A program made the position numbers and the translations under genes. The notes under the pieces are model-generated. The model saw only the letters and a list, made by a program, of their open reading frames with translations. It had not been told where the DNA came from and ran no database searches. From contig JACTVC010000003.1 of NCBI GenBank assembly GCA_018417955.1, positions 806,001 through 870,000 on the forward strand: a DNA stretch of 64,000 nt. The letters run 5' to 3'. The DNA comes from Laccaria trichodermophora. Taxonomy: Eukaryota > Basidiomycota > Agaricomycetes > Agaricales > Hydnangiaceae. This document shows, in pieces, positions 1 through 64,000 of this stretch; the stretch's first letter is position 1; every line of letters starts with the position of its first letter.

Positions 1-1405
1 TCGAGCTCAGACTCACCCGCTACCTGTCCCCCTCCACTACGCAAACTCGCAACAACTGCAGCTAGAGCGGGTCCTGGAATGTTCCACTCTGCAAGCCTTT
101 GCAGAACGGACAATTGATTTTCTGAGAGCAACCCGTCGGTCGGAGCATCGCGAGCAGACGCCGAAGATGTTTGTGGAGAACTTCCAGTGTCAGGAAAGTC
201 AGGAAGCGGAGGCAGGTGTTTACTTTGAGAGTGTATGGATGGAGGAGAGAAGACGGGTGACTCTGTCGTTGAGCGGTTGAGAACATCCCTTTGCCTGGTG
301 GATGAAGGTGGCGACGGAAGTAGTTCGGGATATGCAACCACATCCGTTATAGCTTGGGTTGGAGGGGACGTTATTTCCATATAGTCCAGTGGAATGCGTT
401 GCTCCTCGTAACGAGATGTACCATATTGAAAAACTGGGTTGTTATACCCAGAGATCCCTGTGAATAGTTGGTCCATGGCTGTGGACTTTTCAACAGTGTC
501 CAGTGTGACCGTCTCAATCGAGGATCGTCGCCGTTGGCGAAGGAATAGTGTGCAGATAAGGAGGAATAGGAGAGCCACGATTCCTGTCACGATTCCAACA
601 ATGATGCCGATTTTTGGCGCCTTGCGCTTGGATGCAGTTGTATCGCCCAAAGGTCCAGGGATGGTTGTGCTCGTTGATATGGTTGTGCTCGTTGATATGG
701 CTATGCTTGTTGATATAGTGGTGCTCATCGAGGGCACCGACGCGGCCGTGTAACTGGGCAGATCGGAAGAGAATTAGTGTCTAGCGAGTTCAAGAGACAT
801 AACAAGACATACACGAAGCTATTTATATTCACCCATGTAGCTTGGATCTCGAGGTTTGGATCGAGAGAGGCAACTGAGACGGTATGGTTTCCCGGGATGA
901 GGACGTCCGAGGTCCATGTGAGCGGCAGGCAGTCAGTGACAGCTACCCCGGCCTTGTTAGTATTGACCTCAGTGACATTTGTTCCATCGAGGGAAACCTG
1001 TCCGATCCACCCATCGACGGCGTATAGGAAGTTGATTGTGACTCTATTTCCTGAAATGCAATTGGGTGAGAAACGCGTACCTAACAATGCGGCTTCGAGG
1101 ATCCACAGTAACAATGCGAAGACTTGACCTACCTGTGAATGTCAGAGATACACTCTGGCCGTTTCCCCATATCCAACGTATTCCACCACAATTCGGGTGA
1201 TAGACTTCGGACCCAATCCAACTGGACAAAAGACATCTAAGTGAACTCCTGCCAGGGCCGCGTGCAAGCACAGTGTAAGTCCTCACATGTTTGCTGGGAC
1301 AGTGACCAATCTTGTGTCGTTGACACCAACAGTTATGTCCTGAGCCCAGCATATATCGAGGATAAGAAGACTAAAAAACAATATGACGGCAGATGGGGAC
1401 GCCAT
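1..1405 (-). CDS. secreted/single-pass membrane protein, 3' end beyond window
   Basis: The start ATG at 1405 opens a signal peptide (MASPSAVILFF..., hydrophobic to about residue 20, then AQD). The ectodomain is rich in N-glycosylation sites (NVT, NHT) and contains a beta-rich stretch ending around ATWVNINSF. A Ser/Thr-rich stalk (repeated ISTST) follows, then one membrane helix near 575-625 (IGIIVGIVTGIVALLFLLI), a basic stop-transfer RQRRR, and a cytoplasmic tail rich in Pro/Ser. I infer at least three introns in the ectodomain, near 1270-1310, 1055-1130 and 740-800. The frame is still open at base 1, so the C-terminus lies outside. The architecture matches the many agaricomycete surface proteins with lectin-like ectodomains. 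It is divergently arranged with a similar gene at 2092. Function unknown. Confidence 0.75.
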
Positions 1406-2091
1406 AACCAAGCAAAAAGGTTGACGCCGAGTTCTGGTGGCTTGCAGGCATGGGCGGCTGGTACTTATACATGTGTGGGCATGTTCCTGATAATTAACTC
1501 AAGGTTTTACAGTGTGTTGCATACATTGAGATTGCACTCCAGAAAACTTGTTTGTACTTGTAGTTTGTTCGGACTGATGTCAGCGTCAACTACATAGCTT
1601 GAAGTGCTCAGAAAGTCAACAGAAAGTCTGGGGTTTAGAAAGTACGGCTACCTTTGTGCGGCAGTTTGTACGTCGGGTAATTCGAGGCCGTCCGTGAATT
1701 GGAAAGTACGGAGCCAAAAAGTACAGGGATTTGTCCGGGGAGTACAGGGGCTGCGAAGTGCTTGGAGTCAGGTCACGGAATATTGAATCTTCGAGTGGGA
1801 GGCCCCTGCTCAATGAATAAGTTTCGCCTGAGGCTTCTGTTAGCAATTGTTGATCTTGATGTGTTGATAACCGTTTCCAAGCTCACGAAGGGCAGGCACG
1901 CTGGACGATAGGAAAACTGCCCCCATCTTCCCACATCATTCGCTCATGTTGTCAAGTTATAGTACGTTATAATCACCCGATTCTTCGAAGCGTTGGTGGG
2001 TGACTCCTTCTCGCCGCTTTCTTTGATCTTGACTGCCACACAGATATCTAGTTCTTGGCCTTCCACAAGTACGGTTGTTCCTCATACATGA
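1406..2091. other. divergent intergenic region
   Basis: About 690 bases separate the two head-to-head membrane-protein genes. Only short unconvincing ORFs are present. It probably holds both promoters and any missing 5' exon of the plus-strand gene. I see no recognisable motif that I can name. Confidence 0.4.
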
Positions 2092-3612
2092 ATGTTGAAC
2101 AGTTCAAGTCGAACCATCAAAGTCGACGATACAGATCCTCACATAATCTACAATGGGGGGCCATGGATATTGGACAACGGGAGTCAGAGTAAGCTGGGGA
2201 ACTTTGGCGCTCCTTATCAAAATACTTTGCACGGCGTAAAGAAGGGGAGTGGGAGCCTGTCATATAACTTTCAAGGTGAGTAGTCAAGGATTCCCTCTCA
2301 TCGTTCTCGCTTGAATACAATTCTCTACTGCAGGATCAGCAGTAATGGTTTATGGGACGATGAATATACGCAACAACTCAGGAGTCATTGACCCCAAATG
2401 GTCATGTTTTATAGACGGGGTCGCCATTCCAACCGTCCCACCATTCCAATATCCTGAGAACAACTACCCACTCTGTGAACAAAGCCAACTTTCTGATGGG
2501 GACCATACTATCATTGTGAGCGCGACGAGCAATGGCCAACCTTTTTGGTTCGACGACATTGAGTATACACCTTCCCTTGGTGTATCATTGGATAACGCGA
2601 CTATCGTCGTCGATCATATGGACTCCTCTATACAATATGGTCCAGGCTGGTTGCCTCTGGGCGACACAGCCAACATGACAAGCATCAATGGTGCACAGAT
2701 GAATCTCCAGTTCACGGGTTAGCAGTATAATTATCTTTCGTTCCCCAATCTAACCTTTTCTCAGGGGTCGGTTTAAGCTGGGTAGGGTTTATCCCAACAG
2801 AGCTTCCTCATGAACCAGCTCCCGCATTGTACACCGTAGACGATCTGTCTCCAGTTGCTTTCGTTCTTCCTGGTCTGCCTTCAAACTCAACCACACTCTT
2901 CAATCAAGTATTTTTTGCGACACCAGCTCTTCCGTATGGCCCTCACAACCTGACTGTCGTATATCAAGGTGGAAACACACTCACCCCTCTCACCCTCACC
3001 AATCTACTCATACAAAACGGATCTCCGTTGGTCTCCGGGGTCAACACCACAAGTACCGCCGCCAACACCACACATCCAGGAGTATCGACGGCGACGGCGT
3101 CCACTCGCGCGCGAGCTGGACCCATTGTTGGTGGCGTCTTTGGAACTATACTCGCCGTTCTCTTGCTTGCCATCCTATTTGTTTTTGCGCGCAGATGGTA
3201 TCGCCGTTACAAGAAACCAGTTCTACGACCTACACCAGGATACGCACACTCTTTCGATCCCACAGCTCCGTTGGACATGGAGATGGAAAACCGACGTTCA
3301 CTTGCCCCTTCAATCATCACTCAGGACCCTCGATACCCACCTTTCACACCAGGAATACACCATGATACCCAGTCAACTGTGACTTTCGATCCTCCACCGC
3401 TGCACCCTGCTGCACAGACAGAAAGTAACCCCACATCGTCCTACATTTCACAATCAAATTATCGGAATCTCGAACCAGCTTATACGGTGGCCTCTGGCTC
3501 TGCTGGATATCCATATGCTTCAGTTGGTATAGGCGCTTTCCACCAAGCCCTCTTGTTAAGCAAGAGTCAAGAGGTTGCCTCCGGCTCAAGAATGCGGGAC
3601 AGCTACATGTGA
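2092..3612 (+). CDS. single-pass membrane protein with two beta-rich ectodomains
   Basis: Three exons: 2092 to about 2274, about 2335 to 2719, and about 2765 to 3612. The ectodomain begins VDDTDPHIIYNG, a signature of a widespread agaricomycete surface-protein family with paired jelly-roll-like domains. The second half restarts with LDNATIVVDHMDSSIQYGPGW, so two related units are present. A Thr-rich glycosylated stalk (NTTSTAANTT) precedes a membrane helix (VGGVFGTILAVLLLAILFV) with stop-transfer RRWYRRYKK, followed by a cytoplasmic tail of about 150 residues ending RMRDSYM. No signal peptide is visible at the chosen start, so a short upstream 5' exon may be missing. Neighbouring divergent gene has the same topology. 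Ligand and role unknown. Confidence 0.8.
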
Positions 3613-4474
3613 ACTGGGAGACGCGAACTTTCATATTTGGCATACATCTGTACGAGGTTGTTGATGCGAGACGATGAAAAAGACGCTACAAAAAAATTGT
3701 ATACTGTATACCCCATGTTGCACAAGACTCGATTGGAGATCGGAACGGAATCTACTGAGCCCCAGACTGCCCGAGAAGATTTGCTGCAATTTAAAGGTTT
3801 GCATTCGTGCTTGATTCGTGCAGGGTCGTCGAGTTTTTTTAGAACATTCTCCCGCGAGTGCGTGATTTCCAAGTCGAGGAGAGTGAAGTTACGTAACATA
3901 AACATTCTTATCACGGCACGACGTAAAATAACCGCAAGAACGTTTGCTTGACATGGGCTTGACATCTGCATCACGTTCTCAAATGCGAAGGACGCCAAAG
4001 GACGCTTGGCTATGAGCTTCATTGACAGCCTTACATGTAAGACCAGATAATAGCTTTTGAGGTGTATCTGAAGTAACTGCGACGCAACGAGGTGCGCATA
4101 AGCATTCTTAATATTCAGGGAGCGGAGGGGACGACAAACTGAAGTCGCCAAATTCATTGTCGGAATCCGGAAGTGTCTCGAAAGTGTTATGTTTTGATGC
4201 TAACCTCAAGCAGCGACGTGCCAGGTCCGTGGCAAATCTCCATTGAACTAAATTACATCCCCACTAGCACATGCCGTCACTTATATGGCGGTATTGAGCT
4301 TAGACAGGTGTTGCTGGCAGGTTGCCTCTCTGCCCTTCGATGCTCCCCTTGCCGTCTCCCCTCACACCAATACGAACCGCAGAGACTCCGCTATCACTTA
4401 TCTGACCATTCAAGAGCTCCTAGGCCGTCTTGGTCTCTGCTTAGGCCCTCTGTGAACCCGGCGAAGCTAGCCGT
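3613..4474. other. intergenic region, no supported gene
   Basis: A minus-strand reading frame of about 184 codons (3603-4157) overlaps the 3' end of the upstream gene. It has no domain, no intron-exon logic and poor codon usage, so I do not call it. Nothing else is recognised. Confidence 0.4.
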
Positions 4475-5959
4475 ATGTCGACCTTTACGTGGGAGGATCT
4501 ATTAAGTGGCATAGACACCATTCAAGAGGTGCGCTACGCTATCGCGGCGATGTACGCCTTGCAGCTTTATGAGTGGTTCGCGTCGTATGTTCCGATCCCC
4601 CATTCTGCAAACTTGGACACTGATATTTTCGTGCTAGGTTCGATAAGGAAGTTTCCCTTGTACGTTCCTTCTGCACGATCAAGTATTATCATCAGGGGAC
4701 TAATCGAGTGAGCAGATCCACCCAGCGCGATGGTCCTCCATCAAGGTCGCATACCTTCTTTGCCGCTATTATCCACTCTGTTTCTGGCCAGCATTCATGT
4801 GGGCCTACATCGGGAATCACGGTCCAGAAGTGTGCAAATACGTCTTACGGCCTATTCATGCTTTGCTCGCACCATTTGTAAGTCTCTTCGCACTCGCTGG
4901 TTCAAGAAATTAATTCACGATATGACTTACTAGCTATTTTTCTCTCAAGGTTTGAGTCTCGCCTAGTTCACCAAGAATTTAGTGTCTTACTTCGATTCAG
5001 CTGTGATGGTGATGAGAGCCTACGCGTTCTCTGGGCGCAATAGACGGGTATTGATACCTCTGGCAACATGTTACTCAGGCCTACTCGCTGTGAACATCTG
5101 GGTTTTCTGTGTTCGCATCGAAGCTATCCCTTCATCCTTTTACACCTTGATTGGCGGAACCGGCTGTTTCCCCAACTATGGCGATCAGATCATGGCTGAG
5201 AAAATTGGGGTGAGTATTTTAAAAATTTATATGGCTTCAAAGCTTACACAGTGTTGATAGTATTCAATGGTTCGTCTTCTGTTCAGTTAAAGGGTGTATC
5301 AGATTATCAATATGTAATCACAGTTAGCTGCCACACTGATGGACTTGATATCTCTCGTTTTCGTTTTTATTGTGAATGTTTTTGTCATCGCGGTGTGCTC
5401 TTTGCAAACTTACACTCTTTGCAGCAATGTCGGAAAGCGCAAAACAGGGAGGTCTCCCTTGCACGGTACTTCATCAGCCAAGGCGAGTAACTTCTGTTAA
5501 ACGACCTGTTGTGAAGGCGGTCTAACGCTCCAACAGGTCTCTCTGCGTTTGGCTTTATTGCCTTCATAAATGCAACGAGCGCTGTATGCTTCTTCCGGTA
5601 GGTTGATCTTCTAGCTATATGTGAAGTCACAGAATCCCTCATTTTCTTTCTAAAGCCAGAATCACGGTGGTCGTGGTGTTGGCCTACCTCTGGTCCTTAT
5701 TTCATCAAACCTCGTTGTGAGCTCATTTACCCATTTCATCATAATCGGGAGCTAACAAACAACCTAAAGGCTTGCAGAGTGTGAGTTCGCCCATATCCCA
5801 ACATCTGATTGTTATTTAACTGCACTTTCTCTTTCTAGGATCCTCCTCTTGCGCCGAAAAGCGTCCCCAACGCACTCTGAAATATCAAGGAGAAACTCGA
5901 ATATCGTTCGTAACGCACTCACACCTTCCGACGTATGGACTATGGATCCCGAAGAATAA
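4475..5959 (+). CDS. DUF6533 seven-helix integral membrane protein
   Basis: The start ATG is at 4475 (MSTFTWEDL). The first helix region (AMYALQLYEWFASY) is followed after an intron by IHPARWSSIKVAYLLCRYYPL, the characteristic DUF6533 block seen at the N-terminus of hundreds of basidiomycete membrane proteins. Later exons encode VMRAYAFSGRNRRVL (a conserved 'R-Y-A-L/F-x-GRNR' turn), further helices (LVFVFIVNVFVIAVCSLQTY) and a short cytoplasmic end finishing at TAA 5957-5959 (SDVWTMDPEE). I count seven or eight short introns. The family resembles GPCRs in topology, but ligand and signalling are unknown. Exact exon edges between about 4660 and 5000 and between 5210 and 5320 are approximate. 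Confidence 0.75.
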
Positions 5960-6651
5960 TAGACTTGACCATTATACAGCTCGTGACGACTATTTATACT
6001 TAGCGCATCATTCATTCACATTTGTATATATATTTGCAAGAGCACCACTGTCGATAGCTATAGCATATTCGCTTTCAAATGATTTGGGACAGGTTGGCAG
6101 TTTCGGCCTTTGATCATCTTGACGTACAAGCGCCAATATGTTGTCATCCCAAAAATTAATTATAGGTTGCCCACATATAGGGCAAAAGACGAATGGATAT
6201 TCGAGCAGAATCGTGAAAGTTGCGCAATGTATACACTGTTGGCGGCGACGAAATAAATAAGGGAGAAGAAATCGATAGGTAACTAGGAATATAGGACGAC
6301 GTCATTGACCAAAGCAGCGTGCACATATACGTGAAGGTAAAGCATGAAAAACATGGTATGTATATGGAGGGAAAGAAGAAAACGGTCCCTGAACAGTAAG
6401 TTGAAAAGTACGAGCATGGAATCGGATGGGATCAGGGCGTCAAGATGTGGCAAGATAAAATAAAAAAACAAGTCGGTTGAGCGATAATGAAATAAAATGC
6501 AAAAGGGAGGAGGGGGGAAATAGAAGGGTGTACAGATAACTCGATGCAACGAGAAGCGGAGCGGCACACGTCCAAGGTGTGTCGAGGGTAGAGTCTATAG
6601 TAAACAATAAGTTACATAGCAAAGTCTGGCCAAGGGAATAGATAGGTTTTC
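5960..6651. other. convergent intergenic region
   Basis: About 690 bases lie between two convergently transcribed genes. The sequence is AT-rich with A-tracts and is expected to hold both 3' UTRs. No gene is supported. Confidence 0.4.
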
Positions 6652-8250
6652 TTAGATCCCTCCATAGGCGTCATCAGCATCATAGACGGTATGAGTGGAT
6701 AACGGACGCCTGGAAGCAGTGGAAGGAGCCGCCTCTGGAATTGCCGAAGTCGCCATCATAGGGGAGGAAGATGATGATGGTGCCGCGTTATTATCATCCA
6801 CATTGGCCACCATCAGCGGTGCCACCTTCACATCCCTCTTCATCTCCGTGTACGACCCATCATCCATGTACGCAGGAGGCGCACCCCCAGTTTGGGTTGG
6901 CTGACGAGTGAGGTACGCGCCTTGCTCGCCCGGATTGCCAGGAGGGGGGCTGCCAGCACTGCGTGAGGAGGTAGTTGAAGTGGAATGCTCGATGGCGGTA
7001 GCGGATGCGAAAGGATTGGGAAGGGAGTCATTCAATTCATGTGGTGACGGGGTCCTAATGTTCTGCGGCGGCATGATCTGACCTGGGCCAAATGCAGACT
7101 GTTGAGCTGGGCCGGGGTATTGGGGGAAGTGAGGGCCTTGGGATGGTTGACGTTGTAGGTATCGCACATCGGGGGCTCCATACGCGCCATAGGGAGCAGC
7201 GCCAGGGCCATACCCCTGATTGGAAGAGGGATACTGTTGACCGTTGTGTGGGATAGGAGGAGCGCCGAAAGGGTTTGGAGCACCATAAGGAGCGGGAGAA
7301 CCATTATATTGTCCATTCTGACCAGGAGCAGCACCGTAGTTGTGGAAGTTTCTTGGGTCAGAGCCGTACTGAGTTGGGGAATCAGCATCAGAGTAGGGAT
7401 ATGCCGACGGCGGGGCAGCAGGAGATTGTGCTGTTCGTCGTTCGACCATGGACGGTGGGCGTGGCTTGAAGCCAGGTTCATCATTGGCGTCATCGAGCAG
7501 AACGGCAGATCGACGGAATCGGTCTGGACTGAACTCATCCCTTTCCGCAGCTCTCTTACGCCATCGACGCTGTATATAAGCTAAATTGAGCATCTCCCAC
7601 CGATAGCCAATAGAAATGGACTCACAATGAAAAAGCCTGCTATAGCTATAACAACTACAAGGACAACAATACCTCCTGCAATGCTGCCAACGATACTACC
7701 TGTGCTCGTGCTGCCTGTCGACGACGGTGAAGCAGAGGCGCTGGCCGCCGGCGATGATGAATGCTGCGTCACAAAAGATGTCAAAGTGACGGGCGCGCGA
7801 GACGGTTTCGTCTGCGTCGTCGAAGGTAACACCTATTATTTCGGGAAGATAAGAATCAAAGTGGTGAGGAGGAAGATATAATCGTACGGGTGTAGTTGTA
7901 GAAGGGGTAGTAACAGGGGCCACTTTAATCGGCTTAGTGGAAATGGTAGAAGAAGTCGTCTCGCTCGAAGTCGTTGTGCTGGAAGTCGTGACAGACGTCG
8001 TTGTGGTTGGTACCGCTGGCTGAGAAGCAGCATTAGTTGTGGTGGTGGTTGTTGCCGCCGCTGATGGGGGGTTAGTCGAGTTCTTTTTTACTTACAAGAC
8101 CAAAGAATACATACCCTTGGGTCCTTTGTCTGCAGCATCGCCTGCAGCCGCCGCAGGGGCCGCGGGGGTTACAACATTCTCTGGCCCCTGCCTGCGGGCT
8201 TTTGCGCTTCGCCTGTGTACAGCGCGCTGGTGTAGAATCTGGTCAGTCAT
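6652..8250 (-). CDS. SKG6-like single-pass membrane protein (paralog of 23.5 kb gene)
   Basis: The ATG is at 8250 (MTDQILHQRAVHRRSAKARRQG). Exon 1 ends at a GTATGT donor near 8113. A Ser/Thr-rich stalk follows (long Thr runs encoded near 7930-8040), then after a second intron the helix GSIVGSIAGGIVVLVVVIAIAGFFI (near 7625-7700). A third intron leads to the cytoplasmic part RRWRKRAAERDEFSPDRFRRSAV, a low-complexity Pro/Gly/Tyr/Gln-rich tail and the end YDADDAYGGI. The order (glycosylated stalk, small-residue helix, R-R-x-R-K-R-A, D-F/FRxSA-V) is that of SKG6/AXL2-type transmembrane domain proteins of the fungal cell surface. There is no obvious cleaved signal peptide, so it is probably inserted by the helix itself. 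Role unknown, possibly wall or polarity sensing (inference). Confidence 0.8.
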
Positions 8251-8791
8251 GAGAACGAGTGGTCTGTCTTGTTGTGCTTCGGTGTATTTTAACGTCAATA
8301 GAGCCAAGTGAGCGAAAAAGAGGAACGAGTGTGGAGTAAAAGACAGGAATTGGCACAGTTGGCCAGAAATCGAGGAAGGAAGCGAAGTTGGGGAGGAGGC
8401 AACCAAACAAAGTCACAATTGAGGGAAACATTTCCTGATCATATCGGCCCTGTCCGTTGTCAAGTGACCACTCGGCTTGTAAATTGTTTCTGCGTGTTCA
8501 ATCTTGGCTCAATGAATCCCATCTTTACTGTGTAAGTACTGGTCTCGTGTAGTGTCTTGCATTTTTCTATTTCACCTTAGTCAACACCACTTCCTGCAAA
8601 TGTTTGAGGGCGTCTCGGAGGCCGGACAGATCCCTGATCATGAGGCTTGACGTTAACATACCTATTTATACACTTTTACACTCGAACCCTCAGTGTTTTC
8701 GGAGGTTGCAGGGCGTGGGGAAAATAATGCTCACCGAAATTTTGGGAAATCGTTATTTTTCTTTGTTCACTCAACGAGCGCCAGGTATTCC
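8251..8791. promoter_or_regulatory. divergent promoter region
   Basis: About 540 bases separate the head-to-head SKG6-like and F-box genes. It should contain both promoters, but no specific element is recognised. The plus-strand frame is open from about 8693, upstream of the chosen ATG of the F-box gene. Confidence 0.4.
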
Positions 8792-10306
8792 ATGTCCGGC
8801 GTCTCGCCAATATCGAAGCTCCCAGATGAGATCCTGTTATCTATTTTTCTCATTAACCAACCGCCATGTCGCCATCTCACAACTTGTCTGGAACAGCAGA
8901 AACGTACAATCCGATCTGCGTCGCAGGTATGCCGCCATTGGCGCGCCATTGCCTTGAATTACGCGATACTCTGGACATCAATTATGGACTTTGAGAAGGA
9001 CTCGCTTGAATGGTCTCAAGAGCTACTTCGTCGTTCAAAGCACATGCCGCTAAACATTGGCTGTTGCACGGCCGCATGCTGGCCAAAACACTTAGATCTC
9101 GTCCTAGACTTGGCTCCTCAATGCAGGACCTTTTGTCTTAAAGTCAAAGAGTTTACGGAGGGATTCCTGAAAGCAATCCAGAAACCGGCGCCTCATTTGG
9201 AAGTGTTCGGCGTGCATCCACATTGGAAGGGCGAGGCTGGTGTTTCGACCCTGCCAAAGATTCTATTCAACGGAGAAGCCCCAAAGCTCAGGAAAGTGCA
9301 TCTTAACTGCTGTCGCTTCGACATCACGACGCCTGTGTTTTCTCAACTCACATGCCTCGAAGTTTTGTGGGCCCATGGATTTGCAGGCCCGACGGTTTCG
9401 GAATGGCTCAATCTCCTGAACAACATTCCCCGACTGAAAAAGCTCCTCATATCAATGTCCATTTCCAGAACGTTACCGAGCACGGTACCTTTGCCCCGAG
9501 CCCAGCTTCCACATTTATCAGATCTCAGTCTGAGTTCACCTCTGGCTGAGTGCAGCAGTTTCCTCAGACACGTCGACATCCCCCCTCTCGAAACACTTTC
9601 ATTGACAGTCTACGAGCTTCGTTCTAATCCCGATTCTGAATTCATAGTGAGATTTTTTGAAAAAAGGATGGATGGTTGGGCACGTAATATGGTCAACTGC
9701 AAATGCCTCGCATTCATGGAGCCCCATTCCCTCCGGCTCAGTTGCAGCAATCGCGACCCGTTCGATCCTGATATCCAAGTTATTTTCGATTGGGAAGGAT
9801 CTCAAGTTGTACTGGAGCAGACCACAGCTCCGATCATTTGCTTCTCTCTTTCAGAGGTTTTCTTCCCGATCTTTCGCGGTGCTAAGTCGCTTCAAATGCA
9901 TCCAGGTTGCCTCCTTGATGAAGACGTCCAGGTCCTGAGCGACTCCGAGTCCACATCCATTAAGATTCTCGGCCTCTGGATTCTCCGTTTCTTCCACAAT
10001 TTGGTAACCCTGCAACTATTGGGAGATGCACATCTCATCCTGTTCCCCCACCTTGAACAGCAATTTTATGAGTCATCTGCCAAGGAAGTTAAAGACGTCA
10101 TATTGCCTTCACTGCAGGCTTTAGAGTTTAGCGCCAGTGACTTCAAGATGGATGACGGGAGTGGGCTAAAGGTTCTTCGGGCCTTCCTAGGATTGCGCGC
10201 CAGAGCTGGAAAGCCGATCAAGACCATATTATTCAATTATTGCCACTTGGATGAGGGATATCAAAGCATCGGGGAGGAGTTTGGAGTTGGTATAGCGTCT
10301 TCGTAA
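8792..10306 (+). CDS. F-box protein with LRR-like C-terminus
   Basis: An intronless ORF of 504 codons. I chose ATG 8792 (MSGVSPISKLPDEILLSIF) because the F-box begins right after it, and the longer open frame upstream lacks a good ATG. The F-box spans about residues 8-60, with LPDEILLSIF and the closing pattern VCRHWRAIALNYAILWTSI typical of agaricomycete F-box proteins. The rest contains irregular leucine-rich segments (APKLRKVHLNCCRF, FSQLTCLEVLWAHG, IPRLKKLLISMSI, PHLSDLSLSS). Such proteins act as substrate adaptors of SCF ubiquitin ligases through Skp1. The target is unknown. It is one of the large lineage-specific F-box expansions in mushrooms. Confidence 0.88.
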   Translation: MSGVSPISKLPDEILLSIFLINQPPCRHLTTCLEQQKRTIRSASQVCRHWRAIALNYAILWTSIMDFEKDSLEWSQELLRRSKHMPLNIGCCTAACWPKHLDLVLDLAPQCRTFCLKVKEFTEGFLKAIQKPAPHLEVFGVHPHWKGEAGVSTLPKILFNGEAPKLRKVHLNCCRFDITTPVFSQLTCLEVLWAHGFAGPTVSEWLNLLNNIPRLKKLLISMSISRTLPSTVPLPRAQLPHLSDLSLSSPLAECSSFLRHVDIPPLETLSLTVYELRSNPDSEFIVRFFEKRMDGWARNMVNCKCLAFMEPHSLRLSCSNRDPFDPDIQVIFDWEGSQVVLEQTTAPIICFSLSEVFFPIFRGAKSLQMHPGCLLDEDVQVLSDSESTSIKILGLWILRFFHNLVTLQLLGDAHLILFPHLEQQFYESSAKEVKDVILPSLQALEFSASDFKMDDGSGLKVLRAFLGLRARAGKPIKTILFNYCHLDEGYQSIGEEFGVGIASS

Positions 10307-10547
10307 ATCATTTCCGCCATGCGACTTGTACAGCACGCAACTCACTCTGCCCTCAATTTGACAACATATTATTCTTTTCTGTTGATTTATTGCCCTTTTG
10401 GCCGTTGCGTACAATTTCATGAATGAGTGCAGCCAAAGGGTGCCGCGGAACAAAGCAACGACAAACATTCATCGCAGCTTGTATCGCAGAGATCGCAGTT
10501 AACCAAGTTACGCCCGGACTGCTACGGTTTCCTCCACGTTCGCGACC

Positions 10548-12218
10548 ATGGATTACGCTGAGCACCCGCTGGTAGTGGACAACGGAACGGGGGTACGTCT
10601 CTCACAGACTTATATCCAGCGAAAGCACCAATCTCTCATCGCCATCGTCATAGTTCGTGAAAGTGGGATATGCGGGGTCTAATTTCCCAGAACACGGTAC
10701 TTCTCAATCCCTTACAACGCTGAAACGAGCTACTTATATAACGATAACATCTAGTATTTCCATCCATAATCGGCCGCCCCATCCTGCGCGCAGAAGAACG
10801 AGTCGGGTCCGCCCTAATCAAAGACATAATGGTAGGCGACGAAGCGGCCTCCAACCGAACCTACCTCCAAGTAACGCAACCAATGGAACACGGCATCGTC
10901 AAAAACTGGGAAGACATGAAACATCTATGGGATTATACGTTTGATGAGAAGTTGAAGGTCGATACGAGGGGCCGGAAGGTCCTGTTAACGGAACCGCCTA
11001 TGAACCCGAAAGTGAACAGGCAGAGGATGTGTCAAGTTATGTTTGAGGAGTATGGGTTTCAGGGGGTGTATGTTGCTATCCAGGCTGTGTTGACGCTTTA
11101 TGCGCAGGGTGAGTTTTCTTTCACTCAAGGTTGTTGCATCGATGAGGGCTAATGAAGAGTACGATTAGGTCTGACGACGGGTGTGGTCGTCGACTCAGGA
11201 GACGGCGTAACGCACATCGTACCCGTATACGACGGGTACGCGATGCCGCACCTTACGCGGCGATTAGACATCGCTGGGCGGGACGTGACGCGATATCTGA
11301 TCAAGCTGCTCCTCATGCGTGGGTACGCGTTCAATCGTACGGCGGATTTCGAGACGGTTAGAGAGATCAAGGAGAAGCTGTGTTATGTTAGGTCTGTCTG
11401 TCTGTTCCTTCCCCCCCTTCCATCCTGCATGCATCTTATCTGATTGTGGGATTGGGTAGTTATGACCTTGAACTCGATACGCGTCTGTCCGAGGAGACTA
11501 CGGTGTTGGTGGAGAGTTACACTGTCAGTATCCTTCCTTCCTTCTCTTTTTGATCACTAAACTGGGATGACAGCTTCCAGACGGACGTACCATCAAAGTC
11601 GGCTCAGAACGATTCGAAGCGCCAGAATGTATGTTCCAGCCTCACCTAGTCGACATTGAACAGCCCGGTGTAGCTGGTACATCCTTCCCCTCCTTCCCCC
11701 CATCCATTGTCCTCTTTTATACCCTACTGAACACTCACAACGTAACGTAGAAATGCTATTTCAAACAATCCAAACCGCCCCAGTAGACGTCCGCACAGAG
11801 CTCTACAAACACGTTGTCCTCTCCGGTGGATCAAGCATGTACCCAGGTCTTCCGAGCAGGTTGGAGAAGGAGATGAAACAGCTTTATTTGACGAGGGTGT
11901 TGGGTGGGGATCCGGCGCGGTTGAATGTAAGTTTCTCTCGCTTCCTCTTTTGTTTATGTGTTACCTTCCTCCTTTTCTTCGTTCTTTCTTCTGGACGTGT
12001 TTTCTTTAATTCGTCTGCTCGACGCTTACAATTGAACATACAAACAGAAATTCAAAATCAAGATCGAAGATCCCCCTCGCAGGAAACACATGGTTTTCCT
12101 TGGAGGTGCGGTGTTGGCGGATATCATGAAGGGCCGTGAGGACTTTTGGATATCGCGCGAGGAGTGGTTCGAGAAGGGCGTTGCGTCGTTGGATAAGTTG
12201 GGCAGAGGGGATAATTAA
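10548..12218 (+). CDS. arp2: actin-related protein 2 (ARP2/3 complex)
   Basis: About eight exons encode a full-length actin-fold protein. Exon 1 (10548-10592) gives [15 protein letters not shown]. The next exons give [14 protein letters not shown] and [16 protein letters not shown]. Diagnostic ARP2 segments follow: [40 protein letters not shown], the phosphate-2 loop [74 protein letters not shown] and the end [10 protein letters not shown]. The stop is TAA at 12216-12218. ARP2 pairs with ARP3 to seed branched actin filaments at cortical patches and endocytic sites. All nucleotide-binding loops look intact, so the gene should be functional. It converges on the pyridoxal kinase gene with only about 100 bases between stops, so the 3' UTRs probably overlap. 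Confidence 0.95.
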
Positions 12219-12315
12219 TTAGTTGGGTAGTGTAAGGAAGTTTTCTATGATTGATGTGTTCGTGTATGGAAAGTGAGAGCCAAGTCAACGTAAATAAGTC
12301 TAGAGCTCTCCCTCA

Positions 12316-13752
12316 TTACAAATCCCAAAACCCATCCCAAAAAACCAACTCCCTCGCCTGCCCCTTTACATCTCCACGTATGATACCCTGCCCTCTAACA
12401 AGCGCCAACTCCCGCCCCCTCATCCGCCTCGTCTTCCTCAACGGCTCCAACGCGTCCAACTCGTCATCTGTCGGTTGTCTTTCCTCGTAAGGGAGGGATT
12501 GGGCTAGTGAATGGGTCAAGAGGAGGATGGCGTGCGTTTTGTGGAGGGCGAGGGAGGCTGCTGTTGATAGGGGTGTTGTTGAGAAAAAGGAGGAGGAAGA
12601 GGAAGAGGAAATTGGGGAGGGAGTGGAGGGAGTTGTGAGAGGGGTGAGGATGCCGTCGGTTGTGGTGGTGTTTTGACGGATAGTGTTGGGAATGTCGGTG
12701 CCAGGGTTAGAAGACCCATTAACGATAGGTTTTGTAGGATGGAAATGCGCCAAGAGAAGAGCGGAGAACAGGTCTCCTACGCCGGAGAAGTATCCTGGGA
12801 TCAGGGGGACGCATTGAGCGTGTACGATGGATGGGCGTAGGCGATCTTTCGAAGAGTGAGACGACGAGGAAGAGATGCAGAGGAGGTATTCATTTGAATC
12901 TAAAGAATTCGCGTCTGGTTGTATATGTTCTGGAAGGGCGGCGAATAGCCATGGTTTGAGAGGAATAGAGGAGATGACGACGTGTGGGACGTGGTATTGT
13001 TCGTGAAGGATGCGGAGGGCGGTGTGTAGCGATGGCAGGTCTTTCAGTTTGGTGTCTGTTAGCACTCTAGGATTTAGAGTGGGTGAGAAGGGTTATTTAT
13101 AGCAAGGGGGCAAGAGGTGGCGTACTCGACTTCGAACCAGTTGGGTGTTATAACTGTAGCCAGTGGTAACAGGTCCTTGTATACAGGTATAACGTCCGCA
13201 GCAACGTACAGTTGACCTGCGTCGCCCATTACAGCTACATTCCACATTGATTTATGACCCAAGAAGCGGGTGTAGTGAGGAAGACGTACGATCCAAAAGA
13301 TATATCAACCCCTCCTTCGTCGCCTTCAACTTTTGCGCGAGCCGTGCGACGGCTGTGAGGGCCTCTGCTCCTGGTATATAGCCCGTCAAGAGCCTGGTGG
13401 GCATGAGGAGCTCGTTTGTCTCCATTCCGGTGAATATGCTGTTAAGCTCTGCTGCTGTTGTTTTTGTGCCACCGGAACGACCATACCCTGCAAAAGTAGA
13501 TGAGATAGGTGGTGCGGTATGGGGAAGAGGAGGGTAAAAATTACCGGAGTGGTTAGAAAAGTTAACCGTGTTGACGACCTGAGAGAGTGCAGGTTAGTTG
13601 AGTGAATCGGGAGAGAAAAGACAATGTACATCGACATCATAGCCTAGACATTGTAGCGGAAAGACGGCTGCTTTCCCGCCGACGTAGCCAAAGACGACGT
13701 GAGACTGAATACTCAATACGCGCTGAGAGTTAGCGGCGTCGTCGAGCGACAT
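12316..13752 (-). CDS. pyridoxal kinase
   Basis: The ATG at 13752 gives [20 protein letters not shown], then [21 protein letters not shown] and, after an intron, [17 protein letters not shown]. These are the substrate and ATP-lid signatures of eukaryotic pyridoxal kinases. Later come [35 protein letters not shown] (DPVMGD-type motif, with an intron just before MGD) and, in the last exon, the catalytic anion-hole motif [19 protein letters not shown]. The enzyme phosphorylates pyridoxal, pyridoxine and pyridoxamine with ATP in the B6 salvage pathway. The insert after the catalytic motif (about 12500-12700) is Ser/Thr-rich and longer than in yeast Bud16. It ends [11 protein letters not shown] at 12316. 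Five or six exons. Confidence 0.92.
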
Positions 13753-14339
13753 TGATCAGTCTAAGTGACAGTGGGAGTTAAATGTTAAGGGTCAGATGAG
13801 TCATCAATTTCTATTTCAGGAGACGCTAAACAATTTCTGTACATTCCTCTTCCGCCATTCCCTCGTTCATGGCGCGACGCACCCCTCATCAACTTCCAAC
13901 GCATGCGTGACAAGCCCAGCAACTCCTCTTGCGCACGCATCCGGAGGAGTTTACATGGGGATCGGCAAAAGAAGGCAAGGAGGTGAAGGCGAGAGGCTGG
14001 GTCTAAACCGGCCAGATAAGAAGGAGAGGGGGAGTTAGTACGAGCTTCAAAGGCGCGGAAGATGAAGAGAGGAGAAAGAGAGGGAAATGTGTAAAAGAGG
14101 GGACAGAGGGAGTGGGGGGAGAGAGGTCAAAGCGGGAAATCTGATTCAATGCCACCCCAGCCGATACTTCACATGCTTCACAAGTGCTGTGACTTCCAAG
14201 CGCCGAATATATCTCCTGGTCTGTTTATAGAAATGCTGATCGAAACTTAAGGCGTCAGTGAGGAAGCCATGAGGAAGCAGAACATGGTGATTTTCTATCA
14301 TCAAATGCTCTAAACGTCCATCTTGCCCCACCTGCAGGG
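13753..14339. other. intergenic region
   Basis: This is the promoter side of pyridoxal kinase. A short purine-rich stretch lies near 14040-14130. No gene is supported. The left edge of the inverted duplication described elsewhere lies at about 14340. Confidence 0.4.
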
Positions 14340-15888
14340 CTCATCCCAACGCAGTGGCTGGAACCCTCAGGCCTCAGTACTCAGCAGACTAGTGGCGTTT
14401 CACACCCCGAACACACGTATGTGCGTGTCCGTTTCAACTTAAGATTCTGTGACCAGATTTGATTTTTTTTCTGAAGAGACTGATTATCTGAATTGAAGAT
14501 GTGCGATCGGATTCTGCACGCACTTAAAGCGTTGGGTCTTGTGAAGACACAGAAGTGAACCTTGCAGTAATCTCACGAATTTGCGTTTCAGAATATCATA
14601 TTCAGGCGAACAGCTCCGAACCAGGCTACGATAAGAACGTACAGCAGGAGTTGGATCGGATCTGTGACTCGCCAGCTTTATATACAGATCAACCAATTGA
14701 ATATAAATACCAGGCTTCAAAGTGCTCTTTCTCAAACCACCCATCTCATTGACCACCTTTCTGCATTCCCATCTCAAGCCTAGCCATCATGCCAAAGAAT
14801 CCCGTCGTCGAACTAAATGATCTCACCTTTGACCGTGTTGAATCAAGGGCCATGATCGGTATATTCACGGCGACCACGGATTCCGTCATTCCTGTGCCCA
14901 TAGAGGTGGAGGCTACCATCAAGTACGGGACCGCAAAGGTATGCATTTACGATGTAAGATTTTTCTGAAAGGCTCATTGGATGACAGATCGGTAGAATCA
15001 AAAGTCAGGTGAGAAGGGATCGTATTTTCTCTAGGAGTTCCCCTTACTCACGGATCAACCAGACATTAGATTTTTCCAACGGTAGCCGTGAGCTTGAGCT
15101 TGAAGCCCATTTCTTTGAAAACGGGACAAATCTCAATTCCGATGGCACGAAGTTTTTCTCGGAGTACTTGACTACCCAGAACGATATCCCTCTTACCCTC
15201 AATACGACCTCAGCATTGCAACTCAAGGCGCAAATTAGGGGAATCGCAACGCTGGGCGTCTCAGATATCATTGCTTGGGTGCGATTAGGCATTTTGGGAG
15301 GTAACGCTGACTATACCATCAACATCAGTGGGCATACGTATCTCGGGTTCACCAGCAATCAATTAACATCCTCGTTTTCTAGAACATCCTCTTCAGCAGT
15401 TCAAAATGGAAATCGTGAAGCTCCACTTTGTTGGAACGGTTGGACCAGATAACCTTATAGAAGGGGGCTTGGAAAACTTCACCTTAGAAGTGCGTTTTAT
15501 CGTCTTTTCTTCCACCGTTGAACGGCGACGTGGCTCACTGAATTTAAATTCAAAGAAAGGAACAGCTGAAGGAAAAACAGACCGGACACATGCAAAACTT
15601 TGTAAGAACGTGTTGACCACACTTTGGGGCATATCAATGTATCCCAAGGTCAGCGTCGCAATTCGGTCAGTTAATCTCAAGTAAGTATAGTTCTGCACAT
15701 GAAACCCGACTTCTGCCGTTTCTTACTTGGGTTTAAAAGGTTTGATGGATTACCCATAAACGGCCTGCAATTTGATTTCAAGAACGTTGACTTCAGTGTG
15801 GATGGCCCTGTGATTGGAGCTTTGCCAGCGGGGCTGGTTACCAGATTCCTCCCTTTTAATATGTGATTTATCTGTGTATCGAGAGCGA
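14340..15888 (+). repeat. inverted duplication, copy A
   Basis: This segment is repeated in opposite orientation at about 45942-47364. Similarity covers the upstream region (TAGTGGCGTT and CCCCGAACACA are shared), the coding exons, the intron junctions and the 3' flank (TTATCTGTGTATCGAGAG is shared). It stops abruptly at both ends. Copy A carries the intact reading frame. Confidence 0.85.
14789..15866 (+). CDS. unrecognised cytosolic protein, intact copy of duplicated gene
   Basis: I read ATG at about 14789 (MPKNPVVELNDLTFDRVESRAMIG). Introns follow KYGTAK (GTATGC donor near 14939) and KSQ (GTGAGA near 15009). One more follows NYTINI-type sequence near 15328, acceptor TTCTAG at 15380, joining to HPLQQFKMEIVKLHFVGTVGP. 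A last intron lies near 15680-15739. The protein ends near 15866 (PAGLVTRFLPFNM). It appears all-beta, with alternating hydrophobic residues and no signal peptide or membrane helix. The two halves may be related (LNDLTFDRVE...VPIEVEATIKYG versus FKNVDFSVDGP). I do not recognise the family; a LEA-14/DUF3712-like fold is only a guess. The intron positions are supported by conservation in the decayed copy at 46-47 kb. Confidence 0.65.
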
Positions 15889-17378
15889 GGCCTCATCCAT
15901 GTATTACTTAGCTACGAGTCGGTAATATCCTTTCACTGTTCTCCCATCTCACACATTTGTCCATGAATCACGATATCCGTTACGATTTCCATGCTCCAAC
16001 CAACCATGCCCACATGTTGGCTGACGATGTACCTTCGATCTTGAGTAATAAGTGCTGCACATCAGCTTAACCGTTTACCTGCATTGAAACGCGTCGACGC
16101 GTCTCTGGCATATGTAGCAAGTCAGGTGCAGAGCGCACGTGACCAAATCACGCAGCTGTCCGTTTACCGTAGGCTCGTGACCAGCCTGTATATGAGAACT
16201 TCTGTATATCGCAGGAACTTCTCATATACAGAACGGTCACCGGTCTACGTTTACCGCGCCATCCACTTCGGGCATGTGCCCACTTTCAGATTCCCCTCGC
16301 GCCCCGCACCTGCTCACTTTTTATCCTTTTTCTGAGGCTGGGGTACGCACGTCAGGCCATGTTTTCTATTTCCCTTATTCAAATCTCTAACACACCTCAC
16401 AGTATTCACGAAGTACAGATGACGACCATCTCCACCATCTGTTACATCATCTACCAACTACAGAAAGCACCCCACTGCGCTATCTGCGAGGGAATCGCCT
16501 TCGCCGTCATTGGCCTACGTTTGGGGCCTCCCCAAGCCATACAAACCAGTCAACGGTCTCGTCTCATTTCCACTACAACCTCGTCTGGCTCCGTTGAGGC
16601 TTCAGCACCGCACGGTAGGCACTCTGGTTTTGCCGAGTCCCTTCGTGGGTGTTTGCTTTGGCACAGCTGGGGGAGTAGTGATGATAGCCCTCTACTACGA
16701 CCATCTCAGAGTCATCTCCACCATATCTAGCCTCTCTGCAATGCTCGGCGTCACTGATTCATTTTGCTCGCGGACGCCGCTTACTGCATCAGTCATATGA
16801 ACATCGTAGTGAGTCAGACCCACAAACTGCTCTTGTTTTCTGCAATGAAAACTTCACCTATCAAGCGCTTTGGGCATCCTATGCTTTGAACGTAGGGAAA
16901 TCGATTTTTGAAGCAAACCTCGCAAGTCATGCTCACTGTCGCTCTTTGACGGCGCAAATGCTCTTTGGCTGTTAAGCCACTGAAAATCATGCTCGAAACA
17001 CGCCAGAGCAAAGTCGTTGACTGTGCACCTATCTCCATCACCCACAGAGCACTGATCTCGATCAAGTCGATCGGTCTATGTATGCATGTCAATGTATTGT
17101 GAAATGATAACTAATCTGGGCGCTAAGGAACGGCCATTTGGCATTCACGAAATGAAATCTACTTTGGAGATAGAGCGTACCCCAACTTGCCTCGTGTATC
17201 CATCAAAAACGCGAGCTATGCAAGGATAAGTGCAGATCATTTTTAATGACCAAGTCCTACCCCCTCGGCCTCTTTACAAGATAGTATAAAACACAATGCT
17301 TTTCATCTCGAATTTCTCAGGCAAATATTCCTGATCATCATATGTTTCTCAGCTCTCTCAAAGTCTCTGTCTCCAGCT
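15889..17378. other. intergenic region with hairpin
   Basis: About 1.5 kb without a supported gene. Short plus-strand frames at 16084-16335 and 16359-16800 have no recognisable domain. An imperfect inverted repeat lies at 16168-16249 (separate entry). The region directly before 17379 should hold the promoter of the caspase-like gene. Confidence 0.4.
16168..16249. repeat. imperfect inverted repeat (hairpin)
   Basis: Two 31-base arms (16168-16198 and 16219-16249) match at about 25 of 31 positions when one is reverse-complemented. The innermost 13 bases of each arm (inner end TGTATATGAGAA) are perfect, with a loop of 20 bases. CGTTTACCG flanks the structure on both sides. It could be a relic of a small foldback element or a structured terminator. 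Confidence 0.65.
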
Positions 17379-20300
17379 ATGCCGACCTATTCTGGTACCT
17401 TGGATCACAGTACGTTCATGGCGTTCTGCTTGGACGTTTCAACCCCGACGTTTACTTGATAGGCGTCGCTCGGTCACTCAAAACTCCATAGAGGTGAATC
17501 GCCTAGAGCCAACGTGAGTTCACAGCGTCAGATTCAACACTAATAACTCTCATCAATTTCATATCAGTGGTCCGGTCATAGAATCAGCCTCCCGTGGCCA
17601 GCCCCCACCAATTATCACTGTCCCAGATCAGTGAGGATTGGCACTTCCATCAGTGGTCAGACACTACTTACAATAATCTAGAGCGAGCAAGTCATTGTTT
17701 GCTCTCATCATCGGCATTAATGCGTACAAATACGCCGATCCTCTGAGGGGGTGTATCAAGGATGCTAAGGACGTGCGCAAATATCTACGTCGAGACTTGA
17801 AAGTTCCCAAGTCACATATCCGCTTGCTGACTGACGAGAACGCCAAGCGCACCGACATCCTCAAGGCGTTCTTGGAAATTCAAACCGATGAGCGTATCAA
17901 GAAGAACGATCCGATCTTGATTTACTTTGCAGGACATGGCGAAGAAACTGACGCTCCGACTGGCTGGCCTTCCGGAGACGTACTCAATCAGATACAGATG
18001 ATCATCCCGCAGGACTACTGCATCATTCCTGGAAGGCAGGTTCACGGAATCCCCGACCATACTCTCGCAGCGTTACTGAACGGAATAGCGAATCAACATG
18101 GGGATAATATAGTAAGAAATCTCGACCTACCCTTGACATAGATGACACAAATCTCGTTTAGACCGTCATCTTCGACTGCTGCCATTCAGGCTCCGGGACG
18201 CGAGGAAGTCGTAACATCCGCGGCCTCAGCGAAAGTATGAAACAACCTATACCAAAGGACCTTGACCATGACATCTGGTCTACCGCCAGCGGGTCCCGTG
18301 GATCAAGCACTGCACCAGAATATACCAGAAGCGGATTAGCTAACCACGTCCTCTTGGCAGCATGCACACAAAAAGAAAAGGCGCGTGACGCTCTCTTTGG
18401 TGGGCTGTTCACCCAAGCCCTCCTTCCTACTCTCAAATCGGCGGGCGTGGATCAACTGACGTATACCTCTCTTCTTGAGAGAATGGACAAGATACCATTG
18501 TAAGTCTACCCAACTGAGATATCTCCAAGACTGATGTCGTTTCCACAGCCAAAACCCCCAGTGCGAAGGGGTGAACCAAAATCGCATCATTTTTGACTCC
18601 AGAGCACCTACAACAGGACGTGTATGTTTCCCTATCAAGATTAAGGACTCAGAATACGAGATGCAAGCCGGATCTGCACATGGTGTCACAGAGGGTTCTG
18701 AATTTAGTCTATACAACGACAGTCTCGCCATTGACGACTCATCTTCCCTCTGTGTCTTCGTTGTTGCTTCTGCGGCCGACATTCGCCCATTCACCACCAC
18801 ACTAACCAAACGTGAGCCCAGCGCCGCCGTCACCCCTCTTTCCCCAACTTCTTGCGTTTTGCAAACGAAAGCCGGGGAACCGGAGGATCTTCTAGTGTTT
18901 GCTCCGCTCGATGAAAGACTTATCAGATTGTATGAGACTTTGGCGACAATGATGGAGGAGTTACATCCTGGAAAAAGGCAAATTCGGCTTGTCGAAGAGA
19001 AGGAAAAGGCGAGACTCGGCCTTTCGATTGTGGACAACAGAATAGCGTTTGACAATTTCGATTCGCGTCTCGCAGAGTACGGCTTGACTCGGATGCGTAT
19101 GCCTCATACCGTAGCAAACGACCCGAAGGAAATCATTTCGGTCCTTCATGGTGCTGCTCATTTCTATTGGCATCTTAACCGCGAGGTCAAAAATACTCTC
19201 GTCGACACCCACATCGCCATTGAATGCAATACCCTCGAACCCACAGGTGATCACGATATATCGGGAAAACCAATTTTGAAGGCGACTGGGGACAACCTCT
19301 TACAGCCCGACGGTGTCATTGACGTCGTTGCGTCAGAAGAGACGATGTACGGATATAAAATTACTAACGAAAGCAAGCGCGATCTCTATATCAACGCCTT
19401 TTACTTTGACAACACCGACTTTAGCATTCGTAAGTTATTTTTACTACCACTGGAAATCGTTAACCCACCCCCTTCTCCAGAGACATATTACCAATCACCA
19501 ACAAGCGGTAAATTTGAAACCTATCCCACCCTCACTCGAGGTGGTGGCGCTCTCACCCTCGGCTACGGCTCTGGCGGGGTTAACCCATTCACCTATTTCC
19601 TAGAGGAAGGCAGCGACATTGACGTGGGATATCTAGTATTCTTCATTTCCTCGGAGAACGTCAATCTCTCTACTATCCCACAGGAGACGCCGTTTGAGGG
19701 TCCGGGACGCAAGTCTGTGCAAAAGAAGCCCCCTGCACAACCAATTTACGGCACTATCTTGGTGCCCATTGTTCAGCGCCGCTATCCAGACCAAGAAATT
19801 GCTGAGCCGAAATCCATCAACGCCAGCGACTCGGAGACGAAAGAGAAAGATGCGTTGGCGAGAACGGATGAGCTTGCGCAGGAGTGTGCCCAGCTCCGCG
19901 TGACAGTGACAGCACAGAGCAAGAGACTAGCCCACTTGGAGTTGCAACTAAAATTGTTGCAGGAAGCGCAGGAGAAAATGGCATCTGAACTAACTGGCAA
20001 ATCTCATGATCATGCGTCCAGTTCCACTCCCTCTTCAGACAGCAAAGACGGTGCAGATTTAGCATCTAAGGATGAAGAAAAGTCGACGAAAAGCACGGGT
20101 CCTGACTACGGTGCGCCCCATCCCGAAAGCTCGACTCCTGGCTTCAATGACCTAACCCATTCACGCAGTATATTACCGTCTATACACCAAACTAGGCGCA
20201 TTCGAATCAAAACACCCTCTCTACAAGAACGACCGTTTTATTGGTCGCATTCCAACGAAGTCCTTTTCCCCTCCTAATACCGTGGCGTCTATCAAGCTGT

Positions 20301-21218
20301 CCCTGTGCGGACTTGAGGGCCTTTCGGAGCCCGACAAGGCACGTCTCTTCACACCGCTCTCCAGCTCAACACCCAAAGACGACTCTGCCCGCCTCTCTTT
20401 GGAGGGTCCTTCAGGGCCAGGCTTGTCCGAACAGGATCCGATCGCGTTGGTTGTCGAGTCCGAAATGAGGACCGAGGAGGCCGCCGCGCAGTTGGAGAAG
20501 CTGCCGGAACGCTCTGATAATACCGAGATCAATTACGGCAAGTCTTGTCGATGTCTTTTACTCATATAGTGCACTCATCAGCTCAACAGTATACTATCGC
20601 GTTTACTTATCAGGTGGAAAAGGAGATGAAAAGGCAAAGACGTCCTTTGACAAGAGTGATATCTCGTTAGGACGCATCAACACCCTCTTCATCGCTCCCC
20701 CTCACACCGCTGGATCTTTGAAAGCATGCATCGCAAAATTTGAAGGCCTCCGAGTCACCCAGGGTCATGCGCTCTACAAGGATAAGGATATACTCATGAG
20801 TGACACCGACGTCATATCCTTCCAAAATAAAACTTATCCAGGTAGTGATGAAGGCAATCCTGTTGCCCTTGCGACCGATTCGACCGATTCGAAATTCACG
20901 AAACGTGGTCAGTTAACTTCGACTTACGGTGAGTAACATTTCATGAGATAATGCAATTCTCAGCCTTTCCCACCGCAGACTACAAAGCATTATTTTCTCC
21001 CACCTGGCTATCAACAAACAAAGATGAGATCGTTCACACGGACGGAGTTATCGTCACTGACGGTACTTATTTCTCTCCTTTCCTACCACTTTGTCAACCG
21101 TCTGAAGTTGACGCTTCAAGTTGTCGGAAGAATGTCTTACCCAGTATACATGGTGAGTAATTCAAAGGGTGAAAAAGGCTGTGAGTCTCCAATTTGCATT
21201 TGGTCCTTGGAATACTAG
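17379..21218 (+). CDS. caspase-like (C14) peptidase with agaricomycete C-terminal repeats
   Basis: The ATG at 17379 and three small exons give MPTYSGTLDH, KVNRLEPT and GPVIESASRGQPP. The caspase p20 fold then starts at SLFALIIGINAYKYADPLRGC (17697). The catalytic His lies in YFAGHGEE (near 17930). The catalytic Cys lies in IFDCCHSGSGTR at the start of the next exon (near 18165). A second domain carries FSI-QTYYQSPTSGKF (intron about 19430-19481) and GYGSGGVNPF, usual for agaricomycete C14 proteins, followed by a coiled coil (near 19840-19990). An 85-base intron (20111-20195) avoids the stop at 20277 and adds HPLYKNDRFIGRIP, SFSPPNTVASIK and, after a GC-AG intron, VYYRVY...SLGRINTLFIAPPHTAGSLK. 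These are two copies of a repeat common in agaricomycete proteins. The fusion needs transcript support. Without it the peptidase ends at 20277 (SNEVLFPS). Confidence 0.75.
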
Positions 21219-21499
21219 GTCGTTATTGATTTTTTTTGTGGCAGTTGTACATCAGGGTGAGTGGTCTCCTCCCTCTGTCGGAGTAAAGTTTGGTATCCAT
21301 CGTTTTGCTAGCTAAAGTTAAGTTACTTTGATTGATCGCTGAATATCAGAAAGTGTGTCTGCTTTCGGGAGGAGAGAGAGAGAGATATCAGGCTGTGTCA
21401 GAACTCAAGTAGGCTGTACTAGATCTGTTAATATGTACCACCAGTAACGACGATTTACTGATTATGAAGAACGGCATCGATATCGCAATGCCGACGGTT

Positions 21500-22400
21500 G
21501 ACGCTTTCAAATGTTCAGTCCTACTCAAGCGAGTGTAAGATATACACGAACAAAACCCAAAATGTTGCTACCTTCCTGTACCTGTCGGCGGCGAAGGGAA
21601 GATGATACCCATAAACCTTTTCGGAACGGAGACAATTCCTCTATACCCGCCGCACCTCGTAGTAGTCGGGAATGGATAACTCTCACATCTGCCCAGGCCA
21701 ACAGCCTCTCTCACGACCCCCAGCTATATCGCGCTGGTAACCTACATACGCCCATTTTCCGCCTTTCACCCACTAGCAAAGTCTTTAACAAACGAGGGCG
21801 GATACGATCCAGAAAAGACTATAAGACTTGTGTCTCCAGTTTGCCATCACTGGCGAACCGTCGCCCTTGGCCAGGCCGTCCTTTGGAGTCGTGTTGTAAA
21901 CTTTTTCGTTCCATCTTCAAAGAGGGTGTGGGGCGTCGCTCACAGATGTTGGGGATGGAGAGAGGCTGGTGACGCCTCATAGCTCCAGCAGGTTTACGGA
22001 ACATGCTTCGAGGATCAGGAGTTTGCTCATATCCCTCCCCAGTCGGGTTCGTTCGATGGTTATTGGCAGGAACCCATGGCCAGGGCCCAGGTTGGGGGTC
22101 ATGCCGTGTCATTTTTGGCTTGAGACTAGGATACACTCTTCAAGGGTGATGCAGCACACTTGCTAAGATTCGGTATGAAAGGACTCAGAGACTCTGCACC
22201 GTCGATTTTACCCTTCCCATTTTCAGGAAACTTATCAAACTCCATGCGCTCAACTTGAATATCAACTCGAACGCGATTCCTCGCCAGTTAATCTGTCAAA
22301 GGACAGGGTTCGTACCCGATCTGACGACACTGCTTAGTGCCATCAGCAGAGAGCTTTCTCGTTAGTTGCTACCTGGCTGTTATTCACCCTTTTGCGAAAT
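21500..22400 (+). pseudogene. degenerate F-box protein relic
   Basis: Around 21800-21920 one frame reads GYDPEKTIRLVSPVCHHWRTVALGQAVLWSRVV, the usual second half of an agaricomycete F-box followed by the first post-box segment. Further downstream, fragments such as RLPHMQAQ and LIKLHALNLNINSN in other frames look like LRR-type remnants. Frame changes and stops between them prevent a continuous reading without many introns. I call it a relic. A multi-exon gene is possible but I cannot place the splice sites. Confidence 0.45.
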
Positions 22401-23508
22401 GCGGTTTGGATCCGCAATGAACGCCGTGGAACAAGCAGTTCAGGTATCCTGACACGGATTTCCTTCGGTTCTTAAGGCCTGTCATACCTCCTCTTGCGCC
22501 CAACTTTTACAGCAAATCATACACTCTTTGCCTGGACATCCGTCTCCCACATATGCAAGCTCAACACTTCAATCCATGCTACACACATTCTTCCATTCCA
22601 TGCCTCACCTCACAATGCTCGATACACGGAATGAGTCCACTCTTGGTCTTTCCGGCTTTGGAATATGGTTCAGGTGAAACCACAGAGCCCATACTGAGTA
22701 GCGCGGTTGCGGTCCCTCGGCGTACGGCTCGTTCAGTCTTGAGGCTGTTGCGTTCAGTGAACCAGAGGTCGATTGGGGCGCAAGGGACAAGGGAATGGCA
22801 GTGGAATTGAATATATCAATTGCTGTATGACAAGGAAATACCAATGACATATCTTTCGGATGAAAATTGACTTGCATGTGTGTGTACTTGTTCGAGCTTT
22901 GATCAATTCGTTTGCTTGGAACACCATGATCATACATCAAAGACTGTCTGATGAATAAATTAAAGAATAAACTGCAACAGGCATGCATAGTACGAGCAAG
23001 GATGTCTGCCAAGATGGAAAGGTGACACACACATATACAGATACCTACCACAACACATATATAGTACGTAGACGGAAAGAAAGAGATCATAACTAAAAAA
23101 GAGAGTCATTTGGTAGAAAGTTTAGCGGAGGCCAAAAAAAATAAAGTGGTATCATGGAGAGGAAGATGTGAAAAGGAGTGAGGGGGGAGCGGTCGAGGAG
23201 GGGATAAGTGTGGTGAGGAGGCGGAGGAGGGGGTAATAAATATCCAATGTGAGGTCGAACATCTTAGATATTTCGGGAGGGCAGAGTAGGTAGCACAGAT
23301 GGGGGGCAAGGAAAATCGTAAGCTAGCTCGTGATGACAAAATAACACAGAAACCCGGGGAGAGAGAGAAGCCGAGCACGAAGAGCATCTGATTTATCCAG
23401 CCTGGCCCCCAGAGAAAAGAAGAAAACTTTTGACAGGGGAAAAGAAAGAAGAAGCCACATGCATCTGTTCGGCTCCGTGCGCAATTCTGATATCGATCGC
23501 GACGTTTT
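22401..23508. other. intergenic region and 3' UTR
   Basis: About 1.1 kb with no supported gene. The end near 23100-23500 is expected to hold the 3' UTR of the minus-strand SKG6-like gene. The frames here on either strand are shadows or low-complexity. Confidence 0.4.
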
Positions 23509-24813
23509 TTACATACCCCCATAGGCGTCGTGGTGCGCATTGTGAGAACCCGACGCAGGAGCGTGGCCGTCGGCGTACGCGCTGGCAGCAGCATAGTCGT
23601 AGCCGGCATACCCTTGGTGTTGTTGGGGTTCATAGGCATAGCTGTTGGCCTCGTATCCCTGTTGGCCTTGGTACTCCCTAGTAGCTTCTTGATAGCCAGC
23701 TTGGGATTCATAAGCAGCGTATGAGCCGTAAGCCTCGGGATTGTAAGGCTGCTGAATCTCGGGCTGAGCGCTGTATGCACCATGGGCAACTTCGCTGCCG
23801 TCGTCGTCCAGGGCAGGTTCTGAGTTATGAACGGGTTCCTGGCCATAGACATATCGCGGGCGTTCCTGGAGAATAACAGGGGTAGAGGCAGCAGCAGCTG
23901 TCACTCCGCCCCTGAAAGCACCTTGTCCAGCCATACCTGGACCACCGCTGCTGATAGAGGGCGCAGCATTGGTATGTCCGCGTTGAGCCATGCTAGGAGG
24001 GGTATCGGTGACGAAGGCAGACTGGCGGAAGTCCGTGACGAAGTCCTCGTCTTCCAGAGCACGCTTACGCATGCGACGCTAATGACGTAAAGTGTACTGG
24101 ATGAGAAAGATGAAGGGGACTAGAATGATTTACGTACCAGGAAGAATGCAATAATCATGCCAAGAACAGCTATGCCAAGAAGTCCACCTGCGACGCTGCC
24201 AACAATAGCGCCCGTGCCCAAACCACCAGTTTTATCTGTCGGAATCGCACTAGCTGTTATAGTTGTCCCCGGAGAGTTGGGATTACTGGGAGAAACATTG
24301 GCGAATGAACTGGCTTGAACCAAGCCTGAGCCTGTGGTAACCCCGGTTGCCGTAAACTAGAAATATGATCAGACTTCAAGAAAAGGCTGAACATCAAAAC
24401 AACCTCACCGATTTAAGAGTGACACCAGTTGACGTAGTTGAAACGGTGGAAGATTTGGAGGTCGTCGGGGGGGTAGAAGTGGTGGTGGGTGTTTGGGAGG
24501 TTGAAGTAGTCGCTACGGTTTTGGACGTCTGGGTAGTGGAGGTAGTAGTTTGCTGAGCCGCGCTTGTAGACTTTTGAGTTGTAGTTGTGGAGGCAGGAGG
24601 GTCAGAGGACGCTACAATCAGGTATATTGAGCAACAGGATATACGACAAAAAAGAGAACACTGACTTGCGGCCGCTCGTGATTCCGACGTTGTAGCAGAC
24701 GATGCAGCAGCAGATCCGCCGCCTCCAGCCCCATTTCCGCCGTTAGTACCATTATTACCAGCCTGACGAGCTTTGAGCATGCGATGGACAAGGTTGTGGT
24801 TGTTAAGAGTCAT
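23509..24813 (-). CDS. SKG6-like single-pass membrane protein, second paralog
   Basis: The ATG at 24813 gives MTLNNHNLVHRMLKARQAG, alignable with the start of the 8250 paralog. Exon 2 is a Ser/Thr stalk (PPASTTTTQKSTSA...), and exon 3 ends in the helix GAIVGSVAGGLLGIAVLGMIIAFFL. Exon 4 starts RRMRKRALEDEDFVTDFRQSAFV, matching RRWRKRAAERDEFSPDRFRRSAV in the other copy. A Tyr/Gln/Ala/Gly-rich tail ends HHDAYGGM. Intron positions, topology and the terminal D-A-Y-G-G-hydrophobic tail are the same as in the gene at 6652-8250, which makes them paralogs about 15 kb apart on the same strand. Role unknown. The conserved tail suggests a shared cytoplasmic partner. Confidence 0.82.
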
Positions 24814-25558
24814 CGTGAAGTTGAATTGGAAAGGTTAATTTTTAGTGCAAAGAGGGTGATTATAAAAGAATGTGAGTGTTCGCCTCGAAGATGAATCCTG
24901 CAGGCGTCGAGAGTAAGCAGCTGCTCGCTGTTGACGGCGACGTGAGAGAGAGGGCGAAGAGCAGGAAGAATTGAACAAAGCCAGACAAAGCCCAATGTTC
25001 GTGGGTATGAAGTCAGATGACCTCGTTGCTAGGGACGCTCCTCGAAGATTGATTTCTCCATCAAGCTTCAGATTGGCAAGCACATACATAGTGATATCAA
25101 GTTCATCTAATTGAAATGCTAACTTGCTCTCCTTGGACTCCTTTTATATCTCACAATTGACAAATCCTGGAGATCGCATCGGACGGTGCCAGGTCTTGTA
25201 TCGGCATGGCAGTTTGCGCACGAAGCATAAACAACAAATATGAACTCGCAAAAACTCGCATCTAGGTGACCTGTCTAGATCTGCGCACCGACATTGGAAG
25301 GGATCCGGTGGAGTGAAACAAGTTCATCATGGCCTTAACTCAAGCACGCGTTGACAGAAAACCGACGAATATGTAAGTGCATATGTTACATTACCTCGAT
25401 ACCTCGGTACCCTTCCCTTATGATAAAAGAAAAATAGAACCTACTTCACTTGGACCACCAGCCTTGACATCACGAAGCTCTCCTGTTGTAACGCTGACCT
25501 CCTCACAATTATAACATCATGGCTGAGGCAACCGTCAGCTCCACATTCAAGAGAACTC
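24814..25558. other. intergenic region
   Basis: Upstream side of the SKG6-like gene. No gene supported and no named regulatory motif seen. The minus-strand frame 25441-25671 is a shadow of the next gene. Confidence 0.35.
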
Positions 25559-26185
25559 TCAATTGACATGCTTACAGGATCCGGACGCGACCGCATCTTC
25601 CCCTTGCGGTCCACCAATGCTATTTCCGCTGCTGCTAACATCCTCAAAATCCAAGGCGTCAATAGCGGCATTCCGCCTGGAAATCAGAGATTCTTCAGAC
25701 TCTGGCCCATCCCCGCGCTGCCCCGCCAAAGCTTCGCTGTTCCCTGAGATTATCGTCCTCGTGGAGACCCTATCGTTCTCAACGACAGTCGCAGTCCTTG
25801 AAACACCAGGAGTGCTCCCCTCGTCCTCCTCGTAAATCACCGTAATTGCTGGTGGTGGGGTAGACGGCCGCGTATAAGGCGGCGGGGGAGTTGATGCACT
25901 GATGGCATACTCTCCGTCGTCGAATTCCCGGTTGTTACGACTGTGGTATTGTCCCCTCCTCGCGGTCCTATGCCTCCTGCGGGCGTGTGACGTCGATGGT
26001 TCAGCTATTGGCTGGCCTGACGTCGCTTCTCCAGCAGTCCGACGACGCTCCGCACGTCCTTTGCGTTTTTTGTCAATGGTTTTATACAACCCCCGCCCGA
26101 CTAGAATCGTGAGGGCTACGGCCATCATGGTGGAGAAAATGTGGAGGTAGTGAAAGGCATCTGTCCACTTTGAACTGCACTGCAT
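25559..26185 (-). CDS. small single-pass membrane protein with proline-rich tail
   Basis: The open frame extends to 26206, but the first in-frame ATG is at 26185 (MQCSSKWTDAFHYLHIF). One membrane helix (IFSTMMAVALTILVGRGLY) is followed by a strongly basic stretch (KTIDKKRKGRAERRR) and an acidic/proline-rich tail with a TPPPPYTRPSTPPP motif of the PPxY type, which could bind WW domains such as the Rsp5 ubiquitin ligase (inference). It ends GSCKHVN. I recognise no family. The frame is free of stops for 208 codons and has coding-like composition, but an upstream exon cannot be excluded. Confidence 0.55.
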   Translation of the reverse strand: MQCSSKWTDAFHYLHIFSTMMAVALTILVGRGLYKTIDKKRKGRAERRRTAGEATSGQPIAEPSTSHARRRHRTARRGQYHSRNNREFDDGEYAISASTPPPPYTRPSTPPPAITVIYEEDEGSTPGVSRTATVVENDRVSTRTIISGNSEALAGQRGDGPESEESLISRRNAAIDALDFEDVSSSGNSIGGPQGEDAVASGSCKHVN

Positions 26186-26351
26186 GCATACGTAGTCGCA
26201 GCTCAATTCAAAAACGGAGGTTTCACAATTTCACAATGTAATAGTGTACATGAATAAACATTAGGAAATCAGATTACGAGCTTCATAGATAGATAGTTAA
26301 CGAATGTGCTGTTGAAGGAATGTGTAAGAAAAAGAGTAGACCGCCCAAGGG

Positions 26352-29151
26352 TTATGATTCGGGTGGAGGTTGGCTATCAGCCATCTTTCGCCTCTGCTCC
26401 CCAACTTTCCAGATAACGTCCTTGAGCTCTTGCACGACCTCGCCACCAGGACCCCATTTCTCAATCCCATGTTTCTCTCCCGCGGAAAGATCAGTTGAGA
26501 AACCCAAGCCAATCCCACCCCCTCCACTCTCCCTCCTCGCCTTTGCGATTTTAATTCTCTCTTCCCTTGTTAACTTCGACCGCTCTCGCGAGAAAACAAC
26601 CCCACCCCCCGTGTCAGCTTCGAACACTTGCTCGACACCAGGTAGGGGTAGATGTTGTGTCGAAGTTCCAAGTAGGAGGTGTTGTGTCGCGTCGTCCAAC
26701 GCTGGTTCTCCAGAATCCGGGTTGACCACCGTAAGCCCAGCGTTGGGAACAGGATCGCCCTCGTCTTCTGAAGGAGATGCAAGATCTTGCTTATCCGAAT
26801 CATCGCTTACATCGTGGCCAAGCCCAGGAACACCGTCCGAATCATCGCCTTCGTCACTGGGAATGGGGGGATTGACAAGGTCAAGTAACTTCCCTCGACC
26901 TCTTTCACATTCCCGAAGTGCCAATCCAAGCTCACGTCGGAGACGCTCATAGGCTTGCAATGCAGGAGGCTCCTCGACGGCGGAGTCTTCCACCAGGTGA
27001 TTCAACGATCTTGAGTGCTGCAGTGATCTTGTACTTGGAGCAGAGGTTGGATCTTCCTTCAGAGAAGCAACGCACTGCTCGAGATGCTCTCGAGCGTCAT
27101 CCAGCGCAGAGTTGATCGCAGCAACGTGAGCCGCAAATCGAGATATGTGACTGGGCATTGGAGCGAAGGAAATACTCTCTTCCGACCGTCTTCGTTTGGC
27201 GTTCTGCCCCTCACCAATCGACCCAGTTCGACCATGATCAGCATCATGCTCAAAGCTTGACTCAGGCCCCGGGGTCGGATTCTGCTCCCTCAACATCTCC
27301 GATTCCAACTCCTCAAGCGCTTCAGACAACCGAAGGGAAGCATCCGCAAAGGTGCTCGTCAACAACCCCATGACACTCCGAACATCTTCCCAGTAACCTT
27401 CATCTTCATCACCGGAGAATCTCAATGCCAGCAAGTGTGAACAAGCGTAGCGCTTTGAAGCCAGTGCTCCCTGAAGCGCATTGTGCAACGCTGACAAGGA
27501 CAATGGGTGTCGAGTTGTCTGGAGCGTCGTGAACCGTGATCCAGAAGATGTCGACGAGGACAGTCTTTTACTACGGGGGCTTTGTAGGTCTGAGGTGAAG
27601 TAGTTTTCTGGCGGCATCTGAAAGGCTTCCATGCCCCCGTTGCGGTTTTTCCGTTGAAGATCCAAAGCAGCTGCGCCAAAAGGCCTCGTTTCTTTAAAAG
27701 AACGAGTAGAGTTGTCCTCTTCATCAACGCCGTCATCCTCAGTTACTTTGGCGAGCTTGCTTCCAGGACTAGACGGAATAGGCGTCACTGGTGCGCTTAC
27801 TGAGCTTGATTGAAATATAGCTGATAAATTAGACCGGTGCTTCTCTCGTCTTCGGAAAACATTGTTCGTTGGGCTGCCGGCAAATGCCAGGCTAGAGTAA
27901 GAACCATTCCAAGTTGACCTCTTATTCTCAACCGGTGTTGGAACCGAGTTTACTCGGTGTCGTGATGGGAACGAGAAGGGGCGAGAACTAGAATCGAAAA
28001 GGGAGGAAGAGGATCTGACTGGCGATGGGGGAGCATACATCTCCGAGAGTTGCGAGAGCTCGGACGGAGATGTTAAGGCAGAGAAGAGTTGTCGAATATT
28101 GTCGCATTGAGTGTGTGTAGTTTGAAGGGTTGAATGAAGGGCAACGCGAACAGATGATGAAGATAAAGAGGGGGTCGCTGGGCTGTAAAGAGTAGTTCTT
28201 GCAAAATGATTAGATAACACTTCCGATATGAAGGATTTGGGGCACACCTCTGCTCTTCAGTCTCCAGAGCACTGACTGCTTCTCGAACGACAGATTCCCA
28301 CATATTGTTGGCTGCCAGTAAATCGTCGAGAGCTTCTAAGGACTAGAATAGATGTCAGTCATGGGATATGGAGAACAAAAGAAAACATGAACGCACAGGG
28401 GTCATGTCGTCCTTGGGCGTTTCTGTCATAACAATAAATTTGTACATAAGAATAAGAGTAACAATTAAGGAAATGGAAGCAAGAAATGGGTATCCTGCGC
28501 TGAATGAGGCGGCGAATGAGAGTGCTGAGAGCGATATTATGCCATAGTGAGGTTCTGAGGGGGCGACATAGGTTGAGTTGTCGGGCTTATCACTCCCGGA
28601 GCTGGACGTTCTACTGTGACTGAGTCTTCCCGGTATTGAGACCGATATTGATCTTCTCTTCGGAGACTGTGGTGATGGAAGGGAAGAAGCGAGCAGGGAG
28701 GAAGAAATGACATTGTATTTGAAGTGTTCGACGGCAGGATTCGGAGAACTTGACGGTTGCGTCGAAGATATCGCGTTCTGGAGTATCTGCGAAAAATCAA
28801 GTGCAATTAAGTGAGCACTGTGGGTCCCGATATGATTGTAGGTAGCACCGTTGGGCGAGACTTTTAGACATATCGAACAGCAAGAATATCTCACCTCAAC
28901 AATATTCAACACAACACGCGGACACCACTCCATATCCTCGTTTCCTTCCTCATCCTCCGCTAAGTTCGCGTACAAGTCGCGCATGGTGTCAATTTCTAGT
29001 TCAAGTTCGGATGAGATGCCAGGCATCAACTCTGAAGTCTCTCCAGCCTCTACATCGTGCGATATTAGCAACAAACCGAGTTTCGTAAGAGCAATAACTC
29101 GCCTCGAAGATATCTCTCCAAAGGGTGTTCGTCAAACAATGCTTGAGCCAT
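26352..29151 (-). CDS. Inp2/vezatin-like protein (myosin-binding domain of peroxisome inheritance)
   Basis: The main exon (about 28197 down to 26352) encodes some 615 residues with Ser-rich stretches, several helical segments and the end KMADSQPPPES. The upstream exons contain a pair of membrane helices (YGIISLSALSFAASFSAGYPFLASISLIVTLILMYKFIV, near 28430-28550), a helical segment SLEALDDLLAANNMWESVV and an acidic N-terminal exon (ELELEIDTMRDLYANLAEDEEGNEDMEW). This layout matches the fungal vezatin/Inp2 family, in which a peroxisomal membrane protein binds the class V myosin tail for organelle transport. The match is from memory of the layout, not from a search. Start uncertain: ATG 29151 (MAQALFDEHPLERYL) is plausible, but the splice to the next exon is not clean. 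Confidence 0.6.
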
Positions 29152-29705
29152 AGCATGTGCGAAGGGTGTTCCCGTAGTTAGTTGGCGCGCCAAAGTCGTA
29201 ATATATGGTCGTGAAGAGTCCCGAATATTAGAGGAAACAATAGATGAAGTGTGAGAGAGGACTTGAAGAGGAAACAACGACAATAATATCAGTGAACAAC
29301 CCGTGGAAAACAAAAAAAGTTATTTGCATTACGTAACATACCACAACTGATACCACATAACTTCATCTCACTAGCTCATTGTCGTCGTCAGTAACGACAG
29401 AATCGCTGAACCCTGCCGTATAAAAGACGCGGATTTTTCCCGCGTCATGGAATTTATTCGTGACTTTTTTGACGGTTATCTGCTAGGTTTCCGGTTTCAT
29501 TCGATGTTGGCGCGCGTTGGCCATGGGCAAGGCACGAGGGCAGTCGCTTCCACGTTGCGACACGTTGAAGCCACGAGAATGAAATATGAAAACAGGATGG
29601 GAAGGAAGGAACCGGATTTCCTATCCGATGCACTTGTGAACTTTTTTTTCCCCGGGATTTCCTTGGAATTTAGATCCTGGAGGATGCATATCACATGCGT
29701 TCACT
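29152..29705. other. intergenic region
   Basis: Promoter side of the Inp2-like gene. A plus-strand frame (29447-29707) shows no domain. No gene supported. Confidence 0.35.
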
Positions 29706-30109
29706 GACCAGAGGCTACATACCAGGGATGTCCATCTTGGTCGAGCGGACATGACACAGACTGAATACTCCGCAAATGGATGTGACGCCGTCAGTTCATC
29801 AGAGCTGTGCTCAAAGAAACTAAGGTGTGTCTGATTTGTAGTCCTGTTGTACTAAGAACGCAGAGGACGTCTCCAAAATGGTCGAATTATATTGTATAGA
29901 CGAAACTCTCGATCTGGAATTACGGAGAATTACTTAGTCTTTGCGAGCGTTAGCGAGGATGCGATACAAACGGGCCTGACGCGGCAGTATCCCGCGCAAC
30001 GGATAAAGGAATTTTGAATTGCGCCTAAACAATCGCGTTGAATGGATTAAGGATACCGAGGTGCGTCAAATCGGCCCTATATAACGTTATGATTTAGAGC
30101 TATGACTTC
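29706..30109 (+). repeat. tandem duplication, copy 1
   Basis: About 400 bases starting GACCAGAGGCT and ending GATTTAGAGCTATGAC. It is repeated head-to-tail at 30123-30540. Shared blocks include GACGCCGTCAGTTCATCAGA, CTCGATCTGGAATT and ACGGGCCTGACGCGGCA. No open reading frame is conserved. Confidence 0.85.
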
Positions 30110-30122
30110 GCGTTGTTCACCA

Positions 30123-30540
30123 CGACCAGAGGCTATGAGGGATGTCCATCTTGGCTTACATGACGCAGACTGAATACTCCGGAAAGGATTGTCAAAGGTG
30201 CGACGCCGTCAGTTCATCAGAACTATGCTCAAAGGAACTAAGGTGTGTCTGAATTGCATTCCTGTTGCACTGAGAACGCAGTGGACGTCTCCAAAAATAA
30301 AATGGTCGAATCGAATTGAATACATAAACGAATTTCTCGATCTGGAATTCAATACGGAGATTTAGTCTTTGCGAGCTTCAGTAAGGATGCGAGAAAAACG
30401 GGCCTGACGCGGCAACATCCTGCAACGGATAAAGAAATTTTGAATGACGCCTAAGCATTGTATGGATTAAGGATGCCGAGGTGCGTCAAACTTTTGCTGG
30501 ATTCCTATTTAACATTATGATTTAGAGCTATGTATGACTT
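30123..30540 (+). repeat. tandem duplication, copy 2
   Basis: Second copy of the 29706-30109 unit, similar over its whole length with scattered substitutions and small indels and separated by only about 13 bases. There is no frame conserved between copies, so it is either a non-coding element or neutral duplication. Confidence 0.85.
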
Positions 30541-32488
30541 TGTATTTAATAATACGCTCATCGCCATAATTCTTGCAAGGCATGATTCAATGTACTAAAC
30601 ATAATTTTGGAAGCTGCATGCGAAAGGGTGAACGTGTCTTACTAACAACAAAACGGGTATCCATCTAATATCTTATCAATTGCGACCCTATTTCACCTTC
30701 ATGATAAGAATCGTTACGGACAGGTTATGGACACACAAGGACCAATCGGTTCCTGATCAGTGAACACTTGAGATAGGAGGCGCTCATCGAAGGGGTGTTT
30801 AACCCATATGTACATGAATTTGCTAGAACTCAGGTTCTTTCAATTGTTGTATAGGCCGTCCGCAAAACCGCGGCTTTTAGGACCATCTGACAATGATGAA
30901 TCGAGTTCATACTCATTCAAATAAAAGACCTCGCGTCTAAGTGTACACTCTAGATTTATAACGCGCCTATAATTGAACGACCGGGGGAGATCCCGCGAGC
31001 TACTGGCGCAGTGGCATCGCCGCCGCAAAATGAATCAAAATAAATAAGCGCGAGGCACTCCCCTACGAAGGGAAATCTCGGGGTACATGAACAATAACGA
31101 GGTTGCTTCCACACTCAAAGCGAGGCGACCATATTGAGTCAAGATCAGATTTTGGCCATTCAAGAAAATTTAATGCCAATAGAGTCCTATGAAGTTATGT
31201 GTCGTAAGCTCGTGGAATTTGACGGTTATCTCTTTACTTTCCGGCTTACTTTGCTGAATAAAATGCTGGCGAATGGTAGAAGAACACCGAGATGAAATGT
31301 CGCCACCATCGATCATCTTGTGAACAGACGGTAATAACGGCCCGGTGTAAGAGCTTGATGCAACGTTGGTAGAGGCCGTCCACAGAGTGGGCGGACGCTT
31401 CTGATCAATCTTCAGCAGAGAACAATAAGTTTGAGGGTGACATTCACTCAGAGATGGTTCTGTGGGCGTCCGATCAGCACTCATCGGTTTTGTGAACTGG
31501 TAAATCAGGATCGACAATTGGTGCGTGAGTCGTATCTCCGTCACAAGATAGTATAGTCTGGATGGGTCCCTTCATTTTAATGGTGACGCAATGCCGCAAA
31601 TGAGTTCCTAAAGACATTGACACGAACTATCATTTATCACCAGGAAAGCTCTTCAGAGCGATGGACCCACCTGTGCCGCGCAGAAAGCTTCCAAGGAAGT
31701 TCGCCATGCACAACCCTTCTTTACGGTCAGACCATGAGGTCTAGCAATGGGTGCAAAATATGATCGAGCTGAGATCCACATTTCTCCATTTCATGCAAGG
31801 TAATTACCGACGGCAGCCACTGTCACTGCCATTTTGCAAAGTTGTGCAGTTCAATCCCTGAATCAGCAGGCCTCACTGCGAGGGGATGATGAAAAAGACG
31901 AGAACGCAGGGGCCCATAAGACGTACCTGTGATGTCGTTTCGCATTTCCCTTGTTCCCTCCTTGAGAGGCGAGCGCACAATTGCGATATGACTGATTTTG
32001 GTGGGCACATCCACCAAGTCGGACTTGTTTTGTTGTGTTGTAAGTGGTGTGCTGATGGCTATGATGCCAAGCTTCCGGCGATTTCATGCAAAGCCGAAAT
32101 GGACTCACCCATCGCGGGACGTTCAGGCGCTACTGCTTTTAAAAGAGTTCACGGGTCGAGAACATTAGCCTAGTCTTTCAATGGGAGTTTGGCACCGACG
32201 ATTCAAGCGGCCTGCCATTTTCATATCATTGGACCTCAAATGTAAGTAGCTGAATTCCCTGCAGCTTTGGAATATCTATGGCATCTGTGGTGTATATCCC
32301 GTTTTATCTTATCCATTTATGTAGCACCCCTGGATCGACACACTTTTAGAGCCATGAGGTTTCGGAACGTATCTATCGAATCCCTCAACTTCAAATGGAT
32401 CGTTTGGACCTTGAGGCGATTCAGAGATGGTACAAAGAGTGTTGCTGCAAGATGATCTTCCCCGTTGATTCCACCAACTCTCTACACC
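30541..32488. other. long intergenic region
   Basis: Almost 2 kb without a convincing gene. A minus-strand frame of 124 codons (31170-31544) has no recognisable motif. The last few hundred bases should contain the promoter of the P450 gene. Confidence 0.35.
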
Positions 32489-34390
32489 ATGTTGAACTCT
32501 TATTGGAACGTCACTGCGTCGGTGGGCTGCGCCTCTTTGCTAGCTCTCACCATTCAAATGGTCAGACGCTTGTTCTTCCACCCTCTCTCCAAGTACCCCG
32601 GACCTCCTCTTGCCGCGGTTACCTCATTATATAGAGCATATTTTGACATCGTCATGGATGGTGGCTGGGCCGAACACCTGGAATACCTTCACCAGGTTTA
32701 CGGTGAGTAGGGCAAAGATATTGTCGACCCTCCACAAGCTCACAGCCTACCAGGAAGTTGCATCTTGAGGGTTGCTCCTAATGAGGTATGCACTTCTGCT
32801 GCGTCAGGTGCGCTTGATGCCGACGGCCCTGCCGTAGCTTCACTTCAGTGAACCCCGCGCATACAACGAAATATACGGGATGGGAACAAAACACATGAAA
32901 CAACCCACCTTATATTCCTGTTTCGCGACCGATCTTTCGGTCTTTGCAATGTTCGATCATCATGAAGCAACTCAACGAAGAAATCTGATCGGTCCTTTCT
33001 TTTCTCGACGTTCAATTTTAAATCTGGAGAACGCTGTACAGTCAAAAGTATGTCTTGTTTATTCCATCTTCATCGCGCTGATTGCTGACTTTCTGTGTTC
33101 GTCGCGACCAGATTGATTTACTCATTACTCGATTGCTGGAATACCAGCACTTAAAGAAATCTGCGAATCTCGACTTGGCATTCCGTTCGACTAGTCTCGA
33201 AATTATTACTTCCTATTGCTTTGGACAATCCTCTAACGCATTAGATTCTTGTGACTTCCAGAACGGCATCCTCACCGCTATGGATCAGACACTACCTATG
33301 ATCTGGGTCTTCAAACATTTCCCGCTTATCAAACATCTGCTCTTGGGAGTTCCCGAATCATTCGCATCTGTCCTGAAGCCTAGTACAACAGGTATCTTGG
33401 AGCAAAAGAGACAGATGGGTGCCCAGATCGACGCCATCCTCAAAGACCCTTCCTCATTGAAACATGCTGATCACGAAACCATCTACCATTACTTCCTAAC
33501 ACCACAACCTGAAAACCAGCGTCTACCACCAATTACCCGGGAGTGGCTTCTCGACGAAGGTCTCTACATGCGCTTTGCTGGAAGTGATACTGTCGGCAAC
33601 ACCTGCACCGTCGCCACCTATCATATTCTCGCCAACAAGAATGTCCGAGATCGTCTCGCTCAGGAAGTCAAGGAGGCATGGCCAGAGAAAGATGCGCCAG
33701 CGAGCTATGAGACACTAGAGAGGTTACCATATCTTGTAAGCCACCAAACCCATGAAGCGTCATTGATTGACTGATGTATTGTTTCTGTCCAGACCGCTGT
33801 CATCAAGGAGTCCCTGCGCATGGCGAATGGGATAGTTACGCCCCTTCCTAGAATTGTAGGGCCCACAGACGTCGAGATTGCAGGAGCCGTGATCCCTGCC
33901 GGCGTGAGTACCATAGTTACATATCCCCTTGCAGGGATGCTAATTCACAAAATTCGTAGACGGTTGTTTCTCAGGGAGCGACAATCGTGCACCACAATCC
34001 AGAAATATTTCCTGAACCAACTGTCTTTGATCCGGAGAGATGGTTACAAGAAGGCTCCCAGGATCTAGACAAGTATCTCGTTTCTTTCTCGAAGGGGCCG
34101 CGAAGTTGTTTGGGTATCAAGTCAGTCAATTCTATTTTCAACGGCGTCTATTTTGACTGATTTCATGTCCTCAGCCTCGCCTGGTGCGAATTATACCTTA
34201 TCATTGGCACCATCTTCCGGAAGTTGGACTTGACTCCCGACAATGCGGCGTGAGTTTCCCTTTGAATTTTTAATATCCAATAGGCTTACAGCGCTCCTCT
34301 AGAATCGAAAATATCAGTTTCCGGGAGTATTTCGTACCCGTCCACAGAGGCAGGCACTTCCACGCCTTCGTCAAGCCGACAGCCGATTGA
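32489..34390 (+). CDS. cytochrome P450 monooxygenase
   Basis: The ATG at 32489 gives MLNSYWNVTASVGCASLLALTIQMV, an N-terminal membrane anchor, followed by RRLFFHPLSKYPGPPLAA (proline hinge). Small exon 2 (LRVAPNELHFSEPRAYNEIYG) carries the fungal VRVAPNELHF-type motif. The I-helix is FAGSDTVGNTC (near 33565). The ExxR pair is KESLRM (near 33805), the PERF-type motif is FDPERW (near 34030), and the haem loop is FSKGPRSCLGINLAW with the axial Cys near 34117. The protein ends HAFVKPTAD at 34390. About seven exons. All key motifs are intact, so it is predicted to be an active ER-bound haem-thiolate monooxygenase. The set resembles fungal trichodiene oxygenase-like P450s. The substrate is unknown and no other biosynthetic genes adjoin. 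Confidence 0.92.
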
Positions 34391-36271
34391 GCAGCCGCGC
34401 TCGCCGCTCTGGTCGATTCATATGAATTCAATTTCTCATTCTTCCACTCAGTAGTTCCGCAAAACACTCCCCGCACCACATACTAGACTTCCGAATGCCC
34501 GCAAGTTGATCTGTCACGCATGTAGTTGGCCCAGGTTTAAGCGTGCCAATTATATATATGTCATAACTATGTAGTATCTTTTACCTCTCATTGTCCTCAC
34601 AAACACGACGTTTACACTCCAAAAATTTCTGGTTTCACGATAAGGTCCAGCCTGGTCCTCTAGTGTTGGGCCATGTCCGGCGACTGATGGGCGACACTAT
34701 GTCTGGTTCAACATTTCTTCTTCGAGGTCTATCTTTGAATATCAAACTCAGTACAAAATTAGATGTTGAATATGTACATTTGACTCCGTCCCTGGCCTGT
34801 CGATTCCTGCCCTCAGTGCCCTGGCTCCTTCTGGCTCCACTCAATATTTCAATAGGTTTCAGGTGGATTCTGGATAGAAATTCAGAAGGCTTGGGACTGA
34901 TTGGGAGAGGGCTCGTCAGGGCACCGGATGTATACTTGCCATCAAACGGAACCAAAAAAAAAGGTACGTCGCGGGGTTGGAAACTGCCCACGTGATACAT
35001 TCAATGAAACGCTCGAAGTTCCAAAATGAAGCCAAGTTCGTAGGTTCGTATGTGCAAATTCAGGAAATCTGCTATATCACTCATTTGTATAGAATTCTCT
35101 ACCGAGCCATCGTCAGATGACAGACCTCCACGCTGAAACTCGCCTTTTTTTGTTCATCACTTCTCTACGGTCGCGACTTGCCTCAGGGCACAACAAAAAA
35201 TCAAACCCCATGATGTCTTTTCTTTTTCAAATTATCGCTCACGCAGTTGACCGAGGATAGCGGCGACGGGTCACCTCGACCACATTTGTGTCATCTGCAC
35301 GAGGTACCGTCGATTTTGAAGCGGAAAATCAAGGGGAAAATCGCAATTGGAGCAAGCAGCTCAACAGGTCCAGGAACATAAAAAATCTGAAAGTGAACGG
35401 TGTGGTCCACATCAGAAATTCTGCGACGACGCGAGTTACAGGGACTTTGTAAATCAATTTCCGACGTTCCGAGTCCACTCTGTTTATAATCTAGAACCCG
35501 ACCCTTACGTATTATTACACAAGGAAGACCTTCCACGACAGACGTCACTCAAGAGTCTATATAATATACAGCTTTTCAACACCAGGGTTTTCTCCATCCA
35601 GAGTACTTTGATTCGGGTAAGGGTTGTTACAAGTGAGCAATGCAAGAATTATGTAAGGAAAAGAGAGGAAGTAAGCAATAACTTTAGAAAAAGTAACAAC
35701 GGCAAGGGTGAAGGAAGACGCAGAGAGAGAGAGAGATGAGGGGGTAGGGAAACCAATTTACTCGACAGAGGCAGCAGAGACAAGCAAAAAAAAATAATAG
35801 CGCGCAAGAGAAGATAGCGTATAGAAATAGAGCAAGTGGGGTCGAGTCGTATAAGGTGGAAGGAGGAGTCGCGCAGAGGGGGGTGAGTAATCTAGTTGCA
35901 AAGAATACAAATGCCAAAGAAGCGACTGCGTATGCAGCCTTTTGTCGAATAGATAAAAATGGGCCCGATGTGAAGCGTGCGAGGTTCCAAAGGGGGGAGG
36001 GGATGCCAACTTGTCAAACACGCCTCTGCGAGTCTGGGACGAGAAGCCGGTGCCAGGAAGCGGAGGAGCGCATAGAGAAGGTGAAAATGGAAGAGAAGAG
36101 CCGGAAGTCGGATGAGAAGCGGGAAAAGGGAAAAGGGAAGGAAGGATAGGCAAAACCAGCAAGGACGACAAAGATTATGATCATACAACATGCCTTTTTA
36201 TCCAACAAATACCAAGAACAACGACATCCACCACCACCTATCCACACATCTGCCCTTGCCCTCCTCCCCCT
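34391..36271. other. long intergenic region
   Basis: About 1.9 kb between the P450 and the LisH regulator. Frames here (34591-34995, 35347-35739, and pyrimidine-rich ones on the minus strand) lack any domain. A GA-rich low-complexity tract lies at about 35715-35740 and another purine-rich stretch at 36050-36150. The right part probably is the 3' UTR of the minus-strand gene. Confidence 0.35.
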
Positions 36272-39200
36272 CTATTTTATAGAATCCATCGGCAAGACAT
36301 TCGTCAATTCATCCGGATGGCTCAACCATTCCCCAAGATTGAAGTCCCCCTCTGATCCTCGAGGAAACATGTTAGGAAAGTCAAACTCGTCCATCCCTCC
36401 AAAATCTGTCACGAACGAGCCGAGGTCAGGCATCAAATTACCCATGGGGCCTCCACCCATCGAGGATGGAGACGGCTCAGCCATGTTCCCACCCACGAGC
36501 ATAGGTGGCGGATTTCCATTTCCACCAGGTTGACCACCCGGAACGGGCGTCGGTGCACCTCCAGGACCACCAGGGTTGTTAGCTGGCGTAGGTTGATTCC
36601 GTGGAGATCCATCTGTAATCTGTCCTGGCCCGCCATTGGGTTTATTACCGCCATTCCCATCCTTCCCACCAGGTTGGCCGTCTTTCGGTGGCCCGTTCGC
36701 TGGGGAGCGGGGTGGAAGCATTCCCATGTTGACGCCTCCAGAACCACCAGGTTTGTTAGGCCCCAGCCGGCTACCAGGAGGAGCGATACCTGGGTTGAAC
36801 TGTGGTCCAGGACCGCCAGGAGGCCCTCCAGCAGGGTTAAACGACGTTGGATCACCAGTAGGAGAACCGGGACCTCCTACGCCCATATTGGGTGGAGGGC
36901 CACCTTGCTGTGGTGGAACTTTATGGATGTTATGCAGTGATTGTTGGTATTGGTGGTTTCTTGCCTGGTTCATTTGATTCATTTGATTATACTACAAAAG
37001 AGAGGAAAGCATCAGCATCAGTACACATAAGACGAAACGAAAGAAACATGAAGTCAAAAAAAAGAACGAGTGAACGAACCTGATGATGCATCTGCTGGTT
37101 GATCATCCCCTGCCCCACCATCTGCATCGGGTTCCCTCCCATATGCGATCCCATCCCAACCATACTCATCATCTGGTTCCCACTCATCGGCCCACCCTGA
37201 TGTGGAGGCACCCCGCCATTCATACCCCCAGGCCCTGGCCTCCCCAGCATCCCCATCGGAGGCGGAAGAGACTGTGGCGGCGGTGGAGGCCCTCCACCTG
37301 GCTGGCCGCCTTGTTGTGGATGATGTTGTTGTTGTGGTGGGTAAAGAGGGTTGATGTTATTCTGTTGCGGTTGTTGTTGTTGTGGATGCTGCTGTTGTTG
37401 TTGCTGGTCCATTGGACTCTTCCGTGCGCGTTTCCTTTCTGGTGGGGAGCTTTCGTTTCGAGGTAATGTTTCGTGCTGTATCAGAATACGCAGATCAGCC
37501 TCAGATGAAGGGAAGGGAAAGAAGGATAAGCATCACCTCTTCTCCAGGAGACGTACTAGGCCGCTTTCCTCCTCGCTGCCCACCAGCTTGCTGAGGTCCA
37601 CGTCCTCCAGGTTGTTGTTGATTCCGTTGCTGTTGCTGCATAACGTTCGACGGTCCAGCGGCGGCGTTATCCGATGCACCCCCAGGTTTCTGCTGATTCC
37701 GAGGTCCTTGTCCTGTACGTAGTCGATATACATCCAATATACGTTGCTATCGTCCAATCAGTACGTTAAAAAAAAATGAAGAAACAGATACGAAGACGAA
37801 CCTTCTCATTCGGTTGCAACATATTCACATCTTTCGCAATACCAAGCTCCTGCCTAAGCTGCGCCAACGTCTGCGGTGGTATCTTCATTAATTCCTCATT
37901 CTCACTTCCAGGTGGCGGTTGTCTGGGAGGCATCAACGGACTCGATCCATGCGGCTGCTGCCCCATCGGCGTATTCGCCCTACTCGGCGACCTTACACCA
38001 TGCCCAATTTGTCCCTGCTGATATCCAGGCGTCGGTGGGCCACCACCCTGCGGCTGTGGCTGGCCAGGATTCATACCCCCATTCGGCGGCAACATCCCTC
38101 CGCGGTTCATAGACGCCATATTCGGGGACGGCCCTAGCTGACCCATGGGCGGCTGCTGCTGCTGCTGACCTGGCTGTTGCTGCTGTGCACCCATCCCACC
38201 CTGCGGCGAATGTGCCATAGTTGGACTTTGGAACGGACCTCGCTGCTGTTGTGCAGCATTCATCGGGCCGGTGAGCCGGGAACCATACCCAGGCGGGTTC
38301 TGTCCCAAGCCAGGCTGCGGGGTCTGTGGGGGCCCAGGAATAATCCCGTTCGGCTGCTGCTGCTGCTGAGGGCCGCCGCCAGGCATGCTAAACCCCATCG
38401 GGCTCGCACCTATCTGGTGCTGTTGGCCGGGACTGGGACCTGGGCCACCTTGCATGGGATGGGAAGATGGTCCGACTCCATTGGGTATCGGACCTCCGTT
38501 CGATTGCATGTATCCTCCTCCGCCAGGCCGAATCCCACCTGCCATATTATTAGGTATGCCGTTCATCATCCCCCGAGCAAGTTGCTGCGATTGCCCTTGC
38601 GGGCCCATCGCACCCATCATCTGCTGGGACGGAGGCTGCTGCTGCTGTTGTGGAGTAGTTGGAATACCAGGTTGCTGTTGAGATAGCGGTAGTACTGGTT
38701 GGCCAGCCCGGCCTTGCCTTGCCTGGTTTTGCACCAGCTGATGCTTCATTTCGGTTTAGCATGGTAAAAAAAAAACGATATCAATATCGGATCTAGGCCA
38801 CGTACATGGGTATAGAGCAGCCCATCCTCCGACCCGCCCGTGTTGGATTTTGCCTGGAAGAGAACCCAAAATACACTCCACCACCTGTTGCGATATTAGA
38901 ATCAACATGCAACAAAAGACAGAAAAGCAAAAAGTAGAAGAAAAAAGGTGTGGCGATGGTGATAACAGGCAGAAAAGAGCCAAAAAAACACGCACTCGAA
39001 TAATAGCCCTTGGCGTGCATTGATTGGTGGGATAGAGTCTTGTGGGATCTCAGCTTCAGCAAGAAGTTCTCGAGCAGTTTTCCTGAATCCTCTCTTGAAG
39101 CAATAGTCGTAGATGTAGATATTGAACCTGTCGTCGAAAAGTTATTCATAGCAAGCAAAAGTGATGGAAAGAAGCACGCACATCTTGTCGCCTTCCCATG

Positions 39201-39324
39201 ATAGAGTCGATATCTCTGACTGTCCTTGAGATTGTTGTGGTGGTTGCAGTTGCGTTTGCTGCTGCTGTGTCTGCTGCTGAGGCAGAGGAACCTGGAAAGG
39301 ACCAGGCGGAGCAACGGAGGTCAT
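36272..39324 (-). CDS. LisH-domain transcriptional regulator, FLO8/Som1 (LUFS) type
   Basis: The ATG at 39324 starts MTSVAPPGPFQVPLPQQQ. After an intron the LUFS/LisH domain reads MFNIYIYDYCFKRGFRKTAR, then ELLAEAEIPQDS..PPINA and QGLLFE, and after a further intron WWSVFWVLFQAKSNTG. This is the almost invariant N-terminal motif of FLO8/Som1/SSBP2/LEUNIG-type regulators. The rest is very rich in Gln, Pro, Gly and Met (long runs at 38000-38740 and 36400-37400), with short ordered parts such as EELMKIPPQTLAQLRQELGIAKDVN, YVLDVYRLRTG-like sequence near 37700 and a C-terminus FNLGEWLSHPDELTNVLPMDSIK. Fungal members act downstream of cAMP/PKA in morphogenesis and adhesion, dimerising through LisH. 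I count about seven exons. Confidence 0.88.
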
Positions 39325-39566
39325 GAATGCGTAGGCGTGGATTGGTATGGTATGTTGCTGTGTGAATACTGTGATATAGTGGGGGTATCAGAACATGGGC
39401 AGCGACGACGGGTGTGGGTGGGTGGATGACTTTGCAGAAGGGACGGGTGGCCAAAGGAAACGGGAGGCGAGGAGACAGCGCGAGCAAGCAAGGGCAGCAC
39501 AAATCCGCCATTATGAAATCAATCGTTTCAATTTCATCCTCCGACCCAATCTCGCTTCTATCCGGG

Positions 39567-42500
39567 CTAATGTCGTCGAACTACTGCTACTTGAAAATCC
39601 CATCCACCAACGATATACTTGAGTTCAAGCAGCCGCCGTATCTCCCTCCATCCACTCACTTTCTCCTCAGCCTCTGTCATATCCGTCGCAACGTAGATAA
39701 AGTCCGCCGGAGACAGCAGACTCCGTAGCAGTGACCCAATCAAGAACGCGATCAGAGCCACAACCACCACCGTCGATAGCGGGTACATCCCCACCGCCCT
39801 TGCTGCTGTCGTGGATCCCGCTCCATTATTAATCCCATCAACGTCCCCCAACCCTCCAGGAAGTTTCCGCGGAGAAGACGGTGTATCCGCCGTGGTACTA
39901 CTGCTACTCGTAATAGCCCCAGTAATCGTAGCAGTAGTCGCATCATCTGTCGAATTCACAACAACACAACTCTCAATCGGCGGCACACTTGCCGTTGTGA
40001 ACCTTGCCAGCGGATTTGGGTACGACTGAAAAAAACCAAACAGGCCCTTGCCATGTCCGTTCCCCCCCGAGGGTGGTTCTGAAGAACTCGCCACATGGGT
40101 TGCATGAGGTCGATTGGAAGATAAAATCGTGCTGTCTGTTGTGGGCTGGGAACATAGATCGAGTCAGAAGCCCAATCCTCCATTAAGCCATCATTCATCC
40201 TCGGCGAACACGTACCGTTCCCGGCGAATCCTCGCCTGCCGATGAAATCGAGTTCTCCCGAGCTTCCAGCTGCTCGCCAACATGTGTGTCGAGACTCCCA
40301 GCTCCAAGTGAACTCGTGGAGTCGAGTAGATCGTCAGCGATACCAATAGGAAATTTGAGTTCGTCCGGCAATGGTTCCGTCTCGTTTGTTACCCTGAAAG
40401 AGGCGCTAAGATATGCCAAAGAAGGAAAAAACAATGGACATACCGCGAAAGCAGTCCCATTTTGGAAACTCTGTCATCCAACAGCTCCTCCCTCCCCAAA
40501 CTCGTCAAAGACACCTTTTCACTGACCACATCCACTTTTTTCCCATTCACAAGCACCACATCCACAACACCCTTCTTCTTCCCTTTCCCCTTCTCTTTCT
40601 CCTCCCCAGCCACATCTGCTTTCGGCTTCACCTCCACATCCACGATCGCACCTCCTCCCTCTGACTCCAACTCCAAAAACCACGCAGGTTTAGGCGGAGC
40701 ACACTGCGTCTGTCCCGTCAGAGGGTCTTGTACAGTCGACACCTGATACTGAGCAGTAGGCAACGTGAGCCTCAACAAATGCCTTGTCGGGCTTTCCGTG
40801 TTCAATCCAGACGAATGGAGTGGTGAAGAAGGCATAGTGTGGATCGTATACTGCAGCGGCAAAAACTCGTCGTCGTCGCCTTCCTTGTCCTTGTCCTTGT
40901 CCGTAGTAGTTGCATCAGGAGTAATCGTAGCACTTGAACTTGAGTTCGCAATCAAAGTTGTCGTCGTCCCAGGCTTGTCCAATAACCCAACAAACCGTCC
41001 CCCCTTCCCAACCCTTAAACTCTTCCTCGTTCTCGACTTGACATTAACCACATATCCACCAGGGTACATCTTCGAATCCACCACCAGCTCCGCAACGAGC
41101 AGATCCGTAGAAGGCTTCAGTTCACCTTTATTCGTGAACGCACTGCTCGTCGTCCGACCTCTTACATACGAAAGGGACGAAGGCAGGCTCGAGTCCGAAA
41201 CCGACGGTATCTGTCCAGATCCAGAGGACACTGCTCTTTGACGGGTTGGAGGAGGCAAGGTAGGGGAGGAAAGTGGTGACATAGTCCCAGGCATAACCGT
41301 AACATCGCTCTTCACAGACTTTTCCCCATCCAAATCGTCCTTGTCCTGTTGAGAAGCCATCCGCGGACTAGACCCCCTACTCAACGCCATCCTACTCCCC
41401 GTCGTCGGTAACCCACTCGAACTGGAGGAGTTCGAACTGGGAGACAAGGCGACCAACACCCTAACACCATAAAACCTTTCCTCAACCCTAAACTCACTCC
41501 CCACCATCCACCTAACCTCATCCCTCCTCCTCAACTTCCACGAAACATCAGACAACCACTCCCCCTCCTTCCTCTGAACAACCACCATCCCAGGACAAGG
41601 CAACCGCGTCAAAGGCAGCGGCGCAGCCAAACCCTTCACATAAGCTTCAACACTCAACACCGCTCGAGGCAAAGTGGCGTTGATCATGGAATTAACAGCG
41701 GCAGGTATCGACCCTGCAAAATCCATTGCAACGAGCCGGGTACACCGCGTTGATGGGATGGCGTAGTTCTCTTTCGTGTATGGGTCCAGCGTCTCGAGGA
41801 TCCATGCGTCCACGTAGACTCGGCCTATGGGGAGTGTGTACGGGTTACATTTCCCCGCATCGAACCCAGCTCCCAAAACGGAATCAGGCCCAAACGAAGC
41901 TGAAACGCAAAATATCGCATTCTTCACACCATTCGAAGAAGAGTGTTCCCCTCCTTCCCCGTTACTTCCTCCTCCTCCTCCTACACCCGTATTCCTCCTG
42001 GACAAAAATAAAGGAGGGACATGCGCACGCGCCATCACGCTCGCCAAATAAAACCCCCTATCTCGGAACGGGAAACCAGCTTTGGAGGATAAAAAAACCG
42101 TCTTGGCTTCCCCACCAAACGACTCCAACACCTTTGCAGAATCAAACCGGTCATCCCAGTGTTTCCTGCACTCGAATTGAGTTACAACGCACGCGAGCTC
42201 TTCGGCCGATACGCCTTCGATGACTTTAGATCCTTTATGTACGGGTATGATGGGTGATATTTCTGGGATTAACTTTCGATGGACTGGAAGGCCTTTGTCA
42301 GAGATAAACGTCCATCCGTCGGGTGTTGTCTGCTGTGGTGCTGCTGGTGTTGTTGTTGTAGAAGTCGTAGTCGTAGAATTCAAACTTGTTGTTGAACCAG
42401 TGGCACCACCCACTACCTGCGCCTTACACGACGCATTAAAATCCTGCGTCCACGCCAATGCATCTAGGGCGTACTGCATCGGCATCTTCAAACTCGACGG

Positions 42501-45500
42501 AGTCGCAGAATGGGCGCCGTTCGCAGGTGAGATGGCAGCTACGGCCGACTGCGTCGTACTCGTCGCCTGATCAACCGCATAAGTCAAGAACCTCGACAGA
42601 GGACTTGACATCCTCGGTGCGCTTGCCCAATCACCCAAACTGTTTCCTCCATTTCCCCCATTCTTCAGTTCCACGTTCACAGCAGCAGCAGAGGAAGAAG
42701 CATCACCAACACCCTCCCCCTCCTTACTCCACTCCGCCTTCCTCCTCCTAACAACACCTACAACAGGCGGCTGATCAAGCGGTATCCTAGGCGGCTTCAC
42801 CCTCTTCCTCTTACTTAGCGCCTTCACCTCGCTCTCCGGCATCTCCTCAACGTCCACGGGCACCTTTGCCCCATTCACCATCACCAACCCCTTTTCCTTC
42901 CCCGGCGCACGACGAACAATCGTCAACAGCCGTTCGTCCTCCACAAACACAGAGTCGTGCGAAAGCATAAGCCACAGCCCACCACCATCAAGTGAAAGCC
43001 TGTGTCGTCGAAGGCAGGAAATACTTTGTGGAGGTGGGTCAACGACGATATCGAGTGATGATGCCCAAGTGTCCACGTCGCATCTAATCTCACATTCGAT
43101 ATTGGGCGCGTTGGAGTCCATCTCTCCTTCCTCTCCACCACCACCACCACTGGAGGAAGACAACCCCATCCTCCGACTGGAAGCAACCTCATACTCGACT
43201 TTAAAACTCCCCTTCTCATGATCATACCTAACCTCATTCATCTTCGCGCCCCCAAGACGCGTAACAACCGGCGGCCCACCACACTTAATCGCAAATTCCC
43301 CAATGCCAGCTAAGAGATTGATCATCTGGCTTGGAACGCTTGTCTTATTGGTCCACCCTTTCGGATCGGATTGTTCGAGGAGAGTTAGTAGTGTGGTGGT
43401 TGGGGAGAGGGATTCGATGGCCCAGCCTTGTAAGTCGACTTGGGTGCGGATGGTGTTTGGGTCCAAGGGAGGGATGTGGGGGAATAAGTGTGAATCCGAA
43501 TCAACGGAGAAGGAAAAGACATGGATTGTAGTGGGGGATTTGTATACCGTCTTGAGGACCACTGCGTCTCTTCCTCTTTAAATCCCAAACATATGTAAGT
43601 ACTCGAGAAAGACAAAGAAACAAGAGAAAGAACATACGTAACAGGCCAAGCAGGCTTTGTCTTGAAATGCCACATCTCCGTAAGCTCATTAACGTCCTCC
43701 AAGAGCACAGCATCTTCATGCTGCTTATCCCAATAAATCCTCGCTCCAGGACTTATAACGGCCCCATACAGATCCCACAATCCCACACCTACAAAGGTCG
43801 CTTCTGCACGATAGACAACCAGTGTTGGGTCGATCGAGTCAAGTTGGGTTATTGATACACCTCGAGCTTCGGTTGCTTATTTCCAAATAGTTGCGTTAAT
43901 TAGGAGAATAACAAAAACACAAAAGAAAAAAAGCACGTACTTCGTCTCCACTTTGCCTCAGGCTCTTGAAGAAGCGACGAGAAATAAATATAATTCCTCC
44001 TAACCTTCGACAATATCGTCTTCTCCGCCGCAGGACTCCTCTCCATTTGTCCTTGTCCCGGTCCCTTGGACTCAACAACACTCGTACCCGTCGTCCTCAA
44101 CGAAGAAGCAGACGTCTGCACACTCAAATCCACCGCACTCGCAATATCCGCCAACATCGCCTGAGGGACCCCGTAACTCTGCGGATCCCTCGGCTCGGAA
44201 TCGTATATCGTCTTTGGGAGCCCATTGAGCCTTAACCCGCGACTTGCACCTGATACCTCGATGACCAGCTTGATTCTTAACACAGAGTGATCGTTGGGTG
44301 GTGGAGAGTGGGTGATTCGGAGGATTATTTGGTCGGGGGGTGAAGTATTCAAGGGTGAGGGGTTGGACGAACCGCGAATGGCATGTGCGGACCAGGGAAG
44401 TTGCTCTACCTCTTCTGACGAAGCCTTCACGGACACGAGGACGTCCCAACCCTCCAAAGAGGGTAAAATACACTCCACGCTCCTCGTCAGCCTTCTTTGT
44501 TCCCTAATCAGCTGAACCTCATCCACACCATGCATCTGTTCAGCCGTAACCCCCAAATGATCCTCATCGTCCGGTAAAATCGAATAATCAACCGTTAAAG
44601 CCTCCCTATCGACCTGATACCTCACCCGGCCAATGGACACGCCGTGCCCATACCCACCGAGCTTGGGCACGCGTTCGCCCCGCTTTATTACGGATTTGAA
44701 CATGCTCAGGACCATGGTTGAGAGTTGTTGTTGGACGCCTGCAGAGGTCGATCCGAAACCCCACATGGCTTTAAGATCGTGTTGCCAGAAACAGGTTATC
44801 CGAATCCGGCTTGGGGGTTTCTTAACTTGATCGTCTTGAGGAGGGGGTGAGGGGATGTGTTGGATGCACCATGCGAATACTGAATGGGATGAGATGATGG
44901 TTAGAAAGAGAAGAGGACACGTACATTTAACGTGGGATCTGACGAATGGCGGGGAAGGTCTTAGGTAGGCAGGCTCGTCGGCTGACCGGGGTAGTGAGGT
45001 GGAAATGTCAATGACGGTTGTTGGATCATGGAAAGACCGCGAAATCGTAACCGCATCTCTTGGACTTTGCACAAACAAAAAAAAATTAAAAAATTAGCAT
45101 TTGCCCGCAAACTGCCAAAACGAAGGACATACTTCGCCGGCCAACCAAGCGTGAAATTGGTCTTACATATCCTCGTGGTATGATCAAAAACCTCCAACAA
45201 ATGCGCGTCTTCCACGGCCGGATCCCACTCCGTCCTCAATTCAGGTGTAGTCAAGACCGTTTTCCACGGTTCCAGCGAAACCATATCCTCGCTTGGGGTT
45301 GGCACGTCCAACACGATCCTATACACCTCTTCACCGGCCTTGCTGTACGCGCGATGGACAAGGACATCCGCAAGCTCTGGGATGGATGAGACGCGTGCTT
45401 TGCCTTTACCCTTGGAAGAAGAGGAAGAGGAAGCGTCCTTGGATGAGCTGGACATGCGTTTCCAGTCTGAGGAAGGGGAGGTGAGGAGGTGTTTGAAGTA

Positions 45501-45612
45501 GGCTTCGGCATCGTTCAAAGCGTTGTACCATGTCTTTCGTAGTCTGTTGTATTGTCAGTGGGGTTGATTTTAGCGGGGTAAGGTAAAGAACTGACTGTGA
45601 GCCATCGGACAT
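39567..45612 (-). CDS. three-START-domain lipid-binding protein, C-terminal membrane anchor
   Basis: The ATG at 45612 (MSDGSQ, then LRKTWYNALNDAEAYFKHLL after an intron) begins a protein of roughly 1,700 residues. START 1 spans EVYRIVLDVPTPSEDMVSLEPWKTVLTTPELRTEWDP, TNFTLGWPAK and SPRDAVTISRSF (about 45400-44600). START 2 spans ARIYWDKQHEDAVLLEDVNELTEMWHF, KPAWPVTYRDAVVLKTVYKSP and following (about 43800-43260). START 3 spans GLPVHRKLIPEISPIIPVHKG, CRKHWDDRFDSAKVLESFGG and VYVDAWILETLDPYTKENYAIPSTRC (about 42330-41600). Low-complexity linkers separate them. The end carries a hydrophobic helix (MYPLSTVVVVALIAFLIGSLL) near 39720-39790, then about 50 residues. Known START domains bind and transfer sterols or other lipids. 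The terminal anchor suggests membrane-contact function (inference). Confidence 0.85.
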
Positions 45613-45941
45613 TGCTTGACTCGGAGTATGATAGACTTTGAATGTGAACCTTGCTTTAGCTCTTGAGTCAAGAAGGTAAAGTCATGGCGTGACCACAGTA
45701 TGGGAGTCATTACAAATCGACTGTACAAGAGACTACAAAATATACCACAACTTGGACTCGGACGTGCAGATGAGATACGGCTCTACAGCGATGGCTTTGG
45801 AATTTTTGAAGTTCTGGAGCAAGTTGTAGGTACATAGGTCTACTGATTGAATCCGTTAAATCGAAATTGTACATCACACCAACATCACACCCTCGAGAAG
45901 CCACGGGCCGTTGTTTGAGTTCAAGCTGGGCACGCCCGTAA

Positions 45942-47364
45942 ACTCTCGATACACAGATAAAATCACAAATGGAGGAACTTGTGAACCAGCCCCGCTCACA
46001 AAGACCCAATCACAGGCCCATTCACTTCAAAGTCAACGTTCTTGAAATCGAATTGCAGGCCATTAATGGGTAATACATCAAACCTTCCAAACACCAAGTA
46101 AGTAAGAAGCGGCATAACTCGAGTGTGGTCAACACGTTCTTACAAAGCGTTGCATGTGTCCGCTCTGTTCTCCCTTCAGCTGACCCTTTCTTTGAAATTT
46201 GAATTCAGTGAGCCACGGCCGCCATTCAACGGTGGAAGAAAACGCACTTCTAATGTAAACTTTTTAAAGCCCCCTTCGAGGAGCTGATCTCTCCCAACCG
46301 TTGCGACGAAGTTGAGCTTTATGATTTCCATCTTGAACTGTTGAAGAGGATGTTCTAATAAACGAAAGTATCAATTAGTGGATTGCTTATGAATCTGAGG
46401 CACGTATAATGCCCACTGATAGTAATCAGCGCTCCCTCCTAAATTTTTTCCTCGTACCCAAGCAGTGATATCCGTGACGACCAGTGTTGCGATCCCCGTA
46501 ACCTGCACCTCGAGTTGCAACGCTGAGTTCGTATTGAGGACAAGAGGGACATCGTTTTCACTCCTTGAAAAACTTTGTACCATCCGGATTGAGATTTGAC
46601 CCGTTTTCGAAGAAATGGGCTTCAAGCTCAAGCCGACGGTTTCCGTTGGAAAAATTTAATGTCTGGTTTAAACGGGGATCCGCGAATAAGGAGAACTCTT
46701 GAAAAAGAGAATAAGATCCCTTCCCACCTGACATTTGATTCTACCAATCTGTCATCGATTCCAATGAGACTTTCAGCAGAGTCTTCAACTTACATCGTGG
46801 CATGATGCATACCTTTGCGTTCCCGTACTTGATGGTAGCCTACACCTCTATTGGCGCATGAAAGACGGAATCCGTGGTCGCCGTGAATATACCGATCATG
46901 GCCTTTGATTCAACACGGTCAAAGGTGAGATCATTTTGTTCGACGACGGTGGTTTTTAGCATGATCGCCAGGCCTGAGAGATGGGAATGGAGAAATGTGG
47001 TAGATGAGATGGGTGGTTTGAGAAAGACACTCTGAGGCCAGGTATTTATATCCAATTGGCTGATCTGTAGATAAAGCTGGCGAGTGACTGATCGCCTGGC
47101 CCGGAACTGTTCGCCTGAACATGAAATTTTGAAACGCGAATTCGGGTGATTACTGCAAGGTTCGCTTCTGTGTCTTCACAAAACCTAGTGCGTCCAGATT
47201 CGAATCACACGTCATGGTCTGGAATCCAATCCAGAGAATCAGTCTGTTCGAAAATCAGAATCTCGTCACCGAATCTTAAGAAAGGGATATACATACATGT
47301 GTTCGGGGTGTAGAACGCCACTAGTTTGCTGAGCACTTAGGGCTCCAGCCACTGTTGGGATGAG
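45942..47364 (-). pseudogene. decayed inverted copy of the 14.8-15.9 kb gene
   Basis: Reading the minus strand, the copy starts MLKTTVVEQNDLTFDRVESKAMIGIFTATTD (near 46961) and parallels MPKNPVVELNDLTFDRVESRAMIG in the intact gene. A TAG at 46840-46842 replaces the GAG codon that follows PIEV in the intact copy. A second lesion near 46560-46580 (loss of about 13 bases relative to copy A) shifts the frame. The downstream stretch LVLNTNSALQLEVQVTGIATLVVTDITAWVRG is still recognisable, as is the intron before CATCCTCTTCAACAG. Promoter-side and 3'-flank similarity is retained, so the duplication was DNA-level, not a retrocopy. Confidence 0.85.
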
Positions 47365-48825
47365 GCATGCATGTGGGGCAATCTGGACGTTTGTAAAGTG
47401 TCGGCTGGGGTTGGCATTGAATCAAATCTCCCGCTTTGACCTCTCTCCCCCCGCTCCCTTCGTCCCCTCGTCTTACCCGATTCCCTCTCTTTCTCCATCT
47501 TCCGCTCCTTTGAAGCTCGTACTGCCTCTCGCTCCCACCTCCTGGCCCTCTTTGAAAAACTCCACGTTTCCCGATCGCCACGTATAATCCTCGGGATGCG
47601 CGCACAAGAGAAGTTGCTGGGGCGGATTACGCATGTGTTGTACGTTGGTGAGGGGTGCGTTGCGCCAAGAACCAGGGAATGGTGGAAGAGGAATGCGATA
47701 AGCCCACAGAAGGGTCCCGCAGTGCTTGGATCAGAGCTTCTCTAGTCCGTTCGCACTGCGAATCTACTCCAGCTCGAAGAGATCTGCGGGGTAATGTCCG
47801 CTACATGATGGCGACTCCCTATCCCATCCACGTCATTTCCACAACGAGTCCGAGGCTCCTCGACGTTCCAATCCCGTGAAAAGACGGCTTACAAAGGGAA
47901 CTGGCCGTCTATCTGAGAAACGCAAACCGCGTAAATGCTAGAGCGCGGTGGGCGTCTGCATGAGGATTCCGGGGTGTACGAGAGACGAGATAGGACCGAG
48001 GTTGGGTTAGGGAAGGGGTTTTTTTTTGAGCCATCGCTGGATGAGGAAGAGCTGGAGATTGAACGTTGAGGAGCGAATGAGCGCGGAGATGAGGGTGGAG
48101 GGTAGTTCTGGACGGCACTTCATCTTCTGCTCGCATGTTTCTCGCAAGAGAGATAGGTAAATTGGGGAAATGGAGGATGCGGGTGTGAGGCGGATGGGGT
48201 TGGACAGCTGCTAATGGGATGAGGGACGGATATCGATTCAAGGGATTTGATCAGGCTTCTTGCCCATCGTTTCGGTTCGTTTCATATTATGCCTTCGGCA
48301 AGATTCGCTTTTGGTTGCTGAAGGGTCGACATGGAGGTATATTGTTTTCTGTCATGGAAGTGGACTGCTATTCAAACTGTTAGATGCGAGTCAGAGAATT
48401 ATATCTGAGGAAATAGAAGGTCTTACAGAGAAAGTTTCCAGAGGAGATTGTGGTCTTGTTCGGACGAACTGTTCGTTCCCTGTGAACCCCGCCTGGAGGC
48501 CCCGCTAATCCAAGAGGTGCGGATTTGAGAGTCATTTTTGAAGTGAGCTAGCAGAAAAGTGCAGTCTCGTGAGACTGGTCGTGACAGTTGGCTCGGTAGT
48601 GCGACACTGTGAGTCTGCGCGGCCTTTGCTGGTCTTTGAGAGCGGCATTTTTAAAGCAGAACACTGAGAGAAGAGTTTCGTCGCCCGATAAGGATTCCGA
48701 CAACAAACTCTCACAACTGATCTCCGACTGATCTCACCGCTTCTTCATTGACCACGACAACCGCCAAATCTGTCAACCGCGCAGGCATTCATAGTCTTCA
48801 TATCACAACACACATTGTTTCCCTC
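47365..48825. other. intergenic region before the NACHT gene
   Basis: About 1.45 kb with pyrimidine-rich low-complexity frames (47400-47590) and no recognisable domain on either strand. The last 150 bases carry pyrimidine-rich sequence typical of fungal promoters. Confidence 0.35.
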
Positions 48826-50661
48826 ATGTCTCCCTCACCGCCCGCATTCTTCCAAAATGCTCACGATATCACCGTCTCAGGAAACGCACAGTTCAATGCT
48901 GCCGGTCGCGATATCATAGTTAATTATGGGTCTCGGTCCTCTGCTCCTGCAGGTATGTTAAAATTTATGTTATACTCATCAATACTACCAATATTATGCA
49001 TTACATCTAGCACTCCACGACTTGCTTAGGCCTGTCAGTAACGCTACCCATACTCGCGCAGGTCATGTCGCTCGATGTGATCCTGGAACTCGTTCGAACG
49101 TGATTGCTCAGATCCGACAGTGGCTCGATGGCCATGGTGATGATAAGCGAGCTGTTGTCTGCTGGCTTAATGGACCAGCTGGCTATGGCAAATCGGCATT
49201 GGCACAGACCATTGCGGAGCGCTATGCTGCCGAGGGCCGCCTTCTAGGGAGCTTCTTCTTTTTGCGAGGTGCAGGTGAACGCAGCCATATATCTCGCCTG
49301 ATCCCTACTCTTGCATATCAGATCTCCCTTTCTGTTCCTGCTGTTAAACCTTTGCTTGAGAAGGCTCTCGAGGATGAGCCGGCCCTGCTAGGGGTGACTG
49401 TCTCTTTGGCTCATCGACTTCAAAGACTCATCATAGAGCCAATACATCTCTATGCTTCACGACTCTCCTACACTTCACAACTCTCCTACACCTCTGAAGA
49501 CATCTTTAGTCTTCTGAGGAAACAGGTTGTTGTTATTAATGCTCTTGATGAATGTGATGACAAAGCTGAGATGGCAGACTTCATTGATATCTTACTCGGT
49601 GCATCTTTGGGCAGGACTGATCTTCCTTTCCAGATTCTCCTCACTAGCATGGAGAGGAGCATATTCGAAGCCAGTTTGATTGTTCTGAAGCTCAGTTTTT
49701 GCACTGTCTGGAGCTACAGAAATTTAATGCTCGTCTGGACATCCACATATATCTTCAGAGGGCATTTGGTCACATCTATGACCGAAATTGGCGAATTATG
49801 CAGAGAATACCAAAGCCCTGGCCATCAGCTGAAAATCTCTTTGCACTTCTTGACAAGTCTGGCAGTTCATTTGCATTTGCTGCTACCTTGATCCAATATG
49901 TTGGTGGAGATCGCATGCCACACAAGGCCTTGGAAAGACTTCTGGCATCAGGAGCTAATGCTCTAGATTCACTCTATGAACAAGTTCTCTCTTCTGTTTC
50001 CTTAACAGAAGACTTCTGTCGGATTCTTGGAACAATCATGATTCTGGAGAATAACAAGTCTATTGCTTTTCTTAGCTCTCTCCTCTCTCTGCAGCATGAG
50101 GAGGTCATTTGTGAGCTATTGCAAGTACAGTCTCTTCTTGAAATTCCTGGGGATGATCATAAGCCTATTATGCTCTATCACACATCTCTCCGGGATTTCC
50201 TGACCATGAAATCACGATCAAAGCAATATTTCATTGATCCTCCTCTCCAACACCTTCATCTGGCCATACAGTGTTTGAAGCATCTGGCAGAATACCCTTC
50301 AAAAGACTTTTTTGAGGGTGATGTAGCCAACTATGCTTGCTTTCATTGGCCAAACCATATTCTTTTTGGATTCCAGGAGCAAGGATTAAATGTGGATGAA
50401 AGAATTCTGACCTCTTTGGTAACTCTCATTAAAAATTTACTGACTTTTCAGGGTAAGACATGGTATAATACCATGGCAACTGTTGTAAGCAAGGGAATAG
50501 TGTTAAGCTCTATGAAGGATAGAAAGATTTTGTTTCAAGTCAGTTATTTGCAATTCTCAGATGGTCATCATCATACTGTTAACATGTATAAGACATTACA
50601 GGGGTCAAGTGCTACAAAGAATTTGATCAAGATATTTCAACAAGTTATTGATTTCTATGAG
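48826..50661 (+). pseudogene. NACHT/STAND NTPase, frameshifted
   Basis: The ATG at 48826 gives MSPSPPAFFQNAHDITVSGN, AQFNAAGRDIIVNYG: the short N-terminal motif seen before many agaricomycete STAND proteins. After an intron (GTATGT near 48954, acceptor 49012) comes LLRPVSNATHTRAGHVARCDPGTR, Walker A GPAGYGKSALAQT (near 49173), SFFFLRGAGERSHISRLIPTLAYQ and Walker B VVINALDECDDK (near 49530). At about 49650 the frame changes: TSME-RSIF... runs out, while GEEHIRSQFDCSEAQFLHCLELQKFNARLD continues the normal protein one frame over. The downstream part (PWPSAENLFALLDKSGSSFAFAATLIQYV, LYHTSLRDFL) is open to 50661 (IDFYE). Walker B reads IN where most relatives have ID. One frameshift in otherwise preserved coding sequence suggests a young lesion or an assembly error. 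Confidence 0.75.
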
Positions 50662-52776
50662 GTAAGAGTTTATAGCTAGGATATCTTCACTAATTTATAA
50701 AGATTTTTGAACAGACAGTAAGTAACATGAGAATAATGCTGCTCAAAAGTTAATGTATAAGCTGCATAGGAGGTATGTAGTAATAAGTAACTAAAAGGTA
50801 TAAAAATAAAATATTAACCTTTTTTACAGAATGTAAGCCAAGACATATCAACATTGTATTGCTGTTGATAAAGCACAGGAAGTAAGAACAAAACAGGTAT
50901 TAAGAAAAGAAGAGTTAAATTCTTTTTCTTGCAGAATGTGTTTACAAATTGTTCAAGTTTTTATATGTTCTCATGGTTGTCATTAGTTGGTGGGCAATTG
51001 TTTTGAAGAAATGCTGCATCTTATCATCAGCTGTCTCTATCTTTTAGCAAGTAAGTAACAACTGTTGATCCTGCTACTTATACAGCTAATTATAAATCCA
51101 GAGAGTAATATATAGTCTATTCACATTGTCTCTGTATGTCTATAACAGATTTTTTTTAGTGGGTAAGTGATTGTAAAATATTTGAAATAACTTGGTTCTG
51201 ACTCAATTCTCTGCTGAATCTACCATCTCTTAGGCAGTAAGTTGTTTGCCTATTGATTATTATTTCTTCTAATAACTCATTCTCTGGCCATTTCATTTCA
51301 TTTGCACCATTGTGATGATCATGATGTGCTTTTATCTATTTCAGGAAGTATGCTTTCTTGCATTTTATTTTGCACACCTCTAAAACACATGCTCTGGCCA
51401 TTCTTTTACAGAATGTGATTTGGCCTAATTATTGATATGCACTCTTCTGGTGACACTGACTGTGGCCTGTCTTGTTTCAGGAGGTGAGTTGGCCTGGTTT
51501 TAAATGTGCACTCTTCTGGTGATACTGACTATGCCTATCTTGTTTCAGCTGGTGAGTTGGCCTGGTTTTAAACGTGCACTCTTCTGGTGACACTGACTAT
51601 GGCCTATTTTGTTTCAGCAGGTGTGTTGGCCTGGTTTTTGATGTGCACTCTTCTGGCGACACTGACTGTAACCTGTGTTGTTTCAGAATGTGAGTTGGCC
51701 TGGTTTTTGATGTTTACTCTTCTGGTGACACTGACTGTGGCCTGTCTTGTTTCAGGAGGTGAGTTGGCCTGGTTTTGATGTGCACTCTTCTGGTGACACT
51801 GACTGTGGCCTGTCTTGTTTCAGGAGGTGAGTTGGCCTGGTTTTGATGTGCACTCTTCTGGTGACACTGACTGTGGCCTATCTTGTTTCAGCCAGTGAGT
51901 TGGCCATGTTTAAAATGTGCACTCTTCTGGCAACACTGACTGTGGCCTGTCTGGTTTCAGCTGGTCAGTTGGCCTTGTTTTAAAGGTGCACTCTTCTGGT
52001 GACACTGACCCTGGCCTGTCTTGTTCTAGTTTGTGAGTTGGCATGGTTTTAATTGTGCTGTCTTCTGGTAACATATATTTTGCTGCTTCTCTTTAGAAGG
52101 CAACTTTCTTTGCTTTTGGCCAATTACTCTTGTCACACACCATCTTTTTTTACTTTTTTAGTTTGTAAGTTTCTTGTTTTTCACTGTATATTTTTCTAGC
52201 AACCCATTTTTGACAGTTTCTTTTTAGCGGGTGAGTTGCTTATATCCTTCTTCCAATCTATTTTACTCTCTTAATTCTTACATATACTTTCCTCATTTAT
52301 ACAAAGTATGTGGTCTCTGCTGCATATTTTATAAGTTTTATTGTATAGCTTTCATTTTTCACCCTACTCATTATTCATTATCAGGTAATTAATCTCCAAT
52401 CAATATCTTTCAAGGAGGTTAGTCAAATTTTAGCATCCAATAGACCAATTTTATAACATCTCTTTGTTTCATCTTTTTAGAATGTAGGTTGTCCATTTAC
52501 TCTCATTTCCATCACTCTGATATATGCTTATTTTAACTCAGATTGTATGTTTTTATTTCCTGTTACAGGAGAATGCTCACATTTGCAGCTTGTATGTCTT
52601 TGATCTATTTCTAGCTTCCAGCACTTTCTCTTTTTGACTATTCTTTTTGTTAGCAAGTATGTATTTCTTTACATTATTTGACCTGGTCACTTATTTCAGA
52701 TATATAGTGGGCAAGTCACCTCTATTTTCTAGCATATCAGAATCTTTGGTCTTATAACATTCTCTCATTTTAGAGG
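50662..52776 (+). other. array of introns separated by single-codon micro-exons
   Basis: Directly after exon end TATGAG (50661) at least 31 junctions read AG|NNN|GT or GC, spaced mostly 45-70 bases. Micro-exon starts and codons: 50715 ACA, 50770 GAG, 50830 AAT, 50879 GAA, 50935 AAT, 50987 TTG, 51048 CAA, 51102 AGA, 51160 TGG, 51234 GCA, 51345 GAA, 51412 AAT, 51481 GAG, 51549 CTG, 51618 CAG, 51687 AAT, 51756 GAG, 51824 GAG, 51892 CCA, 51961 CTG, 52030 TTT, 52097 AAG (GC donor), 52162 TTT, 52228 CGG, 52415 GAG, 52481 AAT, 52542 ATT, 52589 CTT, 52654 CAA, 52708 TGG (GC donor), 52774 AGG. A degenerate junction with AC instead of AG precedes AAA at 52303. None is a stop. The spacers have full intron anatomy: GTGAGT/GTAAGT/GTATGT donors, CTGAC-like branch sites about 25 bases from a pyrimidine tract, and CAG or TAG. 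Confidence 0.75.
51415..52096 (+). repeat. 69-base tandem repeat of near-identical introns
   Basis: Ten successive units carry nearly the same intron of 64-66 bases. Donor side reads GTGAGTTGGCCTGGTTTT, the middle GTGCACTCTTCTGGTGACAC, and the acceptor side TGACTGTGGCCTGTC then TTGTTTCAG. The 3 bases between one intron and the next vary: GAG, CTG, CAG, AAT, GAG, GAG, CCA, CTG, TTT, AAG. The first and last units are more diverged. Confidence 0.9.
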
Positions 52777-52974
52777 GTATGCTTTTTTTCTTGCTGTTAC
52801 TGCTCACCCAATATTCATCTTCAAATTATATAGAGAGATACAGAGCTATAGAGATTCTAATGAGCCTATTTATTTGCAAAATGTCAAGCTTTGTATGTGT
52901 ATTTATCTGTTCTATTTCTTCTTCTTTACTATCTCCATTCTTCTTAGTGGTTGATACATTGCCTATACCAATGA
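52777..52974 (+). other. possible last intron and terminal exon of the micro-exon array
   Basis: After the last clean donor (GTATGC at 52777), acceptor-like sites continue but their donors are degraded (TAG|AGA|GATACA near 52834). The acceptor TTCTTAG ending 52947 is followed in phase 0 by TGG TTG ATA CAT TGC CTA TAC CAA and a TGA at 52972-52974, which would make a short terminal exon. This is a suggestion from splice-site logic only. Confidence 0.25.
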
Positions 52975-55900
52975 TTTCTCTAACATCTCTATAATTGAGT
53001 TATATAGACACTAAGAAGAAGCAAAAGCTCAGTTTCAGTCTCTTACATGCCCATTTGAGTCAGGGATCTCTTAGCTAACAGGTGGTGACAGCTGATGGTT
53101 ATAAACCCAGTTACCCTGTGAATGTTTGTCAGGTCAGCCCAAGATGTCCCTGCCCTGACATCCCACATTCAGCCTTGGAGCATGCCACTGATGTATGTTT
53201 GTACCTCCTCAGCATATACTTGGTTGGATGTCCTGCTGGAGTTCTGCCAGAATTTATACCATTGCCTGTTGGGACCTGTACTGATATATACATAGAATAG
53301 ACATTATATATTGGTTGACCAACACTTTTAGTTCACTTTAACAAAGAAGACAAATACAGAAATACAGTGGCCAGATGAGCAAATGTGAAGATTTGCAAGA
53401 ACTCTCTAAAGTCCAAAATGCTTGCCCTAAATCAAACCAAGTCATGTGCTAAGTTCAAACAAAATTCAACATTCCCTCTCAACATTTCAACCCACAACTT
53501 TTCCTTTGCTGGCAACAAGATACATGTTCCACCTGTTCCACTCACCAGCCTTGTCTCTGGCTCTGGCACCAACCAAGCTTGCCAACATGGTCCAATGATG
53601 GGTTGAACTTGTCCAACTTGACATTCTTATCTAACATCCTAGCAGATTGGTTGTACTGCACTGTCGTGTCACCACCTCCTTTTGAATGATGAGGTAAGCA
53701 AGCCCACCCTGTTCATGAGCAATTCACCCTGTTCCTGATCCCCTCTAACAAGCATTTCCCCTAACCACACTCCAATATGATACCCACAACTGCCATCACA
53801 ACCCGAGCCCAACAACATCATCAACATCTGTCACACCCCCACCAACAATGGATGTACAGCAGATGGTGCTGGTAATGGTAAGTACAACCAGCCCTTGCTT
53901 ATCATACCCATCACTTAACAACCCCAAATAGCCACTGTGTGCTGCACTCTGTCAAATAGAATGGATGGTTGCCCTGGTTTAGTTGCCAGTACATGTTAGG
54001 ATCTGTTCTATTCCTTAGATAGGGCAAGAGATGAGGGAGGGGTCAACATAGATACCACCAGTAGTACTAGACTGGAAGAGAATGAGATATGCAATAGAGT
54101 CATTGTGCAGAGTTAGGTCTGGGAGTGTAAGTGTACAGAGCTAAGTCTGAGAAGCTGGAAGGCATGGAGTTGAGCTCTGAGACTGAAAGGTATGGTGTTA
54201 AGTCTGTTGGAGATGAGGGTAGCATAGGCTCGGAGTTGGAGACTCAAGAATATGCAAAGTGGATAGGACACTAAGTAAAAATGTTAGTGTATTTGTTACG
54301 GTTGTTAAGCATAACGGGCAGTTATTAAGCTTTGAGTTCATTCATTGGTTGGTTGGTTCGTGCTACGTTCCCTTAATTCTACGAGATGATGTAGTCTTTA
54401 GCTATCACTTTGTTATGCCCTTAATAACAACAGTATAGGGTTCTGCAATGCTCTATGCCCAAAGGACCATTGTATAGAGATTCAGTGTCTGTTCTTAAGT
54501 CGTACGCTGACGATGTTCTAGTTCTTAAGTCTTTGACATTGAAGACTTATCAGTTCAAGGTTTCAATAGAGACTCTAAGTCGAAAGACTATAGAGTTCGA
54601 GGGCAACTAAGATCTGAGGGTCTGACATTGGGTTGAACTAAGCCTGTATTGCCTAGGTTCAAGCTACCAAATACAAACGAAAGTACCCTACTTATATACT
54701 AAGGGTACGAATCAAATACAAGTCAAAAGTATGAGTTCATATGACTTGTGTAGAGTCAGATGAATCATACTAAGTCTATATAAGTCTATACAAGTCGTAT
54801 GATTCCGAAAGAGTCATATGAATCTGTCTAAGTAAATATGAGTCATATAAAAGAAATCTGACTGGGATGCATATCTAGAACTGTCCAGTATAGTCTAGGT
54901 ATGTCTTAGAAATATGTAATTGTCTGTGCATGTTTATATGTTGAAAAGAGTTTGTAATAGTATTGGAGTTATGTGATAACTCAGTGTAAGGTGGATTCGG
55001 CATTGAAGTTGAAGTCTGAGGCAAGTTAGTAATGACAATGCAGATGAGAGGCTGAGACAAGAGGATGAAGGAATAAGACAGAAGTTAACTGTAATATCAA
55101 GGATAAGGGTACTTGGTACATGCATAATATTAGTACAAGGTAGAACAATAGAGGGAACAAGGGCCATGAGGGAAGTTTCACAGAGACAAAGATAATCAGT
55201 GAGGAAGTGTGAAGTCAGTGTTGAGGCTTATTGTGAAGAGGGTTGCCAAGGTGGAGGACAGGAGATAAGGTTCAGTCCATAGGACCACAAAAAACTGGTG
55301 GATCAAACTGAACCGGACCATGGACCAGTCTTTTTTTCAGTTGCAGTTCCCCAAATTTGGGGTTGGTCTGGCTGCCAATTGCCTCATTTCAAAAATATTT
55401 TTAAACTGTTCAAAGACCAGTTTTAATTGGTTACAACCAATTAAACAGTCATGTGCATTACATAGCCTTGTAACCATGTTTATTACCTTTAATTGGGTTT
55501 TTGGTTCATCAAAAACAGTTAAGAACTGAGAAAGATATAACTAAATCCATTTTGGTATAAATATTTGTTTCTGCAACTTGTATCAGAATGACTTTAATTC
55601 TAATTCACTCAAATTTTGATCATTTTGCTTGATTCAATTTTTGGATATTGAAACCATAAGTATGTGAATATGCTCACCATGTATCAATGTATGATATGCA
55701 TCAAATAATTTACACTTTCCACATTAAATTTTGCCTGAATCTTTAGAAGATGTAATTCGGTTTCAGTCATAGCTATGTCAAATCTTCATCAAATCTCTTA
55801 CAAATTGGTAGAATGGTGGATATTTACATGCTTTACTATGTTGTATAACTCATTTATTTTTTATGGTAATAATGATTGAGATATAAATGGTTTATATTGG

Positions 55901-57209
55901 TATGATAAATTATATGCAAAAAAAAATGGTCTGGATCAGTCTGACTGGTTCCATAGACTGCAAAAAACTGGTCCTAGGTGGTTTGGTTTGGTTCCCTCAA
56001 TATCCGAGTCAGTCCTAGACCAGTTGCAGTCCATGGTTGCACATTTTAGGGGCAAAAAACCAGACTGAACTGAACATTTAAACACTAGACTTTGTGGAGC
56101 AAAGAACAACAACTGCTTGTTCTATTCAGACTTATTGTGCTTGGAGTTGGATATGCATGTTTGGAGTTGGTTTGCCAGAAAACAAGGTCAGAGTTGGTTT
56201 GGTGTTGGAGTCTGAGAAGTGAGATCAGAGTGGTTGGGTCATGTGAGTGGAAGGGTCATGAGGATGGTTCATGACAGTATGGTTTTCATCCATAATTGAG
56301 TGATTGATACTGTTTTTTTTCACAGTCATGATGGGGACTGAGTATGCATTGAAGGCTTCCTATGACTATCTTCCTGTTCTCATATTGTTATTGTATACCA
56401 TGTATTAGTAGCCAGTATATATAATATATTACCTTTTCCCAGTCTTCCAATTATCAATTGCAAGAATGCAATGAAAGAACTGCTGGTGCTCAAAAAAAGT
56501 GCTACATTTTGACATGTCCATAGATCTACAAAGCATATACCAATGATATTCAGGAGACCTCTAAGTGTAGAGATACATAGGTTCTCTCACTGGGATATCC
56601 TCAGGACATCAGTCACCTGGCATATGATTGTATATGGGAATTCGAGAAGCCTCAGATATCATCTGTGATATCCCATCATATCTTACCCATATCTGGCAAC
56701 ACTCCATCACTGGATCAGCACTGGTCATTTGGCCCTAATGGGCATGTAAGGTATATGTAGATAAAGTACTCATTGCTAAGACTACCACCCTATAGCATTG
56801 TGGACTGATCATTACTTACTGTCTGTTGGAAGATCCTGATAGTTAATTTAATTACAAACTCTTACTTCACTAGTGATGCTGGTAGTGCTTGGAAGTCCAG
56901 TCCCAAGACTGCAAAAAGACTGCAACTGGACTGGACCAAGACTGCAAAAGACTCAAGTTGAGTTGGAAGGGTTTGTTCTCCAGTCTTGCAGATTTGAGAT
57001 TACAAGACTGGTTAATGTGAACTGGTCTTGTTGGGAGGTCTTAGTGATGCCCTACATATTCCTGCTGGATTCCGGTCATTCCGGCGGATTCCAGTGCCAT
57101 TCCAGTGGAATTTACTAGCCAAAATTTCACTCCAGCCATGGAATATTGTTATTCCAGGATTTTCACCAGAACAGTCCCCAGAATGCACTGGAATGGAATG
57201 GCACTGGAA
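52975..57209. other. AT-rich, CpG-depleted repeat-rich region without genes
   Basis: More than 4 kb with almost no CpG dinucleotides except in the block 54290-54860. No ORF shows a domain. It includes imperfect repeats built on the words ACTGCAAAAAACTGGT and ACTGCAACTGG around 55265-56040 and 56890-57020, probably non-autonomous transposon remnants. The composition is like the 3' half of the NACHT gene and unlike the 1-48 kb part. Confidence 0.6.
54290..54860 (+). repeat. CpG-retaining block, possible solo LTR relic
   Basis: This block begins TGTTACGGTTGTTAAGCATAACGG and includes many AAGTCTATA/AGTCATATGA words. Unlike its surroundings it retains CpGs (ACGG, TCGTACG, GACGATG, TCGAAAG). TGTTACG is a common start of basidiomycete LTRs, but I cannot find a matching CA end with target duplication, so the call is weak. 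Confidence 0.25.
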
Positions 57210-57232
57210 TGCAGTGACTGGAATGAACACTA
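57044..57232. repeat. imperfect inverted repeat
   Basis: The left arm contains GATTCCAGTGCCATTCCAGTGG (near 57086-57107). The right arm contains CACTGGAATGGAATGGCACTGGAATGC (near 57186-57212), which is its reverse complement with a 5-base insertion. The spacer is about 80 bases. It resembles a small foldback/MITE element. Confidence 0.5.
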
Positions 57233-57239
57233 AAAATTG

Positions 57240-57895
57240 CCAAATATGGCAACTTCTATATTTTCAGATAAAAATTAGCAATAAAATCAGAAGAAAAAAT
57301 AGGGATGGTGGTAATGATGTTGGGGTACTGTTTACATGGTCTGTGCGCATTTCCTAATATAGTAATTAATGCAAATATAACCAGAAAATCACGGAAAAAA
57401 GAGAAAAAAAATAGGGATGGTGCTCACTATTGGTGATGTTGTTGGGGTATTGCTTACATGGTCTGTGCGCATTTCCAAATATGGTAATTAATGCAAATAT
57501 AGCCAGAAAATCAGGAAAAAAGAATAAAGATGATGTAGACTGTTGTTGACAATGTTGGAGTAATGTTTACATGGTCTGTGCACATTTCCAAATATGGTAA
57601 TTAATGCAAATATAGCCAGAAAATCAGGAAAAAAAGAGAAAAAAGACTAAACATAATGTAGACTGTTCCTGACAATGGTGAAGTAGTGTTCACATGGTCT
57701 GTGCACATTTCCAAATATGGTAATTAATGCAAATATAGCCAGAAGATCAGAAAAGAAGGGGAAAAGGTATACACATGGTGTTAACTGTTATTGACAATGT
57801 TGGACTAATGTTTACATGGTCTGTGCACATTTCCAAATATGGTAATTAGGGGAAATATAACCAGAAAAACAGCAGAGACATGATGTTAACCATTG
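57240..57895 (+). repeat. tandem repeat, about 121-base unit, five copies
   Basis: The unit carries ACATGGTCTGTGC[GA]CATTTCC, AAATATGGTAATTAATGCAAATAT and CCAGAAAATCAGGAAAAAA. Copies of the ACATGGTCTGTG word start at about 57334, 57455, 57569, 57692 and 57814. The array ends exactly against the LTR at 57896. Confidence 0.85.
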
Positions 57896-58129
57896 TGAAA
57901 ACCTATCCTGCGTAGAGGGGATAGGAAACACTGACTCAACGAATACGCGACAAAATTCCAACTGCGTATATGATTCTGAGTGAGAGACGTAATACGAGAG
58001 TATGGAGATGGTGATGGTAAGAAGGAAGGAAGAAGGCACATAGCAGAAGCGCATCTATATGTAAGTGAAAGCCAAATACGTCGAGGGTGTTGCCAAACAA
58101 TGTCCGAATGTAGTAATCCCAGGATTACA
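57896..58129 (-). repeat. 3' LTR of Ty3/Gypsy element
   Basis: On the minus strand the 234-base segment begins TGTAATCCTGGGATTAC and ends GGATAGGTTTTCA, with the TG...CA termini of LTRs. It follows immediately after the polypurine tract at 58130-58141 (AGCAGGGGAGGG on the minus strand). No matching 5' LTR exists at the other end. Confidence 0.8.
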
Positions 58130-58141
58130 CCCTCCCCTGCT
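58130..58141 (-). other. polypurine tract of the Gypsy element
   Basis: AGCAGGGGAGGG on the minus strand abuts the TG of the LTR. It is the usual primer for plus-strand DNA synthesis in LTR retrotransposons. Confidence 0.75.
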
Positions 58142-58262
58142 TTAAAAAAGAAAATAGGAAAGAAAAATTAGTAGGTAGTAAGTAAAATCCGAGCGCCAGG
58201 TGCGTCAAAACCCATTGGGAAAAAGCTACCGGCTGGCAGGGTCGAAAAAAAATCTACCTAAA

Positions 58263-61200
58263 TCAAGGAGATTGAGATTGAGATGCCAACCAGTCATCGA
58301 GAGCTTGACAATCTTGAAGTTCTGCGCTTGGGAGCCACTTGTCGTGTTCTTGACTGTATCCTTGCCAACAGACAAGGTATTGATATCCTCGGCCTCGTCG
58401 TCTGGCGTCAAGGATTTTGTCAATATAATATTCCTCTTCACCTTCCGACGTAATGATTGGGACAGGTTCAGCGAATTTTCGTGAGGGGAACAGCGACGTG
58501 TCGGACTCGATAAAAGGTAACACTTCAGAGGTGTGGAATGTGGGATGTATGTTTGGAGAATTTGGTAGGTCGAGAGTCACAGTTGAGTGGGTTTCGTCCA
58601 CGTCGATGATGGTATACGGACTGTCGAAGCGTGGCATAAATTTGGCTACCCGTTTTTCACCTTTAGCTTTATATTCGTTTCGACGGTGAAGCGTTGACAA
58701 CCGGACTCGCGAACTGACAGTGAAAGGGAATTTTAGGGAACAGTGTCGATTCGCTTGAATGGCTTGCGCGATCTTTGCTTTTAGCAAATTATCTTGCGCT
58801 TCCATCACATCGGTTTCCAATTGCCTGATGACATGCCATGCGTCAACATCGGCAACAGTTGCAGATGGCTTGGCGGGAATTAAGGGAGGAATTATTCTGG
58901 GGCTTTGTCCCATTCAGAGTTGGAAAGGCGTGAATCCCGTCGACGCATTAATGGTGTTCATCATGTCAAAATGGATTCGGGGCAAAGCACGTACCCAACC
59001 CAATTGGTTTCTTTCGACGTGGTACCGTAGTACTTGGTTCACCGTTTTATTAATGCGTTCGCTCGCGCCATCCATTTCCGGGTGATATGCAGTGGACATT
59101 TTGAGTTTGACCCCAGTTAATTTGTGTAGTGCCTTCCAGAATCTTGATATGAACAATTTATCACGATCAGAGACGATGTCTGTGGGCAGCCCGTTTTCGC
59201 AATACCATTTGTCAAAGAACAAGTATGCGAGATTTTCTGCTGTAATGTCAGTACGTGACGCCACCAGTTGTATGTCACTGCCTAAGCGGTCGGTAAATGT
59301 TATAATGCAGTTTTTATCTTCATCCTCAGGCAATGGGCTGATGAAATCGATGGCAACAGAGTCGCCCCTGTTATCAGGAACCGGTAAGGGGTGTAATGGG
59401 CTGTAAGGCTTTTGTGTTGTTGATTTGTTACGTTGACAGTCTGGGCATGAAGGTACGTAGCCCTGTTCCAGGTCCCGCCGCATTTTAGGCCAGTAATAGG
59501 CGGTCCTCAGTGAACCATACGTCTTGTCAAAACCAAAATGGCCCAAGCTATCATGTGCCAGTGCGAATAACATTTCATGCAGGTCGCCTGTTCTCGGTAT
59601 TATCAAACGGTCGCCAATGTACCAAAGGTCGTCTTTCAATACAAGGTTTTTGAAACTGTGAGTGGCAGCAGGGAGCGTTTTACACCAGTTATCCTCTGCG
59701 TAGCCAGCTTTAACCGAGTTTAGAAACTCCTTGTCGGCCGTGATATTCAATGTCGCATTGACAGATTTCAGAGGGAAATTACAGGCAGCCAGTGACATTG
59801 CTGACTCCAATGGGGTCAGATGTGGCGCAGACCATATACATGCAATAGCGTCGTCTGCAGTGTTGTCCACGCAAAAAGTGTAGGGGTGACATGCGATTTG
59901 TTCTGCCTCCTCTGCAGCACATGGCAATCGGGACAATGCATCTGCCACAGAATTGTCGTCCCCTTTGATGTATACAATCTTGGCATCGAATTGGGACATA
60001 AACTCCATCCATTGTGCCTGACGGCGCGAAAGATCCTTCTGAGTATTGAAATTTTCCAGCGTTTTGTGATCCGTGTAGATGAAAAATTCTGAACCGAGGA
60101 GATCCACCCGCCATTTTTTCAATGCTCGAATCACAGCAAGCAATTCTTTTTCATGTACAGGGTAGTTGAGTTCGGCGTTTTTAAATGTCATGGAGTCAAA
60201 AGCTACCGGTCGTGCACTCTCCCAAGAAGGACCGAAAGAGAGTACTGCTCCCAACCGTTTATCGCTAGCATCTGTGGTCACATAGATTTTATTCTCGGGC
60301 ATCTTTGTTAGGTCAATAGTTGTGAGGCAGTCTCTACCGGTAACAATCGCTTTGATTGCGTTGAACGCAATCTGATATTTTGGCGCCCAACATGGAAATA
60401 TCTTTTCAGATTCTTTCGTCGTTAGTTCGGAAAGTATGCCAGTATGATCAGCGAGTGAGGGTAAAAATGCTGCCAAATATCGTACCAGGCCCAGAAAGCC
60501 TCGTGTTTCTGTTGCGGATTTTGGTTCAGGCCATGAGAGGATGCAGTCAACTTTTTTTGTGTCAGCCTCGATTCCTCGGGCACTGATGTGGTGCCCTAAG
60601 AAATCAATTTCGAGGCAAAATAAATGTGTCTTGTCTGGATTCACATATAGTTTTGCATCCTTCAAGGCTTGCAAGACAGTGCGCACATTTCGTTCGTGTT
60701 CTTCAACAGTGTTTGACCAGATAACAATATTGTCTAAGTAGATGTGGCAAATCTTCCCAATGAGGGAATGTAGTGCTGCTGTCACCTGCCTTTGATGTAT
60801 TGCTGGCGCATTTTTCAAGCCCATTGGCATGACCAACCACTCATAAAGACCTAGTGGTGTTGTCACAGCGGTGAGGTGAACATGGTCAGGGTGCATGCAT
60901 GTTTGGAAAAAACTGTTCGTCATATCGATAGTTGCCCAGATTTTTCCCTTTGCGCAGTCATTTAGGATGTCGTCAATTCGAGGGAGTGGGTGACTATCGG
61001 TAATAGTATTTTCATTCAATTGTCGGTAGTCATTTACCCAACGTGGGAGCACGTTTGGGTTGGCTTTTGGAATAATAAAGGCAGGGGAAGCATATGGCAA
61101 AGAAGATGGTTGGATACGGCCAGCGTCTAAGTGCTGTTGTATTAATATCTGCCATGCCTCTTTGTACTTCCGAGGAGAAGGGTATGTGCAGGTTTTAATT

Positions 61201-63115
61201 GTCTTTTCAGCATTTTTGATGTGAATTTCCGCCAGCACGTTACTGGGTAATTCGTCGACATGCGGAATTGGTTCAAAAATGGGTTTGAATTCATCTTTCA
61301 ATTTCTGTTCGTGTTTCAGTAACGCTTCTGTTGCAGACAACGTTTCGATCTGAGATCGAACTGCAGCGGTGACATCGAAAGGTTTTATTTCTTCCTCTTT
61401 ATTTTTCCGGTTTTTAGAACGGTCGTTACACACCAACATGAGTTCGGCGAGAGCCAGCTTTTTATCTGCTTTTGTCTCCTTTATCTGTTCCCGTAAACGT
61501 GGTTTACGTGGAGGAGGTGGTACAACAGTGGGTGGATTTAATAAATCATAAGAACACGTTTTGTCTATGCAAGTGCGGGCAGTGTGATCTGTAACAATGG
61601 AATTCTGTGCGAGCCAAGGCAGTCCAAGTATAATGGGTGCGCAAAGCCCCAGAGTCACAAGCGCTCTAACTGTCCGAGATGTCCATGTGCAATCTATTGA
61701 AGTGAGGGAAAGTTTAACATAATGGTACAGTGCGGTTTTCTTCTTCTTGTTTCCAAAAGCGACGTCTACGATTTCGGGCGTGTGCAAGCGATACAGTTTG
61801 AGACCAAGTTTATCGATGAGTTCGGGGCATATGAGCACCAAATGTGCGCCGTTATCTATCAAAGCACGGGTTCTCACTGGGAAGTCAGAGATTAGTCCGT
61901 GTATCTGACAGTCCCAGATCAAGTGCTTAGCACGGAATTCGTCACTCACATCTCGGGTAGCAATATCGGCCTCGTCCTTGGAGCTAGACTCATAGATGTT
62001 AGAGGAGTCTGGAAGGACGGCGGCTGTGGCAGCAATGTCTTCATCAGAGTCGACTGCTTCGATGGTAGCAGCGACCGTCTTTGAGGAAGCCTTTGAAGCC
62101 AGCTTTGCAACGGCTTTGGCCTTCTTGGCCGATAAGGCGTCTGACAGCGTAAGGGTTTTGTAATTTTTGCCAGACAGGAAACCATCAGGGCAATTCTGGG
62201 AGCAATGACCTGCGTAAAAATGCCTGCACTTGGTACAGCCTTCATGCTTGTTTAGGAGAGTGCGTTCAGTGTCCGTGAGGGATGGAAGGCGGACGGTTGT
62301 CGAAGAGGAAGAAGATGTGGTGGCATTTGCTTTACGAGACGGTCCTCGTAATCCTTCCATGTTCTGACGTTTCGCTTGGCGCTGAAGCGTTTCCTCAATG
62401 AGGTCCCGCTGGTGTTTCGTCTCAACAGTACGAGCCTCATCAATCAAACGGACGGCAGAGACCCAACTTTTGAAGTTTTTGTCTTTGCGGGCATCGCTAT
62501 GTCGAACGCGTGCCTTCAGGTCGTCATCAAGGTGAGCTTTGAGGTTGTGAAGCGTTCACTCTGAACTTCTCGCATAGCTGAAGCCAAGAGGGAAGGAGGA
62601 GGCAAGAATGGGTGGATCTGGGATCAACACCCATAAGTGAGCAATGAGCAGTTACAAGATACTCAGCTGGCCCAACATGATTATGCATACTGTAGGAAGT
62701 ACAGATATACAAAGCACTACATGTAGTGCAAGAGGATGGCAAGACTGCTGACAAGATGGTGGTTCAAGACAAAAGATCAATATATTATGTAAGATATCCA
62801 AATCTAGCTATATACCACTGTTTGACTATGGCCTCTGGGCATTCCCTTCCAATCCTATATCACAGAGGTGGTTGCGTAAGGCGGCGTCGTCAAAGGCAGA
62901 CGGTGTACCTCGGAGCAAGCAGTTGAGTTTCAATAAATGCTGCGCCCAGTTCCAGAAGGTTAAGTTTGACATTGCGAGTGTGGAAGTTAAGATCTCGTTG
63001 CGTACTTGGTCTTCCCAATCTTGGTGAAGGTAATTAGTCCTGAGTTCCTTCATAAACTCACTGAACGTGAGGGCGATGAGGCATGCACGATCAGCTGCAA
63101 TCCAGTCCCGAACAC
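58263..63115 (-). mobile_element. Ty3/Gypsy chromovirus gag-pol, 5'-truncated and mutated
   Basis: A single gag-pol frame on the minus strand, read from 63115 (RDWIAADRACLIALTFSEFM) to 58263. Gag holds HQDWEDQVRNEIL and FWNWAQHLLKLNCLLR. It is split at 62546-62864 by a solo LTR and resumes KAHLDDDLKARVRHS. Then follow a zinc-knuckle-like CTKCRHFYAGHCSQNC (62240), protease LIDNGAHLVLI (61860), reverse transcriptase from LPRWVNDYRQLNENT to IYLDNIVIWSN (60730), RNase H (VTTDASDKRLGAVLSFG; YTDHKTLENF) and integrase with H2C2 finger (GHFGFDKTYGSL...CPDCQRNK) and DDE residues in AIDFI, VSDRDKLF and GASERINK. A TGA at 58914-58916 separates this from the C-terminal part ending in a chromodomain (DKILDARRRGRGYQYLVCW, WLPSAELQDCQALDDW). 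The element lacks its 5' end and 5' LTR, so it cannot move alone. Confidence 0.93.
62546..62864. mobile_element. solo LTR inserted in the Gypsy gag
   Basis: The 319-base insert starts TGTGAAGCG and ends TATATCACA, so it has TGTGA/TCACA inverted termini. It is flanked by a 5-base direct repeat GAGGT (62541-62545 and 62865-62869). Removing the insert and one GAGGT restores an uninterrupted gag reading across the junction (RNHL-KAHLDDD). This is the signature of an LTR element that inserted and then lost its internal part by LTR-LTR recombination. Confidence 0.8.
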
Positions 63116-64000
63116 TTCAGTCACCCATTTTTGGGTACCTATGAGGTTATCCAATTCTTTGAATTAGAGAACCTTAGTGGTACCCCATTCCAGAGTGGTA
63201 TGGCCCTCATACCAATTCCATCATACCATGGTATGGATGCCACATACCATTCCACCTCATACCATACCATACCATACCATTCCATACCATTCCATACCAT
63301 TCCATACCATTCCATACCATTCCATACCATTCCATACCATTCCATACCATACCATACCATTCCATTCCATACCATACCATACCATCATTCCATAGCTGTC
63401 ACAGGGTGTCTGGGGTCCTTTTTACAAAATATGAAAATTATTTCTCCAGGCTGCAATACTGATCCATTTGGCTCCATTTTTTGTGGATTGGTTCTTCAGA
63501 TTTCTTCTGACATTTTAAGCTACCAGTGGAGGCTATAGGATGAACTTGATCCTTTGAAAATTCACTTGAAAATTAGCTTGATTGGGCTTTATCCCAGGGT
63601 TTGGCCATTTTCACTGTGGATAATCTATCACAAGCCACTTGAAAGTGTATATCTTGCCAGGCCATTTATATTCATGACAAATAAATCAATGTTGTATCCA
63701 TCACAATGGCATGGGCTCTGAAGGAAAACAAGAATTTTGCAAGACTTTATTTATTGCAAAGGCATGAACTTTAGCCAAATTACTACCCAAGACAAGGATG
63801 CCTTCTTCAGATAGAATATGTTCAAAATTTGCCATTTATGAAAAAGTATGGGGTCATTCCATAGGAATGGAATCATCAAAAAACTTGGATTTGGAATCTC
63901 CTCATATCTGCCACTCAGCAGAGCTGGGATTGTGGGGAATTTGGATTTGAAAATTTGAACACAAGCAGGCCAAGACTTCTAATTACAAGCTTCAAGGTAT
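63116..64000. other. AT-rich flank without genes
   Basis: The Gypsy similarity ends at about 63115. Beyond it lies CpG-poor sequence with a pentanucleotide satellite and no gene. Confidence 0.5.
63240..63392 (+). repeat. pentanucleotide satellite (CATAC/CATTC)
   Basis: About 150 bases of tandem CCATA and CCATT pentamers, largely alternating as a 10-base unit (CCATACCATT). It is open in several frames because it lacks stops, but is clearly not coding. Confidence 0.95.

Follow-up and report, generated by a model that had tools for sequence, protein, structure and literature searches.

The window analysed here, a 64,000-nt stretch of a Laccaria trichodermophora contig (JACTVC010000003.1, positions 806,001 to 870,000 of the forward strand), carries on its plus strand an NLR-type gene whose model, like every splice site described below, is judged from sequence alone. 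Exon 1 (MSPSPPAFFQNAHDITVSGNAQFNAAGRDIIVNYGSRSSAPA...; 48826..48952) starts at ATG 48826 and ends at a GTATGT donor, and after a 58-nt intron the frame continues into exon 2 (49011..50661), which encodes the NPHP3_N/NACHT part and the region that follows it as far as ...QQVIDFYE. Pfam matches in 49013-49750 (PF24883, E 3.4e-21; PF05729, E 1.5e-7; both above cut-off) identify the NACHT/NPHP3_N nucleotide-binding domain of fungal NACHT NLR (STAND) genes. No Pfam family is found in 49690-50661, nor WD40, ANK or TPR repeats in the scanned exon parts. The closest named proteins to the receptor come from Laccaria amethystina and L. bicolor (64-71% identity). For another gene of the window the nearest relatives stand at 93-94%, followed by various Agaricales. 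One frameshift at about 49640-49660 divides the NACHT part between two overlapping open frames (48962-49891 and 49648-50679). An Rfam scan of 50,000-54,000 finds no family at the gathering score, and a known RNA family is rejected for that interval. Elsewhere in the window, Tandem Repeats Finder reports repeats at 57317-57872 (about 122 bp, 4.6 copies) and 63243-63394 (10 bp, 15.4 copies), and the minus strand at 58263-62555 holds long reverse-transcriptase/integrase-like frames that look by eye like those of a Ty3/gypsy-type element with a chromodomain-like end.

Beyond 50661 the reading of the gene enters an array of exons of exactly 3 bases and then reaches a stop. Thirty-two such exons are enumerated on the plus strand, with first bases from 50715 (ACA) to 52774 (AGG); 31 are well supported and one is damaged, and a short stop exon closes the stretch 50,662-52,851. 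The proximal exons (50715..51162) are ACA (T) at 50715, GAG (E) at 50770, AAT (N) at 50830, GAA (E) at 50879, AAT (N) at 50935, TTG (L) at 50987, CAA (Q) at 51048, AGA (R) at 51102 and TGG (W) at 51160; that at 51102 is a weaker site, and an exon is called there in only part of the paralogues. The central exons (51234..52230), variable in the family, are GCA (A) at 51234, GAA (E) at 51345, AAT (N) at 51412, GAG (E) at 51481, CTG (L) at 51549, CAG (Q) at 51618, AAT (N) at 51687, GAG (E) at 51756 and 51824, CCA (P) at 51892, CTG (L) at 51961, TTT (F) at 52030, AAG (K) at 52097, TTT (F) at 52162 and CGG (R) at 52228. Much of this zone is a tandem array of 69-bp units, each a 66-nt intron plus one codon (51438..52073; Tandem Repeats Finder, 9.3 copies, 87% matches). 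The distal exons (52415..52776) are GAG (E) at 52415, AAT (N) at 52481, ATT (I) at 52542, CTT (L) at 52589, CAA (Q) at 52654, TGG (W) at 52708 and AGG (R) at 52774, and the terminal exon (52834..52851) reads AGA GAT ACA GAG CTA TAG, or RDTEL and a stop. The predicted spliced tail is TENENLQRWAENELQNEEPLFKFR-(Y?)-ENILQWR-RDTEL.

The damaged exon lies between the central and distal groups (52304..52309). Here TAT at 52307-52309 forms a shifted AG-NNN-GT word, doubtful as a genuine exon: the paralogue alignment puts the conserved K codon, AAA at 52304-52306, one step upstream, where the window copy has lost its AG acceptor. The same place holds AAA in 13 of the 14 aligned paralogues and ACA in g13, always behind AG, which leaves 31 well-supported exons in the window. 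At the place of 52415 the paralogue alignment shows a 3-nt exon word with a GTTAGT or GTCAGT donor. The introns that precede the 32 exons measure 44-108 nt (median 63), and in 22 of the 32 a loose branch-like word stands upstream of the acceptor. Thirty donors are GT and two are GC (AAG|GCAACT at 52097 and TGG|GCAAGT at 52708). The stretch from 50,600 to 52,900 contains 48 raw AG-NNN-GT/GC words, and the 16 that are unlisted as exons are mostly GTAAGT/GTGAGT by-products adjoining a listed site; four of the 16 read as stop codons, and each of these has a better site 4 nt upstream. Overlapping words were removed by eye for the window list; for the automatic calls in the family, overlaps were dropped by score and not by meaning. 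None of the 32 exons is a stop codon, while the unspliced stretch has 34-47 stops in each of its three frames. The first-pass annotation had described at least 31 one-codon exons in 50662..52776, two of them followed by GC, none a stop and all continuing phase 0 from the upstream exon; their number, their coordinates and the GC donors hold, and the tail runs in phase to an in-frame stop exon.

Two further splice-site observations concern the distal part of the array. After the distal TGG (52708 in the window), the 15 core genes of the family and the distant paralogue g18 have a GC donor (GCAAG), conserved although non-canonical; g17 has GT there. At 52385, in the intron before GAG 52415, an AG directly abuts GTAAT; this junction is called in 11 of 18 genes and could be a zero-length recursive splice point.

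The same annotation had proposed counting AG-NNN-GT words with scored splice sites against shuffled sequence and against other spacings. With simple donor and acceptor weights, scored AG-N(k)-GT pairs show a sharp excess at k = 3. The 2.3-kb window array contains 19 pairs at k = 3 (17 at a stricter threshold) and 0-2 at any other k from 0 to 30, and 200 first-order Markov simulations give a mean of 0.2 and a maximum of 2 at k = 3. Outside the array, the rest of the plus strand of the window has three such pairs and the whole minus strand one, so that by this count no array is seen on the minus strand. Across 18 arrays of the family (48 kb in total) the count is 653 at k = 3 and 46 at the next highest k, the latter probably representing fixed words within repeat units. 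These spacing and simulation controls rule out chance or a repeat artefact. Tandem repetition alone is also rejected as the cause of the 3-nt register, since g18 has an array with unlike introns.

The array is a property of a gene family. A protein search of the genome (59.0 Mb, 77 contigs) with the receptor gives 111 matches, the best 30 of which were inspected: the 20 best, which make up 19 gene regions including that of the window (two loci being one gene), and the 10 next best. The suggestion to look for further arrays at the 3' ends of NACHT genes proved fruitful, as 18 of the 19 best regions, the window's among them, have one; g14 shows only the first three sites, and the 10 more distant loci have no array within 1.5 kb, with 0-2 scattered sites each. 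Automatic calling finds 674 one-codon exons in the 18 regions, with between 22 and 91 in a single gene. The longest array, in g13, has about 102 exons over about 6.9 kb, of which 91 are counted in the 674 and one, an ACT lying 22 nt from the exon after it, is doubtful. Two rearrangements were noticed among the paralogues. On contig C76, six incomplete copies of the end of the pre-array exon and the first intron, inverted and about 136 bp long (for example 515828-515963, 293875-294010 and 588181-588314), together with a 49-bp piece, lie about 350 bp past the last codon exon of the C76 genes; none was found in the window. The g12 array (C34:1144492-1154074) has its distal end in two pieces about 9 kb apart, probably because of an insertion.

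Could the array be the remains of a tail that is no longer used? The first-pass annotation had left this choice between a coding tail pulverised into one-codon exons and a decaying relic of one. Nine of the 19 regions (g03, g04, g06, g08, g09, g10, g11, g13 and g15) retain an open NACHT frame of more than 500 codons, uninterrupted by stops across the match. For ten genes compared in pairs, dN/dS lies between 0.26 and 0.58, and by these estimates the NACHT part is under purifying selection. Together with the lack of stops among the 674 codons, the intact frames and these ratios argue that, taken as a whole, the family is no relic. The first half of that description stands, as a tail split into one-codon exons that forms the 3' end of a NACHT gene. 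The window copy itself does show damage, namely the NACHT frameshift and one exon without an acceptor. Because of these two lesions the window copy may be a pseudogene; the frameshift itself may be a sequence error.

The two ends of the tail are conserved between paralogues. Taking the most frequent residues, it starts T-E-N-E-N-F-K-(x)-W and ends K-E-x-I-L-K-W-R, with one residue per exon. In an alignment of 15 core genes, which leaves out g12, g17 and g18, the proximal GAG and TGG occur in 15/15 and ACA in 13/15; distally ATT, CTT and TGG occur in all 15, and AGG in 13 with AGA in the other two. A terminal exon of the form [RK][ED]T..L with a stop soon after follows in 12 of the 16 regions aligned downstream of the last codon, eight of them identified by script and four (g02, g10, g11 and g15) by eye, where the rule in the script took another acceptor or none. 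Among the same 16, g16 and g19 show no early stop, and no equivalent of the terminal exon was found in g17 and g18. Between the conserved ends lies a tandem array, g18 excepted, of mostly 69-bp units (63 in g15, 66 in g17), each consisting of an intron and a codon, and the number of units ranges from about 6-8 in g05, g07, g08 and g19 up to about 80 in g13. In most members an intron of 60-66 nt is the framework that repeats, and within each unit it is the single codon that varies. In g09 there are also higher-order repeats, RIED among them.

Comparison of units within genes reveals how differently codons and introns behave. Among the 16 genes with at least five units of one length, 15 (all except g18) show a mean pairwise difference per codon column of about 0.5-0.9, close to random, whereas intron columns average 0.026-0.19, for a codon/intron ratio of 3 to 27; in g18, which is without real repeats, the contrast is absent. 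A number of intron columns match a codon column in variability (seven in the window gene, nine in g17, and one or two in g03, g08, g09, g10 and g19), in arrays with few or old units. When columns were ranked in eight genes, mostly those with many units, the codon columns were the three most variable of the unit in seven, with introns 86-97% alike; in the eighth, g09, one intron column ranks between the codon columns. Even units with identical introns usually carry different codons: among 163 such pairs in the eight genes, codons differ in 75%, and at two or three bases in 60%, with a mean of 1.75 of 3 bases. The figure is lower for g09, with its higher-order duplications, where the codon differs in 43% of 35 identical-intron pairs. 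Across the eight genes codon difference hardly rises with intron difference. The pattern extends to comparisons between genes. In g05, g07, g08 and g19 the final two array units can be told by introns peculiar to them; although these introns are near-identical between the genes, the first of the two units reads TGG, AGG, TTT and TTT in the four genes and the second CAG, CAG, CCA and CCA. When units of different genes that have no more than two intron differences are paired, the codon is the same in 5 of 31 pairs.

Are these codons translated, or does the spliceosome pass over them? In one reading the array leaves the transcript as a single large intron or a few, or stays in it unspliced, and the 3-nt exons are untranslated relics or decoys. 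Skipping all the exons likewise keeps the frame, a search of protein databases with a typed composite of the spliced tail yields no candidate, and the frameshift and lost acceptor of the window copy would fit disuse. Two annotated L. bicolor proteins can be read in either direction: P0076 ends ...DFYE-E-N-N-F-VGQYFA and P0112 ends ...DFHE-E-H-VSQATITIYGC, which look like one-codon exons (E-N-N-F and E-H) followed by a retained intron. VGQYFA is encoded by the intron after the sixth exon in seven paralogues, and the last residues of P0112 matched none; both are gene models and no proof. Weighing against removal in bulk, the 674 called codons of the 18 regions, throughout which the register of acceptor, three bases and donor is kept, include no stop, against 49 expected from positional composition, and the variable zone has none in 332 codons against 25 expected. 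Formal P values for this absence, such as 6e-23 for the 674, are only indicative, since copies and units are not independent. The order of the codons is also kept in distant relatives. Paralogue g18 has 44% protein identity, and alignment of its introns with those of the others is limited to one 45-nt stretch; its end codons nevertheless match 7 of 15 modal residues in order (shuffle mean 1.2, p 2e-5, from an exon list hand-edited in knowledge of the consensus). With automatic exon calls the observed order score is reached in 1 of 2000 shuffles for g18 and in none of 2000 for g17, whose introns still align with those of g15 at about 68%. A third point in favour is that in 12 of 16 regions the frame continues into the terminal exon and its stop. 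Conservation of codon columns among close paralogues was considered as proof of coding and is not decisive: in the proximal part exon codons score 0.869 against 0.861 for ordinary intron columns, and in the distal part 0.930 against 0.881, a slight excess. The coding argument rests accordingly on the stops, the distant paralogues and the variability. On these grounds we infer that the one-codon exons are translated, and consider it unlikely that the array is discarded in bulk or left unspliced.

Fungal NLRs are regarded as detectors of nonself, and a standing question about them is how their recognition parts become diverse. The reading we favour, and hold to be probable, is that 50,662-52,851 forms the 3' half of an NLR-type (NACHT/NPHP3_N) gene in which each small exon of the C-terminal tail encodes a single residue; this tail would be spliced sequentially and diversified as a fast-changing recognition surface. 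The tail would occupy the place that WD40, ANK or TPR repeats take in other fungal NLRs; the NLR context and the variability of the codons suggest the recognition function. The short introns would be removed one after another by intron definition, by which introns of this size (the median gap between exons in the family is 65) can be recognised. Removal of each intron would leave the next donor intact, so that sequential splicing would avoid two spliceosomes meeting on a 3-nt exon. Exons might be skipped, to give tails that differ in length and composition, and since the exons are 3 nt long and in phase 0, any pattern of inclusion and skipping leaves the reading frame of the terminal exon intact. 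Unequal crossing-over and conversion, which introns so similar would allow, would over the generations alter the number and order of units, which would explain both, as well as higher-order repeats such as that of g09. Homogenisation alone would erase the differences between codons, so strong diversifying selection or codon-directed mutation would have to oppose it; in the proposed mechanism it is diversifying selection that keeps the codons different. A precedent is provided by the NLRs het-d and het-e of Podospora anserina, which reportedly have WD40 repeats that evolve in concert, vary in number and diversify at four residues in each repeat (PMC1805685). As proposed for the Laccaria family, repeats are there exchanged within and between family members, their number varies, and a few codons per repeat are under diversifying selection; the difference is that the het-d/het-e repeat is exonic with four varying residues, whereas here the framework is intronic and a single exonic codon varies.

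A stronger version would make the locus a combinatorial immune receptor with one residue per exon. Many tails would then arise from each gene by exon choice, and the one exposed codon of every unit would be randomised anew, within an intron framework that stays alike, by a process that is directed at the codon and goes beyond ordinary mutation, recombination and selection. We find this version more doubtful still than loss of the array in bulk.

Codon usage in the arrays is peculiar. In the variable zone Ala is GCA in 14/14 cases, Gly is GGG in 20/21 and Arg is AGG in 37/41; Leu and Ser are mixed, and most amino acids have one main codon. Codons ending in C number one in 332 in this zone, and Cys is absent among all 674. 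Within the arrays CpG occurs at an observed/expected ratio of 0.02. Along the window the ratio is 0.04-0.07 at 50-54 kb and 0.20-0.28 at 54-58 kb, against 0.71 just before, 0.94 just after and 0.7-1.1 in most of the window, and 50000-58000 looks like a methylated domain with CpG decay. NNC before GT and NCG both contain CpG, and loss of CpG can thus explain missing codons; the rest may reflect a preference for G before the donor. The near absence of CpG, which suggests methylation-driven loss, also suits a reading in which the arrays act through RNA or DNA, as a splicing delay, a methylation target or a recombination substrate, with incidental codons. Incidental codons would hardly be free of stops, conserved at both ends of the tail and saturated with change in the codon columns of the longer arrays, and we regard this reading as quite improbable.

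Least probable of all is introner-like insertion, in which copies of one young intron entered between the codons of an ordinary coding tail: introns very similar within most genes and diverse codons are what it predicts, but the unit DNA (at least 94 matches at 17 loci) was found only inside arrays of this NACHT family, which disfavours a dispersed introner family, the number and order of units vary between paralogues at dS 0.10-0.21, the codons of matching units are not the same, and the g18 array has unlike introns.

The proposed arrangement has counterparts elsewhere. The micro-exon genes of Schistosoma have rows of tiny frame-neutral exons and encode variable secreted proteins; their exons are of many lengths above 3 nt and they are not known to have a NACHT domain, unlike the gene described here, with its 3-nt exons and its NACHT domain. 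The first-pass annotation knew of no standard gene feature of this kind, a view that does not survive comparison with the truffle Tuber melanosporum. Its NACHT-ANK (nank) family is described, in papers following Iotti et al. 2012, as having codon-sized, 3-bp mini-exons and alternative splicing (PMC4986451, PMC10197012, PMC9815663, PMC3689799), so that by these descriptions the arrays reported here are a variant of a known arrangement, found in an agaric. Compared by published description, both are of NACHT type and form large paralogous families with dozens of 3-bp exons (here from splice-site signatures), and in both a C-terminal recognition part is proposed to diversify; the common organisation of the expanded Laccaria family extends to 18 of its 19 regions. 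The differences lie in the host, an agaric as opposed to an ascomycete truffle, and in the ANK repeats, none of which is present in the scanned exon parts of the window gene; alternative splicing is reported for the Tuber genes, while the Laccaria arrays are read from genomic sequence. Near-random codons inside homogenised introns may be the distinctive feature of the agaric family. Passages of the Pyronema genome paper (PMC3778014) contain nothing on such arrays, and no report of them in Basidiomycota appears in the titles and abstract openings of the open-licence literature searched, which is weak evidence of absence. Splicing in of very short exons is reported in two further papers, for a single 3-bp exon in Drosophila homothorax (PMC7392893) and a 1-nt exon in Arabidopsis APC11 (PMC4674806); unlike the exons of the arrays, these are isolated.

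Together, these observations bear on how a fungal receptor family may diversify. The recombining framework is seemingly intronic, with one exonic codon per repeat, which would separate the substrate of recombination from the protein. With dozens of 3-nt exons side by side, the arrays also offer a natural test of the spliceosome, both of the way it copes with them and of whether exons are chosen in order, stochastically or under regulation. They suggest that standard gene prediction misses such tails. Finally, if a truffle and an agaric both have this arrangement, it would have to be either of deep ancestry or invented repeatedly.
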